A stretch of DNA of 64,000 nt from Alphaproteobacteria bacterium (GTDB lineage Bacteria > Pseudomonadota > Alphaproteobacteria > UBA8366 > Aestuariispiraceae), in NCBI GenBank assembly GCA_024743195.1, contig JANSXE010000008.1, forward strand, positions 1 through 64,000. Reading direction: 5' to 3'. Of the stretch, positions 1 through 64,000 are shown piece after piece (the first letter of the stretch is position 1; each line of letters starts with the position of its first letter). A program made the position numbers and the translations under genes. Under the pieces are notes generated by a model that ran no database searches, was not told the DNA's origin, and saw only the letters and a list, made by a program, of their open reading frames with translations.

Positions 1-61
1 CCTCGTCAGCCTGCTTCAAAACAAATGCGATCTGCGCTTCAGAAAACTTCGACGCCTTCAT
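1..61 (-). CDS. IS3-family transposase OrfA, N-terminal fragment cut by window edge
   Basis: Not in the ORF track because it runs off the left edge. Reading the minus strand from the ATG at 59-61 gives MKASKFSEAQIAFVL followed by KQADE. That is the typical start of the small HTH OrfA of IS3-family elements (IS407-like; compare the plus-strand copy [15 protein letters not shown]). A GGAGAT ribosome-binding site lies a few bases upstream. Only 20 residues are visible, so intactness cannot be judged. The element points away from the complete IS at 116-1362 and is distinct from it in sequence. Confidence 0.8.
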   Translation of the reverse strand, partial: MKASKFSEAQIAFVLKQADE

Positions 62-158
62 GGAAATCTCCTCGGCCCGAACCAGGGCTCATCATTGGAA
101 AATTCCAGCTCAAAATGGTCCGATTCTTTGGAGGCAGATCATGAGAGGAGACGGATTT

Positions 159-425
159 ATGAAGCGCAGCCGGTTCACCGAAGAGCAGATCATTGGGATT
201 TTGAAGGAACAGGAAGCTGGTCAGAAGACGGCGGATGTGTGCCGTCGGCACGGGATCAGTGACGCGACTTTCTACAAGTGGAAGGCCAAGTATGGCGGCC
301 TTGAGGTCTCGGAGGCGAAGCGCCTGAAGGCGCTCGAAGACGAGAACGCCCGGCTGAAGAAGCTCCTGGCCGAGACCATGCTCGACAACGCCATGTTGAA
401 AGATGTCGCCGCAAAAAAATGGTGA
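159..425 (+). CDS. IS3-family transposase OrfA
   Basis: This 88-aa HTH protein binds the transposon ends and is the N-terminal part of the OrfAB transposase. It starts [19 protein letters not shown], with a helix-turn-helix ([16 protein letters not shown]) at about residues 29-44, then a leucine-zipper-like helix ([17 protein letters not shown]). The start at 159 is preceded by GAGGAG at a good distance; the ORF track start at 60 lies inside the neighbouring element's leader. The last codons GCA AAA AAA TGG TGA hold an A7 run at 413-419, a likely -1 slip site into orfB. Confidence 0.93.
413..419 (+). promoter_or_regulatory. A AAA AAA programmed -1 frameshift heptamer
   Basis: In the orfA frame the sequence reads GCA AAA AAA TGG TGA, so the A7 run is in phase as X XXY YYZ. 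A -1 slip moves ribosomes into the orfB frame just before the orfA stop at 423-425. This is the established way IS3-family elements make the OrfAB fusion transposase. Whether a downstream stimulatory structure exists was not established. Confidence 0.75.
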
Positions 426-1315
426 CGCCCGCAGCTCGGCGGCAGGCCGTGGCGCACCTTCGTGCAGCGCATGGGGTGAGCGAGCGGCGGGCGTGTCAGG
501 TTCTCAACGCGGATCGCTCCTCGGTCCGCTACCGATCTCAGAGACCGGATGACGAGCCCGTCAGGGAGCGCCTGCGGGCGCTCTCGCGGGAACGTCGGCG
601 TTTCGGCTACCGGCGTCTTCATCTGCTGCTCGATCGGGAGGGGATCTCCATGAACCAGAAGAAGCTCCGGCGGCTTTATCGCGAGGAGAAGCTGCAGGTG
701 CGCCGCCGCGGTGGTCGCAAGCGCGCGCTCGGGACGCGCGCGCCGTTGGCGCTTCCCGCAGGGCCAAACGAACGCTGGTCGCTCGACTTCGTCTCCGACG
801 CCTTCTCAGACGGACGACGGTTCCGGATTCTGGCCGTCGTGGACGACTTCACCCGAGAGTGTCTGGCGCTCGTCGCGGACACTTCTCTGTCGGGCCTGCG
901 GGTCGTGCGCGAGCTTGAAGCGCTCACCTGGCAGCGCGGCGCCAAGCCGGTGACGATTGTCAGCGACAATGGAACGGAGCTGACCAGCATGGCTGTGCTG
1001 CGCTGGAGCCAGGAGCGATCCGTCGAGTGGCATTACATCGCCCCCGGCAAGCCGATGCAGAACGGCTTCGTCGAGAGCTTCAACGGGCGGCTCAGAGACG
1101 AATGTCTCAATGAGACGCTGTTCGGCTCGCTCCTGCACGCCCGCGCTGTGCTGAGCGCTTGGAAGGAGGACTACAACACGGTTCGACCGCATTCGAGCCT
1201 TGGCGGACGAACGCCCGCCGAGATCGCCGCGCAAGCGTGTCCGGGGCATGCCCCGGACACGCTTGTCATCCCTTCACCAACGAGCCATCAATCGATGTCC
1301 GGACTCTCCTCATAA
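419..1315 (+). CDS. IS3-family transposase OrfB, DDE integrase domain
   Basis: This is the catalytic part of the transposase: an N-terminal HTH_21-like region ([19 protein letters not shown]) followed by an rve integrase core. DDE residues are visible in LDFVSD, VSDNGTE and [10 protein letters not shown]. Its 298 aa is normal for IS3 OrfB and no frame break is seen. The frame is -1 relative to orfA and overlaps its end, so the main product is probably the OrfAB fusion; ATG 419 could also start a separate OrfB. The C-terminal tail after the [15 protein letters not shown] block is a little longer than usual. Confidence 0.94.
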
Positions 1316-1417
1316 ACGGAGGAAAGACGGGTCGCAGGTCAGTGCCTCCATAGGTTCAGTCAGACTACATCCCCCATAGAACCGAATGCGTCGGGGGCGT
1401 CCCGCCGGGCCATTCTT

Positions 1418-1443
1418 CGACGCGTCGTCGCGTCGACGCGTCG
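1418..1443. repeat. Duplicated 10-bp palindrome CGACGCGTCG (hairpin) after proX
   Basis: Two identical copies of CGACGCGTCG (1418-1427 and 1434-1443) are separated by 6 bases. Each copy is itself a perfect palindrome, and the two can pair with each other as a 10-bp stem with a 6-base loop. The structure sits 2 bases beyond the proX stop codon on the minus strand, where a 3' mRNA hairpin is expected. No U-run follows, so it is a terminator-like or stabilising structure rather than a textbook intrinsic terminator. Confidence 0.6.
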
Positions 1444-1445
1444 GC

Positions 1446-2429
1446 TTACATCGCCGCGTCGACCCAAGGACGCCAGACCGCCTGGTTCTCGGCGACCCAG
1501 GCCTTGGTGACCGCGTCCAGGTCCTCGCCGTCCTTGTCGATGGCGAGCATCAGTTTGGCCTGCTCGTCCTTGTCCATCTGGAAGGCCTCAAGGAACTTCC
1601 AGGCGGCCGGCCATTGCGCCTCGAAGCCGCTCCAGGCGGTCTTCATCACGTCCGGCCGGTCGACGCCGCAATCGTTGATCGCGTTGGGATTCGGACCCCA
1701 GGAGGCGTCCTCGGTGCAGGCCGGATCGTATTCGGGCAGGGCGACCCACTCGGTCTCGAACTCCGCCAGCGCCCAGTGCGGGCCCCAGAACATCATGACC
1801 AGCGGCTTCTCGGCGGCGACGGCGGCGCGCAGCTCGGCCACCAACGCCCCTTCGGAGCCCGCCGGGACCGCCGAATAGGGCAGGTCGAGCCCGGCGATCA
1901 TGTCGGCGGAGCGCGTTCCCCAGTCGGCCGGATAGCTCAGGATGCGGCCCTTGGGGAAGGTCTCGGCCGTGGCCATCTTCTCCGCGCAGGCTTCCAGCGC
2001 CTTCCAGTCGGGCAGGCCCGGGCAGAGCTCCTTCATGTGGACCGGATAGAGCCAGCCCTCATTGGTCTCGAGCCCCAGGAGGCCGATGTCGACCAGCCCG
2101 CCGCTCTCCTTCATCTTGGGATAGATATCGCCGGCGTTGTTCAGCCAGACCTCGAGCGAGGCGTGGATCGTGCCGTCGGCCACGGCCGCATGGTGCGGAT
2201 AGTTGCCGGCGGTGACGTACTCCACCTGATAGCCCATCTCCTGCAGGATATGGCCGGCGATGCGCGTGGTGACGTGCGCGCCGGTCCATTCCAGCATGGC
2301 GAGCTTGATCGGCTCGTCGGTCGCGCCGAGCTCTGCGGCGCGCGCGTCCGGCGCGCTCGCCGCGCCGGCTGCGAGCGTCAGCCCGGCGGCGAGCGACAGC
2401 GCCTTGAGGGTCTTTGTCAGTCGCATCAT
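1446..2429 (-). CDS. proX: Glycine betaine/proline-type ABC transporter substrate-binding protein
   Basis: This periplasmic OpuAC-family receptor delivers a quaternary amine to the ProW/ProV-like components encoded just upstream. The 327-aa product has a signal peptide (MMRLTKTLKALSLAAGLTLA, cleavage near ASA), followed by a mature domain starting DEPIKLAMLEWTGAH. It is rich in Trp/Tyr (MFWGPHWALAEF, ADWGTRSADM) as expected for cation-pi cages around trimethylammonium groups. Two adjacent ATGs (2429, 2426) follow an AAGGGAG site. It is the last gene of the proV-proW-proX order and is followed by the palindrome pair and the IS. Betaine, choline, carnitine or dimethylproline cannot be told apart by eye. 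Confidence 0.9.
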   Translation of the reverse strand: MMRLTKTLKALSLAAGLTLAAGAASAPDARAAELGATDEPIKLAMLEWTGAHVTTRIAGHILQEMGYQVEYVTAGNYPHHAAVADGTIHASLEVWLNNAGDIYPKMKESGGLVDIGLLGLETNEGWLYPVHMKELCPGLPDWKALEACAEKMATAETFPKGRILSYPADWGTRSADMIAGLDLPYSAVPAGSEGALVAELRAAVAAEKPLVMMFWGPHWALAEFETEWVALPEYDPACTEDASWGPNPNAINDCGVDRPDVMKTAWSGFEAQWPAAWKFLEAFQMDKDEQAKLMLAIDKDGEDLDAVTKAWVAENQAVWRPWVDAAM

Positions 2430-2550
2430 CGATGACTCCCTTGTTCTGGGTTTCGGGGGTGTTGAGGGGACGGCGCCGTTCGCCGGCTGCCGCCGGCGTC
2501 GGCGCTTCTTCGCGTGAAGCGTCTTCGCGCAAAGTGGGGCGGCGCGCGCG

Positions 2551-4686
2551 TCATGCGGCGTCTCCCGCGTCGAGGCCGAGCGCCGCGCTGCGCCGCCGGC
2601 TCCAGGCCTGAAGGATGCGGTCTGCGACCATCGCGACGAGCGCGATCGACAGACCCGCCACCAGGCCCATGCCCATATCCGCCTTGCCGAGCGCCAGGAA
2701 GACCTGCTGGCCCAGCCCCTTGGTGCCGACCAGGGCGGCGATCACAAGCATGGCGAGCCCGTACATGATGGTCTGGTTCAGACCCAGCATGATGACCGGC
2801 AGCGCCAGCGGCAGCTTGACGGTGAACAGGATCTGGGCGGGCGTGCAGCCCATCTGCCGCGCGGCCTCAACCGCCTCGGGCGAGACATTGCGCAGCCCGT
2901 GCTCCACATAGCGGATCGGCGGTACGATCGCGTAGAGCACGACCGCGATCAGCGCCGAGAACTCGCCGACCTGGAACAGCATCAGCACCGGGATCAGGAT
3001 CACGAATTGCGGCATGGTCTGCAGCGTGTCGTTGATCGGCCGCAGCGTCGCCGAAACCCGGTCGTTATGCGCCGCCCAGACGCCGAGCGCCCCGCCCAGC
3101 GCGAAGCAGATCGCCACCGCCAACCCGCACAGATAGACCGAGCGCGTCATCGGCTCCCAGGCGCCCGTCAGCAGGATGAAGAGCAGCGCGCCGAGCGCGA
3201 AGCCCGCGGTTCGCAGCCCCCCGGCGGTCCAGGCCAGCGCGACCACCGCCGCCATGAAGGCCGGCCAGGGCAGGCCGCTGACACCGAAATAAAGGACAGC
3301 CGCGCCGACGATCAGCCAGATCGCGCCATAGACCCGGCCGCGCCAGGCCAGCGCCGCCGCGCCGAGCGCGGCCGCGATCCAGTAGCCGGCGATCATCGGC
3401 GCCGTCAGCTCGAAGCCGAAGGTGAAGGGGCTGACCGCCTTCTCCAACCCGATGCGGAGCGGCAGCATGAGGAAGAACAGCACCGCGTTCTTGACCGCGT
3501 CGATCTGCGCGCTCCATTCGACCAGGATATACTCGACCATCTGGTTGAGCGGTTCGGCCGGATAGACGACCAGCGCCTTCGGCCAGTCCTGGAACAGGGG
3601 CGCGACCTGGCCCAGCGCCACGCCCAAGACGAAGCCCGCGGCGGCCGCCAGAAGATGGCGCCGCCGGCGGTAAAAGGGCGCGCCCGGCGCGTCTTCCGTC
3701 CGATCGGCGTTGCGGCTGCGGTCGGCGAAGCCGGCGCTGATCCGGTCCATGATCATCGCCATCAGCGCGATCACGACGCCGGACAGCAGCGACTGGCCGA
3801 ACTGCGCCTTGCGCATGGTGGAGAGGACTTCCCAGCCGATGTCGCCGAAGCCGCCGATGATCGCCGCGATGATGACCATGGAGAGCGCGGCCATGGTGGT
3901 CTGGTTCACGCCGACCATGATCTGGGGCAGGGCGCTCGGGACCTCGACCCACCAGAAACGCTGGCGTTTGGTGCAGCCGTTCATGGCGGCGCTCTCCAGC
4001 ACCGCGGGCGGCACGCGCTCCAGCCCGACGATCGTGTTGCGCACCATCGGCGGGGCGGCGTAGATCGCGCTGGCGATCAGCCCGACGACGGGCCCGAAGC
4101 CGAACAGCAGCAGGATCGGGATCAGATAGGCGAAGGCCGGCACCGTCTGCATCAGATCGAGCAGCGGCATGACGACCCGCTTCGCGCGCGCCGACCGGAA
4201 CGCCAGCACGCCCATCGCGAAGCCGATCGCGACCGAGAGCGGCACCGACACGCCGACCAGCGCCAGCGTGTTCATGCTCTCCTCCCAATAGCCGACGACG
4301 ACCATGTACATCAGCGTAACCAGGGTGAAGAGGGCGAGTTTCCAACCGCCGGCGCGGTGGGCGACCGCGGCGAAGACCGCGATCGTCGCCGGCCAGGGCG
4401 CCCAGACCAGCAGGTCGCGCAGCGCCACCATCGGCCATTCCAGCGCCGAGGCGACGGCGCGGAACAGGAAATCCGTGTGCGCGACGACGACGTCCATGAC
4501 CGCGTTGGTCCAGGCGGCGACCGGCAGCACCCAGGCGTCGGGAAAGGCCGCGATCCAGGGCGCGGTCTCGCGCAGCAGCACGCAGACGAGGCCGAACCCG
4601 ACGACCGCCAGCCAAACGCCCAGGACGGGGTCGATCCGTCCCGCGACGGCGGGCGCCAGCGCGTCGTCGTCGACCGCGGTCGTCAT
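2551..4686 (-). CDS. proW: Betaine-type ABC transporter permease, two permease domains fused
   Basis: This inner-membrane subunit of a betaine/proline-type importer is 711 aa, about twice the usual ProW/OpuAB length, because two BPD_transp_1 domains are joined. Each half has its own EAA-type loop: ESAAMNGCTKRQRFWWVEVP in the N-terminal half and EAARQMGCTPAQILFTVKLP in the C-terminal half, each followed by a similar LNQT/VNQT...IIAAIIGG/VIAALVG block. One polypeptide could therefore supply both permease halves of the complex. I chose ATG 4686 (MTTAVDDDALAP), which overlaps the proV stop as ATGA; the ORF track start at 5214 runs deep into proV. It belongs to the proVWX operon. Confidence 0.9.
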   Translation of the reverse strand: MTTAVDDDALAPAVAGRIDPVLGVWLAVVGFGLVCVLLRETAPWIAAFPDAWVLPVAAWTNAVMDVVVAHTDFLFRAVASALEWPMVALRDLLVWAPWPATIAVFAAVAHRAGGWKLALFTLVTLMYMVVVGYWEESMNTLALVGVSVPLSVAIGFAMGVLAFRSARAKRVVMPLLDLMQTVPAFAYLIPILLLFGFGPVVGLIASAIYAAPPMVRNTIVGLERVPPAVLESAAMNGCTKRQRFWWVEVPSALPQIMVGVNQTTMAALSMVIIAAIIGGFGDIGWEVLSTMRKAQFGQSLLSGVVIALMAMIMDRISAGFADRSRNADRTEDAPGAPFYRRRRHLLAAAAGFVLGVALGQVAPLFQDWPKALVVYPAEPLNQMVEYILVEWSAQIDAVKNAVLFFLMLPLRIGLEKAVSPFTFGFELTAPMIAGYWIAAALGAAALAWRGRVYGAIWLIVGAAVLYFGVSGLPWPAFMAAVVALAWTAGGLRTAGFALGALLFILLTGAWEPMTRSVYLCGLAVAICFALGGALGVWAAHNDRVSATLRPINDTLQTMPQFVILIPVLMLFQVGEFSALIAVVLYAIVPPIRYVEHGLRNVSPEAVEAARQMGCTPAQILFTVKLPLALPVIMLGLNQTIMYGLAMLVIAALVGTKGLGQQVFLALGKADMGMGLVAGLSIALVAMVADRILQAWSRRRSAALGLDAGDAA

Positions 4687-5819
4687 GCCTCCTCCAGCCG
4701 CTCGCCATGCTCGGCGAGCGCCTTCAGGACGCCCTGCGGCGTCACCCGGCCCACGCGCCGGCCGTCCGCGTCCACGACCCGCAACGGCGCGTCGGCGGTC
4801 GCGAAGTGCGGCAGGATGGCCTCCAGCGTCATGTCCGGCGCGACGGTCGGGCCGCCGTCTGAGCCGCCGTCTGAGCCGCCGTCTGAGCCCGGCGTCGCGT
4901 CGCCGCGCTCCATGACTTCCGCGACCGTTATGACGCGCACCATGGGCACGTCCTCGGTGAACTCGCGCACATACTCCGTCGCGGGGTTGAGGACGATTTC
5001 CGACGGGCTGCCGATCTGGACCACCCGGCCGTCCTTCATGATGGCGATCCGGTCGGCGATCTTCAGCGCCTCCAGGAAGTCGTGGGTGATGAAGACGATG
5101 GTCTTGTGAAGCATGGTCTGCAGGCGCACGAACTCGTCCTGCATCTGCCGGCGGATCAGCGGGTCGAGGGCCGAGAAGGGCTCGTCCAGGAACCAGAGTT
5201 CGGGGTCGACGCACAGCGACCGGGCGATGCCGACGCGCTGCTGCTGGCCGCCGGAAAGCTGGCGCGGGAAGGCCTGCTCGCGCCCCTCCAGCCCGACCAG
5301 CGCGATCATCTCCAGCGCTTTCTTGCGGCGCGCGCTCTCATCGACCCCTTGGACTCTCAGCGGGAAGGCGACGTTCTCCAGCACCGTCAGATGCGGCATC
5401 AGGCCGAAATTCTGGAACACCATGCCCATCTTGTGGCGGCGCACGTCGGTCAGCGCCTTGGCGTCCATCTTCAAAAGATCGACCCCGTCGAGCAGGATCT
5501 CCCCCGCCGTCGGCTCGACCAGACGCGAGAGGCAGCGCACGATCGTCGACTTGCCGGAGCCGGACAGGCCCATGATGACGAAAATCTCGCCGGCGCGGAC
5601 CTCGAAGCTGACGTCGGCCGCCGCCGGGATGCAGCCGTCGTTCCGAAGTCGCTGGATCAGGGCGCCCGGATCGTCGGTCCGCCCGGAGCCGTCCGGGAAA
5701 TAGCCCTCGGGCTTGGGGCCGTAGACCTTCCAGACGTTGCGGCAGGCGATCTTCACCGCGCCCGCCGGCTGGGGTGCGGTGTTTTGCGTTGCCTCCGCTG
5801 GATCGTGCACCTCGTCCAC
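4683..5819 (-). CDS. proV: Betaine/proline-type ABC transporter ATPase with CBS-like tail
   Basis: This ATPase energises the importer. The 378-aa protein has the ProV-type N-terminal extension (KVYGPKPEG...), Walker A GLSGSGKST at residues 84-92, signature LSGGQQQR, Walker B LWFLDEP and the H-loop FITHDF. A C-terminal region (DMTLEAILPHF...RVVDADGRRVGRVT) looks like a CBS-type regulatory module that in OpuA/ProV proteins senses ionic strength; only one half is evident. A linker before it contains a 12-bp repeat giving (SDGG)3. The start is a GTG at 5819 without a clear Shine-Dalgarno; a second in-frame GTG is at 5810. The stop overlaps the permease start by ATGA. Confidence 0.92.
   Translation of the reverse strand: MDEVHDPAEATQNTAPQPAGAVKIACRNVWKVYGPKPEGYFPDGSGRTDDPGALIQRLRNDGCIPAAADVSFEVRAGEIFVIMGLSGSGKSTIVRCLSRLVEPTAGEILLDGVDLLKMDAKALTDVRRHKMGMVFQNFGLMPHLTVLENVAFPLRVQGVDESARRKKALEMIALVGLEGREQAFPRQLSGGQQQRVGIARSLCVDPELWFLDEPFSALDPLIRRQMQDEFVRLQTMLHKTIVFITHDFLEALKIADRIAIMKDGRVVQIGSPSEIVLNPATEYVREFTEDVPMVRVITVAEVMERGDATPGSDGGSDGGSDGGPTVAPDMTLEAILPHFATADAPLRVVDADGRRVGRVTPQGVLKALAEHGERLEEA
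4851..4886. repeat. 12-bp tandem repeat x3 inside proV
   Basis: Three perfect copies of GCCGCCGTCTGA on the plus strand encode SDGG repeats on the minus strand, in the linker between the ATPase and the CBS-like tail. The unit is a multiple of three, so copy-number change would only lengthen the linker. Confidence 0.95.
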
Positions 5820-6080
5820 CCCCGGTTTCTCGACAGTCCCGTCGCCGGCTCAGCCCGCGGACGCTCTCGGTCGAGCTTACGGGCCCCGGGTCGGGTCGTC
5901 TGACTCAATCGGCCAGATTTGTCTGTTTCCGTCAGTTCCGGCCGTCGTTCGGTCGGAACGCCCCCTGTCCGCGCGTCGCGGGCGCGGCGTCTCCTTGTTC
6001 TTTGCGCGCCAAGTCTAGACGAGGCGCGCGGTCGAGGCAAAAGGACGCTGCATGCCCGCCTCGCGCGCATCTCGGGCGCG
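5820..6080. other. Intergenic region between SDR and proV with nested dyad
   Basis: This 261-bp gap separates the Rieske-GMC-SDR genes from proVWX, all on the minus strand. It holds a nested inverted repeat at 6004-6029: arms GCGCGCC and GGCGCGC around a perfect 8-bp palindrome GTCTAGAC (6013-6020). This could be an operator for a promoter upstream of proV or a 3' structure of the SDR transcript. No confident -35/-10 pair was identified. Confidence 0.5.
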
Positions 6081-6839
6081 TCAATCGAAGCCGGCGACGC
6101 CGCCCCCGTCCACCGGCAGGGCGACGCCGGTCGTGAAGCCGGCCGCGTCCGAGGCCAGATAGAGCACGGCCGCCGCCACCTCCTCAGGGGTCGCCATGCG
6201 CCGCATCGGCGCGCGGGACGCGGCGGCCGCGCGGTAGGCGGCCGGGTCGTCCGACGCCTCGCCGGCTTCCCGGATCATGTCGGTGTCGACATTGCCCGGA
6301 CAGACGCAATTCACCCGCACCGGGACCTCCGCGAACCCGATTGCGAGCGAGCGCACGAGGCTGACGACGCCGCCCTTCGCGGCGCTGTAGGCCGGCGCGC
6401 CGGCGTAGGAAATCAGCCCTGCGTCGGAGGCGGTGGCGACGATCGAGCCCTTGCTCTCCTCAAGCGCCGGCAGGGCCGCCTGGGCGCAGAAGAAGACCCC
6501 GCCCAGATTGACCGTCATGCTGCGGTCGAAGTCCTCCTGCGTCACCTGCTCGAAGGGAAGCTCGTCGAAGACGCCCGCATTGGCGACCAGCACGTCGAGG
6601 CCGCCCAACGCCGCGACCGCCGCGTCCACGACCGCGCGGCACGCGTCGCGGGGGCCCACCGCGCCCGGGATTCCGTGGAAATCGCCCCAGCGCGTGGCGA
6701 GGAACCGGTCCACCGACTGCTGGCTGCGACCGTTCACCGCCACCGCGGCGCCTTCTGCGGCGAAGGCGTCGGCGATCGCCGCGCCCACGCCGCGGGTTCC
6801 GCCGGTCACCAGCACGCGCTTGTCCTCGAAGCGCTTCAC
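6081..6839 (-). CDS. SDR-family oxidoreductase
   Basis: This classical short-chain dehydrogenase of 252 aa has nucleotide-binding TGGTRGVG near residue 13, NAG (VANAGVF) and the catalytic YSAAKGG; the serine region reads IVATASDAG. The end LPVDGGGVAGFD is typical. It probably oxidises an alcohol or reduces a carbonyl with NAD(P). The start is GTG 6839, preceded by AAAGGAT at good spacing; no in-frame ATG fits better. It is the third gene of the Rieske-GMC-SDR run, 27 bp after the GMC gene. The substrate is unknown; the context suggests an intermediate of quaternary-amine or amino-alcohol breakdown. Confidence 0.9.
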   Translation of the reverse strand: MKRFEDKRVLVTGGTRGVGAAIADAFAAEGAAVAVNGRSQQSVDRFLATRWGDFHGIPGAVGPRDACRAVVDAAVAALGGLDVLVANAGVFDELPFEQVTQEDFDRSMTVNLGGVFFCAQAALPALEESKGSIVATASDAGLISYAGAPAYSAAKGGVVSLVRSLAIGFAEVPVRVNCVCPGNVDTDMIREAGEASDDPAAYRAAAASRAPMRRMATPEEVAAAVLYLASDAAGFTTGVALPVDGGGVAGFD

Positions 6840-6866
6840 CAGACATCCTTTCCCGCCGCGACTCCG

Positions 6867-8534
6867 TCAGCGTTGCGCGCGCTCCCAGTCGGGCGCGCGC
6901 CGGACCGGCGCCTCAATCGGCGCGAGCGGCGGTCGGCCCAGGATCGCGTCGCTCATCTTCTCAGCGATCATCAGGGTTGGGCAATTGGTGTTGCCGTTGA
7001 CCACCTCCGGCATGACGGAGGCGTCGACCACGCGCAGGCGCTCCACAGCATAGACCCCGCCCTCGGCGTCGACCACCGCCTGCGGATCGTCGGCCGCGCC
7101 CATGCGGGCGGTGCAGGAGAGGTGCCATTGGGTGTCGACCGCGTCGCGCAGCCTGTCGTCCAACGCGTCGTCGGACTGCGCCTCGGGGCCCGGAAACAAC
7201 TCCTCGCCGGCGAGGTCTTCGAAGGCCGGCTGGCCCAACAGCTCCCGCACCAGGCGGACGCCCTGGCGCAGCCGCGCGGCGTCGCGCGGATTGTCCAGAT
7301 AGTTGACCCGGATGCGCGGCGGCGAGCGGGGATTGGCGTCGCGCAGCCGGATCGAACCGCGGCTATGCGCCTTCATCAGCCCGACATGGATCTGGAAGGC
7401 GTGGCGCGGCAGCGGCGTCCAGCCGTCCACCTGCATGGCGATGGGCGCGATGGTGAGCTGCAGGTCCGGATAGGAGACGCCCGGGCCCGAGCGGATGCAG
7501 GCCACCGTCTCGAAATGGTTGCTGGCGCACACGCCGCCCCGGTCCAGCAGCCAGCGCAGCCCGGCCGCGATCCGACGTGGTCCCCGCGTCTGGGGCCAAA
7601 GCGAGATCGGCTGCCGCAAGCCGACCTTGACGACGAAATCCGGATGTTCGTTCAGGTTCGCGCCGACGCCGGGCCGGTCGGCCAGCGTCTCCACGCCGAT
7701 CTCGGCGAGATGCGCCGCCGGCCCGATTCCGGACAGCATCAGAAGATGCGGCGAGCCGACCGCGCCGGCGCTCAGGATCACCTCGCGCCGGGCGGTGAGG
7801 CGCCGCGCGCCGCCGTCCGCGTCGTCGATCTCGACGCCGACGGCGCGCTTGCCCTCGAACAGCACGCGTCGGACCAGGCGCCCGGTCTCCACGCGCAGGT
7901 TGGGGCGGGTCCGGGCGGGGTCGAGATAAGCGCGCGCAGCGCTCCAACGCTCCCCCTTGTGGATCGTCTGGTCGAGCAGGCCGAAGCCCTCCTGCGCCGC
8001 GCCGCATATGTCGTCCGTGCGCGGGTAACCCGCCTGGGCGCCGGCCTCCAGGAAGGCGCGCGACAGCGGGTGCAGGCGCGCCGGGTCGGGCCGCGCCACC
8101 CGCATCGGCCCCTCGCCGCCGCGATAGGCGTCCGCGCCGCCCTCATAGGTCTCAAGCCGCTTGAAGTAGGGCAGGACGTCCGCATAGCTCCAGCCCGCCG
8201 CGCCCATCTGGCGCCAGGCGTTGTAATCGTCGGCGTGGCCGCGGATGCAGACCATGCCGTTGATTGAGGAGGAGCCGCCGAGCGTCTTGCCCCGGTCGTG
8301 CTTGACCGAGCGGCCGCCGAGGCCCGGCTCCGCCTCGCCCTGGAACGCCCAATTGTGCGTTGTGCGCTGAAGATTGTGCGCCATGGCGGAGGGGATCTTC
8401 AGGAACAGATCGTCGTTCGGCGGCCCCGCCTCCAGCAGCAGCACGCGGGTCCCGGGCTCCGCGCTCAACCGGTTGGCAAGCACGCAGCCGGCGGACCCGG
8501 CGCCGACGATGATGTAATCCGCTTCGGACTCCAT
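6867..8534 (-). CDS. GMC-family FAD oxidoreductase, choline dehydrogenase-like
   Basis: This 555-aa flavoprotein has the GMC ADP-binding motif YIIVGAGSAGCVLANRLS at the N-terminus, the second GMC signature (GKTLGGSSSINGMVCIRG) and the C-terminal active-site region (DTQWHLSCTARMG... VNGNTNCPTLMIAEK). The His/Asn pair of GMC enzymes appears as WHLS and GNTN. Length and motifs match the BetA/alcohol dehydrogenase branch, which oxidises choline or other alcohols to aldehydes. It lies 9 bp downstream of the Rieske gene and probably is cotranscribed with it. The betA name is not assigned because many GMC paralogues use other alcohols. Confidence 0.92.
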   Translation of the reverse strand: MESEADYIIVGAGSAGCVLANRLSAEPGTRVLLLEAGPPNDDLFLKIPSAMAHNLQRTTHNWAFQGEAEPGLGGRSVKHDRGKTLGGSSSINGMVCIRGHADDYNAWRQMGAAGWSYADVLPYFKRLETYEGGADAYRGGEGPMRVARPDPARLHPLSRAFLEAGAQAGYPRTDDICGAAQEGFGLLDQTIHKGERWSAARAYLDPARTRPNLRVETGRLVRRVLFEGKRAVGVEIDDADGGARRLTARREVILSAGAVGSPHLLMLSGIGPAAHLAEIGVETLADRPGVGANLNEHPDFVVKVGLRQPISLWPQTRGPRRIAAGLRWLLDRGGVCASNHFETVACIRSGPGVSYPDLQLTIAPIAMQVDGWTPLPRHAFQIHVGLMKAHSRGSIRLRDANPRSPPRIRVNYLDNPRDAARLRQGVRLVRELLGQPAFEDLAGEELFPGPEAQSDDALDDRLRDAVDTQWHLSCTARMGAADDPQAVVDAEGGVYAVERLRVVDASVMPEVVNGNTNCPTLMIAEKMSDAILGRPPLAPIEAPVRRAPDWERAQR

Positions 8535-8543
8535 GGGTCGGCT

Positions 8544-9728
8544 TTACTCCGCCGCCCGCGGCGTTTCGGCCCGGGCGTCCGGCCCCGCGTCGCCGCCGGT
8601 CAGCGCCTCGTAGACGAGCCTGTGGAAATGGTGGACCAGATGTTCGCTGTTGGCGCTGCGCTCGGCGTCGATCACGTAGCGGCCCTGGTCGAAACCCAGC
8701 GAATGCACCCCCTGTTGGAGCATCAGATTGAGGTCGATGTCCTCCGGCCCGAGCTGGGTGTTGAACCAGTCGATGACCGCGCGACTCAAAGCCCCCGGCT
8801 CGCGCGACTTAGGCCGATAGTGGCCAAAGCGCAGGAGCGTCTTCTCCGGGCCCAGCGGCATCTTGTTGAAGGTCCCGATCACGTCCGCATAGGGGAAGGT
8901 GTAGAGCGTCGTCATCGGCCAGAGCGTGATGTTGTAGAACCAGTCGGTCTGGTACGCGGCGCCGGCGACCGGATGGCCGAAGGCGGTCTCGACCGCTTTC
9001 GGCGGGCCCTTGAAGTCCCACCACTTGCCGTGCGGGGTCATGCTGTAGCCCTTGAAGTCGATCAGATGCGCCAGCTCCTTGTGCACCGGGCCGGAAAGCT
9101 GGAAGTGATAGCCTTCGATCTCGTTGTCGATGATCACCTTCCAGTTGACGTCGATTTCGTAGTCGACCTCCTCGACGAAGACGAGGTCGTCGAGATCGCG
9201 GAAAAAGGGGCGCATGGCCTCCTCCGCGCCGGCGGCCTCCTCGGCCAGCGGCGTCGCCTCCAGGTCCATGTTGACGAAGAGAAAGCCGGCGTACTCTTCG
9301 ACGCGGACGGCCTTCAGCGAGAATTCGGACGGGTCGAAGCCCTTCAGCGCGCCGGTGCGCGGGGCGGTCTTCAGCGTCCCGTCGAAGGCGTAGCTCCAGG
9401 CGTGATAGGGGCAGGTGATGGCGCGCTTGATCTGGCCGCGGCGCTCCTGGATCAAGCGCGTGCCGCGGTGCTGGCAGACATTGTGATAGGCGTGCACGGC
9501 GCCGTCGTCGCCGCGCACGACCAGCACGCTCTGTCGGTCGATGTCGAACTTCACGAAATCCCCGGGCTCGGGAACCTCCGAGCGGTGGCAGACGCAGTGC
9601 CAGGATCGATGGACGATCGTCTCCACTTCGTGGGCGTAGATCGCCGGGTCGAAGAAATAGCGGGAGGGAAGCGTCAGCGCCTCCTCCGGGTCGCCGATCT
9701 CCCAGTCGAGCGTCTTGCCGTCCCGCAT
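8544..9728 (-). CDS. Rieske non-haem iron oxygenase, alpha subunit
   Basis: This 394-aa oxygenase probably hydroxylates a methylated amine or related substrate. The Rieske centre is CQHRG ... CPYHAWSY (C-x-H, C-x2-H). The mononuclear iron region reads DNEIEGYHFQLSGPVH, with seven residues between the likely histidines rather than the usual four or five, so ligand assignment there is less sure. The start is ATG 9728 (MRDGKTLDWEIG) behind AAGGAGG; the longer ORF to 9890 is untranslated leader. It heads the minus-strand unit with GMC and SDR genes and is divergent from a GlxA-type regulator. No reductase partner is adjacent. Betaine, carnitine or choline monooxygenase types are all possible. Confidence 0.88.
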   Translation of the reverse strand: MRDGKTLDWEIGDPEEALTLPSRYFFDPAIYAHEVETIVHRSWHCVCHRSEVPEPGDFVKFDIDRQSVLVVRGDDGAVHAYHNVCQHRGTRLIQERRGQIKRAITCPYHAWSYAFDGTLKTAPRTGALKGFDPSEFSLKAVRVEEYAGFLFVNMDLEATPLAEEAAGAEEAMRPFFRDLDDLVFVEEVDYEIDVNWKVIIDNEIEGYHFQLSGPVHKELAHLIDFKGYSMTPHGKWWDFKGPPKAVETAFGHPVAGAAYQTDWFYNITLWPMTTLYTFPYADVIGTFNKMPLGPEKTLLRFGHYRPKSREPGALSRAVIDWFNTQLGPEDIDLNLMLQQGVHSLGFDQGRYVIDAERSANSEHLVHHFHRLVYEALTGGDAGPDARAETPRAAE

Positions 9729-9870
9729 GGCCGATCCTCCTTCGCAAATTCGCGGTCGACTGCGGCCCGTGCGAACCGCTGAGCCGCGACGGTAGGGGAT
9801 GCGATCGCACAAAATTGATGTTTTTCGACAAATAGGTGAGGATAAAAGGCAAAACTTGACCGGAGGCGGC
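9729..9870. promoter_or_regulatory. Divergent promoter region of Rieske operon and GlxA-type regulator
   Basis: This is the 142-bp region between the divergent Rieske gene (start 9728) and regulator (start 9871). It has a sharp AT-rich stretch (about 9809-9860) in an otherwise GC-rich sequence and a perfect 10-bp palindrome TGCGATCGCA at 9800-9809. Control of both genes from here, probably by the adjacent AraC-type protein, is inference from layout. Confidence 0.5.
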
Positions 9871-10890
9871 GTGACGGACCGGTGTCTCATCCTGACCCAT
9901 GACGGCTATCCCGCCGCCGCGCTCGGCCTGCTGGCGGACGCCTTCGGGACGGTCAACTGGCTGCGGGGCGCACCCGCCTTCACCTGGGTTCAGGCGGCGG
10001 CCGGCGCCGACGGCGCAACGTCCTATGGCGGACTGTCGGTCCCGTTCCGCCCGCTGGAGGCGGTCGCCGACGAACCCTGGGATCATCTCTTCGTCGTCGT
10101 CAGCTTCGACCCGCTGACGCCCGCGACGGACGAGCGGGTGGTCGGCCTGATCCGCCGGGCCTACCGGCGCGGTGCGACCGTCTGCGGGGTGGAGACCGGG
10201 GCGGCCGTCCTGGCGGCGGCCGGCCTGCTCGACGGCGGGGAGGCGGCGGTGCATTGGGCGAACCGCGACGGGTTCTCCGAGGCGTTTCCGGACGTCGCCT
10301 TGAGCGCGCGTCCGGTCGCCCGCCACCAGCGCTGCATCACCTGCGTGGGCGGGACGGCGACGCTCGACGCCGCGCTGCTGGTCATCGAAGGCCGGCTCGG
10401 CCGCGTCGCGGCGCTGGAGGTCGCCAAGCATCTGAACCATGTCTGGCCCCCGCGCGACCCCGACGCTCAAGGCCCGCGGCGCGCCCGGGAGCCGGCGCTG
10501 GACCGCGCGCTGGCGCTGATGGAGCGCCATCTGGAGGAGCCGCTGTCCTGCGCGGAGATCGCGGCGCGGATCGGCCTCTCCCAGCGACGGATGGAGCGCC
10601 TGTTCCGCCGCGCGCTCGGGACAACGCCCAAGGGGCGCTATCTGGCCCTCCGGCTCACCCGCGCCCAGAACCTGCTGCAGCAGACGACGCTCAGCGTCGG
10701 GGAGGTCGCGACCTCGGCCGGCTTCGCCTCCTTCGCCCATTTCGCGCGCAGCTACCGGGCGCATTTCGGCCTGCCGCCGTCGCGCGACCGCGAGCAGAAG
10801 GCCACCGCCGGCGCGCCCCGCGTCTTCCTGGACCCCGCCCAGACGGCGTCCGACGGCGCCGGCTTGCCAGACGCGCCGGTCGAGCCGTAG
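9871..10890 (+). CDS. GlxA-family AraC-type transcriptional regulator
   Basis: This 339-aa regulator has an N-terminal DJ-1/PfpI-like domain (about 1-170; CLILTHDGYPAAALGLLADA) and a C-terminal AraC HTH pair (about 215-310; ALMERHLEEPLSCAEIAARIGLS...RMERLFRRALG...). GlxA-type regulators such as GbdR and CdhR control betaine and carnitine catabolism in Pseudomonas. I prefer the GTG at 9871, eight bases after CGGAGG, over the ORF-track start at 9799, which would put the RBS inside the gene. Its 5' neighbour is the divergent Rieske operon and its 3' neighbour a second GlxA-type gene 54 bp on, so it is a likely local regulator. Confidence 0.9.
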   Translation: MTDRCLILTHDGYPAAALGLLADAFGTVNWLRGAPAFTWVQAAAGADGATSYGGLSVPFRPLEAVADEPWDHLFVVVSFDPLTPATDERVVGLIRRAYRRGATVCGVETGAAVLAAAGLLDGGEAAVHWANRDGFSEAFPDVALSARPVARHQRCITCVGGTATLDAALLVIEGRLGRVAALEVAKHLNHVWPPRDPDAQGPRRAREPALDRALALMERHLEEPLSCAEIAARIGLSQRRMERLFRRALGTTPKGRYLALRLTRAQNLLQQTTLSVGEVATSAGFASFAHFARSYRAHFGLPPSRDREQKATAGAPRVFLDPAQTASDGAGLPDAPVEP

Positions 10891-10944
10891 CCTCTCCAGT
10901 CCCGGACGGACCGCCCAGCGGCGGACTCGCGGAGCGTCGCCGTC

Positions 10945-12024
10945 ATGCCCTATCAGATCGCGATCCTGGCGACCCCCAGCTTCAATGCGCTGGCGACCCT
11001 CGCCTTCATCGACCCGTTCCGGGCGGCGAACTATCTGGACAACCGCGCGCTCTACCGCTGGCGGCTGTTCTCCGACGCCGGCGGGCTGCTGCGCGCCAGC
11101 AACGGGCTGGCGCTCGAGACCGAGCCGCTGTCGGCGGCCGACGACTGGGCGGCCGACGACTGGGCGGCCGACGACTGGGCGGCCGACGACTGGGCGGGCG
11201 ACGACTGGGCGGGCGACGACCGGGCGCCCGACATGGCCGTGATCTCGTCGAGCTGGACGCCCGAAGCCTTTTACGGCGACGAGCGCCTGATGGGCCGGAT
11301 CCGGCGCTGGGCGCGGGGCGGCGTGACGTTGGTCGGGCTCGACACCGGCGCCTTCATCCTGGCCGAGGCGGGTCAGCTCGAAGGCCGTCGCGCCGCCTGC
11401 CACTACGAGCATATCGACGCGCTACAGGAGGTCCATCCGCAGACCGTCCCGACCGAGCAGCTTTTCGTCGTCGACGGCCACGTGCTGACCTGCGCCGGCG
11501 GCGCGGCGTCGGTCGACCTCGCGCTCAATATCCTGCGGCTGCATCACGGCGACGCGCTGGCCAACGCCAGCGCGCGCTACATCTTCCACGACCGGCTGCG
11601 CTTCGAAGGGGAGACGCAGAATCCGACCGGCTACGAGCCGATCGGCCAGACCACGCCGGCCGCCCTGCGCGAGGCGATCCTGCTGATGGAGCGCCATCTG
11701 GAGGAGCCGCTGTCGGCGCCGGAGATCGCGCGGCGCACCGGCCGCTCGCACCGGCATCTGACGCGGCTGTTCCGGCGCTACACCAAGAAGTCGCTGGTGC
11801 AGTACTATCGCGACATCCGCCTCGACCGCGGCCGCGCGCTGGTGACGCAGACGGAGATGAGCGTGCTCGAGATCGCGCTCGCCTGCGGCTTCGCGAGCCC
11901 GGAGCATTTCGCGCGCGCCTATCGCGCGCGCTTCGCGATCACGCCGCGCGCCGACCGGGTGGCGGGCCGGGTGCCTTTCGAGTTCCGCGCCTGGCCAATG
12001 CACCCGCAAGGCCGAAAGAGTTAA
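10945..12024 (+). CDS. GlxA-family AraC-type regulator with AADDW repeat insert
   Basis: This is a second regulator of the same architecture (359 aa): a DJ-1/PfpI-like sensor domain (IAILATPSFNALATLAFIDP) and a C-terminal AraC domain (AILLMERHLEEPLSAPEIARRTG, HLTRLFRRYTKKS). Residues about 64-93 are a 15-bp DNA repeat giving AADDW/AGDDW units, inserted in a surface region between LETEPLS and RAPDMAVISSSW where relatives would have a short loop. The AraC domain resembles regulator 1 (shared LMERHLEEPLS and GFAS segments), so the pair may be an old duplication. It lies 104 bp upstream of the carnitine/Rieske operon it may control. Confidence 0.9.
   Translation: MPYQIAILATPSFNALATLAFIDPFRAANYLDNRALYRWRLFSDAGGLLRASNGLALETEPLSAADDWAADDWAADDWAADDWAGDDWAGDDRAPDMAVISSSWTPEAFYGDERLMGRIRRWARGGVTLVGLDTGAFILAEAGQLEGRRAACHYEHIDALQEVHPQTVPTEQLFVVDGHVLTCAGGAASVDLALNILRLHHGDALANASARYIFHDRLRFEGETQNPTGYEPIGQTTPAALREAILLMERHLEEPLSAPEIARRTGRSHRHLTRLFRRYTKKSLVQYYRDIRLDRGRALVTQTEMSVLEIALACGFASPEHFARAYRARFAITPRADRVAGRVPFEFRAWPMHPQGRKS
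11134..11223 (+). repeat. 15-bp tandem repeat x6 inside GlxA-type regulator
   Basis: Four perfect copies of GCGGCCGACGACTGG are followed by two variants (GCGGGCGACGACTGG, then one ending CGG). The array encodes AADDW x4 and then AGDDW and AGDDR. The near identity of units at base level shows recent expansion by slippage or unequal exchange, always in frame. Confidence 0.97.
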
Positions 12025-12128
12025 CTCGACGGCGATTTCTGTCAGTATTGCGATCGGCTCCGCGCCCAGACTTTCGGTCGCGATGCGGCGGTCGGGCCGC
12101 CGACCCGCCCGAAGAGGAGACCGACGCC

Positions 12129-13280
12129 ATGAGCGAGCATCTGACCCAACGGGACGCGCAGGCGATCCGCCGGGGCTTCGACGCGACGCCCGCGCGCTCG
12201 CACTCGCTGAACGCGGACGCCTATGTGAAACAGGCCTGGTTCGACCTCGAAGGCCCGGCCGTCTTCGCGTGCGCCTGGCGCTGGCTGTGCCATGGGGAAA
12301 GCCTGCGCGAGGCCGGCGCCTATGTGACCGCCGAAATCGCCGGCCGGCCGATCCTGGTCGTGCGGGGCCGGGACGGCGTGCTGCGCGGCTTCTACAATGT
12401 CTGCAAGCACCGGGCGCATCATCTGCTGACCGGCTCGGGCCGCACCAGCCGGATCTCCTGCCCCTATCACGCCTGGACCTACGATCTGACCGGCGGTCTG
12501 CGCGCCGCGCCGCACACCGAGCATCTGGAGGATTTCGACAAGGACGCGATCCGCCTCGACCCGGTGCGGGTGGAGGAGTTCTGCGGCTTCGTCTTCGTCA
12601 ATCTGGCCCCCGACGCCGCGCCGCTGGCGGAGCAGTCGGAAGGTCTCGCCGCCGAGGTCGCCCGCTACGCGCCCGACATCGACCGGCTGACCCACGCGCA
12701 CCGACTGACCTACGACATCCGCTCGAACTGGAAGAACGTCGTCGACAATTTCCTGGAATGCTACCACTGCCGGATTGCGCACAAGGACTTCGTGACCCTG
12801 GTCGACATGGACACCTACAAGGTGACGACCCACGGGATCTATTCCAGCCATATGGCGGAAGCCGGCACGCAGGCGAACAGCGCCTATCCGGTGGACGACG
12901 CGACCGTGCGCGACCACGCGGTCTGGTGGCTCTGGCCGACCACCTGCATGATGCGCTATCCGGGCCGCGGCAACTTCCTGATCCTGAACGTGATCCCGCT
13001 GGGGCCGGACCGGACGCTCGAGACCTACGACTTCTATCTTGAGGAGCCGACGCCGAACGAGGCCGAGCGCGAGGCCATCCGCTACATCGACGAGGTGCTG
13101 CAGCGTGAGGACATCGAGCTGGTCGAAAGCGTCCAGAAGGGCATGGCGACGCCGGCCTTCACGCAGGGCCGCCTCGTGGTGGACCCCGAAGGCTCCGGCC
13201 TCTCCGAGCACGCCGTGCATCATTTCCATGGGCTTGTATTGGACGCCTATGAGCGCGTCCTGACGGGCGGCCAGCCGTGA
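12129..13280 (+). CDS. Rieske non-haem iron oxygenase, betaine/carnitine monooxygenase-like
   Basis: This 383-aa oxygenase alpha subunit has Rieske ligands CKHRAHHLL ... CPYHAWTYDL and the mononuclear iron site DNFLECYHCRIAH (H-x4-H preceded by E). The ECYHC type of motif and overall length match the group containing glycine-betaine monooxygenase GbcA and carnitine oxygenase CntA. ATG 12129 follows AGAGGAGACC; the long upstream frame in the ORF track is a shadow of the regulators. It is the first gene of an operon with SDR (4-bp overlap), BKACE, SDR, carnitine dehydrogenase and choline-sulfatase. No ferredoxin reductase gene is next to it, so electrons must come from elsewhere. A demethylation role on betaine is the best guess. 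Confidence 0.87.
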   Translation: MSEHLTQRDAQAIRRGFDATPARSHSLNADAYVKQAWFDLEGPAVFACAWRWLCHGESLREAGAYVTAEIAGRPILVVRGRDGVLRGFYNVCKHRAHHLLTGSGRTSRISCPYHAWTYDLTGGLRAAPHTEHLEDFDKDAIRLDPVRVEEFCGFVFVNLAPDAAPLAEQSEGLAAEVARYAPDIDRLTHAHRLTYDIRSNWKNVVDNFLECYHCRIAHKDFVTLVDMDTYKVTTHGIYSSHMAEAGTQANSAYPVDDATVRDHAVWWLWPTTCMMRYPGRGNFLILNVIPLGPDRTLETYDFYLEEPTPNEAEREAIRYIDEVLQREDIELVESVQKGMATPAFTQGRLVVDPEGSGLSEHAVHHFHGLVLDAYERVLTGGQP

Positions 13281-14041
13281 GCGACGGCCGTCTCGCCGGC
13301 AAGCGCGCCGTCGTCACCGGCGGTTGCGGCGGCATCGGGACCGCGATCTGCGCGCGCTTCGCCCGGGAAGGGGCGACGGTCGTCGCCTGCGACGTCGCCG
13401 GGACGGACGCGCCCGCGCCGGGGGGCGTGACGGTCGCGCGCCTCGACGTCACGGACGAGGACGCCGTCGCCGCCCTCTTCGCCTCGCTGGCGGAGGAGGG
13501 GCCGGCCCTCGACATCCTGGTCAATGCGGCCGGGATCGAGATCGAGAAGACGATCGAGGAGACGACCCTCGAGGAGTGGAACCGCATCTTCGCGATCAAC
13601 GTGACCGGCATGTTCCTGACCGCGAAGCACGCGCTGCCGCTCTTGCGTCGGGCGGGGGAGGCCTCGGTGGTCAATTTCGGCTCCTATGACGGCTTCATCG
13701 CCGATCCGGGCCTCGCCGCCTATTGCGCGACCAAGGGCGCGGTGCACGCGCTGACCCGCGCCATGGCGTGCGATCACGGGCCGGAGGGGATCCGCGTCAA
13801 CGCGGTCTGCCCCGGCTATATCGACACGCCGATGCTGCAAAGCTTCTTCCAGGACGCCGGCGACATCGAAAGCCTGCAGCAGGCGGTGCGCGACGTGCAT
13901 CCGATGCGGCGCTACGGCACGCCGGAGGACATCGCCAACCTCGTCACCTGGCTCGCCTCCGACGAGGCGCGCTACGCCAGCGGCCAGCTCTGGGTCCTCG
14001 ACGGGGGATTGAGCGCGCAGGTCCAGCAGATGAGGCTCTGA
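13277..14041 (+). CDS. SDR-family oxidoreductase
   Basis: This 254-aa classical SDR has TGGCGGIG near the N-terminus, LVNAAGIE, the catalytic YCATKGA and a typical C-terminus (ASGQLWVLDGGLSAQ). It starts with a GTG that overlaps the preceding Rieske stop (GTGA), indicating translational coupling. It is probably an NAD(P)-dependent dehydrogenase of an intermediate generated by the Rieske protein or of a 3-hydroxy acid linked to carnitine-type metabolism. The sequence alone does not fix the substrate. It is not closely similar to the SDR two genes downstream beyond family motifs, though both use an (I/V)(E/Q)(I/V)EKT segment after NAG. Confidence 0.9.
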   Translation: MSDGRLAGKRAVVTGGCGGIGTAICARFAREGATVVACDVAGTDAPAPGGVTVARLDVTDEDAVAALFASLAEEGPALDILVNAAGIEIEKTIEETTLEEWNRIFAINVTGMFLTAKHALPLLRRAGEASVVNFGSYDGFIADPGLAAYCATKGAVHALTRAMACDHGPEGIRVNAVCPGYIDTPMLQSFFQDAGDIESLQQAVRDVHPMRRYGTPEDIANLVTWLASDEARYASGQLWVLDGGLSAQVQQMRL

Positions 14042-14046
14042 CCCAT

Positions 14047-14979
14047 ATGGCCCCGAAACCGGTCATCATCACCTGTGCGCCGACCGGCGGCGTGCACACG
14101 CCCACCATGTCGCCGCATCTGCCGATCACGCCGCGCGAGATCGCCGCCGAAGCGATCGCGGCGGCCGAGGCCGGCGCCAGCATCATCCATCTGCACGCCC
14201 GCGACCCCGAGACCGGCAAGCCGGATCCGAGCCCCGAGCGCTTCATGGAGTTCCTGCCGGTCATCAAGCAGTCGACGGATGCGGTGGTGAACGTCTCCAC
14301 CGGCGGCGGGCTCGGCATGACGCGCGAGGAGCGGCTGCGCGCGGCCCTGCGCGCGTCGCCGGAGATGGCCTCGCTCAATGTCGGCTCGATGAATTTCGGC
14401 CTCTTTCCCATGCTTGGGAAATATCAGGACTGGACGCATTCCTGGGAGCCCGAGTTCCTGGAGATGACGCGCGACTTCATCTTCCGGAACACCTTCGCGG
14501 ACATCGAATACATCCTGAAGGAGCTGGGCGAGGGCTGCGGGACGCGCTTCGAGTTCGAATGCTACGACCTGGGCCATCTCTACAATCTGGCCTGGTTCGT
14601 CGATCAGAAACTCGTCGAGCCGCCCTTCTTCGTGCAGATGGTGTTCGGGATTCTGGGCGGCATGGGCGCGGAACTGGACCATCTGGTGCATCTGAAGCGC
14701 ACGGCCGACCGGCTGTTCGGCGACGCCTACGAATGGTCGGTTCTGGCCGCGGGCCGGCATCAGATGAGCTTCGCGACCCAGTCCGCGATGCTGGGCGGCA
14801 ATCTGCGCGTCGGGTTGGAGGACAGCCTCTATATCGGCCCGGGCGAGTTGGCGAAGAGCAACGCCGACCAGGTGACGAAGATCCGCCGCATCGTGGAGGA
14901 TCTGGGCCTCACGGTCGCCACGCCCGATGAGGCGCGCGCGCGGCTCGCCCTCAAGGGCGGCGACGCGGTCGGTTTCTGA
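14047..14979 (+). CDS. BKACE (DUF849) beta-keto acid cleavage enzyme, probable dehydrocarnitine cleavage
   Basis: This 310-aa TIM-barrel enzyme has the zinc-binding HLHARD motif near residue 48 and the family start PVIITCAPTGGVHTPTMSPHLP. BKACE enzymes react a beta-keto acid with acetyl-CoA to give acetoacetate and a new acyl-CoA. In carnitine degradation this converts 3-dehydrocarnitine into betainyl-CoA. A carnitine-dehydrogenase-like gene lies two genes downstream, which supports that substrate. The start ATG 14047 is 5 bp after the SDR stop; the ORF-track start at 13723 is upstream read-through. The thioesterase that usually releases betaine is not seen here. Confidence 0.88.
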   Translation: MAPKPVIITCAPTGGVHTPTMSPHLPITPREIAAEAIAAAEAGASIIHLHARDPETGKPDPSPERFMEFLPVIKQSTDAVVNVSTGGGLGMTREERLRAALRASPEMASLNVGSMNFGLFPMLGKYQDWTHSWEPEFLEMTRDFIFRNTFADIEYILKELGEGCGTRFEFECYDLGHLYNLAWFVDQKLVEPPFFVQMVFGILGGMGAELDHLVHLKRTADRLFGDAYEWSVLAAGRHQMSFATQSAMLGGNLRVGLEDSLYIGPGELAKSNADQVTKIRRIVEDLGLTVATPDEARARLALKGGDAVGF

Positions 14980-15019
14980 ACGCCGTCGCCGCGGCGACGG
15001 ATTGGCTGGGAGACAAGCG

Positions 15020-15790
15020 ATGCATGTGGGCGTTCTGGCGGGTGGGAAGGCGCTCGTCACCGGCGGTGGGCGGGGCATCGGCCGCGCCGTAGTCGAGGCC
15101 TATCGCGATGCGGGGGCCGCCGTCATGACCTGCGGGCGCGGCGCGCGCCCCGACGATCTGCCGGAGGACGTCGCCTGGGCGCAGGCGGACGTCAGCGACC
15201 CGCGGGCCTGCGAAGCGCTGGTCGCGGCGGCGGTCGCGCGGCTCGGCGGGCTCTCCATTCTGGTCAACAACGCCGGCGTCCAGGTGGAGAAGACGGTGGC
15301 GGACTCCACCGACGCGGACTGGGATCTGGTCATGGGCGTCAACGCCAGGGCGGTCTTCCAGATGTGCCGGGCGGCGCTTCCCGTCTTTCGACAGGCGGGC
15401 GGCGGGGCGATCGTCAATATCGGCTCGATCTCCGGCGATCTCGCCGACCCGTCGATGGCGCTCTACAACGCCAGCAAGGCGTTCGTGCACGGGCTGACGC
15501 GCTCCATCGCGGTGGATCACGGCGCCGACGGGGTGCGCTGCAACGCGATCTGCCCCGGTTGGATCCTGACCGAGATGGCGGACGCGGCCTTCGCGCTCGC
15601 CCGCGATCCCGAGGCGGCGAAGGCGGATGCGCTCAAACGTCACGCCGCCGGCCGCTTCGGCCGGCCGGAGGACGTCGCCCGGGCCGCGGTCTGGCTCGCC
15701 GGGCCGGACGCCGACTTCGTGACCGGGCGCTGCATCACGGTGGATGGCGGGCTGACCGCCGCCTCCCCCCTCAATCCGGGAGTGTTCTGA
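15020..15790 (+). CDS. SDR-family oxidoreductase
   Basis: This 256-aa classical SDR has TGGGRGIGRA, LVNNAGVQ, INIGSIS-type serine region (IVNIGSISGDL) and catalytic YNASKAF, ending ITVDGGLTAAS. ATG 15020 follows GGGAGA. It sits between the BKACE and carnitine dehydrogenase genes, with the next gene starting 1 bp after its stop, so it is clearly part of the operon. It may supply a second oxidation step for a hydroxylated quaternary amine or its carbon skeleton. The substrate is unassigned. Confidence 0.9.
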   Translation: MHVGVLAGGKALVTGGGRGIGRAVVEAYRDAGAAVMTCGRGARPDDLPEDVAWAQADVSDPRACEALVAAAVARLGGLSILVNNAGVQVEKTVADSTDADWDLVMGVNARAVFQMCRAALPVFRQAGGGAIVNIGSISGDLADPSMALYNASKAFVHGLTRSIAVDHGADGVRCNAICPGWILTEMADAAFALARDPEAAKADALKRHAAGRFGRPEDVARAAVWLAGPDADFVTGRCITVDGGLTAASPLNPGVF

Positions 15791-15791
15791 G

Positions 15792-16727
15792 ATGACGGAG
15801 CGGCTGCGGACGGCCTGTCTGGGCGCCGGCGTGATCGGGGCGAGTTGGGCGACGCTGTTCGCCGCCGCCGGCCATGAGGTGCGGCTCTACGACCCGGCCG
15901 AGGGGGCGGAGGAGGCGGTCAACGCCTATACGGCGCGCGCCTGGCCGACGCTTCGGGAACTCGGCGCGGCGACGGCGCCGGAGCCGCCGCACTTCGCGCT
16001 GAGCGCCAGCGCCGAAGACGCGGTCGCGGGCGCCGACTTCGTGCAGGAAAGCGTGCCCGAGCGGCTGGAGCTCAAGCACGACCTCTACCGCCGGATCGAA
16101 CCCGCGTTGGCGCCGCAGGCCGTCGTCGCCTCCTCCGCCTCCGGCCTGCTGGTGCGCGAGATGCAGGAAGGCTGGCGCGACCCGGCGCGCTTCGTCCTGG
16201 GCCACCCGTTCAACCCGCCGCACCTGATCCCGCTGGTCGAGTTGCTGGGCAACGAGCGCACCGATCCGGCCGCCCTGGATCGGGCGCAGAGTTTCTACGA
16301 GGGCTGCGGCAAGCAGACGATCCGCGTGCAGAAGGAGGTTCCGGGCCATGTGGCGAACCGGCTGCAGGCCGCGCTCTGGCGCGAGGCGGTCAGCCTCGTG
16401 ACCGACGGCGTCGCCAGCGTCGAGGACGTCGACAAGGCGATCTGGGCCGGACCCGGCCTGCGCTGGGCGGCGATGGGGCCGCATATGCTGTTCGCGCTGG
16501 GCGCGGGCGAGGCGGGGATGGCGGAGTTCTGCCGCCGCTACGCGCCGAGCTTCCGGCGCTGGTGGGATACGCTCGGCGCGCCCGACCTGGATGAGGCGAC
16601 GGTCGCCGCGCTGTCGGAAGGCGTCGCCGGGGAGCAAGGCGCGCGCCCGCCGCAGGATTTAATGGCCGAGCGCGACCGGCTGATCGTCGCGATGTTGAAG
16701 GCGTCCGCGCCCGTCCGGGGGCGCTGA
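15792..16727 (+). CDS. lcdH: Probable L-carnitine dehydrogenase (3-hydroxyacyl-CoA dehydrogenase family)
   Basis: This 311-aa NAD-dependent dehydrogenase has a Rossmann motif (CLGAGVIGASWA) at residues 9-20, DFVQESVPE, the family hallmark GHPFNPPHLIPLVE, and the C-terminal dimerisation helix region (VPGHVANRLQAALWREA). Size matches bacterial L-carnitine dehydrogenases that are not fused to a thioesterase. It would oxidise L-carnitine to 3-dehydrocarnitine, the substrate of the BKACE encoded upstream. Family members also oxidise other 3-hydroxy acids (for example L-gulonate), so carnitine is assigned on context. ATG 15792 directly follows the SDR stop. Confidence 0.83.
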   Translation: MTERLRTACLGAGVIGASWATLFAAAGHEVRLYDPAEGAEEAVNAYTARAWPTLRELGAATAPEPPHFALSASAEDAVAGADFVQESVPERLELKHDLYRRIEPALAPQAVVASSASGLLVREMQEGWRDPARFVLGHPFNPPHLIPLVELLGNERTDPAALDRAQSFYEGCGKQTIRVQKEVPGHVANRLQAALWREAVSLVTDGVASVEDVDKAIWAGPGLRWAAMGPHMLFALGAGEAGMAEFCRRYAPSFRRWWDTLGAPDLDEATVAALSEGVAGEQGARPPQDLMAERDRLIVAMLKASAPVRGR

Positions 16728-16757
16728 GCCGATCCGAAAAAGGGAGGAAGGCGCGCC

Positions 16758-18296
16758 ATGGCCCGGTTGAACCTGCTGGTCGTGATGGCGGACCAGCTCA
16801 CCCCGTCGGTGCTCGGCTGCTACGGCGGTCAGGCGGTGACGCCCACGATCGACGGGCTGGCGGCGCGCGGCGTGCGTTTCGATGCGGCCTACTGCGCGAG
16901 CCCGCTGTGCGCGCCGGCGCGCTTCGCCTTCATGAGCGGCCGGCTGATTTCCAACATCGGCGCCTGGGACAACGCGGCCTATCTCCCAAGTCTGGTTCCG
17001 ACCTTCGCGCATTACCTGCGGGCGATGGGCTATCGGACCTGCCTCTCCGGCAAGATGCACTTCGTGGGGCCGGACCAGCTCCACGGTTTCGAGGAGCGGC
17101 TGACCACCGACGTCTATCCGGCCGATTTCGGCTGGGTTCCCGACTGGCGCGAGCCGGAGGCGCGCATCGACCTGTGGTATCACAACATGTCCTCGGTCAA
17201 GCAGGCGGGCGTCGCGGCGATCACGAACCAGCTCGCCTATGACGACGAGGTGACGGCGGCCTCGCTGCGCTGGCTCTACGACGCCGCGCGCAATCCGGAC
17301 GACCGGCCCTTCTGCCATGTCGCCTGCTTCATCCATCCGCACGATCCCTACGCCGCCCGGCGGCGCTATTGGGACCTCTATGACGGCGTCGAGATCGATC
17401 CGCCGCGCACGCCGCGTCCCGACCCGGCGGCGAACGACCCGCACAGCCTGCGCCTGGAGCGCGCCATCGCGCTGGACGCGGCCGACGTGACGGGGGAGGA
17501 CGTCGCCCGCGCGCGCCGCGCCTATCACGCCAACGTCTCCTATGTGGACGAGCAGGTGGGCCGGCTGATCGCCGTGCTTGAGGAGACCGGCCGGATCGAC
17601 GACACCGCGATTCTGGTGCTTTCCGACCATGGCGACATGCTGGGTGAGCGCGGCCTCTGGTACAAGATGAGCCTCTATGAGCCGTCGGCCCGCATCCCGA
17701 TGATCCTCGCCGTTCCCGGCGCGGACGGCGGGCGGGTGGAGCGGGCGCCGGTGTCGCAGATCGACGTGCTGCCGACGCTGCTCGCGCTTGCGGCCGACGG
17801 GCGCGACGACGCGGCGCCGGAGATCATCGACCCGCTCGACGGCGTCTCGCTCGTCGGATCGGCTGACCCGGAGCGCTGCGTCGCCGTGGAATACACGGCC
17901 GAGGCGGCGCTCGCCCCGATCCTGATGCTGCGGCGCGGCGCGTGGAAGTACACGGCCTCGCCCGCCGATCCGGAGCAGCTCTTCGACCTGGACGCGGACC
18001 CGCAGGAAGTGACCAACCGGGCGGACGATCCGACGGCCGCTGAGGTTCTGGCGGATTTCCGCGCCCGCGCCGCCGCCCATTGGAACGCGGAGGCGGTGAA
18101 TCGCGACGTGCTGACCGATCAGCGCCGGCGGCGCCTGCTCACCCAGGCGCTCGAGAGCGGGCGTGGGGCGAGCTGGGACTATCAGCCGCCGCGCGACGCG
18201 GCCGAGGAGTACACGCGCAGCCATATGGAGCTCAGCGATTTCGACGCGCGCGCCCGCTGGCCACGGCCTCCGGCCTTCGAGCCCGATTGGCGATGA
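16758..18296 (+). CDS. betC: Choline-sulfatase
   Basis: This 512-aa sulfatase hydrolyses choline-O-sulfate to choline and sulfate. The formylglycine motif CAPAR (Cys51 to Arg55) lies in the hallmark stretch CASPLCAPARFAFMSG. Other BetC landmarks are LSGKMHFVGPDQLHGFEERL and ADFGWVPDW, plus metal-binding DQL near the N-terminus and SDHGDMLGE. Cys-type maturation requires a formylglycine-generating enzyme or AslB-type factor, not in this window. There is no signal peptide, so it is cytoplasmic and relies on an importer such as the ProVWX system here. It is the last gene of the plus-strand catabolic operon, 30 bp after the dehydrogenase. Confidence 0.94.
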   Translation: MARLNLLVVMADQLTPSVLGCYGGQAVTPTIDGLAARGVRFDAAYCASPLCAPARFAFMSGRLISNIGAWDNAAYLPSLVPTFAHYLRAMGYRTCLSGKMHFVGPDQLHGFEERLTTDVYPADFGWVPDWREPEARIDLWYHNMSSVKQAGVAAITNQLAYDDEVTAASLRWLYDAARNPDDRPFCHVACFIHPHDPYAARRRYWDLYDGVEIDPPRTPRPDPAANDPHSLRLERAIALDAADVTGEDVARARRAYHANVSYVDEQVGRLIAVLEETGRIDDTAILVLSDHGDMLGERGLWYKMSLYEPSARIPMILAVPGADGGRVERAPVSQIDVLPTLLALAADGRDDAAPEIIDPLDGVSLVGSADPERCVAVEYTAEAALAPILMLRRGAWKYTASPADPEQLFDLDADPQEVTNRADDPTAAEVLADFRARAAAHWNAEAVNRDVLTDQRRRRLLTQALESGRGASWDYQPPRDAAEEYTRSHMELSDFDARARWPRPPAFEPDWR

Positions 18297-18420
18297 GGCG
18301 CCTGCGACAGAAGCGCCTAAGCGACCGAATCGGTTGCGAATTTCCTTGAACTCTTCGCCCCATCCCCTATTTCCCGGGTGCGCGTCAGGGTTGGCGCCGG
18401 CAATGCACGCGGGAGGCGAC

Positions 18421-19218
18421 ATGCGCTGGACGATCGGATTGGCGGCGGCCGGAGTGATGGCGGCTGCGGCCCTGTCGGGCTTCGAGGCGAAGGCCAGTGA
18501 GGGGCGACCCGGCGCCGAGGGCGATTTCTCGGTCGAGTTGGGCGCCGGCGTCTTGGTTGCGCCGGACTACAAGGGCTCCGACGACTATGACGCGCGCCCG
18601 ATCCCCGTCGTGGAGATTTCCTGGAAGGACCGCGTGTTCCTGTCCGGGCGACGCGGGCTGGGCGTCAATGCGGTCAAGACGGACGATGTGACCGCCGGCG
18701 CGGCCGTCGGTTGGCAGTTCGGGCGCGACGAGGACGACAATGACGCGCTGACCGGCATGGGCGATGTGGACGGCAGCCCCATCGGCCGCCTGTTCTTCGA
18801 CTATGCGCCCGGGTCGTTCGGCGTCGGGCTCGGGTTCGAGCAGGATCTCGGCGACGGCCATGAGGGCCTCCTCGCCGACGCGGAGGTCTATTACCGCACG
18901 CGCTTCGCCGACAACCGCGCCTTCGTGAAGATCGGCCCCAAGGTCTCCTGGGGCTCGGAGGACTACAATCAGGCCTTCTTCGGCGTCTCCACCGCGCAGG
19001 CCGCGGCGACGCCCTACGCCCTGTACCAGGCCGATGCGGGGGTGAACGAAATCTCGTTCGGCGCCGCCGGCGGCTACAGCCTGACCGAGCAGGTCAATCT
19101 GGGACTGTTCGCGTCGGTGTCGGAACTGGTCGGCGACGCCGCCGACAGCCCGTTGGTGGACCAGGCCGGCTCCAGCGCCCAACTCACCGGCGGCCTGTCG
19201 CTCAGCTATCGCTTCTGA
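18421..19218 (+). CDS. MipA/OmpV-family outer-membrane protein
   Basis: This 265-aa protein has a signal peptide (MRWTIGLAAAGVMAAAALSG, cleavage near AKA) and a beta-barrel-like mature part with alternating aromatic residues, ending in LSLSYRF with a C-terminal Phe as typical of outer-membrane barrels. Segments VLVAPDYKGSDDYDARPIP and GRRGLGVNA are MipA/OmpV hallmarks. ATG 18421 follows GGGAGGCGAC; the ORF-track start at 18163 lies inside betC. It is a single gene, 124 bp after betC. MipA in E. coli is a scaffold for murein hydrolases and OmpV a porin-like protein; which role applies here is unknown. Confidence 0.88.
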   Translation: MRWTIGLAAAGVMAAAALSGFEAKASEGRPGAEGDFSVELGAGVLVAPDYKGSDDYDARPIPVVEISWKDRVFLSGRRGLGVNAVKTDDVTAGAAVGWQFGRDEDDNDALTGMGDVDGSPIGRLFFDYAPGSFGVGLGFEQDLGDGHEGLLADAEVYYRTRFADNRAFVKIGPKVSWGSEDYNQAFFGVSTAQAAATPYALYQADAGVNEISFGAAGGYSLTEQVNLGLFASVSELVGDAADSPLVDQAGSSAQLTGGLSLSYRF

Positions 19219-19359
19219 ACGCGGCGTCCCGCTTGCGCCCGGGGAGAAAGGCGCTAGCCTTTCTCTCTGACGGAGCCGGCTGACGTCCTGTCGGGCCGGC
19301 TTGGCCGGTGCGGCGGTCGGATCGGCGGCAACCTCGTGGGGAGCGGGGGCGCGACGCGC

Positions 19360-22059
<2,700 letters not shown>

Positions 22060-22063
22060 CGCG

Positions 22064-22073
22064 CCCCCCCCCC
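22064..22073. repeat. C10 homopolymer between convergent genes
   Basis: Ten consecutive C residues lie in the 23-bp gap between the hybrid kinase stop and the PAS-protein stop. Such a tract is prone to slippage, but here it lies outside both genes. Confidence 0.9.
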
Positions 22074-22082
22074 GCGCGCGCT

Positions 22083-22679
22083 TCAGGTGGGGCTGCGCCA
22101 CTCGCCCGGGATGTTGCCGACGGCGAAGCGGGTCACGGTTCCGTCGGCGGCGGCGAGCGGCAGGATGAGGCGCCGCCAGCTCGTCACGGACACGCTGGGC
22201 GGCGGGGCGTGCTCGGTCAGGATCGATTCCCGCCGCGCAAGCGACGCGCGATAGACCGCCTGAAAGAAGGCGATGATGCGCGGCTTGACGGGCATGTCGG
22301 ACAGGGTGCGGCCGGTCATGTCGCGCCCGAAGCGTCCCGAGACCTCCCGCCCGTAGACCCGGTACCGATAGTCGGCGCCGCCGTCCAGGACGTCCAGCAT
22401 CATCACGTAGGGCAGGCAGCCCGTGACCTCCAGCGGGTCGAAGGCGGCCAGCGGCGCCGGCGCGCCGGACCGTCCGCCCAGGGCGCGCCAATAGGCGTCG
22501 AGCTGCTGCAGGATCGGCTCCGCGATCTCGTCGCCCGTCGGGTCGAAGAGAATGACGGGCGGAGGCGCGTCGTCGTCGCGGAAGCTCTTCGCCGCAAGCT
22601 CCGTCCGCCCGGCGCAGAACTCCTCCGCCAGGGCCGCCGCGAGCGCGGCCGTCTGCTCGTCCGGTTTCTCAGTCGTCAT
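22083..22679 (-). CDS. PAS_5-family (PAS-like) protein
   Basis: This ~198-aa soluble protein has the PF07310-type layout: LDAYWRALGG, PLAAFDPLEVTGCLPYVMMLDV, then YRYRVYGREVSGRFGRDMTGRTL and a late LPLAAADGTVTRFAVG strand. Such proteins are common in Alphaproteobacteria and usually lack output domains; the role is presumed small-molecule or signal sensing. The start is uncertain: ATG 22679 gives the family-like length, while ATG 22748 or 22778 would add a basic tail. None has a strong Shine-Dalgarno. It is convergent with the hybrid histidine kinase, which has PAS domains of its own, but no functional link is shown. Confidence 0.75.
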   Translation of the reverse strand: MTTEKPDEQTAALAAALAEEFCAGRTELAAKSFRDDDAPPPVILFDPTGDEIAEPILQQLDAYWRALGGRSGAPAPLAAFDPLEVTGCLPYVMMLDVLDGGADYRYRVYGREVSGRFGRDMTGRTLSDMPVKPRIIAFFQAVYRASLARRESILTEHAPPPSVSVTSWRRLILPLAAADGTVTRFAVGNIPGEWRSPT

Positions 22680-22864
22680 GGCGGCAGCCGACCGACGGCG
22701 CGTCCGGCCCTCCCCAATCGTGCGGCGATCCTTGTCCCTGCCAGCCATAATTATGGGCGCGCGCTGCACCGACAACAAGTTTCGGGCGACGTCGAGGCGG
22801 GCCTGGCCGTCGCGCGCACGCGCCGCCCCTTGCCCGGCGCGCCAGCCGCGCGATCTTATCGGCC

Positions 22865-24112
22865 ATGACGCCGCCCGACCCCTCGACCCCGCACCCCAGC
22901 CGGCACGCCGCGCTGGACCGGCTCGCCTGGTTCCGTCCCCGAATGGGCGCAGCCTACGCCGCGGCCCGCAACATCGACCTCGGCCCGACGCGCCGCGAGG
23001 GCGTCTCGGGCCTCTCGCCCTATCTCCGCCACCGGCTTCTGCTCGAGTGCGAGGCGGTCGCGGCCGCGGCGTCGGCGCACGGCCCCGCAGGCGCCGAGAC
23101 GTTCATCCAAGAGGTGTTCTGGAGAACCTATTGGAAGGGATGGCTCGAGCGGCGCCCCGGAGTCTGGCGGGCCTATCGCGAGGCCGTGCAGGACCGGGCG
23201 GCCACGATCGCAGCCGAGCCGGACCTCGCGGCCCGGCTGCGCGCCGCCGAAGCCGGCGAGACGGGTTTGGACTGCTTCGACTTCTGGGCGCGCGAACTGG
23301 TCGAGTACGGCTATCTGCACAATCACGCCCGCCTCTGGTTTGCTAGCCTTTGGATTTTCACCCTGCGCCTGCCCTGGGAATTGGGCGCCGACTTCTTCCT
23401 GCGCTTCCTGATAGACGGCGACCCGGCCTCGAACACGTTGGGATGGCGTTGGGTGGCGGGGCTCCAGACGCCGGGCAAGCACTATCTGGCGCGGGCCGAG
23501 AACATCGCGCGCTTCACCGAAGGTCGGTTCCGTCCGGACCCGGCGGACCTGGCCGAGGAGGCCGAGCCCCTTGTCGGAGAGCCGCCCCCGGGCGCGGCCC
23601 CGCCGCCCGCGCCCGACCGCGCGCCGCTGCGGCTCGAGGCGGGGACCGGGTTGTTGCTGAGCGAAGAGGATCTCCATCCCGAAAGCCTGCCCGGGCTCGC
23701 GCCGCGACGCCTGGCCGCCGTCGCGCTGATGTCCTGCGCGGCGGATCGATCCCCGGGCGCCGTCTCCCCGTCGGTCGAGCGCTTCACCGGGGCCGCCCTG
23801 CAGGATGCGGGCGGGCGGCTGGAGGCCGCCGGCGCGCCGCCGGCGACGCGTCTCGACGGGGATCGGGCGTCCGGTCGCGCGCTCGCCGAGTGGGCCGAAA
23901 GGGCGGGGCTGCGAACAGTCCTGACCCCCTACGCGCCCGTCGGCCCGGCGGCGGAGAGGCTGGCGGCCGCGCAGGCCGCGCTCGCCGAGCGGGGGATCGC
24001 GCTTCGGCCGATGCTTCGGGAATGGGACGCCCGCGCCTGGGGCCACGCGGATCGGGGCTTCTTTCGCTTCCGAAAGGCGATCCCGGAGCTGATGCGGGCG
24101 GCCGGGCTGTAG
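22865..24112 (+). CDS. Photolyase/cryptochrome-like protein, FAD domain first
   Basis: This 415-aa protein starts with the photolyase FAD-binding helical domain rather than the antenna domain. Landmarks are SGLSPYLRHRLL, FIQEVFWRTYWKGWLE, DFWARELVEYGYLHNHARLW, and DPASNTLGWRWVAGLQTPGKHY (about residues 45-215). A linker rich in Pro/Ala follows. The C-terminal ~150 residues look like the alpha/beta domain usually found at the N-terminus of photolyases, ending RGFFRFRKAIPELMRAAGL, as antenna domains do. This suggests a circular permutation of the domain order. Activity (CPD or 6-4 repair, or light signalling) is not predictable by eye. Convergent with uspA, 4 bp apart. Confidence 0.8.
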   Translation: MTPPDPSTPHPSRHAALDRLAWFRPRMGAAYAAARNIDLGPTRREGVSGLSPYLRHRLLLECEAVAAAASAHGPAGAETFIQEVFWRTYWKGWLERRPGVWRAYREAVQDRAATIAAEPDLAARLRAAEAGETGLDCFDFWARELVEYGYLHNHARLWFASLWIFTLRLPWELGADFFLRFLIDGDPASNTLGWRWVAGLQTPGKHYLARAENIARFTEGRFRPDPADLAEEAEPLVGEPPPGAAPPPAPDRAPLRLEAGTGLLLSEEDLHPESLPGLAPRRLAAVALMSCAADRSPGAVSPSVERFTGAALQDAGGRLEAAGAPPATRLDGDRASGRALAEWAERAGLRTVLTPYAPVGPAAERLAAAQAALAERGIALRPMLREWDARAWGHADRGFFRFRKAIPELMRAAGL

Positions 24113-24116
24113 GGTC

Positions 24117-24536
24117 TTACCGCACCACGAAGACGGAAACCGCGCTGTGGCTGGCCACATACCCGGCGTTCGAGGCGAGGAAGTGATCCCGAACGCCCGG
24201 GACGTGCGAGGCCATCACGATCAAGTCCGCCCCGAGCGCTTCCGCTTCACGCGTCAGCGTCTCATGCAGGTCGCGCACGGGGTCCGGCGTCGTTACGGCG
24301 CGGCTCTCCATCGCCACGTCACGCTTGTCTCCCTCCGCTCGGGCGAAGGCGGCGAGCTTCTCCTCATACTCCGCGCTCGTATGGGCCACGGCCCCGGGCT
24401 GCGGGGCCGTCACGCCGACCAGGGTCAGCGGGACCTCATAACGCTTCGCCAGGTCGGCGGCCGTGTCGAGCGCCTTCTCCATTCGATCCGGATGCGCCAG
24501 ATCGATCGGCGTGATGATGCGGGCGTACAGGGCCAT
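24117..24536 (-). CDS. Universal stress protein (UspA family)
   Basis: This 139-aa protein opens MALYARIITPIDLAHPDR and ends SHVPGVRDHFLASNAGYVASHSAVSVFVVR, the UspA fold pattern. The Gly-rich ATP loop is altered (SHVPGVRDHFLASNAG instead of G-x2-G-x9-G-S), so ATP binding is doubtful. The start ATG 24536 follows AAGGAGA; the ORF track extends it to 24872 without support. It is a single gene, convergent with the photolyase-like gene. Confidence 0.88.
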   Translation of the reverse strand: MALYARIITPIDLAHPDRMEKALDTAADLAKRYEVPLTLVGVTAPQPGAVAHTSAEYEEKLAAFARAEGDKRDVAMESRAVTTPDPVRDLHETLTREAEALGADLIVMASHVPGVRDHFLASNAGYVASHSAVSVFVVR

Positions 24537-24713
24537 ATCGGCGTCTCCTTGGCGTTTGGCGTCGTCCTGCCTTGCACGTAAGCGGTCTGCGCGCCGGATC
24601 AACCGCGCCGTGGACCGCCGGGGCGGGCGCCGCATCTGCAAGCCTCTCGCCTCATCCGGCGGAATCATGGTAGGCGCACTGACGTGACGCGGCAGGATTG
24701 GACGGGTGAAACG

Positions 24714-25151
24714 ATGCGACAGGCGCGGGTCGGGTTGGCGGCGGGCGTTCTGCTGGCCGCGGCGGGCTGCACGCAGATCGAGCCGACGCCGATCGAGCGG
24801 GCGGACGGCTTGATCCAGTTCTGCCCGAATCCCTTCAACCGGCGTCATGTCCTGTTGGCGGCGCGCCGGCATTGCGCGCCTATGCCGGCGCAGCCTTTGG
24901 GGTTCGAGACCTGCCCGGACGAGCCGCTGGTCGACGGGTGGGTCTTCGCCTGCCGCTACGCGCCGGACTATCAGCGCCTCGAGATCGAGTCCGTCGGATC
25001 GGGGCAGGCCCCGCTCGACCCGGGGGCCGCCCCACTGGATCCGTCGGCGCCGTCGCCCGCCGACCCCGCCGGTGACGCCGCCAGCGCTGCGGAAGCGGGC
25101 GACGCCGACCCCGGTCAGGAGCCGTCGCGTGACGGGCCTCCGGTCGAGTGA
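24714..25151 (+). CDS. Putative lipoprotein, function unknown
   Basis: This 145-aa protein has a lipoprotein signal: MRQARVGLAAGVLLAAAGC with lipobox LAAAGC, then TQIEPTPIERADG. The mature part has five cysteines (QFCPNP, RHCAPM, ETCPDEP, FACRY in addition to the lipid Cys), suggesting disulfides, and a low-complexity Pro/Asp/Ala-rich C-terminus. I chose ATG 24714, where the signal peptide begins; GTG 24684 is an upstream alternative. No known family was recognised. It stands alone on the plus strand between uspA and the YdjM-like gene. Confidence 0.68.
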   Translation: MRQARVGLAAGVLLAAAGCTQIEPTPIERADGLIQFCPNPFNRRHVLLAARRHCAPMPAQPLGFETCPDEPLVDGWVFACRYAPDYQRLEIESVGSGQAPLDPGAAPLDPSAPSPADPAGDAASAAEAGDADPGQEPSRDGPPVE

Positions 25152-25284
25152 CCGCCCCGACCGGTCCGACCTGCGGCGCTTGCCGGGCCGCTTCAGCCTC
25201 CTAAATTAGGAACCGCCGGCGCGGGCGTCGGCCCTTGCGCGCATCGCACGCCTCGGGACGATTGGGACGATCGGGCCTTCGAAA

Positions 25285-26388
25285 ATGGATTCGCTCACGC
25301 AATTCGCGCTCGGCGCCGCGATCGGGACGGTCGCGCTCGGGCGGAAGATCGGCCCGCGGCGCGCCGCGTTGGTGGGCGGCGTCCTGGGAACGCTGCCGGA
25401 TCTGGATGTTTTCCTGCCGTTCGACGGACCGATCGACAGTTTCGTCGAGCATCGCGGCTGGACCCATTCCCTGATCGTGCACAGCCTTCTGGCCGCGCCG
25501 TTCGGCGAGGCGCTCTATCGTCTGTTCCGCGCGCGGGCGCCCGATTTGACGCGGGTGCGGGCCGTCGCGACGGTCTGGTTGGTCTTGACGACCCATGCGC
25601 TGCTCGACTGGGCGACGACCTATGGAACGCGCATCCTGTGGCCTCTCAGCGACGAGCCCTTTGCGCTGTCCTGGATCTTCATCATCGACCCGCTCTACAC
25701 GCTGCCGCTGTTGGTCGCAGTGCTGGGGGCTCTGCTGTTCGGCGCGCGCTGGCGCGGCGCGCCGCGCGCCGCCGCGGCGGCGCTGGCGGTGAGCTGGCTT
25801 TATCTCGGCTGGACGGGGCTCTCGCAGCAGATCGCCCGCGACAAGGTGGAAAGCGCGCTGGCAGTCGCCGGCGTGCAGCCTGAGCGTATCGTGATGATCC
25901 CGATGCCGTTCAACAGCTTTCTGTGGCGCGGGATCGCCATCGACGGGGAGCGTTACTACAACGTCTACCGGTCGGTCTTCGACCGGCGCGACGCCGCGCC
26001 GCTGCACCAGCATCCGCGCAATCTCGCCTACGCCGACGCCCTGGAGAGCTACGAGCCGCCGCAGCGGGTCGAGCGGTTCAGCGGCGGCGCTTACGCCTAT
26101 CGCCGCGACGGGGACGCGATCCTGATTTCCGACATCCGCATGGGGGTGACGCCGTCCTATGTCTTCACCTTCCGCGTCGGGACGTTGCGCGACCTCGCGG
26201 CGCTCGACGAGACGCGCCTGACGGGGGGAGACGCAGGCCCGGCCCCGACGAGCGGCCCCGGCGCGGCGATCGACCCGGCTCCGATCGACCCGGCGCCGGT
26301 CGCGCAGGTCGAGCCGAAACGCGACTTTTCCGGGATGGGCTGGCTCTTGCGCCGAATTCTCGACGAGGACGCGGTGCGCCGCGAGTAG
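25285..26388 (+). CDS. YdjM/LexA-type inner-membrane metal-dependent hydrolase family protein
   Basis: This 367-aa membrane protein opens MDSLTQFALGAAIGTVALG and carries the family motifs LPDLDVF, HRGWTHSLIVH and THALLDWATTYGT, whose His/Asp residues suggest a metal site in the membrane, as in the PF04307 (YdjM-like) group. About four membrane segments occupy the first half (to about residue 190). The second half is soluble, with YRRDGDAILISDIRMGVTPSY. Near the C-terminus a 15-bp duplication (26268-26297) gives IDPAPIDPAP. Activity has not been shown for most of the family; a phospholipase-like or membrane-stress role is only a guess. Monocistronic. Confidence 0.85.
   Translation: MDSLTQFALGAAIGTVALGRKIGPRRAALVGGVLGTLPDLDVFLPFDGPIDSFVEHRGWTHSLIVHSLLAAPFGEALYRLFRARAPDLTRVRAVATVWLVLTTHALLDWATTYGTRILWPLSDEPFALSWIFIIDPLYTLPLLVAVLGALLFGARWRGAPRAAAAALAVSWLYLGWTGLSQQIARDKVESALAVAGVQPERIVMIPMPFNSFLWRGIAIDGERYYNVYRSVFDRRDAAPLHQHPRNLAYADALESYEPPQRVERFSGGAYAYRRDGDAILISDIRMGVTPSYVFTFRVGTLRDLAALDETRLTGGDAGPAPTSGPGAAIDPAPIDPAPVAQVEPKRDFSGMGWLLRRILDEDAVRRE
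26268..26297 (+). repeat. 15-bp tandem duplication in YdjM-like gene
   Basis: Two copies of GATCGACCCGGCTCC (one mismatch) encode IDPAP twice in the disordered C-terminal region. The frame is preserved. Confidence 0.9.
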
Positions 26389-26421
26389 GGCCCGAGCCGG
26401 GCGCTCCGCCGTATTTGGGCG

Positions 26422-26748
26422 TCACTCGATCGGATGGCCGGAGAGGCGGATGAAATCCTTCACCGTCTCGCGGTGCTGGGGGTCGCGAAACTGAACCAGC
26501 GCGCCGACATAATCCTCGGCGCGGCGGCGGACTTCGAGGCCGATCGGAATCTCGAACTGGTCGTCCTGATGCTGCAGCACCAGAAATCCTTGCAGACTGT
26601 CGCCCTCGCTCAGGGGAAGCCGCGAATCGGTGAAAAATCCGACGCCCTCCTCGCTGACATTGTCGACCTTCAAGCGATGCTCATCCAACTCCAGGAACCC
26701 GACGGACACCGGATATCGCGGCTTCTCGCGCCGTTCGATGAATTTCAT
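26422..26748 (-). CDS. PilZ-domain protein
   Basis: This small (108-aa) protein is a single PilZ domain: an R-x3-R motif (RREKPRYPVSV) followed by the (D/N)-x-S-x2-G motif (NVSEEGVGF), then beta strands to VGALVQFRDP. It probably binds cyclic di-GMP and acts by protein contact. The start is ATG 26748 (MKFIERREKP); ATG 26763 would add five residues. The GGDEF-EAL protein at the right edge belongs to the same signalling network but is not a neighbour. Confidence 0.85.
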   Translation of the reverse strand: MKFIERREKPRYPVSVGFLELDEHRLKVDNVSEEGVGFFTDSRLPLSEGDSLQGFLVLQHQDDQFEIPIGLEVRRRAEDYVGALVQFRDPQHRETVKDFIRLSGHPIE

Positions 26749-27019
26749 GACGCTCGCACACACCCCTTATCGCCGCCAAGCATCGCTTGCCGACGCGCCC
26801 CCACGGCCGCTGCGGACCGCATCGTCCCATATCGTCTACTATAAAGCGTTCGCAGCGAATATCCACAGCCTCAAGGGGGCGGCGATTTGGCGGCGACGCG
26901 CGCTATAGTGTCCCCGGAGGGGCTGTGCTAACAAGCAGTGGGGAAATGGGAGGGCTGACGGCGTGCATTCCGCGCGCCGCCTTCCGTAAGCAACCAAAGG
27001 CGGACAGGTCCGGCGACCC
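26749..27019. other. Divergent intergenic region, PilZ protein and 406-aa protein
   Basis: This 271-bp stretch separates the minus-strand PilZ gene from the plus-strand 406-aa gene. It is less GC-rich than its surroundings. It has a TATAGT hexamer on the minus strand (26838-26843) next to an 11-bp dyad TTCGCAGCGAA (26849-26859), and another TATAGT on the plus strand (26904-26909). No well-spaced -35 boxes were identified, so these are only promoter candidates. Confidence 0.4.
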
Positions 27020-28240
27020 ATGAATCGGCGCGCGCTGAAAATGCTGCTGCAGTCCGGGCGGTTTCTCTGCTTCGATTGCCGCGGCCCGTATCACGCCATC
27101 AAGGCGCGCAACGCGGCCGAAGACGACAAGACCATGGTCGGCGACGGCTTTCAGCGCCAAGCCGCGTCGCGCGGCATGCTGTTCGACCTGTCCACGCTCA
27201 ATCTCGGCATCTTCTTCAAGGAAGTCTCCTATTCCGACGATCATGAGGAGGTGTTCGTCTCCACCCGCGTCTATTTCCCCTACAACGACGAAGACGTCAG
27301 CCAGGGCGGCGAATCCACCAACGCCGAGCCGGACACGATCGTGCGCGTGCTGGCGAAGCGCGGGGCCATCAAGGATGCGTCCGCCCTCAGCGCGCACGAT
27401 CAGCGCATGCTGGAGATTCTCTCGCAACTGCCGACCTTCGACCCGTTCCTGCTGCTGTCGCAACGGCGCGAGATGGAAGTGGAGCGAGCGGTCGACAGCA
27501 GCTATTTCGACATCAGCGAGGACGACTGGGTGCTGATCCGCCGGCCCGTCATGGAGAAGATCTCCATGCTGGTGTCGAAGGCGAACCAAAGCGCGGCGGT
27601 CGACGTCTTCCAGGAGTTCGTCGGCAAACGCGGCGCGGAAGAGAGCGAGGAGGACGAAACCCGTCGCCTGATGACCTCGGCGGTGATCGATTCGATCTGG
27701 CGCGGGGAGGCGACGCAGGGCTGCCGCCAACTCATCCGCAGCTTCCATCTGGACGAGGACAAGACGGCCGAGATCCTGTTCGCCTGGAAAGGCATCAACT
27801 ACTACGAGTTCCAGTACAAGAAGCACCAGGAGATATTCTACGAGTTCTTCAAATGGTTAGGAAGCGCGGACTCCTTGCCGCGGGACGCCGCCGGCCTGGA
27901 ATCGACGGCGCTGGAGCGCTTCACCTTTCGGCGCGACCGCGCGCGCAAGCTGGTGCGCGCGACCCATTCCACCGTCATGTCGATCATCAACGACTACAAC
28001 GTCTCCTTCGCCAAGCTGGTGGACGAGGAAGCGCCGAAGGACTTCCAGACGTTCCTTTCGGAAGCCCCGAAGAATTTTCTGACGGTCGGTCTCGCCATCG
28101 GCGTGCTGGCCCACACCGCGACGGCGTGGCGCGACATGACGAAGGGCGCCAAGCGGCAGCAGATCAAGGCGGCCGAGTTGGAGCCGTTCTACGATTTCAT
28201 CATCGCGGTCAACGGCCAGGACTTCTACGTCCCCTCCTGA
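27020..28240 (+). CDS. Conserved-looking hypothetical protein, 406 aa, function unknown
   Basis: I do not recognise this protein. It has no signal peptide or membrane segment. The N-terminus carries a C-x2-C pair (LCFDCRG), and most of the rest is predicted helical with charged heptad-like segments (FEFFKWLGS region, RFTFRRDRARKLVRATHS). Codon use looks like the neighbours, with third-position G/C throughout, so it is a genuine gene. ATG 27020 has only a weak upstream purine stretch. It is monocistronic, divergent from a PilZ gene and convergent with a GntR regulator. There is no adjacent gene to suggest its role. Confidence 0.75.
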   Translation: MNRRALKMLLQSGRFLCFDCRGPYHAIKARNAAEDDKTMVGDGFQRQAASRGMLFDLSTLNLGIFFKEVSYSDDHEEVFVSTRVYFPYNDEDVSQGGESTNAEPDTIVRVLAKRGAIKDASALSAHDQRMLEILSQLPTFDPFLLLSQRREMEVERAVDSSYFDISEDDWVLIRRPVMEKISMLVSKANQSAAVDVFQEFVGKRGAEESEEDETRRLMTSAVIDSIWRGEATQGCRQLIRSFHLDEDKTAEILFAWKGINYYEFQYKKHQEIFYEFFKWLGSADSLPRDAAGLESTALERFTFRRDRARKLVRATHSTVMSIINDYNVSFAKLVDEEAPKDFQTFLSEAPKNFLTVGLAIGVLAHTATAWRDMTKGAKRQQIKAAELEPFYDFIIAVNGQDFYVPS

Positions 28241-28245
28241 CGCGC

Positions 28246-28259
28246 GCCGCCGCGGCGGC
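28246..28259. terminator. Perfect 14-bp GC palindrome between convergent genes
   Basis: GCCGCCGCGGCGGC fills most of the 21-bp gap between the stop codons of the 406-aa gene and the GntR gene. It could end or stabilise transcripts from both sides. No T-run flanks it, so intrinsic termination is uncertain. Confidence 0.4.
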
Positions 28260-28261
28260 CC

Positions 28262-28993
28262 CTACGCCGGCCCGAAGGGAAGCCGATTGCGCGGCAGGGA
28301 GCCCATGCCGTCGCGGATGTCCTGCTCGATCGCGCGGGCCAGCGCATCCGGATCGCCCGCGCGGATCGCGGCCACCGCCTCCTTGTGGCGGTCCTCGTTA
28401 TAGGTGACGCCCAAACTCTCCCGCGTGAGATAGAGGAACGGGCCGATCTGCAGCCAGAGGCTTTCGATCAACGGCGTCGTGACCCGGGACTCGGCGGCGC
28501 GGTAGAGCGCGAAGTGGAACGCCAGGTTCTCCTTCAGATAGGCCTCCCAGTCGCCGGTCTCGATCGCGCGGTCCTGCGCGAGGTCGATCGCCTCGAGCCG
28601 GTCGGCCAGCGCCCCGGCCTCGCCGCGCGCGGCGGCGGCGGCGTAGGCCCGCCGGGCGGCCAGGGTCTCCAGCGCCACGCGCGCTTCGGTAAGCTCTTCG
28701 AAGCTCTCCGCGGTCATGGCCGGAACCTCGACCCGCCGGTTCGGCTTCAGCGTCAGCGCATGCTCGGCGACGAGGCGGCGCAGCGCTTCGCGCACCGGCA
28801 TCAGGCCGACCTGCAATTCGTCGGCGAGCCCGCGGATGGTGACGGAGCGCCCCGGCCGGAACCGACCCGTCATGATCTCATCGCGCAGACGGCGATAGGT
28901 GCGTTCCTGCAGGGTGGTCCTGGGTTCGTCCGCGCCGTCCTGATCCGCACGGACGCTGTCCAGGTCTTCCGGTGTCGTCTGATCCGGCGCCAT
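28262..28993 (-). CDS. GntR-family regulator, FadR/FCD subfamily
   Basis: This 243-aa repressor-type protein has an N-terminal winged helix (TYRRLRDEIMTGRFRPGRSVTIRGLADELQVGLMPVREALRRL, about residues 28-95) and an all-helical FCD ligand-binding domain with metal-type residues (EARVALETLAARRAY, FHFALYRAA, HKEAVAAIRAGD). FCD regulators usually bind small organic acids or catabolic intermediates and act on short TNGTNNNACNA-like palindromes. I chose ATG 28993 (MAPDQTTPED); the upstream 29077 start adds a basic stretch. A dyad ACGAAAATTCGT lies upstream (29060-29071). It is divergent from the polyketide synthase gene. Its ligand is unknown. Confidence 0.88.
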   Translation of the reverse strand: MAPDQTTPEDLDSVRADQDGADEPRTTLQERTYRRLRDEIMTGRFRPGRSVTIRGLADELQVGLMPVREALRRLVAEHALTLKPNRRVEVPAMTAESFEELTEARVALETLAARRAYAAAAARGEAGALADRLEAIDLAQDRAIETGDWEAYLKENLAFHFALYRAAESRVTTPLIESLWLQIGPFLYLTRESLGVTYNEDRHKEAVAAIRAGDPDALARAIEQDIRDGMGSLPRNRLPFGPA

Positions 28994-29059
28994 CTTGTTC
29001 GCGCGTCCCGCTCCCCCGGAAGGGCGCGCGCGGTCCGCGCCCGCCCGGCCCCTCTCTTT

Positions 29060-29071
29060 ACGAAAATTCGT
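29060..29071. promoter_or_regulatory. ACGAA-N2-TTCGT dyad upstream of GntR/FCD gene
   Basis: A perfect dyad ACGAAAATTCGT lies in the divergent region between the GntR gene (start 28993) and the type III PKS gene (start 29179). It may be the regulator's own operator. It shares the ACGAA half-site with the motif upstream of hyuA and of the molybdenum hydroxylase operon. The assignment is inference. Confidence 0.4.
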
Positions 29072-29178
29072 GATCACAGTCTTTCAGATAGCGCGAACGC
29101 CCGCAACGACGAGACCTCTCCACGATCCGGCGCAGACCGCCGCTTGCGCGCGGCCGATCCTGCGCTAGCTTGCGCGTT

Positions 29179-30237
29179 ATGAGCGCATCGCTTCCGGTCG
29201 TCCGCATTCTCTCCAGCACCGTCGCCGCTCCGGCGGAACGCGTGGAGCAGGCGCGCGTGAAGGCTCTGTGCCGCGATCTGGCCGGCGGGTCCCCGGCGCT
29301 CTACGAGCGCATGGCGCCCGTGTTCGACAACGCCGGCGTCGAGGCGCGGCGCGCGGCCGCGCCCATCGCCTGGTATCGCGCGCCGGGCGGCTGGCCCGAG
29401 CGCGCCGCCCGGTTCGAGGCGGCCGCGCCGCCCCTGCTGATTGAGGCGGCCGAGGGCGCGCTGGCGGAGGCCGACCTCGCGGCCGCCGACATCGATCATA
29501 TCGTCACCGTCGGCACCACCGGGATCGCCACCCCGAGCCTGGAGGCGCGGATCGCCGGGCCGCTGGGCCTGAAGCCGACGGCGACGCGCATGCCGGTCTT
29601 CGGGCTGGGCTGCGCCGGAGGCGTGTTGGGGCTGGCGCGCGCGGCCGCCTTGGCGCGCGCTGCGCCGGGCTCGCGCGTGCTGCTGCTGGCGGTGGAGCTC
29701 TGCACGCTCGCCTTCCGGCCGCAGGATCGGGACAAGTCGGCGCTGGTCGCCTCCGCGCTCTTCGGCGACGGTGCGGCGGCGCTGCTGCTCTCGACGGACG
29801 GGCCGGCGGGGGCCCCGGCGCTCGGCGCTTCCGGGGAGCATCTCTGGCCCGACACGCTCGACGTCATGGGATGGCGGGTCGAGGAAGACGGGTTGGGGGT
29901 TGTCTTCTCGCGCGCGATCCCCGCCCTGATCGAACGCGATCTGCCGGAGGCGCTCGACCGCTTCCTGGCGCAGGCGGGCGTAGAGCGCCCCGCTCTCGAC
30001 GGGTGGCTGCTGCATCCCGGCGGCGCCAAGGTGCTCGCCGCCTACGAGCGGGCCTTGGGACTGCCCGCCGACGCGCTGGCGGACAGCCGTGCGGTCTTGG
30101 CCGAATACGGCAACATGTCGTCGGTCGGCGTGCTGGCCGTCTTCGATCGCGCGCGACGCCGCGGCCTGCGGGGCCGGATGCTGATGGCGGCGCTGGGGCC
30201 GGGCTTCACCGCCGGGTTTCAGCTCTTGGAGATGTGA
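29179..30237 (+). CDS. Type III polyketide synthase
   Basis: This 352-aa chalcone-synthase-fold enzyme has the full catalytic triad: Cys145 (FGLGCAGG), His279 (WLLHPGG) and Asn312 (YGNMSS). The Gly-rich C-terminus (ALGPGFTAGFQ) is typical. Bacterial type III PKSs extend acyl-CoA starters with malonyl-CoA to alkylpyrones, alkylresorcinols or phloroglucinols. The gene 16 bp downstream is an ICMT-like membrane methyltransferase, the usual partner (as srsA-srsB), which would methylate the lipid product. I chose ATG 29179; the ORF-track TTG is 9 bp upstream. The product probably is a membrane-associated alkyl-phenolic or pyrone lipid. Confidence 0.92.
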   Translation: MSASLPVVRILSSTVAAPAERVEQARVKALCRDLAGGSPALYERMAPVFDNAGVEARRAAAPIAWYRAPGGWPERAARFEAAAPPLLIEAAEGALAEADLAAADIDHIVTVGTTGIATPSLEARIAGPLGLKPTATRMPVFGLGCAGGVLGLARAAALARAAPGSRVLLLAVELCTLAFRPQDRDKSALVASALFGDGAAALLLSTDGPAGAPALGASGEHLWPDTLDVMGWRVEEDGLGVVFSRAIPALIERDLPEALDRFLAQAGVERPALDGWLLHPGGAKVLAAYERALGLPADALADSRAVLAEYGNMSSVGVLAVFDRARRRGLRGRMLMAALGPGFTAGFQLLEM

Positions 30238-30253
30238 CGAAGGAGCAAGCGGG

Positions 30254-30826
30254 ATGGAGCCGATGGACCGCGCAGCCGAGGGCGTTGCGCTGGCGCAGGA
30301 GACGGGGCCGCTGATCGGCGGGCAGGCCATCGCGCTCGGCGTCGTGATCGCGGTCGCCTTCCAGCGGCTGGGGGAGCAGATGATCGCCCGGCGCAATACG
30401 GACGCCCTGCGCGCCCATGGTTGGAGCGAGGCGGGGGCCGGCCACTATCCGCTGATGATCCTGCTGCACGTCGCCTGGCTCGCGGCCTGCGGTTGGGCGG
30501 CGCTGACGCTGACGCAGATTTCCTGGAGCCTGCTCGGCCTCTATGCGCTGCTGCAGGTTGGGCGGGTGTGGGTGATCCTCAGCCTTGGCCCCTTCTGGAC
30601 GACGCGCATCCTCACGCACCCGGAGGCGCCGTTGCTGCGCCGCGGCCTCTACGGCCGGGTGCGTCACCCGAACTATTGGATCGTGGCGGCGGAGATCGCG
30701 ATCCTGCCGCTGGCCTTCGGGGCCTGGGAGGTGGCGGCGGTTTTCACGCTCCTCAACGGCGCAGTGCTCGCGCACCGCATTCGGGTCGAGGAGGCGGCCA
30801 TCGCCGGCCGGCCGGAAGTGCGCTGA
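30254..30826 (+). CDS. ICMT-like membrane methyltransferase, PKS partner
   Basis: This 190-aa integral membrane protein has four or so hydrophobic segments and the isoprenylcysteine carboxyl methyltransferase family motif GLYGRVRHPNYW near residue 135, then EIAILPLAF and a C-terminal RIRVEEAAI. It probably uses SAM to methylate the product of the type III PKS encoded just upstream. AAGGAGC precedes ATG 30254; ATG 30263 is also possible. Gene pairing in an srsA/srsB-like arrangement is the strongest evidence for its role. Confidence 0.87.
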   Translation: MEPMDRAAEGVALAQETGPLIGGQAIALGVVIAVAFQRLGEQMIARRNTDALRAHGWSEAGAGHYPLMILLHVAWLAACGWAALTLTQISWSLLGLYALLQVGRVWVILSLGPFWTTRILTHPEAPLLRRGLYGRVRHPNYWIVAAEIAILPLAFGAWEVAAVFTLLNGAVLAHRIRVEEAAIAGRPEVR

Positions 30827-30904
30827 GCGCGACCGCTTGACCGCACGCTTGCGTCCCGGGAGAGTGGCGAGGCTTCGCAAGGCCCTCTCAACCGACCGAG
30901 ACGC

Positions 30905-32098
30905 ATGCCGCAGGATCCGGACGATGTGACCCAGGCCGACGTCGTCGTCATCGGCGGCGGCGTCATCGGCTGCGCGATCGCTTTTCATCTGATGGAGGGC
31001 GGCTTCGACGGCTCGGTCCTGGTGATCGAGCCGGACCCCAGCTTCGCCGCCGGCTCCACCGGGCGCAGCGCCGGCGGGCTGCGCCAGCAGTTCTCCCTGG
31101 TCGAGAACATCCGCATGTCGCGCTACGGCGTCGAGTTCGTGCGCGAGGCGCCCGCCCGTCTGGCGGTCGACGGCGATGCGCCCGACCTCGCCTTCCGGGA
31201 GCAAGGCTACCTCTTCCTCGCGACCGAGGAGGCGATGCCGGCGCTTGCGGAGAACCATGCGCTTCAGGTTGCGGAGGGCGCGCGGATCGCGGCCCTCGAC
31301 CGCGACGGGCTGGCGGCGCGCTTTCCCTGGCTGGCGCTCGACGGCCTCGCCGGCGGCGCCTTCGGGGAGGCGGGGGAGGGCTGGCTCGACCCCTACGGCC
31401 TGATGCAGGCGCTTCGCCGCAAGGCGCGCGCGCTCGGCGCGCGCTTCCTGCAGGATCGCGTCGTCGGCCTCGTGCGAACCGCGGGGCGGATCGAGGCGGT
31501 GGAGACCGAAGCCGGCCGCCGCGTCGCCTGCGGCGCCGTGGTGAACGCCGCCGGCGCGGCGGCCGGGCGGGTGGCGGCGCTGGCGGGGATCGACCTGCCG
31601 GTCGCGCCCAAGAAGCGCCAGGTCTTCGTCTTCGACTGCCGCGCGGAGCTGGGCCGTCCGCCGCTGACGATCGACCCGACCGGCGTCTATTTCCGCCCCG
31701 AGGGGGCGGGCTTCATCTGCGGCAAGTCGCCGGAGCCTGAGGATGATCCCGACTGCTGGGATGTCGAGGTGGACTACGCGCTGTTCGACGAGGTGCTGTG
31801 GCCGATTCTGGCCGCGCGCGTCCCCGCCTTCGAGGCGATCAGGCTGCAGAGCGCCTGGGCCGGCCATTATGAGGTCAACGCGCTCGACCACAACGCCGTG
31901 ATCGGCCCGCATCCGGAGGTCCGGAACTTCCTTTTCGCCAACGGCTTCAGCGGCCACGGGCTGCAGCAGGCGCCGGCCGCCGGCCGCGCGATCGCGGAAC
32001 TGATCGAGACCGGCGGCTTCCGCACGCTCGACCTCTCCCGCTTCGGCTACGCCCGGATCGCGGATAACCGCCCACTCTTCGAGCGCGGCATCGTGTGA
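30905..32098 (+). CDS. FAD-dependent oxidoreductase, DAO family
   Basis: This 397-aa flavoprotein has a dinucleotide-binding start VVVIGGGVIGCAIAFHL, the GSTGRSAGGLRQQF segment typical of DAO/sarcosine-dehydrogenase-like (FOXRED1-type) enzymes, VNAAGAAAGRVAALAG and a C-terminal GFSGHGLQQAPAAGRAIAELI. It probably oxidises a secondary or tertiary amine, possibly dimethylglycine, sarcosine or an amino acid. It lacks the C-terminal GcvT-like folate domain that dimethylglycine dehydrogenases usually carry. It is 79 bp after the methyltransferase and 32 bp before the GFA-family gene. Its role in the betaine pathway is inference. Confidence 0.87.
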   Translation: MPQDPDDVTQADVVVIGGGVIGCAIAFHLMEGGFDGSVLVIEPDPSFAAGSTGRSAGGLRQQFSLVENIRMSRYGVEFVREAPARLAVDGDAPDLAFREQGYLFLATEEAMPALAENHALQVAEGARIAALDRDGLAARFPWLALDGLAGGAFGEAGEGWLDPYGLMQALRRKARALGARFLQDRVVGLVRTAGRIEAVETEAGRRVACGAVVNAAGAAAGRVAALAGIDLPVAPKKRQVFVFDCRAELGRPPLTIDPTGVYFRPEGAGFICGKSPEPEDDPDCWDVEVDYALFDEVLWPILAARVPAFEAIRLQSAWAGHYEVNALDHNAVIGPHPEVRNFLFANGFSGHGLQQAPAAGRAIAELIETGGFRTLDLSRFGYARIADNRPLFERGIV

Positions 32099-32129
32099 GC
32101 CCGGGGTTTATCTGATGGAGGAAACGGCC

Positions 32130-32614
<485 letters not shown>

Positions 32615-32618
<4 letters not shown>

Positions 32619-33484
32619 CCGGCCGCCTGCTTGAGCGCGGCGTAGAGCGCCGCGACCGCCGGCTCCTGGACGCCGTCGCGGCGGGTGACGAGGCCGACCC
32701 GGCGCGTCAATGGCGGATCGCCGTAGGGCGCGCGCCAGAGATCGCGCGCCACCGGGCCCGCGAGACTGCCCGCCGGCGCGATCGCCGCGCCGAGCCCGCG
32801 CGAGACCATCATCAGGATCGATTCGATGGAATCGAGCTCCATGGCGTCGCGCACCGCGATTCCGTCCGCGCGCAATCGCCGGTCGATGATGCGGCCGACG
32901 CCGGTCGCCCGGTTGAAGCGGATGAAGGGCGCGCCGTCGAGCGCCGTGCGCGCGCGGCCGTCGGGCGGCGCTTCCCGGGCGACGACGAGGAGGGGCTCTT
33001 CGACCAGCTCGTGCAGCGCGAGGCCGGGCGGCGGGTCGCCGCCTTCCGTCACCAGCGCCGCATCCAGTTCTCCCGAGGCGACGCGCGCGATCAACGCCTC
33101 CGACAGGCCGCTTTCGACCCGCGCCTGAAGCTCCGGATGGCGGTGGGCGAGCGCCAGCAGCGCATCGGGCAGAAAGCCCGTGGTCGCGGTCGGGATCGCG
33201 CCGAGCCGCAACAGGCCGGCGACCGCGCCGCCGTCCGCCGCCACCGCCTTCACCCGGTCCGCCGCCGCCAGCACGGCGCGCGCCTGCGCCGCGGCGGCCC
33301 GTCCGATCACCGTCGGCGTCGGCGGGCGCGTGGCGCGGTCGAACAGGTGGGCGCCGAGCTCCGCCTCCAGCGCCTTGATCTGCATCGAGACGGCGGATTG
33401 CGTCAGACCCAGCCCGTCCGCCGCCGCCTGGAAGCCGCCGGCCTCGACGACCGCGACCAGAGTCTGAAGAGTGCGCAGATTCAT
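32615..33484 (-). CDS. LysR-family transcriptional regulator
   Basis: This 289-aa regulator starts MNLRTLQTLVAVVEAGGFQAAADGLGLTQSAVSMQIKALE, the LysR winged helix, followed by an effector-binding domain (about 90-289; LRLGAIPTATTGFLPDALLAL). It is divergent from the acyl-CoA dehydrogenase gene with a 103-bp gap and is the likely regulator of the acd-ThDP-CaiB genes. A T-N11-A dyad at 33480-33492 overlaps its start codon, consistent with autoregulation. The effector is unknown. Confidence 0.92.
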
Positions 33485-33492
33485 GGCGTGAA
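33480..33492. promoter_or_regulatory. Candidate LysR-type box TTCA-N5-TGAA
   Basis: TTCATGGCGTGAA fits the T-N11-A dyad rule of LysR-type regulators. It overlaps the start codon of the lysR-like gene and lies about 96-108 bp upstream of the divergent acyl-CoA dehydrogenase start. The rest of the intergenic region is AT-rich (about 33493-33550), as promoters in this genome are expected to be. Confidence 0.4.
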
Positions 33493-33587
33493 CATAACAA
33501 AAAATGATGATGAACTTCAGTTTAATTCGGTTGCTTGAAGAAAAGATCGCTCACAAACTCGTGAACGCATTTCAGAGAGGCCGTCCC

Positions 33588-34817
33588 ATGACCGATCCGA
33601 GCTTCACCCTGACCGCCGCCCAGCGCGACCTGCAGGCCCGCGCCCGTGACGTCGCCGAACGGTCGATCCGCCCCAATGCGGCCGAGACCGACCGGACGGA
33701 GGCCTATCCCTGGGCCAATGTCCGGGCGCTGACGGAGGCCGGCTTCTTCGGCATGACGATCCCGGAGGCCTATGGCGGAAAGGGCGCCAGCTTCCTGGAC
33801 GCCGCAGTGGTGATCGAGGAGATGGCGAAGGTCTGCGGCGTCACCGGCCGCATCGCGGTGGAGGCGAATATGGGCGCGGTCTCCGCGGTCATGGCCTATG
33901 GTACCGAGGCGCAGAAGCGGCTGGCGGCCGATCTGGTCTTGGCCGGCGACAAGCCCGCCATCTGCATCACCGAGCCTGACGCCGGCTCCGCCGCCAGCGA
34001 GATGACGACCCGCGCCGACACGCGCGGCGACCGCTACGTCCTCAACGGCGCCAAGCACTGGATCACCGGCGGCGGCGTCTCAAAGCTGCACCTTATCTTC
34101 GCCCGCGTCTTCGACGAGGCTGGGGAGGAGCAGGGGATCGGCGGCTTCCTGGCCGTGCGGGACGAGACGCCGGGCCTCGTGATCGGCGCGCGCGAGCCGA
34201 CCATGGGCCTGCGCGGCATCCCCGAGACCGAGGTGTTCTTCCAGGATATGGCGCTTCCGGCCGAGAACCTGGTGGTCCCGCCGTCCGGCCTGCGGCGCGG
34301 CTTCGCGGATCTGATGACCGCCTACAACTCCCAGCGCGTCGGCGCGGGAACCGTCGCGCTGGGCCTCGCTCAGGGCGCCTACGAGCAGGCGTTGGACTGG
34401 GTGCGCGAGCGCGAGCAGTTCGGCCGCCCGATCGCCGAGTTCCAGGGGCTGCAATGGATGCTGGCCGACGCCTCCATCGGACTGGACGCCGCGCGGCTGA
34501 TGTTGCATCGCGCAGCCGCCAGCGCCGACCCGTTCCCCGACGCCCGCCTTGCGGCCCAGGCCAAGATCTTCGCGTCCGAGACGGCGATCAAGGTCGCCAA
34601 CGACGCCTTGCAGATGTTCGGCGCGCGCGGCTATTCGCGCAACCGGCCGCTTGAGCGCATCTGCCGCGACGTGCGCATGTTCACGATCGGCGGCGGCACC
34701 GCGCAAATCTTGCGCACCGTGGTCGCAAGCCGCATCCTGGAGCGCAAATTGCCGCAGAGCCGGGACGGTTACGCCGAGGCGAAGAGGCCCCGCCCGGACC
34801 TGCGCGCGGCGGAGTAG
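33588..34817 (+). CDS. Acyl-CoA dehydrogenase
   Basis: This 409-aa FAD enzyme has all ACAD blocks: FFGMTIPEAYGGKG, ICITEPDAGSAASEM, HWITGGGVS, YNSQRVGAGTVALGLAQGAYEQAL, REQFGRPIAEFQGLQW and MFGARGYSRNRPLERICRDVRMFTIGGGTAQI. The catalytic base in short/medium-chain members is a Glu in the last region; the position normally aligned to it here is in DVRMFTIGGG..., so exact assignment needs an alignment. ATG 33588 follows AGAGAGG. It is the first gene of acd, ThDP enzyme, CaiB transferase. The acyl-CoA substrate is unknown; the neighbours suggest a short or branched, perhaps sulfonate- or amine-derived acid. Confidence 0.93.
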   Translation: MTDPSFTLTAAQRDLQARARDVAERSIRPNAAETDRTEAYPWANVRALTEAGFFGMTIPEAYGGKGASFLDAAVVIEEMAKVCGVTGRIAVEANMGAVSAVMAYGTEAQKRLAADLVLAGDKPAICITEPDAGSAASEMTTRADTRGDRYVLNGAKHWITGGGVSKLHLIFARVFDEAGEEQGIGGFLAVRDETPGLVIGAREPTMGLRGIPETEVFFQDMALPAENLVVPPSGLRRGFADLMTAYNSQRVGAGTVALGLAQGAYEQALDWVREREQFGRPIAEFQGLQWMLADASIGLDAARLMLHRAAASADPFPDARLAAQAKIFASETAIKVANDALQMFGARGYSRNRPLERICRDVRMFTIGGGTAQILRTVVASRILERKLPQSRDGYAEAKRPRPDLRAAE

Positions 34818-34819
34818 CG

Positions 34820-34841
34820 GCGCGCCGCCAGGGCGGCGCGC
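34820..34841 (+). terminator. Strong GC hairpin directly after acyl-CoA dehydrogenase
   Basis: GCGCGCCGCC and GGCGGCGCGC are perfect complements separated by two bases (34820-34829, 34832-34841), which in practice would fold as an 8-9 bp stem with a small loop. It begins 2 bp after the acd stop and 33 bp before the next gene. No T-run follows, so it may be an mRNA stabiliser, partial terminator or processing site inside the operon. Confidence 0.5.
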
Positions 34842-34873
34842 GCGCAGGGTAACCGAGGGGCGAAGCGAGCATC

Positions 34874-36508
34874 ATGAGACGGACCTTGTCGGCGGCCGAA
34901 GTGGTCGCGAGCCGCCTGGCGGAGGCCGGCTGCCGGCACGCCTTCGGCATTCCGGGCGGCGAAGTCGTCAGCATGATCGACGCGCTCGAGAAGGCCGGCG
35001 TCGCCTTCCATCTGGTCAAGCACGAGAACGCCGCCGGCTTCATGGCCGAAGGGACGCATCACGTGACCGGCGCGCCCGGCGTGATGGTCGCGACGCTCGG
35101 CCCCGGCGCGGCGAACGGCGTCAATGTCGTCGCCAACGCCTGGCAGGACCGGGTTCCGATGATCGTGCTGACCGGCTGCGTGGAGGAGGCGGAGGCCGTC
35201 ACCTACACCCACCAGGTCTTCGACCATCGGGAGATGTTCCGGCCGATCACCAAAGCGAGCTTCCGCCTCGCCGACGGCGCGGTCGGGGAGCAGATCGAGA
35301 AGGCGCTCGCCATCGCCATGGGGCGCACCGGCGACGGGCGGCCGGGTCCGGTTCATATCGACCTGCCGATCCGTGTGACGCGCAGCCAACAGGAGTGGCC
35401 CAGCCCCGCGATCCCGCGCGCCCGGAACAGCGCGACCGCGCCCGCGGGCGACGATCTGGAAACCGCCCGCCAGTGGCTGGCGGAGGCCGGCTGCCCGATC
35501 GCCGTCGCCGGCGTCGACGTGCTCAGTCACGGGGCGGAGAAGGAGGTCGCCGCCTTCTGCCGGCGCTTCGGGGTTCCGTTGATCACCACCTACAAGGCCA
35601 AGGGCGTTCTGCCGGAGGACGATCCGCTGAGCCTCGGCGGGGCCGGTCTGTCGCCCACGGCCGACAAGATCCTGGCGCCCGTGATCGCGGAAGCGGACCT
35701 GATCCTGCTGTTCGGCTACGATCCGATCGAGATGCGCATCGGCTGGCGCAATCTCTGGGACCCGCGCCGCCAGCGCGTGGTGGAGATCGCGGCCGAGGGC
35801 AACACCCACTCCATGCATCAGGCGAGCCTGAGCTTCGTGTGCGACATCGGCGCCGGGGTCGAGGCGCTGGGCGATATCGAGGGCGCGCGCGACCGCGTCT
35901 GGAAGCGGGGCGAGCCGGTGCGCGCGCGGGAGGCCTTGGCAAAGGCCTTCGACCAGTCGGAGGCGTGGGGTCCCGCCGCCCTGACGGAGACCGCCCGCAA
36001 GACCCTGCCGCCGGAGACCATCGCGACGGTGGACAGCGGCGCGCACCGCATCCTGTTGAGCCAGATGTGGGAATGCTACGCGCCGCGCCAACTCCTACAG
36101 TCGTCGGGTCTGTGCACCATGGGGGGCGCGCTGCCGCTCGCCATCGGCGCCAAGCTGGCCGCGCCGGACGCGCCGGTCGTCTGCTTCACCGGCGACGCCG
36201 GGCTGGAGATGGTGTTGGGGGAACTGGCCACCGCGCGCGATCTGAAGACGGCGATCGTCGTGGTGGTCTTCGTCGACGCCTCGCTGGCGCTGATCGAGAT
36301 GAAGCAACGCGGCGAGTCCCTGCCCAACCTCGGCGTCGACTTCGACGAGACCAACTTCGCCGCCATCGCCCAGGCGCTGGGCGGTCATGGCGTGACGGTC
36401 GACAACCGGCTCGATCTCGCCGAAGCGCTGCGAACCGCGATCCAGCGCGACCGCTTCACCGTCATCGCCGCGCGCATCCCGCGCAAGGCCTATGACGGCC
36501 GGCTCTAG
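34874..36508 (+). CDS. ThDP-dependent enzyme, acetolactate-synthase-like superfamily
   Basis: This 544-aa enzyme has the three-domain ThDP fold: N-terminal Pyr domain (FGIPGGEVVSMIDALEKAG, KHENAAGFMAEG with the cofactor-activating Glu50-type residue), a central domain, and a C-terminal PP domain starting TGDAGLEMVLGELATARDL at about residue 439. The metal-binding motif normally ends NN or NG about 25-27 residues after GDG; here the segment reads VVVFVDASLALIEM, with VDAS replacing the usual Asn. The activity is not predictable: acetolactate, benzoylformate, oxalyl-CoA or sulfoacetaldehyde-type reactions are all possible. It lies between acyl-CoA dehydrogenase and CaiB-type transferase genes. 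Confidence 0.86.
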   Translation: MRRTLSAAEVVASRLAEAGCRHAFGIPGGEVVSMIDALEKAGVAFHLVKHENAAGFMAEGTHHVTGAPGVMVATLGPGAANGVNVVANAWQDRVPMIVLTGCVEEAEAVTYTHQVFDHREMFRPITKASFRLADGAVGEQIEKALAIAMGRTGDGRPGPVHIDLPIRVTRSQQEWPSPAIPRARNSATAPAGDDLETARQWLAEAGCPIAVAGVDVLSHGAEKEVAAFCRRFGVPLITTYKAKGVLPEDDPLSLGGAGLSPTADKILAPVIAEADLILLFGYDPIEMRIGWRNLWDPRRQRVVEIAAEGNTHSMHQASLSFVCDIGAGVEALGDIEGARDRVWKRGEPVRAREALAKAFDQSEAWGPAALTETARKTLPPETIATVDSGAHRILLSQMWECYAPRQLLQSSGLCTMGGALPLAIGAKLAAPDAPVVCFTGDAGLEMVLGELATARDLKTAIVVVVFVDASLALIEMKQRGESLPNLGVDFDETNFAAIAQALGGHGVTVDNRLDLAEALRTAIQRDRFTVIAARIPRKAYDGRL

Positions 36509-36513
36509 CAAAG

Positions 36514-36685
36514 CCCCTCTCCCTCGGGGAGAGGGGGTGGGGTGAGGGGGTGTGGAGTTTCGGTCAGCCCCTCACCCGGGCGCTGGCGCGCCCACCCTCT
36601 CCCCGGGGGAGAGGGTTTGTCCAACGTGACCGACCAAATGCTGAAGACGACCCCTCTCCCGTCGGGAGAGGGGGTGGGGTGAGGG
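36514..36685. repeat. Three copies of CCCCTCTCCC/GGGGTGAGGG palindromic repeat
   Basis: The 187-bp gap between the ThDP and CaiB genes is filled by a REP-like family: copy 1 at 36514-36550 (CCCCTCTCCCTCGGGGAGAG then GGGTGGGGTGAGG), copy 2 inverted at 36568-36615, copy 3 at 36651-36685. Each has a CTCTCCC...GGGAGAG hairpin and a GTGGGGTGAGGG tail. Repeats of this kind are dispersed in many high-GC proteobacterial genomes. The tail of copy 3 ends GAGGG 10 bp before the CaiB start and seems to act as its Shine-Dalgarno. Confidence 0.9.
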
Positions 36686-36695
36686 AATATCGATT

Positions 36696-37940
36696 ATGAG
36701 CGAACCTGCCGGCGACACCCCGCTCCCCCTCGACGGGCTGAGGATCCTGGATCTGAGCCGCATCCTGGCGGGGCCGACCTGCACCCAGTATCTAGGCGAT
36801 CTCGGCGCGGACGTGCTCAAGATCGAGCGGCCGGGCGCCGGCGACGACACGCGCAAATGGGGGCCGCCCTACCTGAAAGGGCCGGACGGCCAGGATACGC
36901 AGGAGAGCGCCTACTATCTCTCCTCGAACCGCTCCAAGCGCTCGGTCGCGGTCAACATCGCGACCGAAGACGGGCAGGCGCTGGTCAAGCGGCTGTTGCG
37001 CTCCTGCGACGTGCTGGTGGAGAACTACAAGGTCGGAGGATTGAAGAAGTACGGCCTCGCCTACGAGGATCTGAAGGCGGAGTTCCCCGGCCTCGTCTAT
37101 TGCTCCATCACCGGGTTCGGCCAGACCGGGCCCTACGCCAAGCGCGCCGGCTACGACTTCCTGGCGCAGGGTCTGGGCGGGATCATGTCGATCACCGGCG
37201 CGCCGGACGGCGAGCCCATGAAGGTCGGCGTCGGGATCGCCGACGTGATGTGCGGCATGTACGCCGCGACCGCGATCCTGGCCGCCCTGCGGCACCGCGA
37301 CCGCACCGGCGAGGGCCAACACATCGACGCCTGTCTGTTGGATGCGCAGGTCGCCTGGCTGGTGAACGAGGGCTGCAACTACCTGCTCTCCGGCGCGGTT
37401 CCGAAGCGGCTGGGGAACGAGCATCCGAACATCGTGCCCTACAAGGTCTTCGAATGCGCCGACGGGCATGTGATCCTCGCCGTCGGCAACGACAGCCAGT
37501 TCCAGAAATGGTGCCGCTTCGCCGGCGCCGACGATCTGGCGGTCGATCCGCGCTTCGCCACCAACAGCCTGCGCATCGCGAACCGCGCGGCCCTCTACGA
37601 GGCGATGCCGCCCTATATGGCGCGCAAGACGATCGACCAATGGGTCGACGGTCTGGCTGAAATCGGCGTGCCCTGCAGCCCCGTCAACACCATCGACCGG
37701 GTGTTCGAGGACCCGCAGGTCCAGGCCCGCGGCATGCGCCTCGACCTGCCGCATCCGGAAGCCGGGGGCGACGGGACGGTCCCGCTGATCGCCAACCCGA
37801 TCAAGTTCTCCAACTCCCCGATCCGCTATCGTCATCCGCCGCCGACGCGCGGCCAGCACACGGCGGAGGTGCTGGAGGAGCTGTTGGACCTTGATACGGC
37901 GGAGCTCGACCGGCTGCGCGCGGCCGGTGCGATCGAGTAG
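36696..37940 (+). CDS. CaiB/BaiF family (class III) CoA transferase
   Basis: This 414-aa enzyme moves CoA between acids. Landmarks are DLSRILAGPTCTQYLGDLGADVLKIE, YYLSSNRSKRSVAVNI, ITGFGQTGPYAKRAGYDFLAQG (with the catalytic Asp), GVGIADVMCGMYAATAILAAL and NEHPNIVPY. It would activate the acid that the upstream acyl-CoA dehydrogenase oxidises. CaiB itself acts on carnitine derivatives, but this family is broad, so no name is given. Its start at 36696 depends on the GAGGG provided by the neighbouring repeat. Sarcosine oxidase genes begin 186 bp downstream. Confidence 0.93.
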   Translation: MSEPAGDTPLPLDGLRILDLSRILAGPTCTQYLGDLGADVLKIERPGAGDDTRKWGPPYLKGPDGQDTQESAYYLSSNRSKRSVAVNIATEDGQALVKRLLRSCDVLVENYKVGGLKKYGLAYEDLKAEFPGLVYCSITGFGQTGPYAKRAGYDFLAQGLGGIMSITGAPDGEPMKVGVGIADVMCGMYAATAILAALRHRDRTGEGQHIDACLLDAQVAWLVNEGCNYLLSGAVPKRLGNEHPNIVPYKVFECADGHVILAVGNDSQFQKWCRFAGADDLAVDPRFATNSLRIANRAALYEAMPPYMARKTIDQWVDGLAEIGVPCSPVNTIDRVFEDPQVQARGMRLDLPHPEAGGDGTVPLIANPIKFSNSPIRYRHPPPTRGQHTAEVLEELLDLDTAELDRLRAAGAIE

Positions 37941-38126
37941 AGGGCGGACTCAACCGTTTGTCCCGTTCCCGCCGGCGATGTCGCGAACCGGCCGAAGCTT
38001 GACGGGGATCGGCGCATGACGCAGTGCGAAATCCGATAGAGGATCGGACGAGCGCCGCGCCCGACCCCCGCCCCGTAACCGGCGGGGGTTCAGTCTGTCG
38101 AGGCGGGCGCCGAGAAGGATCGGTCG

Positions 38127-39383
38127 ATGGGCGAGTATTCGGTCTGGAGCGTTCTGCGCGGCGGCCTGACGGGCCAGACGCATTGGAAGCGCGCGTGGCG
38201 CGACCCGGACCCCAAACCCGCCTATGACGCGATCATCGTCGGCGGCGGCGGCCATGGGCTCGCGACGGCCTTCTATCTCGCCAAGCTGCACGGGATGACG
38301 AACATCGCGGTCCTGGAAAAGGGCTGGGTCGGCGGCGGCAACACCGGGCGGAACACGACCATCGTGCGCTCCAACTACATGCTGGAGGGCAACGCGCATT
38401 TCTACGAGAAGTCGCTGCAGCTCTGGGAAGGGCTGTCGCAGGAGCTCAACTACAACGTCATGTTCTCGCAGCGCGGGGTGCTCAATCTGGCGCACTCCGA
38501 CGCGCAGATGGACGGCTACGCCCGGCGCGGCAACGCGATGCGCCTCAACGGGATCGACGCGGAGTTGCTGACCCGCGAGCAGGTGCGCGCGTGGGCGCCG
38601 ATGTGCGATTTCTCCGAAAGGGCGCGCTTCCCGATCCATGGCGGGCTGCTGCAGCCGCGCGGCGGCACCGCGCGGCACGACGCCGTCGCCTGGGGCTTCG
38701 CGCGCGCCGCCGACCGGCTGGGCGTCGACATCATCCAGAATTGCGAGGTCACGGGGATCGACGTGGTCGAGGGCCGCGTCACGGGCGTTCAGACCAGTCG
38801 CGGCCCCATCAAGGCGAAGAAGGTGGGCCTGGCGGTGGCCGGCCATACGACCCAGCTCGCCCAGATGGCCGGGCTGCGCCTTCCGATCGAAAGCCACCTG
38901 TTGCAGGCCATGGTGTCCGAGCCGCTGAAGCCCTGGATCGATTGCGTCGTCACCTTCGGCGCCGGGCATTTCTACATCAGCCAATCCGACAAGGGCGGGC
39001 TGGTCTTCGGCGGCGATCTGGACGGCTACAATTCCTTCGCCCAGCGCGGCAACCTGCCGATGGTCGAGCATGTTGTGCAATGCGGGGTCGCGCTGATGCC
39101 GTCGCTGAAGCGGCTGCGGCTGCTGCGCCATTGGGGCGGCGTCATGGACATGACGATGGACGGCAGCCCGATCATCGGCAAGACGCCGGTCGAGGGGCTC
39201 TATCTCAACGGCGGTTGGTGCTATGGCGGCTTCAAGGCGACGCCGGGCAGCGGCTGGGTCTTCGCCTACACCATGGCGCAGGACCGGCCGCACGAGTTGA
39301 ACGCGGCGCTCAGCCTCGACCGGTTCGAGCGCGGCGCCGTGCTCGACGAGCGCGGGGCCGGCCCCACGCCCGGCTGGCATTGA
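38127..39383 (+). CDS. soxB: Sarcosine oxidase beta subunit
   Basis: This 418-aa FAD-binding subunit of heterotetrameric sarcosine oxidase oxidises sarcosine to glycine, passing a one-carbon unit to tetrahydrofolate. It has the typical N-terminus (WSVLRGGLTGQTHWKRAWRDP), FAD motif IIVGGGGHGLATAFYL, the covalent-FMN region (GNTGRNTTIVRSNYML) and the end GGWCYGGFKATPGSGWVFAYTMA. ATG 38127 follows AAGGAT. It is the first gene of the soxBDAG operon. The folate enzymes (glyA, purU) that often flank it are not seen here. Confidence 0.96.
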   Translation: MGEYSVWSVLRGGLTGQTHWKRAWRDPDPKPAYDAIIVGGGGHGLATAFYLAKLHGMTNIAVLEKGWVGGGNTGRNTTIVRSNYMLEGNAHFYEKSLQLWEGLSQELNYNVMFSQRGVLNLAHSDAQMDGYARRGNAMRLNGIDAELLTREQVRAWAPMCDFSERARFPIHGGLLQPRGGTARHDAVAWGFARAADRLGVDIIQNCEVTGIDVVEGRVTGVQTSRGPIKAKKVGLAVAGHTTQLAQMAGLRLPIESHLLQAMVSEPLKPWIDCVVTFGAGHFYISQSDKGGLVFGGDLDGYNSFAQRGNLPMVEHVVQCGVALMPSLKRLRLLRHWGGVMDMTMDGSPIIGKTPVEGLYLNGGWCYGGFKATPGSGWVFAYTMAQDRPHELNAALSLDRFERGAVLDERGAGPTPGWH

Positions 39384-39408
39384 GGGCGAGAGCGAAAGGC
39401 GGCGCGCG

Positions 39409-39669
39409 ATGTTGAGGATCGACTGCCCCTGGTGCGGCCCGCGCGACATGGTGGAGTTCACCTATGTCGGCGACGGGACGCTCCGCCGGCCCGAGATCGG
39501 GGCGGAGGACGGCCATTTCGACTATGTCTATCTGCGCGACAACCCGAAGGGCCCGCATGTGGAGATCTGGCGCCACGGCGTCGGCTGCCGGCGTCATGTG
39601 GCGGTGACGCGCGACACCGCGACCCATGAGATGCTGGCGACCGGCAAGCCGGGGGAGGGGGCGTCGTGA
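39409..39669 (+). CDS. soxD: Sarcosine oxidase delta subunit
   Basis: This 86-aa zinc-binding subunit starts MLRIDCPWCGPRDMVEFTY and has YLRDNPKGPHVEIWRHGVGCRRH, exactly the delta-subunit pattern (zinc ligands in CPWC and the HGVGCRRH region). It lies between soxB and soxA, overlapping soxA by GTGA. It is needed for assembly of the heterotetramer. Confidence 0.96.
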   Translation: MLRIDCPWCGPRDMVEFTYVGDGTLRRPEIGAEDGHFDYVYLRDNPKGPHVEIWRHGVGCRRHVAVTRDTATHEMLATGKPGEGAS

Positions 39670-42600
39670 CGGGTCAGACAAACCGCCTGCAGGAGGGCGG
39701 GCGCATCGACCGCGCCCAGCGCCTGAGCTTCACCTTCGACGGCGCGACGATGACCGGCTATGCGGGCGACACGCTGGCCTCCGCCTTGCTGGCGAACGGG
39801 GTGAGCCTCGTCGCGCGCAGCTTCAAATACCATCGCCCGCGCGGTATTTTCTCCGCCGGGCCGGAGGAGCCCAACGCGCTCGTGCGCCTGCGGGGCGGCG
39901 AGCGGGTGGAGCCGAACACGCGCGCCACCATGATCCCGCTCTATGACGGGCTGGTCGCGGAAAGCCAGAATCGCTGGCCTTCGCTCGGCCTCGACCTGCA
40001 GGCGGCGAACCAGCTGATCGCCCGCTTCATCCCGGCTGGCTTCTACTACAAGACCTTCATGGGGCCCTGGTCGAACACCAAGCTCTGGATGCGCTTCGAG
40101 CACGCGATCCGCCGCGCCGCCGGCATGGGCGCCGGCACGCACGCCCCCGACCCCGACGACTACGACAAGATGAGCGCCCATTGCGAGGTGCTGGTGATCG
40201 GCGGCGGGCCGGCGGGACTCGCGGCGGCGCGCGCGGCCGCCGCCTCGGGCCTGCGCGTCGTCCTGGTCGACGAGCGCGAGGAATTCGGCGGCCGCCTGCT
40301 GTTCGATCGGGAGGAGATCGACGGCGCCCACGCCTCCCATTGGCTGGCCGAGCAGACGGCGGCGCTGGAGGCCGCGCCGAACGTGCGGCTGCTGTCGCGC
40401 ACCACGGCCTTCGGCTACTACGACCAGAACATGGTCGCCTGCGTCGAGCGGGTCTCGGACCATCTGATCGAGCCCCCGCCGCACCGGCCGCGCCAGCGCC
40501 TCTGGACGATCCGCGCCAAGGAGGTCGTGCTGGCGACCGGCGCGATCGAGCAGCCGCTGGTCTTCGCCGACAACGACCGGCCGGGCGTCATGCTGGCCGG
40601 CGCGGCGCGCGCCTACGTCAATCACTACGGCGTGCTGCCCGGCCGCAAGGTCGTGGTGGCGACCAACAATGACGACGCCTACCGCAGCGCAATCGACCTG
40701 CACGACGCGGGCGCCAGCATCGAATCGATCATCGACGTGCGGCCCGGCGGGGCGGGCGCGCTCGCCGCCGCGGCGAAGGAGCGCGGGATCAACGTTCTGC
40801 GCGGCTACGCGCCGGTGAAGGTGCAGGGCCGCCGCAAGGTGCGCCGCCTCGCGATCCTGAAGCTCGACGCGGACGGCAAGCCGACCGGCGCGCAGCGCGC
40901 GGCGGATTGCGATCTGGTGCTGGTCTCCGGCGGCTGGCAGCCGACGCTGCATCTCTCCAGCCAGACCGGCGCCAAGGCGATGTGGGACGCCGAGAAAGGG
41001 TGCTTCCTGCCGGGTCCGCCGCGCCAGCGCGAGCGCAGCGCCGGCGCCTGCGCGGGCGGCTTCATGCTGGCCGAGTGCCTGGCGCAGGGCCACGCGGCGG
41101 GGCTGGAGGCGGCGGAGGCCGCCGGCGCCGTCCGGCCGGAGCTGGAGGCGCCGCGCGCCGCCGCCGTGGCGGAGAAGCCGACGCGCCTTTACTGGGAGTG
41201 CCCGGAGCCGATCAACACGCCCGGCAAGAAGTTCGTCGACCATCAGGACGACGTGACGGCCTCCGACGTGCGGCTCGCCCATCGGGAGGGCTATGTCTCG
41301 GTCGAGCATCTGAAACGCTACACGACGCTCGGCATGGGCACGGATCAGGGCAAGACCTCCAACATCCCCGGCTTCGCGATCATGGCCAAGGCGCGCGGGG
41401 TTGAGATCGGCGCGACCGGAACCACCACCTTCCGCCCGCCCTATACGCCGGTCGCGCTCGGCGCGCTGGCCGGGCCGGAAGTGGGCGAGCACTACATGCC
41501 GCTGCGCCGAACGCCGATGGATTCCTGGCATGTGGAGCGAGGCTGCGAATGGATCGACGCAGGCCTCTGGCGGCGACCGCGCTACTATCCGGCGCACGAC
41601 GGCGAGAGCCTGTTCGACGCCTATATCCGCGAGACCAAGGCGGTGCGCGGCGCGGTCGGTCTGTGCGACGTCACCACGCTCGGCAAGATCGACATTCAGG
41701 GTCCGGACGCCGGCGAATTCCTGAACCGCCTCTACATCAACGGCTGGAAGGCGCTCCCCGTCGGCAAGGCGCGCTACGGGCTGATGCTGCGCGAGGACGG
41801 CGTCGTGCTGGATGACGGCACGACCTCGCGGCTCGGCGAGCATCACTATCTGATGACCACGACCACCGCCAACGCGGTGCGGATCATGGCCTGGATCGAC
41901 TATCACCTGCAGGTGGTCTGGCCCGACCTCAAGGTGAAGGCGACGAGCGTGACCGAGCAGTGGGCCGCCATGGCCGTCGCCGGCCCAACGGCGCGCCGGC
42001 TGCTGGAGCCGGTGATCGACCGCGACCTCTCGAACGAGGCCTTCCCTTTCATGGCCGCCGGGCCCTGCCGCCTGCTGGGCGGGGAGGAGGGCGCCGCGCC
42101 GATCCCGGGGCGCCTCTTCCGCATCAGCTTCTCCGGCGAACTGGCCTATGAGTTGAACGTCCCCGCCGACTACGGACACGAGGCTTGGGAGCGGCTGATG
42201 GCGGCCGGCGCGCCCTATGACGTCGTCCCCTACGGCATGGAGGCGCTCGGCAACATGCGGATCGAGAAGGGCCATGTCGCAGGGCCGGAGCTGGACGGCC
42301 GCACCACGGCGGACGATCTGGGCCTCGGCCGCATGATGTCGTCGAAGAAGGACTTCATCGGCGCGCGTCTGGCCCGGCGGGAGGATCTGGTCCGCCCGGA
42401 CCGCAAGCAGTTCGTGGGGCTGGTCCCCGTCGACGGCAGGACGGCCTTGAAACAGGGCGCCCAGCTTGTGGCCAAGGATGCGCCGGCGACGGCCGGAACG
42501 CTGGCCGCGGGTGGGACGCCGATCCGGATGGAGGGGCATGTCACCTCGACCGGCTTCAGCCCGGAGTTGGGCCATCCGATCGCGCTCGGCCTCGTCGGGC

Positions 42601-42722
42601 GCGGCCGCGAGCGGTTGGGCGAAGAGCTCTCCATGCGCTATCCGCTGCGCGATCTGACGGTCCCGGTGCGGATCGTCGACCCCGTTTTCATCGACGCGGA
42701 AGGGAAGCGGGTCCATGGCTGA
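39666..42722 (+). CDS. soxA: Sarcosine oxidase alpha subunit
   Basis: This 1018-aa subunit holds the NAD-binding and folate-binding parts. N-terminal SoxA/thioredoxin-reductase-like region starts LQEGGRIDRAQRLSFTFDG and carries the pyridine nucleotide motif VLVIGGGPAGLAAARAAAAS near residue 177. The C-terminal third is GcvT-like (LGKIDIQGPDAGEFLNRLYIN, GTTTFRPPYTPV upstream), where tetrahydrofolate captures the methylene group. Size is normal. The GTG start at 39666 overlaps soxD; its end overlaps soxG by 8 bp. Confidence 0.96.
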   Translation: MTGQTNRLQEGGRIDRAQRLSFTFDGATMTGYAGDTLASALLANGVSLVARSFKYHRPRGIFSAGPEEPNALVRLRGGERVEPNTRATMIPLYDGLVAESQNRWPSLGLDLQAANQLIARFIPAGFYYKTFMGPWSNTKLWMRFEHAIRRAAGMGAGTHAPDPDDYDKMSAHCEVLVIGGGPAGLAAARAAAASGLRVVLVDEREEFGGRLLFDREEIDGAHASHWLAEQTAALEAAPNVRLLSRTTAFGYYDQNMVACVERVSDHLIEPPPHRPRQRLWTIRAKEVVLATGAIEQPLVFADNDRPGVMLAGAARAYVNHYGVLPGRKVVVATNNDDAYRSAIDLHDAGASIESIIDVRPGGAGALAAAAKERGINVLRGYAPVKVQGRRKVRRLAILKLDADGKPTGAQRAADCDLVLVSGGWQPTLHLSSQTGAKAMWDAEKGCFLPGPPRQRERSAGACAGGFMLAECLAQGHAAGLEAAEAAGAVRPELEAPRAAAVAEKPTRLYWECPEPINTPGKKFVDHQDDVTASDVRLAHREGYVSVEHLKRYTTLGMGTDQGKTSNIPGFAIMAKARGVEIGATGTTTFRPPYTPVALGALAGPEVGEHYMPLRRTPMDSWHVERGCEWIDAGLWRRPRYYPAHDGESLFDAYIRETKAVRGAVGLCDVTTLGKIDIQGPDAGEFLNRLYINGWKALPVGKARYGLMLREDGVVLDDGTTSRLGEHHYLMTTTTANAVRIMAWIDYHLQVVWPDLKVKATSVTEQWAAMAVAGPTARRLLEPVIDRDLSNEAFPFMAAGPCRLLGGEEGAAPIPGRLFRISFSGELAYELNVPADYGHEAWERLMAAGAPYDVVPYGMEALGNMRIEKGHVAGPELDGRTTADDLGLGRMMSSKKDFIGARLARREDLVRPDRKQFVGLVPVDGRTALKQGAQLVAKDAPATAGTLAAGGTPIRMEGHVTSTGFSPELGHPIALGLVGRGRERLGEELSMRYPLRDLTVPVRIVDPVFIDAEGKRVHG

Positions 42723-43350
42723 GGCGACCGAGACGCGGCCCGTGCGCCGCTCCGCGCTGGAGGGCGTTCTCGCGCCCGGCGACGTCGGGACGATCGGCGC
42801 CGACGGCCCCGGCGTCACCGTGACCGAGCGCCGATCGCTCGCCATCGTCCAGATCGACGCCTTCGCGGAAACCGCGGCGGAGACGGCGGAGATGGTGGTG
42901 AAGGCGGTCGGCGTGCGGCCTTCGCAGACCCCGCTCGACGCCCACGGGCTGGGGGAGACGACGGCGCTTTGGATCGGCCCGGAGAGCTGGCTGATCGTCG
43001 AGCCGGAGGCGGCGCGGACGGGCGAGAGCCTGCATGACGCGCTCGCCGGCGCGCTGGGCGGGCAGGCGGCGGTGACGGACCAGGGACACGGCCGGGTCTG
43101 CCTGCGCATCGCGGGCCCGCATCTGACCGCCCTGCTGGCCAAGGGCTGTACGCTCGACCTCGACCCGGGCGGCGATCTCGATCCCGGCCGGGTCGCGGGG
43201 ACGGCGCTCGGCCATATGGCGGCGAGCGTCCACCGGATCGACGCCGAAACCGCCGACCTCTATGTCGCGCGCTCCTTCGCCGTCAGCTTCGCCGACTGGC
43301 TGCTGCATGCGGCGGCGGAATATGGCTGCCGCGTGACGGAGCCCGCTTAG
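42715..43350 (+). CDS. soxG: Sarcosine oxidase gamma subunit
   Basis: This 211-aa subunit resembles GcvT/SoxG proteins: RRSALEGVLAPGD, LWIGPESWLIVE, VTDQGHGRVCLRIAGP and the end AVSFADWLLHAAAEYG. It completes the soxBDAG set, with an 8-bp overlap with soxA. It is followed by a 101-bp gap before the coiled-coil gene. Confidence 0.93.
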   Translation: MAEATETRPVRRSALEGVLAPGDVGTIGADGPGVTVTERRSLAIVQIDAFAETAAETAEMVVKAVGVRPSQTPLDAHGLGETTALWIGPESWLIVEPEAARTGESLHDALAGALGGQAAVTDQGHGRVCLRIAGPHLTALLAKGCTLDLDPGGDLDPGRVAGTALGHMAASVHRIDAETADLYVARSFAVSFADWLLHAAAEYGCRVTEPA

Positions 43351-43451
43351 GAATCGTCACGTTCTCTCCCCCTTTACAGCGCCGGATCGACTCATCACGT
43401 GGCGGGGTGAGCGAAAACGAGCCCTGAAGGACGATGAAGAGGAGGATGACG

Positions 43452-43736
43452 ATGGAAACCCGCGAAACGCTTCTGACCCGTCTCGACGCCAAGCAGCAGG
43501 AGCTGCGCGCCGAGATCGAGCAGATGGAGGCGAAGGCGAAGGAAAAGAGCGCCGACGCCCAGGCCGATCTGCAGGACCGCCTGCAAACCCTGCGCGCCAA
43601 ACGCGAGCGGACCCAACAGAAGATCGAGGATCTGCGCGCGGCCGGCGCCAACGCCTGGGAGGACGCCAAGGCCGGCGCGGAACTCGCCATTGCGGATCTC
43701 AAGAACGCGGCGGACAGCGCGCGCTCGCGCTTCTGA
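43452..43736 (+). CDS. Small coiled-coil protein, function unknown
   Basis: This 94-aa protein is almost entirely charged helix: METRETLLTRLDAKQQELR then EIEQMEAKAKEKSADAQADL, with heptad spacing, and a C-terminal AGANAWEDAKAGAELAIADL that recalls stress-induced LEA/sll1863-like proteins. I chose ATG 43452, 6 bases after AGGAGG; 43434 and 43446 are in-frame upstream ATGs inside or before that site. It is monocistronic and followed by a clear terminator. Its abundance and role are unknown. Confidence 0.8.
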   Translation: METRETLLTRLDAKQQELRAEIEQMEAKAKEKSADAQADLQDRLQTLRAKRERTQQKIEDLRAAGANAWEDAKAGAELAIADLKNAADSARSRF

Positions 43737-43776
43737 GGGCGTCTCCCGGCGTCAGGCCGATCACGCGAGCAAAGGG

Positions 43777-43805
43777 GGCCGCCGATCCGATCGGCGGCCT
43801 CTTTT
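43777..43805 (+). terminator. Intrinsic terminator after coiled-coil gene
   Basis: A 9-bp perfect stem GGCCGCCGA / TCGGCGGCC (43777-43785 and 43791-43799) with a 5-base loop is followed by TCTTTT. It is the clearest rho-independent terminator in the window, 41 bp past the coiled-coil gene stop. Confidence 0.88.
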
Positions 43806-43859
43806 CGCGCGCCGCGTCGGCTGGCGGGGCCGCGCGCGCACGCTATATTACCCGGCGCG

Positions 43860-44903
43860 ATGCCTGCGACGCCTGGACCCGACCCCGAAAGCTGGCTGAC
43901 CGTTGAGGCGGGCGGGCTCTATTGCCGGCCCGGCGATTTCTACATCGACCCCCACCGACCGGCGGACCGGGCCGTCGTCACGCACGGCCACGCCGACCAT
44001 GCGCGGCCCGGCAACGGCGCGGTGCTCGCCACCGAGGGTACGCTGGCCATCATGCGGGCGCGCTACGGCGACGCGGCCTGGCGCGCGGCGCAATGCGCCG
44101 GATACGGCGAGACGGTGCGCATCGGGCCCGTCGCGGTCTCCTTCGCGCCGGCGGGCCATGTGCTGGGCAGCGCGCAGGCGGTCTTGGAGTATCACGGCGC
44201 GCGCGTCGTGGTCTCCGGCGACTACAAGCGTCGGCGCGACCCGACCTGCACCGCCTTCGACCCGGTCCCCTGCGACGTCTTCATCACGGAAGCCACCTTC
44301 GGCCTGCCGGTCTTCCGCCATCCGCCCGACGCGGAGGAGGTCGCGAAGCTGCTGGCCGCGCAGGAGGCCTTTCCGGAGCGTCCGATCCTGCTCGGCGCCT
44401 ATGCGCTGGGCAAGGCGCAGCGTCTGATCCGGCTCTTGCGGGAGGCGGGGGTCGACCGACCGATCTATCTGCACGGCGCGATGCAGGCCCTGTGCGATCT
44501 CTACGAGGCGCAGGGGGTTCCGCTCGGCCCGCTTGTTCCCGTCGCGGGCGCAGACCGCAAGAGGCTCGCCGGGGAGATCGTGCTGTGCCCGCCCTCGGCG
44601 CTCGCCGACCGCTGGAGCCGCGGCTTCAAGGATCCGCTGACCGCGATGGCGTCGGGGTGGATGCGGGTGCGTCAGCGCGCGCGCCAGCGCAATGTGGAGC
44701 TGCCGCTGATCCTCTCGGACCATGCCGATTGGGACGAACTGACCGCGACGCTGGAGGATGTCGGCGCCCCGCGCGTCTGGGTGACCCACGGGCGCGAGGA
44801 GGCGCTGGTGCATCACGCCCGCGCCCGCGGCTTCGACGCCAAGGCGCTCTCCCTGGTCGGTCGGGAGGACGAGGACGCGGACGGCGAAGAGTCCGCACCG
44901 TGA
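43860..44903 (+). CDS. Ligase-associated MBL-fold DNA exonuclease
   Basis: This 347-aa metallo-beta-lactamase-fold nuclease opens with GGLYCRPGDFYIDPHRPA and has the metal motif THGHADHARPG, then AGHVLGSAQ, SGDYKRRRDPT, EATFGLPVFRHP and the final SDHADWDEL and VTHGREEAL. This is the exonuclease usually coded with an ATP-dependent DNA ligase and often a Lhr-type helicase, in a DNA-repair set. Here the ligase starts within its stop codon (GTGA overlap), while the helicase is not adjacent. Confidence 0.92.
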   Translation: MPATPGPDPESWLTVEAGGLYCRPGDFYIDPHRPADRAVVTHGHADHARPGNGAVLATEGTLAIMRARYGDAAWRAAQCAGYGETVRIGPVAVSFAPAGHVLGSAQAVLEYHGARVVVSGDYKRRRDPTCTAFDPVPCDVFITEATFGLPVFRHPPDAEEVAKLLAAQEAFPERPILLGAYALGKAQRLIRLLREAGVDRPIYLHGAMQALCDLYEAQGVPLGPLVPVAGADRKRLAGEIVLCPPSALADRWSRGFKDPLTAMASGWMRVRQRARQRNVELPLILSDHADWDELTATLEDVGAPRVWVTHGREEALVHHARARGFDAKALSLVGREDEDADGEESAP

Positions 44904-46516
44904 GGGCCTTCGCCGATCTCCTGGAACGGCTCGTTTTCACGGCCTCGCGCAGCGCCAAGCTGCGTCATCTGGAGCGGTACTTCGCAAGCGCTCCCGATCC
45001 GGAGCGCGGCTGGGCGCTGGCCGCCCTGGCCGACGGGTTCGAGACCCGCTACGCGACGCCCGCCATGGTCCGGGCGTTGGTTGAGGAGCGGGTCGATCCG
45101 ACGCTCTTCCGCCTCTCCTATGACTATGTGGGCGATCTGGCGGAGACCGTTTCCCTGATCTGGCCCGCGGTGGGGAGCGCGACCGTGACGGAGGCGAAGC
45201 AGGCGGGAGAGGCGCCCGGCTTGGCCGAGGTGGTCGAAACCCTGGCCCGGACGGGGCGCGCCGAGCGGCCGGCGCTGCTGGCCGACTGGCTCGACCGGCT
45301 CGACCCGAGCGCGCGCTTCGCGCTTCTGAAGCTCCTGATGGGGGGGATGCGGGTCGGCGTGTCGGCGCGGCTCGCCAAGACGGCGTTGGCCCGCTTCGGC
45401 GGCGTCGAGCTCGACCGGATCGAGGAAATCTGGTTCGGCCTGACGCCGCCTTACGCGGATCTCTTCGCCTGGCTCGACGGCCGGGCCCCGCCGCCGCAGG
45501 TGGACGGCCGGCTGATGTTCCGCCCGATGATGCTCGCCAACCCGCTGGAGGAGGCGGACCTCGAGGCGCTCGCGCCCGACGCCTTCGCCGCCGAATGGAA
45601 GTGGGACGGGATCCGCGTGCAGCTGGCCGCCGCCGACGGGGAGGCGAAACTCTACTCCCGCACGGGCGACGAGATCGGCGCAAGCTTCCCGGAGATCGCC
45701 GGCGCCGCGGACTTCCACGCTGTGCTGGACGGCGAATTGCTGATCGTGCGCGACGACGTCGTGCGCCCCTTCAACGATCTACAGCAGCGGCTCGGCCGCA
45801 AGCGCGTAACGCGCAAGCAGTTGGCCGCGCATCCGGCGCATCTGCGCGTCTATGACATGCTGTTCGAAGCGGGCGAGGATCTGCGCGCGCTGCCGCTCGA
45901 CGCGCGCCGCGCGCGCCTCGCCGCCTTCGTCGCGCGGGCGAACAAGAGCTGGCTCGATCTGTCGCCGGAGGTCCCGTTCGCCGCCTGGGACGATCTGCGC
46001 GCCCATCGCGGCGACGCCCGCGACGCCGGGATCGAAGGGCTGATGCTGAAGCGCCGCGACAGCCCCTATCTCGCCGGGAGGCCCAAGGGCCCCTGGTTCA
46101 AGTGGAAGCGCGATCCGCTGAGCGCCGATTGCATCCTGATGTACGCTCAGCGCGGCCACGGAAAGCGCTCCAGCTTCTATTCGGACTTCACCTTCGGGGT
46201 CTGGCGCGGGGAGGAGGTGACGCCGGTGGGCAAGGCCTATTCGGGCTTCACCGACGCGGAGCTGCGCCAGCTCGACAAATGGGTGCGCGACCATACGGTC
46301 GACCGCTTCGGGCCGGTGCGCGCCGTCTCCTTCGGGCTGGTGCTGGAGGTGGCGTTCGATTCGCTGCATCGCTCCACCCGTCACAAGTCGGGCCTCGCCA
46401 TGCGCTTCCCGCGGATCAGCCGGATCCGCTGGGACAAGCCGGCGGCGGAGGCGGATCGTCTGGAGGCGCTGGAGCGGCTGATCGAACGGCCGGCCGCTGC
46501 GCCGCCGGCCGAGTAG
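44900..46516 (+). CDS. ATP-dependent DNA ligase, exonuclease-associated type
   Basis: This 538-aa ligase has an N-terminal helical DNA-binding domain, the adenylation motif EWKWDGIRVQ (catalytic Lys near residue 233), GELLIVRDD, GLMLKRRDSPY, WFKWKRDP and an OB-fold C-terminus (VLEVAFDSLHRSTRHKSGLAMRFPRISRIR). It starts with GTG 44900, overlapping the exonuclease stop, so the two are translationally coupled. The ORF-track start at 43922 is a shadow of the exonuclease gene. It likely works in DNA repair beside the NAD-dependent LigA of replication. Confidence 0.93.
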   Translation: MRAFADLLERLVFTASRSAKLRHLERYFASAPDPERGWALAALADGFETRYATPAMVRALVEERVDPTLFRLSYDYVGDLAETVSLIWPAVGSATVTEAKQAGEAPGLAEVVETLARTGRAERPALLADWLDRLDPSARFALLKLLMGGMRVGVSARLAKTALARFGGVELDRIEEIWFGLTPPYADLFAWLDGRAPPPQVDGRLMFRPMMLANPLEEADLEALAPDAFAAEWKWDGIRVQLAAADGEAKLYSRTGDEIGASFPEIAGAADFHAVLDGELLIVRDDVVRPFNDLQQRLGRKRVTRKQLAAHPAHLRVYDMLFEAGEDLRALPLDARRARLAAFVARANKSWLDLSPEVPFAAWDDLRAHRGDARDAGIEGLMLKRRDSPYLAGRPKGPWFKWKRDPLSADCILMYAQRGHGKRSSFYSDFTFGVWRGEEVTPVGKAYSGFTDAELRQLDKWVRDHTVDRFGPVRAVSFGLVLEVAFDSLHRSTRHKSGLAMRFPRISRIRWDKPAAEADRLEALERLIERPAAAPPAE

Positions 46517-46592
46517 GCGACGCCGCGACGCCCCGCCGCAGGCCGGCGTTCCGTCTGGTCAGGGGACCTGCGCGGGTCTATATGGCGGGGCG

Positions 46593-47678
46593 ATGAGAGC
46601 CGTTTTCAATTTCCCCGCAAGCGGCGCGGCGGCGCCGGGCGCGGACGCTCGCGACAGGCGCGCCGTCGGCCTCTGGCTGGCCGCCAGCGCGTTGATGGTC
46701 TTCGCCATGATGATCATCGGGGCGATCACACGTCTGACCGAAAGCGGCCTGTCCATGGTCGAGTGGCGGCCGCTGATCGGGACCCTGCCGCCCCTGACCG
46801 ACGCGGAGTGGGACCGCGTCTTCCAGCTCTACCGCCAGACCTCGCAATACCAACTCATGAATCGCGGCATGGAGCTGGCGCAGTTCAAGGAGATTTTCTT
46901 CTGGGAGTGGTTCCATCGGCTGTGGGGGCGGCTGATCGGCCTCGTCTTCGCGCTGCCCTTCTTCTGGTTCCTGATCCGCGGGCGGCTGCCGGCCGGCTAT
47001 CTGAAGCACGGCGTCATCCTGCTGGCGCTGGGCGGGCTGCAGGGGCTGATCGGCGCCTGGATGGTCGAAAGCGGCTTTGTCGATCGGACCGAGGTCAGCC
47101 AGTATCGCCTCGCCGTCCATCTGGGCATGGCCTTCCTGATCCTGGCTTATCTGCTCTGGCTCACGCTCTCGTTGCTGTGGCCGGTGGAGTCGGGACGGCC
47201 GGCGGCCCCGCGCGGCCATCGCCGCCTGGGCGCCTGGTGCCATGCGATCGTCTTCGTAACGGTCCTGTCCGGCGCGCTGGTCGCCGGCAGCCGCGCCGGC
47301 TTCATCTACAACGAGTGGCCGACCATGGGCGGCGGGTTTCTGCCCAGTCCGTTCTGGGACCCGGCGCTCGGCTGGCGGAACCTGTTCGAAAACCTGGCCG
47401 TGGTGCAGTTCGACCATCGCATTTTGGCCTATCTGAGCGTCGCCGTGGTCGCCGGATTCTGGCTGTGGACCCAGGCCTTGGGCCAGGACGTGCACCGCCG
47501 GGTTCGCTGGGCGGCGCACGCCATGATGGCGGGGGTGCTGCTGCAGGCCGCGCTGGGCGTCGCGACGCTGCTGTCGATCGTCTGGCTGCCGCTGGGGGTG
47601 CTGCACCAGGCCGGCGCCGCGATCGTCTTCTGCCTGACCATCTGGGCCGTTAAGGAACTGCGGGGCGCGCCGCAGTAA
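46593..47678 (+). CDS. ctaA: Haem A synthase
   Basis: This 361-aa membrane protein converts haem O to haem A for aa3-type oxidases. It has about eight transmembrane segments and the conserved motifs IGAITRLTESGLSMVEWRP, FFWEWFHRLWGR, YRLAVHLGMAF, FIYNEWPTMG, VVQFDHRILAY and GVLHQAGAA, with the four haem-related histidines. Residues DTQ-type acidic stretches are absent, typical of the alphaproteobacterial class. The gene is single. Its stop codon lies in the loop of a 14-bp hairpin. Confidence 0.95.
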   Translation: MRAVFNFPASGAAAPGADARDRRAVGLWLAASALMVFAMMIIGAITRLTESGLSMVEWRPLIGTLPPLTDAEWDRVFQLYRQTSQYQLMNRGMELAQFKEIFFWEWFHRLWGRLIGLVFALPFFWFLIRGRLPAGYLKHGVILLALGGLQGLIGAWMVESGFVDRTEVSQYRLAVHLGMAFLILAYLLWLTLSLLWPVESGRPAAPRGHRRLGAWCHAIVFVTVLSGALVAGSRAGFIYNEWPTMGGGFLPSPFWDPALGWRNLFENLAVVQFDHRILAYLSVAVVAGFWLWTQALGQDVHRRVRWAAHAMMAGVLLQAALGVATLLSIVWLPLGVLHQAGAAIVFCLTIWAVKELRGAPQ

Positions 47679-47692
47679 GCGGCGCGCCCCGC
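47660..47692. terminator. Perfect 14-bp hairpin enclosing the ctaA stop codon
   Basis: GCGGGGCGCGCCGC (47660-47673) and GCGGCGCGCCCCGC (47679-47692) are perfect complements with the five-base loop AGTAA. The ctaA stop TAA is the last three bases of that loop. The hairpin lies between convergent ctaA and doxX, so it may end transcription from both sides. There is no T-run, so the mechanism may be stability or pausing rather than simple intrinsic termination. Confidence 0.7.
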
Positions 47693-47709
47693 CGCGTCCC
47701 GTCGGACGC

Positions 47710-48168
47710 TCAGACTTCGCGGCCGATCAGCCGATCGAGGCTGAAGCGCCCGCCGCCGCGCACCGCGAAGAACAGCGCGGCGATCCCCCACATCAGCGGG
47801 TATTCGTAGCCGCCCTGGGTCCACAGGAAGCCGTTGCCGGCGTGGAACAGGACCGCGTTGGCCATGAAGACGGCGACGGCGAGCGCGACCGGCCGGGTCA
47901 GCAGGCCGAGGGCCAGCATCAGTCCGCCGACGAACTCCACCAGGCCGACGGCGAGCGCGAGCGCGAAGGCCGGCTCGTAGCCGACGCTGGCGAAGAAGTC
48001 GGCCGTGCCTTGCAGGCCGCCGAACAGCTTGCCGTAGCCGTGCGGAACCAGCAGCAGGCCGACGGTCGCGCGCAACGCCGGCTCGGCGAGCGGCGTCAAC
48101 GCATCGGTGACAGGGGCCGCGGCCCGGATCAGGCGGCGCGGGGCGTTGGTCTCGGTGCTCAGGCTCAT
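47710..48168 (-). CDS. DoxX-family membrane protein
   Basis: This 152-aa protein has four hydrophobic segments and DoxX-family landmarks: ALRATVGLLLVPHGYGKLFGG, TADFFASVGYEPAFALALAVGLVEFVGGLMLALGLLTRPVALAVAVFM, and FLWTQGGYEYPLMW. The start ATG 48168 follows GGAGGAGAAAG; the ORF-track start at 48183 lies in that site. DoxX-like proteins occur with redox, thiosulfate or stress systems but the activity is usually unknown. A 9-bp dyad upstream (48247-48282) suggests regulation. Confidence 0.88.
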   Translation of the reverse strand: MSLSTETNAPRRLIRAAAPVTDALTPLAEPALRATVGLLLVPHGYGKLFGGLQGTADFFASVGYEPAFALALAVGLVEFVGGLMLALGLLTRPVALAVAVFMANAVLFHAGNGFLWTQGGYEYPLMWGIAALFFAVRGGGRFSLDRLIGREV

Positions 48169-48246
48169 GACTTTCTCCTCCATCTCCGGTTCGACGCGGC
48201 GGGCGCGTCCCGCCCGGTACGGAGGAGATATCGCGAATCCTTAAAG

Positions 48247-48282
48247 GGAAACAATTATGGTCTATGAACACATATTGTTTCC
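48247..48282. promoter_or_regulatory. Perfect 9-bp inverted repeat GGAAACAAT-N18-ATTGTTTCC upstream of doxX
   Basis: The arms lie at 48247-48255 and 48274-48282 in a short AT-rich island, 79-115 bp upstream of the doxX start. The spacing and AT content fit a repressor operator overlapping a promoter. The regulator is not identified. The island lies just downstream of the chemoreceptor stop codon (48293), so it is not inside a gene. Confidence 0.65.
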
Positions 48283-48292
48283 AAAAAGAGCT

Positions 48293-50023
48293 TCATGGTT
48301 TGTAGCCCAGACGCAGATTGCCCCATTGCCGCCCGCGCACCGTGATCGGGACGGTCATGTCCTTCATCAGGACGAAGGCGCCGCCGCCCATGTCGCGCAG
48401 ATAGCTCTGGATCAGGAAGGGCTGATCGTTCGCACCGGCGGCCTTGCCCGTCCGGTCGGTGAAGATGCGCCGATTGCGGCAGTTGGCGGCGTTCCAGACC
48501 GGATCGTCCGGCCGCTGCGGTTTGGAGTATTTCAGATTGTGGGTCGGCAGATAGCCGTTGCGATCGACCGCCGCGCAGAAGGCGATGCGCTCGTCCGCCT
48601 CCGAGACCGGCTCCTGGATGGGCGGCAGGATGCGGTCCAGGACCGCATTGTAGCGGGTGCTGTGCTGCTGCGGATCGCTGCCCTCGATCGGCCGGTAGTC
48701 GGTGTCGAACAGGGCGTCCAAAGACAGCTCGCCCGTCTCGACCGTGCGCTCGAAGACGGCCGAAACCTCCGCGGCGGCCCGGGTCAGCAGATCGATGAAC
48801 GGCTGGTCGAGCGCGATATGGGCGCGCACGAAGGCCTCCAGCGCCGCCTCCTGACCGGGATCGAGCCGCAACCGGTCGCCGGTCAGCCGACCGCGCAGCG
48901 CGCCCAGTCCGGGGAGGGACAGGGCCGTCTCGCCATCGGGCAGGGGGCCGTCGGCGGCTTCGCTCGCCTGCAGGCGGGCGCCGGCGGCGTCGAGATCGTC
49001 GACCGCGACCGGAATCCGTCGGCCGCCGAGCGTCAGCGTCCCCGTCAGCGTCACCGGCAGGCGCGCCGGCGCATAGTCGCCCGAGCGCGCCTTGGTCGAT
49101 TGGATCGCGGTTCCGAGCCGTCCCTCCAAGGCGCCGATCATCTTGTGAACCTGCACCGCCTGATCGCGTTGGGTGTCGGCCAGGCGGGCCGTCTCCTCCA
49201 CCTTGCCGGAAACGCCGTCGACCGCATCGCTGACCGCCTGCGCCCCGCTTGCGGTCTCCTGCGCGTTGCGGCCGATCTCGCGGATCGCCTCCTGCTGCTG
49301 GCCGACGGCGCCGGCGGCCTCGCCGGAGCAGGCTTCGACCTCGTGGATCGCGGCGCCGATCGATTCGATGGCCGCGACGGCGTCTTTCGTCACCTGCTGG
49401 ATCTCGGCGATCTGTTCGGCGATCCGTTGCGTCGCCTCGGCGGTCTGACCGGCGAGCGACTTCACCTCGCCCGCCACCACCGCGAAGCCCTTTCCGGCGT
49501 CGCCCGCGCGCGCCGCCTCGATCGTCGCATTGAGGGCCAGCAGGTTGGTCTGGCTCGCGATGTCCTCGATCAGTTTCACGATGGCGCCGATCTTGGCGGA
49601 CGCCTGGGAAAGCGCGCCGACGACCTCGCCCGCGCGGCGCGTTTCGGCGACCGCCGTTTCCGCCTGGCTGCTGGTCCGCCCGACCTGCTCCTCGATGACG
49701 GCGGCCGACGCGGCCAATTCTTCCGTGGCCGCCGCCACGGCCTCGACGTTTCGCCCGGCGGCTTCCGCCGTCTCCCGCAGATCGGTGCAGAGTTGCGAGA
49801 CGGCGGCGAGCGCGGCGGCGACGCCTTCCGCGGCGTTCTCCATCACGTCGCTTGCCTCGTTCGCGTCCGCGACGGTGCCTTCGATCTCGCCCTGGAAGGC
49901 GTCGGCGAGCGTCAGGAGTTCGCGCCGCTGCCACAGCAGGGCGGCGTCGGCGGCGCGCACCGCGTCGGCGCCGGCCGCCGAATCCGAGTCTTCAGGGGTC
50001 GGCTTGGCGTCGTCCCAAGGCAT
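48293..50023 (-). CDS. Soluble methyl-accepting chemotaxis protein with C-terminal sensor
   Basis: This 576-aa chemoreceptor-like protein lacks transmembrane segments. The MCP signalling region comes first (about 30-300), with the hairpin tip-type sequence IEDIASQTNLLALNATIEAARAGDAGKGFAVVAGEVKSLA. A PilZ-like segment follows (TGTLTLGGRRIPVAVDDLDAAGARLQA). The C-terminal part (about 420-576; ALFDTDYRPIEGSDPQQHST, FCAAVDRNGYLPTHNLKYS, GNLRLGYKP) looks like a small cache-type or haem-like sensor domain found at the end of soluble receptors. The start ATG 50023 follows AGGAGG; the ORF track begins at 50086. It probably reports an internal signal such as redox state. Confidence 0.85.
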   Translation of the reverse strand: MPWDDAKPTPEDSDSAAGADAVRAADAALLWQRRELLTLADAFQGEIEGTVADANEASDVMENAAEGVAAALAAVSQLCTDLRETAEAAGRNVEAVAAATEELAASAAVIEEQVGRTSSQAETAVAETRRAGEVVGALSQASAKIGAIVKLIEDIASQTNLLALNATIEAARAGDAGKGFAVVAGEVKSLAGQTAEATQRIAEQIAEIQQVTKDAVAAIESIGAAIHEVEACSGEAAGAVGQQQEAIREIGRNAQETASGAQAVSDAVDGVSGKVEETARLADTQRDQAVQVHKMIGALEGRLGTAIQSTKARSGDYAPARLPVTLTGTLTLGGRRIPVAVDDLDAAGARLQASEAADGPLPDGETALSLPGLGALRGRLTGDRLRLDPGQEAALEAFVRAHIALDQPFIDLLTRAAAEVSAVFERTVETGELSLDALFDTDYRPIEGSDPQQHSTRYNAVLDRILPPIQEPVSEADERIAFCAAVDRNGYLPTHNLKYSKPQRPDDPVWNAANCRNRRIFTDRTGKAAGANDQPFLIQSYLRDMGGGAFVLMKDMTVPITVRGRQWGNLRLGYKP

Positions 50024-50191
50024 AGGCGGCGTCCTCCTGCTCTCTTTTCCGGTCGCGCGGGCGGCCCGGTTTTCCGGGTCTTGCACACGCGCCGCGCGTC
50101 TTTCTTCGCATCCTGTGGATGGTCATACTCTGGTAAGGGTTAACGAATGGATAACCGGCGCGGGGTCGCGCTTGGTCGCGCCCCAGAAAAC

Positions 50192-50212
50192 TTGTTTGTG
50201 TACGAATGAATT
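50192..50212. promoter_or_regulatory. Candidate operator upstream of hyuAB, shared with Mo-hydroxylase operon
   Basis: TTGTTTGTGTACGAATGAATT lies 84 bp upstream of the hyuA start in an AT-rich island. The core TTTGTGTACGAATGA recurs with one change upstream of the molybdenum hydroxylase operon (TTTGTATACGAATGA, 62229-62243). TTTGTRTACGAA is nearly palindromic and has the GT/AC spacing used by FCD-type GntR repressors. Confidence 0.7.
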
Positions 50213-50295
50213 GACCGGCGCCTGGAATTCGGAGACGGTTGCGAGCCGGCGCGCCGCGCGAACGCGCCGACGGGCGGTACAGGACCGGGCAAGGG

Positions 50296-52371
50296 ATGGC
50301 GAGGGCTATGGGCGGCGGGATCGTCGGCTGCGACGTGGGCGGCACCTTCACCGACCTGATCTATATCGAGACCGATCCGACGGGCGGCGGCGCGGGCGCG
50401 GTCCGCATCGCCAAGGCCCCGACGACGCTCGACAATCAGGCCTTCGGCGTGCTGCACGCGCTGGATTCGGCCGGCGCCGACGCGGCGGCGATCGACGCGC
50501 TGGTGCACGGCACGACGACCACGACCAACGCGGTGCTGGAGCGCAAGCTCGCCAAGACCGGCCTGATCACCACCGCGGGCTTTCGCGACGTGTTGGAGCT
50601 GGGCCGGCGCACCCGCCCGCACAGCTATGGGCTGAAGGGGGCGTTCCGGCCGCTGATCCCGCGCGAACTGCGGCTTGAGGTTCCGGAGCGCCTGGATGCG
50701 GACGGCGAGGTGGTGACGCCGCTCGACGAAGCCGCGGTGCGCCGGGCGGTCGAGGCGCTGATGGCGGCGGGATGCGAAGCGCTGGTGATCCATTTCCTGC
50801 ACGCCTACAAGAATCCCGCGCACGAACGCCGCGCGGCCGAGATCGCCGCGGAGCTCTGGCCCAACCGCTACATCACCCAAGGCCATGCGCTCCTGAGCGA
50901 GTATCGCGAGTACGAGCGCGGCGTGACCGCCGCGGTCAACGCCTCCGTCCAGCCGATCCTGGAGCGCTATATCGCCCGCCTCGCGGACGAACTGGCGGGC
51001 CGCGGCTACGCCAAGGATCTGCTCGTCATGCAGGGCAATGGCGGCGTCGTCTCCGGCCGTATCGTCGCGGAGACGGCGGTCAACACCGTGATGTCCGGCC
51101 CGGCCTCGGGCGTGATGGCGGCGGCCTACACGGGCGCGGCGGCGGGGGTCGACACGCTCATCACCTTCGACATGGGCGGCACCAGCTGCGACGTGGGCCT
51201 GATCCGCGACGGCGCGCCCCAGGTCTCCAACGAGCTGGAGATCGAGTACGCCATGCCCGTCCACGTGCCCATGGTCGACGTCCACACGATCGGGGCGGGC
51301 GGCGGCTCGATCGCCGCGATCGACGAGGGCGGCCTGTTGCGCGTCGGGCCGGAAAGCGCGGGCGCGACCCCGGGGCCGATCTGCTACGGCCGCGGCGGGA
51401 CGGAGCCCACGATCACCGACGCGAACCTGGCGCTCGGGCGGCTCGACCCGGACGCGCTGCTGGCGGTCGACAACCCGGTCAGCCTGTGGGACGTGCGAGA
51501 GGCGATCGGCGCGCGGATCGGCCGGCCGCTCGGCCTCGACTGGGAGCAGGCCGCCGCCGCCATCCTGCGCATCGCCGACGACAAGATGGCCGGCGCGGTG
51601 CGCATGGTCTCGCTCAGCCGCGGGCACGATCCGCGCGACTTCGCGCTCTTCCCCTTCGGCGGGGCGGGCCCGCTGCACGCCGCCTCGATCGCGCGGGAAT
51701 TGGGCGTGCCGAGGCTGTTGATCCCGGCGCGGCCCGGCGTGACCAACGCGCTCGGCTGCGTCGTGGCCGACCTGCGGCACGACTACGTCAACACGCTGAA
51801 CGAGCCAATGGGGACGGTCGACATGGCCGAAGTCCGCGCGGTGCTGGAGGAGCAGATCGCGCAGGGTCGCGAGACGATCGCGCGCGAAGGCGCGGCGGTC
51901 GAGGCCGTGCGCGTGCTGCACAGCGCCGACATGCAGTTCGTCGGGCAGAGCCACCTGCTCTCGGTTCCCGTCTCCGGCCCGGACGTCAGCCGCGAGACGC
52001 TGCAGCAAGCGTTCGAGGCCGCTTATTGGGCGCGCTTCGAGGTCAGCCTGCCGGAGATCAAGGCCAACCTCGTGAACCTGCACACCGCCGTCATCGGCAA
52101 GCGCCCGCCGGTCGATCTGTCGAACCTGATCGACGAGCCGCGCGCCGACAGCCTGGACGGCGCGCGAACCGGAATGCGCCCGGTCTGGTTCGCGGGCGCC
52201 GGCTGGGTGGAGACCCCCCTCTACGCCCGCGGCAAGCTGGCGACCGGCTTCACCATCGCCGGGCCGGCGATCGTCGAACAGCTCGACACCACCATCGTGA
52301 TCGAGCCCGACATGACCGCGAGCGTGGACGCCATGGGCAATCTCGACGTGCGGATCGGAGGCGCAGCATGA
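50296..52371 (+). CDS. hyuA: Hydantoinase/oxoprolinase family protein, HyuA type
   Basis: This 691-aa subunit belongs to the ATP-dependent N-methylhydantoinase/5-oxoprolinase/acetone-carboxylase group. Motifs include GCDVGGTFTDLIYIE, HGTTTTTNAVLERK, VMQGNGGVVSGRIVAE, FDMGGTSCDVGLI, GAGGGSIAAID and PGPICYGRGG. It works with HyuB, whose gene overlaps by ATGA. The start is uncertain: ATG 50296 or ATG 50308 (GAGGG nearby). It would open a cyclic amide, such as a hydantoin or lactam, at the cost of ATP; the real substrate is not fixed by sequence. A motif shared with the molybdenum hydroxylase operon lies upstream. Confidence 0.9.
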   Translation: MARAMGGGIVGCDVGGTFTDLIYIETDPTGGGAGAVRIAKAPTTLDNQAFGVLHALDSAGADAAAIDALVHGTTTTTNAVLERKLAKTGLITTAGFRDVLELGRRTRPHSYGLKGAFRPLIPRELRLEVPERLDADGEVVTPLDEAAVRRAVEALMAAGCEALVIHFLHAYKNPAHERRAAEIAAELWPNRYITQGHALLSEYREYERGVTAAVNASVQPILERYIARLADELAGRGYAKDLLVMQGNGGVVSGRIVAETAVNTVMSGPASGVMAAAYTGAAAGVDTLITFDMGGTSCDVGLIRDGAPQVSNELEIEYAMPVHVPMVDVHTIGAGGGSIAAIDEGGLLRVGPESAGATPGPICYGRGGTEPTITDANLALGRLDPDALLAVDNPVSLWDVREAIGARIGRPLGLDWEQAAAAILRIADDKMAGAVRMVSLSRGHDPRDFALFPFGGAGPLHAASIARELGVPRLLIPARPGVTNALGCVVADLRHDYVNTLNEPMGTVDMAEVRAVLEEQIAQGRETIAREGAAVEAVRVLHSADMQFVGQSHLLSVPVSGPDVSRETLQQAFEAAYWARFEVSLPEIKANLVNLHTAVIGKRPPVDLSNLIDEPRADSLDGARTGMRPVWFAGAGWVETPLYARGKLATGFTIAGPAIVEQLDTTIVIEPDMTASVDAMGNLDVRIGGAA

Positions 52372-54098
52372 CGGCCGAGACGATCGATCCCGTCACCCTG
52401 ACGGTGATCCAGAACGGGCTCGCCCAGGTCTGCAACGAGATGGACCTGGCCTTCTGCCGGGCCGCCTTCTCGCCGGTGATTTCGGAGGCGATGGACCGCT
52501 CCGACGGGATCTACGCGGCCGGCGACGGCGCGCTGATCGCGCAAGGCGAGCTCGGCCTGCCGGTCTTCGTCGGCACCATGCAGTACGGCACCCAAGCGGT
52601 GATCGAGCGGGTCGCGAACCCCGAGCCCGACGACGTCATCCTGTGCAACGACCCCTATCTGGGCGGCACGCATCTGATGGACGTGCGCTTCTACCGGCCC
52701 TTCTTCTACAAGGGGCGGCTCTATTGCTGGCTGGCCAACACCGGGCACTGGCCGGATACGGGCGGCATGGTGCCGGGCGGCTTCTCCGCCCGCGCGACGG
52801 AGGTGGAGCAGGAAGGTCTGCGCCTGCCGCCGGTCAAGCTCTTCAAGCGGGGCGTCCTCGACGCCGAAATCCTGGCCATCATCCAGTCCAACATCCGCAT
52901 CGCCGACCAGCGGATCGGTGACATTCAGGCCCAGGCGGCGGCCCTGAAGATCGGCGACCGGCGGCTCACCGCGCTGCTCGACCGCTATGGCGAGGAGACG
53001 GTGACGGCCGCGATCGGACAGTTGCGCCGGCGCGCCGCGCAGCTCATGCGCGCCAAGATCGCCAAGATCCCCGACGGCGTCTACGAAGGCGAGGCCTTCG
53101 TCGACAGCGACGGCGTGGTGGACGAGCCGTTGCGCATCGCGATGAAGATCACGGTCGTGGGCGACGAGATGATTTTCGACATGTCGGGGAGTTCGCCCCC
53201 CTGCCGGGGGCCGATGAACAGCGTCATCGCCACCACCCGCTCGTCGGTCTATCTGGCGATGAAGCACATCTTCCCGGACGTGCCGCTGAACGCCGGGACC
53301 TACGAACCGCTGAAGATCCTCGATCCGAAGGGCACCTTCCTCTATGCGGAGTATCCGCGGCCCGTCTCCGGCTGCGCCGCCGAGGTCTCCCAGCGTATCG
53401 CCGAAGCCGTCTTCGCGGCGCTGACCGAGGCCATCCCGGACGAGCTGTTCGCCGCGCCCGCCGGCTCCAGCGGCAATTTCGCGCTCGGCGGCTCCGACCC
53501 GCAGACCGGGCGGTCCTACGTGATGTACGTGATCTCCGGCGGCGGCTATGGCGGCTATGCGGAAGGCGACGGGCTCTCCAACGGCTGTTCGACCATCGGC
53601 ATCTCCAAGTCGCAGCCGGTGGAGGTGCTGGAGCAGTACTATCCCGTCCTGTTCCACCGATACGCCCTGCATGACGGCTCCGCCGGCGCCGGCGCCAGCC
53701 GCGGGGGGCTCGGGCTCAGCTACGCCGTCTCGGTGCGGCGGGGGGAGGCGCGCGCCTCCATGGTGATGGATCATGGCCGCACCGGTCCCCAGGGCGCGCT
53801 GGGCGGCGCCGACGGCGGGCCGAACCGGGTGCGCTTCCAGTTCAAGGACGGCCGCAGCTACGAGCCCGAGCACAAGTCGAAGGACCAGGACGTCACCATC
53901 CGTCCGGGCGACGTCGTTCATGTCTCCACCCCCGGCGGCGGCGGTTTCGGCGATCCGATGCGCCGCGACCCGGCCAAGGTCGCCGCCGACGTCGCCAAGG
54001 GCTATTACGACGCCGAGGCGGCGCGCGCCCACTATGCCGTCGTCCTCGCCCCCGATGGGTCGGTGGATGCGGCCGAGACCGCGCGGCTGCGCGGCTAG
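52368..54098 (+). CDS. hyuB: Hydantoinase/oxoprolinase family protein, HyuB type
   Basis: This 576-aa partner of HyuA has family features PVTLTVIQNGLAQVCNEMDLAF, CNDPYLGGTHLMDVRF, ANTGHWPDTGGMVPGG, QSNIRIADQRIGDIQAQ, PMNSVIATTRSSVYLA and the end PGGGGFGDPMRRDPAKVAADV. ATG 52368 overlaps the hyuA stop, indicating coupling; the long upstream frame in the ORF track is a hyuA shadow. HyuAB together probably hydrolyse or carboxylate a cyclic amide or related substrate. Confidence 0.93.
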   Translation: MTAETIDPVTLTVIQNGLAQVCNEMDLAFCRAAFSPVISEAMDRSDGIYAAGDGALIAQGELGLPVFVGTMQYGTQAVIERVANPEPDDVILCNDPYLGGTHLMDVRFYRPFFYKGRLYCWLANTGHWPDTGGMVPGGFSARATEVEQEGLRLPPVKLFKRGVLDAEILAIIQSNIRIADQRIGDIQAQAAALKIGDRRLTALLDRYGEETVTAAIGQLRRRAAQLMRAKIAKIPDGVYEGEAFVDSDGVVDEPLRIAMKITVVGDEMIFDMSGSSPPCRGPMNSVIATTRSSVYLAMKHIFPDVPLNAGTYEPLKILDPKGTFLYAEYPRPVSGCAAEVSQRIAEAVFAALTEAIPDELFAAPAGSSGNFALGGSDPQTGRSYVMYVISGGGYGGYAEGDGLSNGCSTIGISKSQPVEVLEQYYPVLFHRYALHDGSAGAGASRGGLGLSYAVSVRRGEARASMVMDHGRTGPQGALGGADGGPNRVRFQFKDGRSYEPEHKSKDQDVTIRPGDVVHVSTPGGGGFGDPMRRDPAKVAADVAKGYYDAEAARAHYAVVLAPDGSVDAAETARLRG

Positions 54099-54208
54099 CA
54101 GCCAACCCGCCTTCGCCGCGCTGGCGGGCGCCGCGCCGCCGCCGACCTCGCGCTCAACGCGCCCTTTCGCCCTCTTCGCATTGACGGTGACGGCGCAACC
54201 GTTCCGGC

Positions 54209-54925
54209 TTACGCCGCCTTCGCCGGGCGCGCTTCGCGCAGCGCCTCCAGCACCCTGGCGCTCAGACTGTCCAACGACATCGGATTCTGACCGGTCACCA
54301 GATTGCCGTCGCGCACCGCGTAGGAGGTGAAGGCGTCGCCGCCCTCGAATCGGGCGCCGAGTTCGCGCAGCCTGCTCTCCAACAGGAACGGGACCACGCC
54401 GTCGAGCTCGACGCCGCGCTCCTCTTCGTCGGTGAAGCTGTTGATCGCCTTGCCGGCGACGATGGGCGCGCCGTTCGCGTCGCGGGCGCCGACCAGACCC
54501 GCGGGCCCGTGACAGACGGCGGCGACCGGCTTGCCCGCCTGATAGAAGGCGCTCACCAACTGGGCGAGCGTTTCGTTGTCCGCCATGTCCCACATGGTCC
54601 CGTGGCCGCCCGGCAGGTAGATCGCGTCATAGCTGTCCGGATTGACGTCGCCGAGCGCCACCGTCCCCCGGATCGCCGCCATGGCCGCGCCGTCCCTGAG
54701 GAAGCGTTCGGCGCTTTCCGCATTCTCGCCGTCGGGTTTGCGGCTGTTCGGGTCGATCGGCGCCTCGCCGCCGCGAATGGAGGCGATGTCGACCGTGTGG
54801 CCGGCGTCCGTGAACGCGTAGTAGGGATGCGTCAGCTCCTCCAGGTGAAAGCCGGTTTTTGCGCCGGTGTCGCCGAGTTGGTCGTGCGAGGTGGTGACGA
54901 TCAGGATGCGCTTGCTGTCGGCCAT
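54209..54925 (-). CDS. DJ-1/PfpI family protein (Hsp31-like)
   Basis: This 238-aa protein has the Hsp31-like DJ-1 fold: ILIVTTSHDQLGDTGAKTGFHLEELTHPYYAF, YLPGGHGTMWDMADN and the nucleophile elbow AVCHGPAGL with a Cys. This group includes glyoxalase-III-type enzymes and chaperone-like deglycases. It is monocistronic on the minus strand, after hyuB. A role in aldehyde defence is plausible but not shown. Confidence 0.9.
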   Translation of the reverse strand: MADSKRILIVTTSHDQLGDTGAKTGFHLEELTHPYYAFTDAGHTVDIASIRGGEAPIDPNSRKPDGENAESAERFLRDGAAMAAIRGTVALGDVNPDSYDAIYLPGGHGTMWDMADNETLAQLVSAFYQAGKPVAAVCHGPAGLVGARDANGAPIVAGKAINSFTDEEERGVELDGVVPFLLESRLRELGARFEGGDAFTSYAVRDGNLVTGQNPMSLDSLSARVLEALREARPAKAA

Positions 54926-55425
54926 ATGCGATAGGCTCCTTTGCTTGCCTGTTTGCCGTGCGTTGACTGCACACCCCGGACCTGGGCGCCGTATCCATCA
55001 TTTAAACCCTTTGCGAATGATGGGTTTCGACGCCACGGAACCGCCGCAATCGGGCCGCATCCCGGCCATCGACGCCGTCGATCCTGTCGGCAATCCCGAT
55101 CCGGGGCGCGGCCCGTGCGGGGCGGACTGCGGACCCACGGCGGCGCGTCGACCCCCTCACGGCAAGCCGCCGACCTCCGCTCCGCGCAGCGCTGCGCCCC
55201 GGTCGGGAGGCCTTCCCCTGCAAGAGAGCCGCTGTCTGTCCGTCGTCCCGGACGGCCGATCGGCTGATCCGGGACCCGGCAGCCTGTGGCGCGGGCAGCG
55301 CCGACCGTTCTGGATCCCGGGTCTCCGCTGCGCGGCGCCCGGGACGGCGCCCGGGACGGCGCCCGGGACGGCGGCGGGCGGCGCGCCACCGACTGGAGGG
55401 CGCGGCTCCTTCGCGGATCTGACCC
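54926..55425. other. 500-bp intergenic region with dispersed-repeat-like sequence
   Basis: No convincing gene is seen between the DJ-1 and DUF1185 genes. The reading frames on both strands are low-complexity Arg/Pro shadows. The DNA contains a dyad around CCGATCGG (55245-55275; arms GTCCCGG and CCGGGAC), and a 12-bp tandem triplet GCGCCCGGGACG (55335-55370). The phrase structure, with repeated CCGGGA/TCCCGG blocks, resembles dispersed intergenic palindromes of alphaproteobacteria. The left part near 54926-55010 is less GC-rich and may hold the DJ-1 gene promoter. Confidence 0.6.
55335..55370. repeat. 12-bp tandem repeat x3, intergenic
   Basis: Three perfect copies of GCGCCCGGGACG follow each other in the intergenic region between the DJ-1 and DUF1185 genes. 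They lie downstream of the DUF1185 stop codon. Confidence 0.93.
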
Positions 55426-56016
55426 TCAGCGCAGCCCGTCGCGTTTCGAGATTCCAGCGACCGTCAGGCCGCCGACCCGCTCGTGGATCCGTCCGCCGTC
55501 GGCCATGGCGATCGCGTAGACGATCTCGCGCGGGCGCGGGGCGTCCGCGACGCGCACCTCGATGGCGGAGAAGTGGCTGCGCACATAGGCCGCGTCGATA
55601 TGGCCCAGCGGCACGTCGAGGCCCGCCCCCGCCGCGCCGACCTTCTTCGACGACGGCACGATGGCGAGCGCCTCCCCCAGCAGGCGCCGCATGGCGTAGC
55701 CGCCGGGGACGTGCCACAGCGCGCCGTGCTCCAACTCCCCCTCCACGCCGACGATGGCGCCCTTGCCATAGGCTTCGATCGCGGACGCGTCGCCGCCCAT
55801 GGCGGCGAGCAGACGCTCGGCCATCTCGTCGCCGAGCGGTTTCAGCGTCTCCATGAAGCTCTCGATCTCGGGCGAATAGCTCCCGGCGAAGGGATTGGCG
55901 ATCACGGCCGCCGCCCAGCCGACGCGCACGGGGCGGGCCGGCGGCGGACCGAATTCGTGGCGGATTTCCTCGACATGGGTGGCGATCTTGCGGATCTCGA
56001 CGGCGGCTTCGCTCAT
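55426..56016 (-). CDS. DUF1185 'amino acid synthesis' family protein
   Basis: This 196-aa protein has the features of DUF1185 proteins: EIRKIATHVEEIRHEFG, RVGWAAAVIANPFAG, GKGAIVGVEGELEHGALWHVPGGYAMRRLLG, and the end GISKRDGLR, the usual family terminus. The family name has no established biochemistry. ATG 56016 follows AGGAG; the ORF-track start at 56133 is inside the UPF0280 gene. Its start codon overlaps the end of the UPF0280 gene, so it is the last gene of the operon with the Hnr-like protein and molybdenum hydroxylase. Confidence 0.85.
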   Translation of the reverse strand: MSEAAVEIRKIATHVEEIRHEFGPPPARPVRVGWAAAVIANPFAGSYSPEIESFMETLKPLGDEMAERLLAAMGGDASAIEAYGKGAIVGVEGELEHGALWHVPGGYAMRRLLGEALAIVPSSKKVGAAGAGLDVPLGHIDAAYVRSHFSAIEVRVADAPRPREIVYAIAMADGGRIHERVGGLTVAGISKRDGLR

Positions 56017-56888
56017 GCGCTGAGGCTCCTGGGGGATGAGGTCGTGTTGGGGGCGGCGAGGGGGCCGACGGCGCGGCGCGCGCCCTTGAGGCTGAGGACC
56101 GCGGCTTCGATCAAACCCTGGGCGCAGCACCATGCCGCCAGCCCGGCGCCGGCGTCGAGCGCGCGGTCGATCGTCGCCGCCGGCAGCGGCCCGACTTGGG
56201 TCGCAACCAACCGGTCGCCCAGGTCGCTGTCCGGATCGAGGCTGTGCGCCGGCGCGCGCCGGATGGCGGGGTCGTCGCAGTCGGTCGCGTTGGCGATCAG
56301 CGTCGCCGCCGCGTCGGCGGCGGCGGCCGTTGCGGCCAGCACGGTGACGGCGTCCGCGATTCCCAGCGAGAAGGAGCGGCCGCCGCGCCCGCTGGTGGCG
56401 AGGCCGCGCGCCGGCTGCGCGGCGTCGAGGCGCACCGTTCCAGCCGCTTCCAGCGTCTCGTCATTCGCGACAAGGCCGGCGGTCAGGCAGGCGTCGCCGG
56501 TCAGGTGGAAGGCGATGTCGCCGCCGTTGTTCACATAGGCCTTGGCGAGGCGCCGGCGGGTCGTCAGCGCGGCCAGCATCTGGTCCGCAACCGCGCCGGC
56601 CACCGCCGCCATCGGCGTGATGAAGGCCGTATCGGCGAAGGGCAGGCAGGCCCACCGCATGCGCTGGGCGACCGGGCCCCGCGGCGTCTCGTCCGACACG
56701 GGCCGGCGCAGCAGCGGCAGCTCGGCGGCGAGACGGGGCAGGATGTCGGGAAAGGCGGCCTCCGCCTGGGCGTAGGCGGCCTCGACCTCCGCCCGGTCGC
56801 CCTCCGCTTCGATCAGCAGGTCGATGGGGCCGTGCTGGAAGTGCCGCCGGCCGTCCGGCAGCCGGGCGAGGAGCGGGGCCGCGCTCAT
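56013..56888 (-). CDS. UPF0280 family protein (ApbE-like fold)
   Basis: This 291-aa protein shows UPF0280 hallmarks: RMRWACLPFADTAFITPMAAVAGAVADQM, AYVNNGGDIAFHL, RGLATSGRGGRSFSLGIADAVTVLA. The N-terminal region is acidic-rich. Members resemble ApbE FMN-transfer proteins, and an N-terminal proximity to Fe-S or flavin enzymes is common, but function is unproven. ATG 56888 overlaps the Hnr-like stop (ATGA) and its own stop overlaps the DUF1185 start. An FMN-attachment or maturation role for a neighbouring enzyme is a hypothesis. Confidence 0.85.
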   Translation of the reverse strand: MSAAPLLARLPDGRRHFQHGPIDLLIEAEGDRAEVEAAYAQAEAAFPDILPRLAAELPLLRRPVSDETPRGPVAQRMRWACLPFADTAFITPMAAVAGAVADQMLAALTTRRRLAKAYVNNGGDIAFHLTGDACLTAGLVANDETLEAAGTVRLDAAQPARGLATSGRGGRSFSLGIADAVTVLAATAAAADAAATLIANATDCDDPAIRRAPAHSLDPDSDLGDRLVATQVGPLPAATIDRALDAGAGLAAWCCAQGLIEAAVLSLKGARRAVGPLAAPNTTSSPRSLSA

Positions 56889-58441
56889 CCGACCGGCTCC
56901 GTCTGCGGATCGAGCGGCCACGGGTTGTCGGGCTGCGCGCCGATCAGGCGGCGGCCGTCCTCCGTTCGGATGTCGGAAATGGGCGTGATCGACCCCGCAT
57001 GACCGCCGAGCGCGAGATAGACCGCCTGCGGCATGGTGAACTCGATCGGCGCGACCAGCGCCGGCGTCGGAACCGAGCCGAAGCTGTTCTCCGGCGTGCG
57101 GGTCACGTCGGCCATGATCGTGATGCCGCCGCCGGGCCAGACATAGGCCGGCGCGCCGCCGACGGTCACCCGGGTCAGCAGTTGCTGCACCGAGCGGGTG
57201 AGCAGCACCGGGTTCTCCGTCACGCCGGCGCGCAGGCTGCCGCCCGCGCCGCCCAGGAACAGGACGGAGCAGAGCGCCGGCTCGCAATTCTCCGCGATCC
57301 GGTCGACGACCTTGACGAGCGCGGGCGGCATGTCCGTCGGGATCGGCTTCAGATCCCCGTCCAACACGCAGTAGAGCGAATCCTCCCCGGTCGTGGAGAC
57401 CATGAAGAGCCGCAGGCCCGGCCACGCCTTCTTGGGATCGATCTTCTCGATGATGGAGAGCGGGTCGGTCACGTCGGTGCCGCCCCAGCCGCTGCCCGGC
57501 TGCGCCACCTGGAAATAGCGCCCGGGGGTGGAGCGGCGCCCGCGCACCCGGATCCCGGCCGGCGTCATGCCCAGATAGGCGCCGGCCTGATGCTCCGTCA
57601 GCACGCCGGTGATGTGATCGTCGACCACGATCACCTCGTCCGCATGACCATGCCATTGCTGGGCGAAGATGCCGATGGCGGCGGAGCCGCAGCCGACGCG
57701 CATGCGCGCCTCGCGCTCGCCGTCGATCACGGGGGCTGCGCCGGCCTGGACGGTCAGGCGCGCGCCGCCGTCGATCTGCATCTCCACGGGCTGCTTGTTG
57801 CAGAGGTCGAGCATCGCCCGGCAGGTGACGACGCCCTCCTTCTTGGAGCCGCCGGTCAGATGGCGCACCCCGCCGAGCGAGAGCATCTGCGAGCCGTATT
57901 CCGCCGTCGTCACATGGCCGATCGGCTCGCCCTCCACGGTGACGGTCGCCTGCTCGGGGCCGATGTGCCGGTCGGTGTCGATCTTCACCTTGAGCGAGCA
58001 ATAGCTGAAGATCCCCTCGGTCACGACGGTGACCGTGTCGACGCCCTTCCATGTGCTGGAGACGATGAAGGGGGCCGGCTTATAGTCGGGATAGGTGGTC
58101 GCGGCCCCGATTCCGGTGACGAAGACCGGATCCTCGGGCGCCAGCGCGCCGTCCCACGCCTCCCCCTGTTTCAGAAAGCGAACGACCTGGCCGTCCGCCC
58201 GAGCCTCCACCTTCTCCAGGAGGACGAGCGGGTCGGTGCGGGCGAGGCGGCCGTCGATATTGGCGTAGCGGTCGCAGGCGCCGGTGCGGCCCGTGCGGAT
58301 GCGGCACAGCACCGGGCAGGCGTCGCAGCGGACGATGTCGCCGTCGCCCGCCGCGTCTCCTCCGGCGTCGGCTCTCGCGTCAGACGCCGGCGCCGGCTGG
58401 GCGGCCGGCTGGGCGGCCGGGTCCTGGCGGGTTTCGGTCAT
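56885..58441 (-). CDS. 6-hydroxynicotinate-reductase-like iron-sulfur protein
   Basis: This 518-aa protein has a Cys cluster near the N-terminus, CDACPVLCRIRTGRTGACDRY, suited to a [4Fe-4S] centre, followed by a body with GVVTCRAMLDLCNKQP, VGCGSAAIGIFAQQWHG, VVDDHITGVLTEHQAG and VWPGGGITIMADVTRTPENSFG. This pattern matches proteins annotated as 6-hydroxynicotinate reductase, known from anaerobic nicotinate fermentation in Eubacterium barkeri, where the enzyme reduces the 6-hydroxypyridine ring. A homologue in an aerobic-type alphaproteobacterium suggests ring reduction of some N-heterocycle. Its N-terminus has a 12-bp duplication (AAQPAAQP). It overlaps both neighbours by ATGA. Confidence 0.78.
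   Translation of the reverse strand: MTETRQDPAAQPAAQPAPASDARADAGGDAAGDGDIVRCDACPVLCRIRTGRTGACDRYANIDGRLARTDPLVLLEKVEARADGQVVRFLKQGEAWDGALAPEDPVFVTGIGAATTYPDYKPAPFIVSSTWKGVDTVTVVTEGIFSYCSLKVKIDTDRHIGPEQATVTVEGEPIGHVTTAEYGSQMLSLGGVRHLTGGSKKEGVVTCRAMLDLCNKQPVEMQIDGGARLTVQAGAAPVIDGEREARMRVGCGSAAIGIFAQQWHGHADEVIVVDDHITGVLTEHQAGAYLGMTPAGIRVRGRRSTPGRYFQVAQPGSGWGGTDVTDPLSIIEKIDPKKAWPGLRLFMVSTTGEDSLYCVLDGDLKPIPTDMPPALVKVVDRIAENCEPALCSVLFLGGAGGSLRAGVTENPVLLTRSVQQLLTRVTVGGAPAYVWPGGGITIMADVTRTPENSFGSVPTPALVAPIEFTMPQAVYLALGGHAGSITPISDIRTEDGRRLIGAQPDNPWPLDPQTEPVG
58395..58418. repeat. 12-bp tandem duplication in Hnr-like gene
   Basis: Two copies of GGCTGGGCGGCC encode repeated AAQP in the disordered N-terminus of the Hnr-like protein. 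The unit keeps frame. Confidence 0.88.
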
Positions 58442-61239
58442 CGCCCGCCCGCCCGCGCCGCCTCGATCGCCGCCAGCACCCGATGCGGCAGGGCCGGAAC
58501 CTCCCGGATCACCGCGCCGGTCGCATGCCGGATCGCGCCAAGGATGGCGGGGGCGGTCGGCACCAGCGCCGGCTCGCCGATCCCTTTCGCGCCGTAGGGG
58601 CCCTCAGGCTCCGGATCCTCGATCAGGATGCACTCGATCGTCGGCATGTCGCCGAAGGTGGGGATCAGATAGTCGTGCAGGTTCTCGGTCCGGCCGGGGA
58701 TGTACTCCTCCATCAGCGCGAGACCGAGGCCCTGCGCCACGCCGCCGTGGATCTGTCCCTCCACCAGGGTCGGGTTGACCGCCCGCCCGACATCGTGCGC
58801 CGCCAGCAGACGGATGGGCGTCACCGTCCCCAGCTCGACGTCCACCTCGACCTCCGCAATCTGTGCGGCGAAGCCGTAGGTGGCGTAGGGGACGCCTTGT
58901 CCGTCGGCGTCCAGGCCCGTGGTCGGCGGGTCGAACCGGCCGAACCCTTCCAGCACCGCGCCGTCCGCCCCCTCGGGCAGGTCGGCGAGCGCGATGCGCT
59001 TCTCCACACCGTCCTCGATCGCGAGGATCGCGCCGTCCTCGAAGCGGATCGCGGCGTCCGGCCCGGCGTTGGCGCGCCGGCGGATTTCGGCCAACAGCGC
59101 CTCGGCCGCTTCCTTGACCGCCCGGCCGGAGACGAAGGTCTGGCGCGAGGCGGAGGTCTTGCCCGCATCGGGAGTCGCGTCCGTGTCGCCGGTCACCTGC
59201 CGGATCTCGGAGACCGGGACGCCCAGCGTCTCGGCGCAGATCTGCGGCATGATGGTGTAGGTTCCCTGGCCGATGTCGACCGCGCCGTTATAGAGCGTGA
59301 TGCGCCCGCGCCGGTCGACCGCGACCCGCATGTGCGACGGGTTCGACATCGAGGTGTTGCCGCAGCCGTACCACATGCAGCCGACCCCGACGCCCCGGCG
59401 CGTCGGCGAGCCCTCGGCCTCGGCCGCCCGGTTCGCCGCCTCGGCCTCGGCGCGCCAGTCGGTCCAGGCGGGCCGCACCGCCTCCAGGCAGGCCGCCATG
59501 CCGACCGAATGCTCGATCACCTGACCGGTCGCCGTGCGATCGCCCGCGCGCAGCGCATTGCGAAGCCTCAGCTCCAGCGGGTCCGCCTCAAGCCGCTCCG
59601 CCAGATCGTCCATAAGGGATTCCACGGCGATCGCGCCCTGCGGCACGCCGAAGCCGCGGAAGGCCCCCGACGGCGGGGCGTTGGTGTGGATCGCAGCGCT
59701 GGTCGCCAGCACCTGCGGGACCCGATAGGGGCCGGTGGCGTGCACCGGCACGCGCCCGGCGACTGTCGGCCCCCAGGACGCGTAGGCCCCGGTGTCGAAG
59801 TCCGCATGCAGGCGCAACGCCGTCAGGCGGCCCGCCTCGTCCGCGCCCAGCGCCGCGTCGATCCGGGCGGGATGGCGCTTGGTGCTGCTGCGCATGCTGT
59901 CGGGCCGGTCATAGACGCAGCGTACGGGCCGATCGGTCAGCCAGGCCGCAACCGCGAGGATCGGCTGCAGCGAGACGTCCAGCTTGCCGCCGAAGCCGCC
60001 GCCGCAGGCGGTCGGCACGATGCGCACGCGCTCCTGCTCGAAGCCGAGCACGTTCGCCACCTCCTCCAAATCCATGTAGGGCGCTTGCGTACAGGCGTAC
60101 ACATGGACCCGATCGCCGACGCGTACGGCGTAGCCGGCCTCCGGTTCGATATAGGCGTGTTCGACGAAGGCGGTTTGGAAGCGCCCCTCCGCCCGATGCG
60201 CGCTGTCCGCCAGCGCTGTCTCCGCCTCGCCTGCGCGCACCCGACCGCGGATCAGCACGTTATGCTCCTCCAGCCGCGGATGAAGCGGCGGGGAGGCGGG
60301 GTCCAGCGCCGCGTGGACGTCCAGGACGGCCGGCTCCTCTGTCCATTCGATCGGCAGCTCCGCATCGGTCAGGGCGTCGATCGTCGCGGCGTCGCCGATC
60401 AAGGCGCAGACCGCATCGCCGCGATAGAGCGTCCGCCCGTCCGCCAGCACCGGCTGGTCCTTGATGGTCGGATAGATTCCGAAACCGTTCTGGCCGGGTA
60501 TGTCGGCCGCGGTCAGGATGCGGTGCAGGCCGGGCCAGCGCGCGTACACCTCGTCGAGCGCGCCGATCGTGAAGGTCGCGTGCGCGTACGGGCTGCGCAC
60601 GACGCGCAGATGCAGGCAGTCTGCCGGCCAAACGTCGGCGCCGTAGGGTTCGCTCCCGTCCAGCTTCGCCGCGCCGTCAAGCCGGGCGAGCCGCGCGCCC
60701 ACGGCCGCGGTCCCGTCGGCGTCGGCCGGCGGGGCCGGGCCGTTTCCGGCCGCGTCCAGCACCGCCTCGACGATCTTCTGATAGCCGGTGCAGCGGCACA
60801 GCACGCCGCCGAGGGCGTCCATCGCCTCGTCGGCCGTCGGCCGGTCGCAACGCGCCAGCAGGTCCGTCGCCGCCATCAGCATGCCGGGGGTGCAGATTCC
60901 GCACTGGGCGGCCCCATGCTTCAGGAACGCCTCCTGCAGGCGGTCGAGCGCGCCGTCCTGCGCCAGGCCTTCTACGGTGCGGATCTCGGCCCCGTCAGCC
61001 TGGGCGGCCGGCACGAGGCAGGCGCACGCCTGACGGCCGTCCAGCAAGATGGTGCAGGCGCCGCAATCGCCGGCGTCGCAGCCGACCTTGGTCCCGGGCA
61101 GGCCCAGATCCTCGCGCAGGACGCGGCTTAGCCGCTTGCCCGGCGGCACGGAGACGCGCCGCGCGGCGCCGTTGACGGTGAAGCGCAAGTCTTCGAGCCC
61201 GTTGGCGGTCTCGCGGTCGGCGTCGAGCGCATCGGTCAT
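58438..61239 (-). CDS. Molybdenum hydroxylase, fused 2Fe-2S and Moco subunits
   Basis: This 933-aa xanthine-dehydrogenase-family protein joins a 2Fe-2S domain to a molybdopterin domain. Fe-S ligands are CDAGDCGACTILLDGRQAC and, for the second cluster, CGICTPGMLMAA...CRCTGYQ. The Moco part starts about residue 185 and has GGGFGGK, AFRGFGVPQG, GQGTYTIMPQ and the catalytic-Glu region GAKGIGEPALVPTAPAI. A GMC-like fold is absent. It hydroxylates a carbon next to a ring nitrogen in heterocycles such as nicotinate or purines. ATG 61239 follows GGGAGA. It overlaps the Hnr-like gene (ATGA) and follows the FAD-subunit gene by 32 bp. Confidence 0.93.
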   Translation of the reverse strand: MTDALDADRETANGLEDLRFTVNGAARRVSVPPGKRLSRVLREDLGLPGTKVGCDAGDCGACTILLDGRQACACLVPAAQADGAEIRTVEGLAQDGALDRLQEAFLKHGAAQCGICTPGMLMAATDLLARCDRPTADEAMDALGGVLCRCTGYQKIVEAVLDAAGNGPAPPADADGTAAVGARLARLDGAAKLDGSEPYGADVWPADCLHLRVVRSPYAHATFTIGALDEVYARWPGLHRILTAADIPGQNGFGIYPTIKDQPVLADGRTLYRGDAVCALIGDAATIDALTDAELPIEWTEEPAVLDVHAALDPASPPLHPRLEEHNVLIRGRVRAGEAETALADSAHRAEGRFQTAFVEHAYIEPEAGYAVRVGDRVHVYACTQAPYMDLEEVANVLGFEQERVRIVPTACGGGFGGKLDVSLQPILAVAAWLTDRPVRCVYDRPDSMRSSTKRHPARIDAALGADEAGRLTALRLHADFDTGAYASWGPTVAGRVPVHATGPYRVPQVLATSAAIHTNAPPSGAFRGFGVPQGAIAVESLMDDLAERLEADPLELRLRNALRAGDRTATGQVIEHSVGMAACLEAVRPAWTDWRAEAEAANRAAEAEGSPTRRGVGVGCMWYGCGNTSMSNPSHMRVAVDRRGRITLYNGAVDIGQGTYTIMPQICAETLGVPVSEIRQVTGDTDATPDAGKTSASRQTFVSGRAVKEAAEALLAEIRRRANAGPDAAIRFEDGAILAIEDGVEKRIALADLPEGADGAVLEGFGRFDPPTTGLDADGQGVPYATYGFAAQIAEVEVDVELGTVTPIRLLAAHDVGRAVNPTLVEGQIHGGVAQGLGLALMEEYIPGRTENLHDYLIPTFGDMPTIECILIEDPEPEGPYGAKGIGEPALVPTAPAILGAIRHATGAVIREVPALPHRVLAAIEAARAGGR

Positions 61240-61271
61240 GGCGGGCGGGCTCTCCCTTGAACGGCGGCCGA

Positions 61272-62177
61272 TCAGGCGGCGCGGCCGGATGCTGTAGGGC
61301 CGGATGCGGTGGGGCCGGATGCGGCGCGAGGGGCGCCGCCGGCCAGCGTCTCCAGGGCGCGGGCTGTCAGAACGCGCGCGGCGTGGACCCGGTAGGCCGC
61401 GCTGGCGCGCACATCGCCGATCGGGCTGAGCGCCGCGAGATGCGCCGGCTCGACCAGCGCGCCGAGGCCCGGCGCGCACGGGCGGCCTATCAGCGCCGCT
61501 TCCAACGCGGGCAGCCGCTGCGCCGTGGCGGAGCAGGCGCCGACCGCGATGCGCGCGGCGGCCACCGATCCGTCCGCAGCGCCCTCGAGCGTCGCCGCGA
61601 CCATCGCGATGGAGATGACGAGATAGCGCCGCGCGCCGAGTTTCACGAAGCGGCTGCGCGCCGGATTCGCCGGCTTGGGCAGGCGGATCGCCGTCAGCAA
61701 CTCGTCCGGGCGGCGCGCCGTGGCGCGATAGCCGGTCAGGAAGTCCGCCAGCGCCAAGCGGCGGGTTCCGGCCCGGCTCGCCAACTCGACCTCCGCATCC
61801 GCGGCCAGCAGGCAGGGCGTTCCGTCCGCCGCCGGCGAGGCGTTGCAAAGGTTCCCGGCAAGCGTCCCGCGGTTCTGGATCTGGACGCCTCCGACCTCCC
61901 GCGCCGCCTGTTTCAGCGCATCGAACCAGGGCGGCAGATCGGCCTCGATCACGTCGGTCCAGGTGGTCCGCGCGCCGAGGACATACGCCTCCGGCTCCTC
62001 ACGGACGCCCCGCAAGGCCGTCAGCGCGGAGATGTCGAGCACGCCCTCAGGCGGCCGCGGCCCGACCCGCGCCGGGAAATGATCCGTCCCGCCGGCCAGG
62101 ACGGTCAGCGGTCGTTCCGCCAACAGCGCCAACGCCTCGTCCAGCCTGTGCGGCCGGTGGTGAACCGTTTCGGTCAT
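61272..62177 (-). CDS. Molybdenum hydroxylase FAD-binding (CoxM-like) subunit
   Basis: This 301-aa subunit carries the CoxM/XdhB FAD motifs LTVLAGGTDHFPARVG and QNRGTLAGNLCNASPAADGTPCLLA, then the CO_deh_flav_C-like region (DVRASAAYRVHAARVLTARAL). It passes electrons from the 2Fe-2S clusters of the partner to NAD or another acceptor. The start ATG 62177 (MTETVHHRPH) is chosen because the upstream ORF extension contains the operator-like motif and has no family similarity. A 15-bp repeat at the C-terminus gives ASGPT units. It is the first gene of the operon. Confidence 0.92.
   Translation of the reverse strand: MTETVHHRPHRLDEALALLAERPLTVLAGGTDHFPARVGPRPPEGVLDISALTALRGVREEPEAYVLGARTTWTDVIEADLPPWFDALKQAAREVGGVQIQNRGTLAGNLCNASPAADGTPCLLAADAEVELASRAGTRRLALADFLTGYRATARRPDELLTAIRLPKPANPARSRFVKLGARRYLVISIAMVAATLEGAADGSVAAARIAVGACSATAQRLPALEAALIGRPCAPGLGALVEPAHLAALSPIGDVRASAAYRVHAARVLTARALETLAGGAPRAASGPTASGPTASGRAA
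61283..61322. repeat. 15-bp imperfect tandem repeat at FAD subunit C-terminus
   Basis: GGCCGGATGC recurs three times with period 15 at the end of the FAD subunit gene, encoding ASGPT, ASGPT and ASGRA just before the stop. The sequence is a tail with no family counterpart. Confidence 0.88.
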
Positions 62178-62679
62178 CGCGCCGCTTACATCCCTGCCAT
62201 ATCCGGCGCGGCTCGCGCCGAGAATTTGTTTGTATACGAATGAGTTTGCGGGAATTCCGATCCGTCGGCAAGAGGCGGCGGTGCCGCGCTTGTCGATCGA
62301 CGCGCCGCCCGCGCGGCGGCGGCGCCGCGCATAGGTCGTAACCATTCCTTCACTTTTTCGCGCCATGGTCGCTTGCAGGATGAAGGCGCCGCTCAGACGG
62401 GAATAGCGAGTCCTTCGCAATGCGCGGGTCGATTTGTGCGCTGCACTTTGGTAGACTTTGCCGCGCTACAGTAGTTTCGTCGAATAACGGGACGTTTCCT
62501 AGAGGAGCCGTATCGACGTCACTGCGAACTCTCGCGCGTCTCTGGCGATCGTCGATTGCGGGGGATTTTACGGAGCGTTTCGGGTAGCCGCGTCGGCGCG
62601 GCCTCGCATGGGGAATTGCTTCCCTGGCGCTTGACCACAGGGGACTGGGCGGTCGGAGTAACGGCCTGTGCGGAAGGCG
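62178..62679. promoter_or_regulatory. Divergent intergenic region with operator motif
   Basis: This 502-bp region separates the molybdenum hydroxylase operon (minus) from the PAS-GGDEF-EAL gene (plus). At 62229-62243 it contains TTTGTATACGAATGA in an AT-rich island, 52-66 bp upstream of the FAD-subunit start; this matches the motif upstream of hyuA. The stretch at 62400-62520 is also relatively AT-rich and may carry the plus-strand promoter. The ORF at 62556-62945 is a shadow of the downstream gene's start. I see no RNA gene here. Confidence 0.6.
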
Positions 62680-64000
62680 ATGGACCGGAAGGGGGGCGCG
62701 GGGGCGCCGCTCCAGGACGACGGGGTGCTGGGCGCCGCGCTCGCGGCTGCGGGCGACCTCGCCTATGTCTGGGACCTGACCGACGACCGGATCGCCTGGG
62801 CCGGACAGGTTCACGAAATCTTCGGCCGCAACGCGGAACACGCCGTCGGCAACGGCGAGAGTTTCATCGAGCGCATCAACGCCGAAGATCTGGCGCGCCG
62901 TCTGAAAGTGCTGAACGAGCATCTTTCGACCGGCGCCGTCTATGACTGCGAGTACCGCATTCGTCGGGACGACGGCTCCTTCATCTGGGTGCACGACCGC
63001 GGCGGGGCGACGCTGCAGCGGGACGGGGACCCGCTGAGGCTTTCCGGGACGCTGCGCGTGATCACGCGGCGCAAGCAGGCGGAGAGCCTGTTGGAGCATC
63101 GCGCGAATTTCGACGAGCTGACCGGGCATCTGAACAAGGCCCGGCTGCGCGAGGCGCTGCAGAGCGCCCTCGCCTACAATCAGCGTTACAAGGTGTCCGG
63201 CGGCTATCTGGCGATCGGCCTCGACAAGCTGTCCATGATCAACGACGGCTACGGGCATGAGACGGCGGACGCGGTCATCATCGCGGCCGGCCAACGCGTT
63301 GAGCGCTGCCTGCGGGTCACCGATGTGATCGGACGTATCGGCGGCGACCGGTTCGGCGTCGTCCTGGCGCAATGCGACGAGGCCGGTCTGGCGCGCACCG
63401 CGGAGAAGATCCTGGAAGTCTTCCGCGCCGCGCCGCTGGAGACGGCGGCGGGACCGGTTCGCTTGACCGTCTCCGTCGGCGGGGTGGCGATCCCGGGCTT
63501 CATCCGCACCGCCCAGGACGCCATGACCGGCGCCGAGAGCGCGCTGCAGGACGCCAAGGCGGCCGGCCGGAACTGCTTCGTCCCGTACGAGATGTCGGCC
63601 GAACAGCGCGACCGTCAGCGCCGCAACATCGAGATCGGCGAAGGCGTTCTGCGCGCGCTCGAGGACGATCGGATCGTGCTGGCCTATCAGCCGGTGGTCT
63701 GCGCGCGCAGCCGGGAGACGCGCTACTACGAAACGCTTCTGCGGATGTATGACGAGAACGGCGGCCTGCGCTCCGCCGGGGAGTTCGTGCCGGTGCTGGA
63801 GAAGTTGGGCCTGATCCGGCTTCTCGACCTGCGGGCCCTGGAACTGGCGGCGCGCGACCTGCGCCGGCATCCCGACGTGTCGCTTGCGGTCAACGTCTCC
63901 AGCATGACGGTGATCGACCCGTCCTGGATGCGCACCCTGGTCAGCCTGGTGAAGGGCGGGCGCTCGCTGGCCGAGCGGCTGACGGTCGAGATCACGGAGA
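62680..64000 (+). CDS. PAS-GGDEF-EAL cyclic-di-GMP protein, cut by window edge
   Basis: Absent from the ORF track because it has no stop before the edge; I translated it by eye. At least 440 residues are visible: a PAS domain (YVWDLTDDRIAWAGQVHEIFG... to about residue 130), a GGDEF-family domain with the active-site motif changed to GGDRF (GRIGGDRFGVVLAQ), and the start of an EAL domain with ETL (YYETLLRMY) in place of EAL, then VNVSSMTVIDPSW. The diguanylate cyclase site is likely inactive, as in many GGDEF-EAL proteins. The phosphodiesterase part remains possible because the Glu is kept. ATG 62680 or GTG 62668 may be the start. Confidence 0.85.
   Translation, partial: MDRKGGAGAPLQDDGVLGAALAAAGDLAYVWDLTDDRIAWAGQVHEIFGRNAEHAVGNGESFIERINAEDLARRLKVLNEHLSTGAVYDCEYRIRRDDGSFIWVHDRGGATLQRDGDPLRLSGTLRVITRRKQAESLLEHRANFDELTGHLNKARLREALQSALAYNQRYKVSGGYLAIGLDKLSMINDGYGHETADAVIIAAGQRVERCLRVTDVIGRIGGDRFGVVLAQCDEAGLARTAEKILEVFRAAPLETAAGPVRLTVSVGGVAIPGFIRTAQDAMTGAESALQDAKAAGRNCFVPYEMSAEQRDRQRRNIEIGEGVLRALEDDRIVLAYQPVVCARSRETRYYETLLRMYDENGGLRSAGEFVPVLEKLGLIRLLDLRALELAARDLRRHPDVSLAVNVSSMTVIDPSWMRTLVSLVKGGRSLAERLTVEITE

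Follow-up and report, generated by a model that had tools for sequence, protein, structure and literature searches.

A putative nicotinate-type hydroxylation and reduction cluster of Alphaproteobacteria in which ATP-dependent HyuAB probably takes the place of enamidase

In the window, the whole 64,000-nucleotide stretch of alphaproteobacterial DNA analysed here, positions 55426-62177 of the minus strand are occupied by exactly five genes, as an earlier note on this DNA had described; domain searches bear out its gene names, and its statement that the genes overlap or nearly so is true: three of the four junctions are ATGA overlaps of 4 bases, and a gap of 32 bases separates the FAD and fusion genes. 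The FAD-binding subunit of a xanthine-dehydrogenase-family (XDH) molybdenum hydroxylase (61275..62177, minus strand), with Pfam domains FAD_binding_5 (PF00941, E 1e-40) and CO_deh_flav_C (PF03450, E 4e-15), is followed by a fused 2Fe-2S and molybdopterin (Moco) hydroxylase subunit (58441..61239, minus strand) with Fer2, Fer2_2, Ald_Xan_dh_C and MoCoBD_1/2 domains, for which no NCBIfam equivalog was matched at its cut-off. The third gene (56888..58441, minus strand) encodes a 6-hydroxynicotinate-reductase-like Fe-S protein (Hnr), whose relatives are 62-82% identical and in several cases annotated as 6-hydroxynicotinate reductase; the fourth (56016..56888, minus strand), a UPF0280 protein and proposed Hnr flavin transferase (NCBIfam NF003322, 360 bits against a cut-off of 290; no Pfam match); and the fifth (55429..56016, minus strand), a DUF1185/AA_synth protein (PF06684, E 4.5e-68). 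Hnr, UPF0280 and AA_synth each occur in one copy in the genome. On the plus strand, hyuA (50308..52368; Hydantoinase_A) and hyuB (52371..54095, start possibly 52368; Hydantoinase_B, E 3e-161) encode the two subunits of an ATP-dependent lactamase, the proposed ring opener, each with the Pfam domains expected of hydantoinase A and B subunits. A DJ-1/PfpI-family gene (54212-54925) lies between hyuAB and the operon, and is 79% identical to a cluster neighbour in Marivibrio halodurans (L002 13405-14136) but was not seen in other loci.

Matches to Hnr were found in 69 of 385 sampled alphaproteobacterial genomes, reduced to 68 when one weak fragment was dropped. The gene order FAD, Mo/FeS, Hnr, UPF0280 and one or two AA_synth genes recurs in some 80-86 loci, most relatives having the FAD gene immediately before that of the fusion subunit, and the retention of this order in dozens of loci means that the arrangement is not due to chance. 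HyuB adjoins HyuA in relatives, and the pair often stands directly after AA_synth. Annotated plasmid records, used as the reference for naming genes in relatives' clusters and left out of the alignments for structure models, additionally carry ferredoxin-NADP reductase, MarR regulators and Liv-type transporters; in two of them the FAD/MoFeS pair is replaced by a NicAB-type nicotinate dehydrogenase, with cytochrome c domains seen in one. Some marine clusters hold a Rieske oxygenase with a VanA-type C domain (L083 16055-17122, L086 15523-16593, and L080), which could supply the route with N-methylpyridine acids; the idea of a homarine operon was dropped, as the literature gave no gene link.

An operator, CATTCGTAYACAAACAA, is present at 50192-50208 and 62226-62242, against an expected mean of 0.01 in shuffles of the window. 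The copy before the five-gene operon, CATTCGTATACAAACAA (62226..62242, minus strand), is kept before relatives' clusters, and the other, CATTCGTACACAAACAA (50192..50208, minus strand), separates hyuA from a chemoreceptor-like gene; both were assessed by genome motif search and shuffles. The same site precedes hyuA and the FAD gene, confirming that HyuAB shares an operator with the five-gene operon. The chemoreceptor-like gene (48296-50023, minus strand), with an MCP signalling-domain sequence recognised by eye, diverges from hyuA across the operator and might be co-regulated with it. With up to three mismatches allowed, the operator occurs at only three places in the whole 4.17 Mb genome, the third (a blind find) being on contig C19 between a gene for a 487-aa protein and a LivKHMGF transporter. 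Products of this 487-aa gene, livK and livH are 47%, 68% and 75% identical to those of Neorhizobium Hnr-cluster genes, and orthologues of the Liv-type transporter sit inside Hnr clusters elsewhere. The 487-aa protein (C19, L093 8426-9886; L082 4737-6197) has no Pfam match and accompanies the Liv transporter and operator.

The core operator motif was counted 15 times in relatives' loci totalling 1.5 Mb; 13 of these copies lie at promoters, namely those of FAD, Hnr, HyuA, ferredoxin reductase or enamidase/MarR genes. A weight matrix was built from relatives' sites and matches of at least 14 bits were counted, of which 9 turn up in 2 Mb of random sequence. Of 20 further clusters 19 have such a site upstream, though some of the 20 apparently derive from the same assemblies as the training loci, making their independence partial. 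Of 12 HyuA genes not next to Hnr, seven are also preceded by such a site; the sites of these unlinked genes lay outside the training set, and one of the seven genes is separated from the Hnr of its chromosome by 1.17 Mb. With this common operator and the contiguous operons of relatives, the link previously suggested between the Mo-hydroxylase, the Hnr-like protein and HyuAB is supported.

Regulation of these sites is probably exerted by a MarR protein. Of the ligands through which BpsR, a MarR repressor released by 6-hydroxynicotinate, binds its effector, Tyr15 and Arg26 are present in all aligned cluster-linked MarR proteins, position 23 is His or aromatic (mostly His23), and His32 is found in most. 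The more distant structure 2nnn also retains the Tyr and Arg, and the BpsR-like signature is therefore suggestive rather than proof. A candidate regulator in the genome itself (C11:141.8 kb), 80 kb away, keeps three of the four ligands, with His32 replaced by Ala, and a weak two-sided operator-like site of 12 bits lies just upstream (C11:141591-141608). The Liv-type ABC transporter, on another contig, would share this regulation, the probable repressor being a BpsR-like MarR protein that senses 6-hydroxynicotinate; the MarR ligand residues, together with enamidase in sister clusters, favour nicotinate as the substrate.

The nearest solved structure to HyuA is N-methylhydantoinase 7hk5 (E 1e-138), with 5-oxoprolinase 6yra also matched, and HyuA and HyuB score 525 and 354 bits against the NCBIfam caprolactamase models CapA and CapB, below their cut-off of 1000 bits. 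A search of the genome returned a single HyuA at E<=1e-100; a search for enamidase homologues returned none at E<=1e-30. Some other loci carry, where HyuAB would otherwise stand, an amidohydrolase clearly related to the Eubacterium barkeri enamidase 2vun (E 1e-106). Orthologues were defined as at least 60% identical for HyuA (next best matches 55, 53 and 49%) and at least 64% identical to the L083 enzyme for enamidase (next best 45%), both thresholds having been chosen after the gaps were visible. Among the 68 Hnr genomes, 37 have HyuA only, 29 enamidase only, none both, and two neither (these being 70% and 86% complete), an exclusion with Fisher p 3e-17 if relatedness is ignored. Seven switches of opener are placed on the Hnr tree, at least five of them forced by starred branches, and the clusters of loci L010 and L011 correspond except that one opener is exchanged for the other. 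All four pairings of hydroxylase (NicAB or FAD/MoFeS) with opener (HyuAB or enamidase) occur among the loci. Because no genome has both openers and at least five switches are forced, HyuAB is most likely a replacement for enamidase in ring opening; the suggestion that HyuAB could open the reduced ring thereby gains support from mutual exclusion, operator and synteny.

Eight Cys residues are invariant in Hnr (39, 42, 46, 56, 148, 207, 251 and 386). No Pfam or NCBIfam model matches it above cut-off, GCV_T_C appearing only at E 0.0019; a sequence search of structures returned no solved relatives, and the structure model is weak (pLDDT 76), its fold search giving noise only. A hint of a GcvT C-terminal barrel (Foldseek probability 0.44) is in line with the sub-threshold Pfam match. 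For a Bradyrhizobiaceae homologue an identity of 42% has been published (PMC3511419), and orthology to the E. barkeri enzyme is proposed here from annotation together with this value. A conserved ApbE target motif was not recognised by inspection among the invariant Hnr columns; the consensus GSATI reads GSAAI in the protein itself. The Hnr of E. barkeri reportedly carries a covalent flavin, as Alhapel et al. are said to have described in 2006, and with this flavin in mind UPF0280 as the flavin transferase of Hnr would be the simplest reading.

Each of the 34 Hnr-positive genomes tested has UPF0280, adjacent to Hnr except in one fragmented assembly; of 46 Hnr-negative genomes one gave a match, at an unconvincing E 9e-4. 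In the wider set of loci, L014, L066 and L072 have no UPF0280 near Hnr. Its structure model (pLDDT 92) has DVU1097 (2o34) as its first match, and all further matches to rank 41 are flavin transferases of the ApbE, FmnB and Ftp kinds, the fold probability against ApbE being about 1 at a moderate TM of 0.35-0.49. Profile alignment by hhalign with a small, motif-picked ApbE set gave a probability of 93 (E 3.5e-7), with a shared GGD, ATSG and ADAxxT core; in the ADAxxT metal-site motif, Asp192 is invariant and Thr196 present in at least 90%. The HIxDP segment, which holds the catalytic His of ApbE, is absent from UPF0280 in the profile alignment. A true ApbE (PF02424) was not found in the genome, nor in three further Hnr-positive genomes of a smaller sample (G007, G064 and G071; 68-93% complete). 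Strict linkage to Hnr, the distant ApbE fold and the lack of a true ApbE in the genome together make UPF0280 the likely flavin installer of Hnr, so that the addition of FMN to the Hnr-like protein, which the earlier note raised as a possibility, is plausible.

Enamine and imine deaminases of the RidA type have a chorismate-mutase-like fold. Solved relatives of DUF1185 are 3byq and 2qtp, and known structures of the family have been assigned this fold (PMC2954203). The family had been considered to be without known role; leads nevertheless exist in TgnF and HcdD, which are treated in a published account (PMC7913881), where TgnF of trigonelline breakdown is cited as stimulating its partner enzyme. 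A second AA_synth type (AAsyn2) goes with enamidase, being found in 26 of 28 enamidase loci against four of 29 HyuAB loci. Handling of an enamine or imine by DUF1185, as a partner in ring opening, may be suggested as a guess, a role that is doubtful.

Taken together, the cluster very probably degrades nicotinate or a close relative by hydroxylation followed by ring reduction, as judged from its sequence. It is proposed that the fused Mo-hydroxylase 6-hydroxylates nicotinate or a related pyridine carboxylate, which would produce 6-hydroxynicotinate or a close analogue; the Hnr-like flavo-Fe-S enzyme, its covalent flavin installed by the ApbE-fold UPF0280, would reduce this to 1,4,5,6-tetrahydro-6-oxonicotinate (THON); HyuAB would open the six-membered lactam of THON with ATP, replacing the ATP-independent enamidase; and DUF1185 may assist with the enamine or aldehyde product after ring opening. 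This model as a whole, an aerobic nicotinate-type hydroxylation and reduction route in a HyuAB variant, is considered probable. In its favour, oxoprolinases OplAB hydrolyse delta-valerolactam with ATP (PMC11033972).

Enamidase opens THON without ATP, and a point against the model is that it does not explain why HyuAB should need ATP. It is conceivable, if unlikely, that the same chemistry is applied to another pyridine (picolinate, an N-methylated pyridinium acid or a hydroxypyridine), with a non-enamide lactam that needs ATP-driven HyuAB: relatives of HyuAB act on ordinary stable lactams (PMC11033972), the nearest curated models being those of caprolactamase CapAB; the FAD/MoFeS hydroxylase is not of the NicAB type and matches no curated equivalog; and a Rieske oxygenase belongs to some marine clusters. 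In L082, however, HyuAB accompanies a NicAB-type dehydrogenase, and many loci combine enamidase with FAD/MoFeS, while the operator and MarR ligand residues are common to HyuAB and enamidase clusters, and repeated change of substrate would be the less economical account of the several switches of opener seen on the Hnr tree. Very improbable is a scavenging lactamase or hydantoinase that is connected with the operon only loosely, through a regulator of broad scope: hyuAB does stand apart from the operon, on the opposite strand and with the DJ-1 gene between, and HyuA paralogues are common in related genomes, but the genome has a single HyuA at the stringent threshold, its orthologues lie head-to-tail with UPF0280/DUF1185 in many relatives and exclude enamidase, and the operator is not widespread in the genome.

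For UPF0280, the missing HIxDP segment and the moderate likeness to the ApbE fold would also suit another Hnr-specific factor built on that fold, such as a flavin carrier, FAD hydrolase or assembly helper, a possibility to be taken seriously if short of probable; the retained GGD and ADAxxT motifs, perfect co-occurrence with Hnr in 34 genomes and a genome devoid of PF02424 matches speak for a flavin transferase instead. If UPF0280 is such a transferase, its chemistry must differ from that of ApbE.

The route is not confined to the fermenting clostridia from which the earlier note took it to be known. Aerobic Azorhizobium and Bradyrhizobiaceae carry it, and a conserved cluster has been described (PMC3511419, PMC9304392; Kitts 1989 and 1992, cited in PMC3511419). 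As that aerobic cluster has already been described, the present one is a variant of the nicotinate, 6-hydroxynicotinate, THON pathway, and the idea of an undescribed system does not hold. New here are HyuAB in the place of enamidase and the strict link of UPF0280 to Hnr, of which no description was found in the open-licence papers searched, none of them linking hydroxynicotinate with hydantoinase or Hnr with UPF0280; prior description elsewhere is possible. The joint proposal that Alphaproteobacteria have repeatedly exchanged enamidase for an ATP-dependent lactamase with DUF1185 as enamine hydrolase, and that UPF0280 forms a separate, Hnr-dedicated class of covalent flavin transferase without the ApbE His segment, is put forward tentatively, as less probable than not. 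Specific, testable roles are offered for two families of unknown function, UPF0280 and DUF1185; a second solution to nicotinate ring opening is predicted in 37 of the 68 sampled carriers; and a compact regulon of operator, transporter and candidate repressor is supplied. With Hnr in about one-sixth of sampled alphaproteobacterial genomes, the route may be of importance for how pyridine acids are turned over in soils and in the sea.

Among known systems, the E. barkeri fermentation cluster (ndh, hnr, enamidase 2vun) shares with the present one a Mo-hydroxylase and an Hnr-type reductase, and its enamidase has homologues in relatives' clusters, whereas the present hosts are aerobic proteobacteria with a fused 2Fe-2S/Moco subunit, HyuAB rather than enamidase, and UPF0280 and DUF1185 in the operon, downstream fermentation genes not being recognised here. 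The Azorhizobium/Bradyrhizobiaceae cluster has been described with genes for the first three steps, HyuAB going unmentioned in the available part of that account (PMC3511419). BpsR is approached by the cluster MarR proteins in Tyr15, Arg26 and mostly His23 and His32, although the regulator of this genome has Ala at His32; the likeness was judged on protein residues. ApbE flavin transferases resemble UPF0280 in fold and in the GGD, ATSG and ADAxxT core, but UPF0280 is without HIxDP and is missed by a PF02424 genome search. The family of OplAB, CapAB, 7hk5 and 6yra is akin to HyuAB in domains and nearest solved structures, and OplAB opens six-membered lactams with ATP, while the HyuA considered here belongs to a clade of its own, at least 60% identical within and at most 55% identical to other HyuA proteins.
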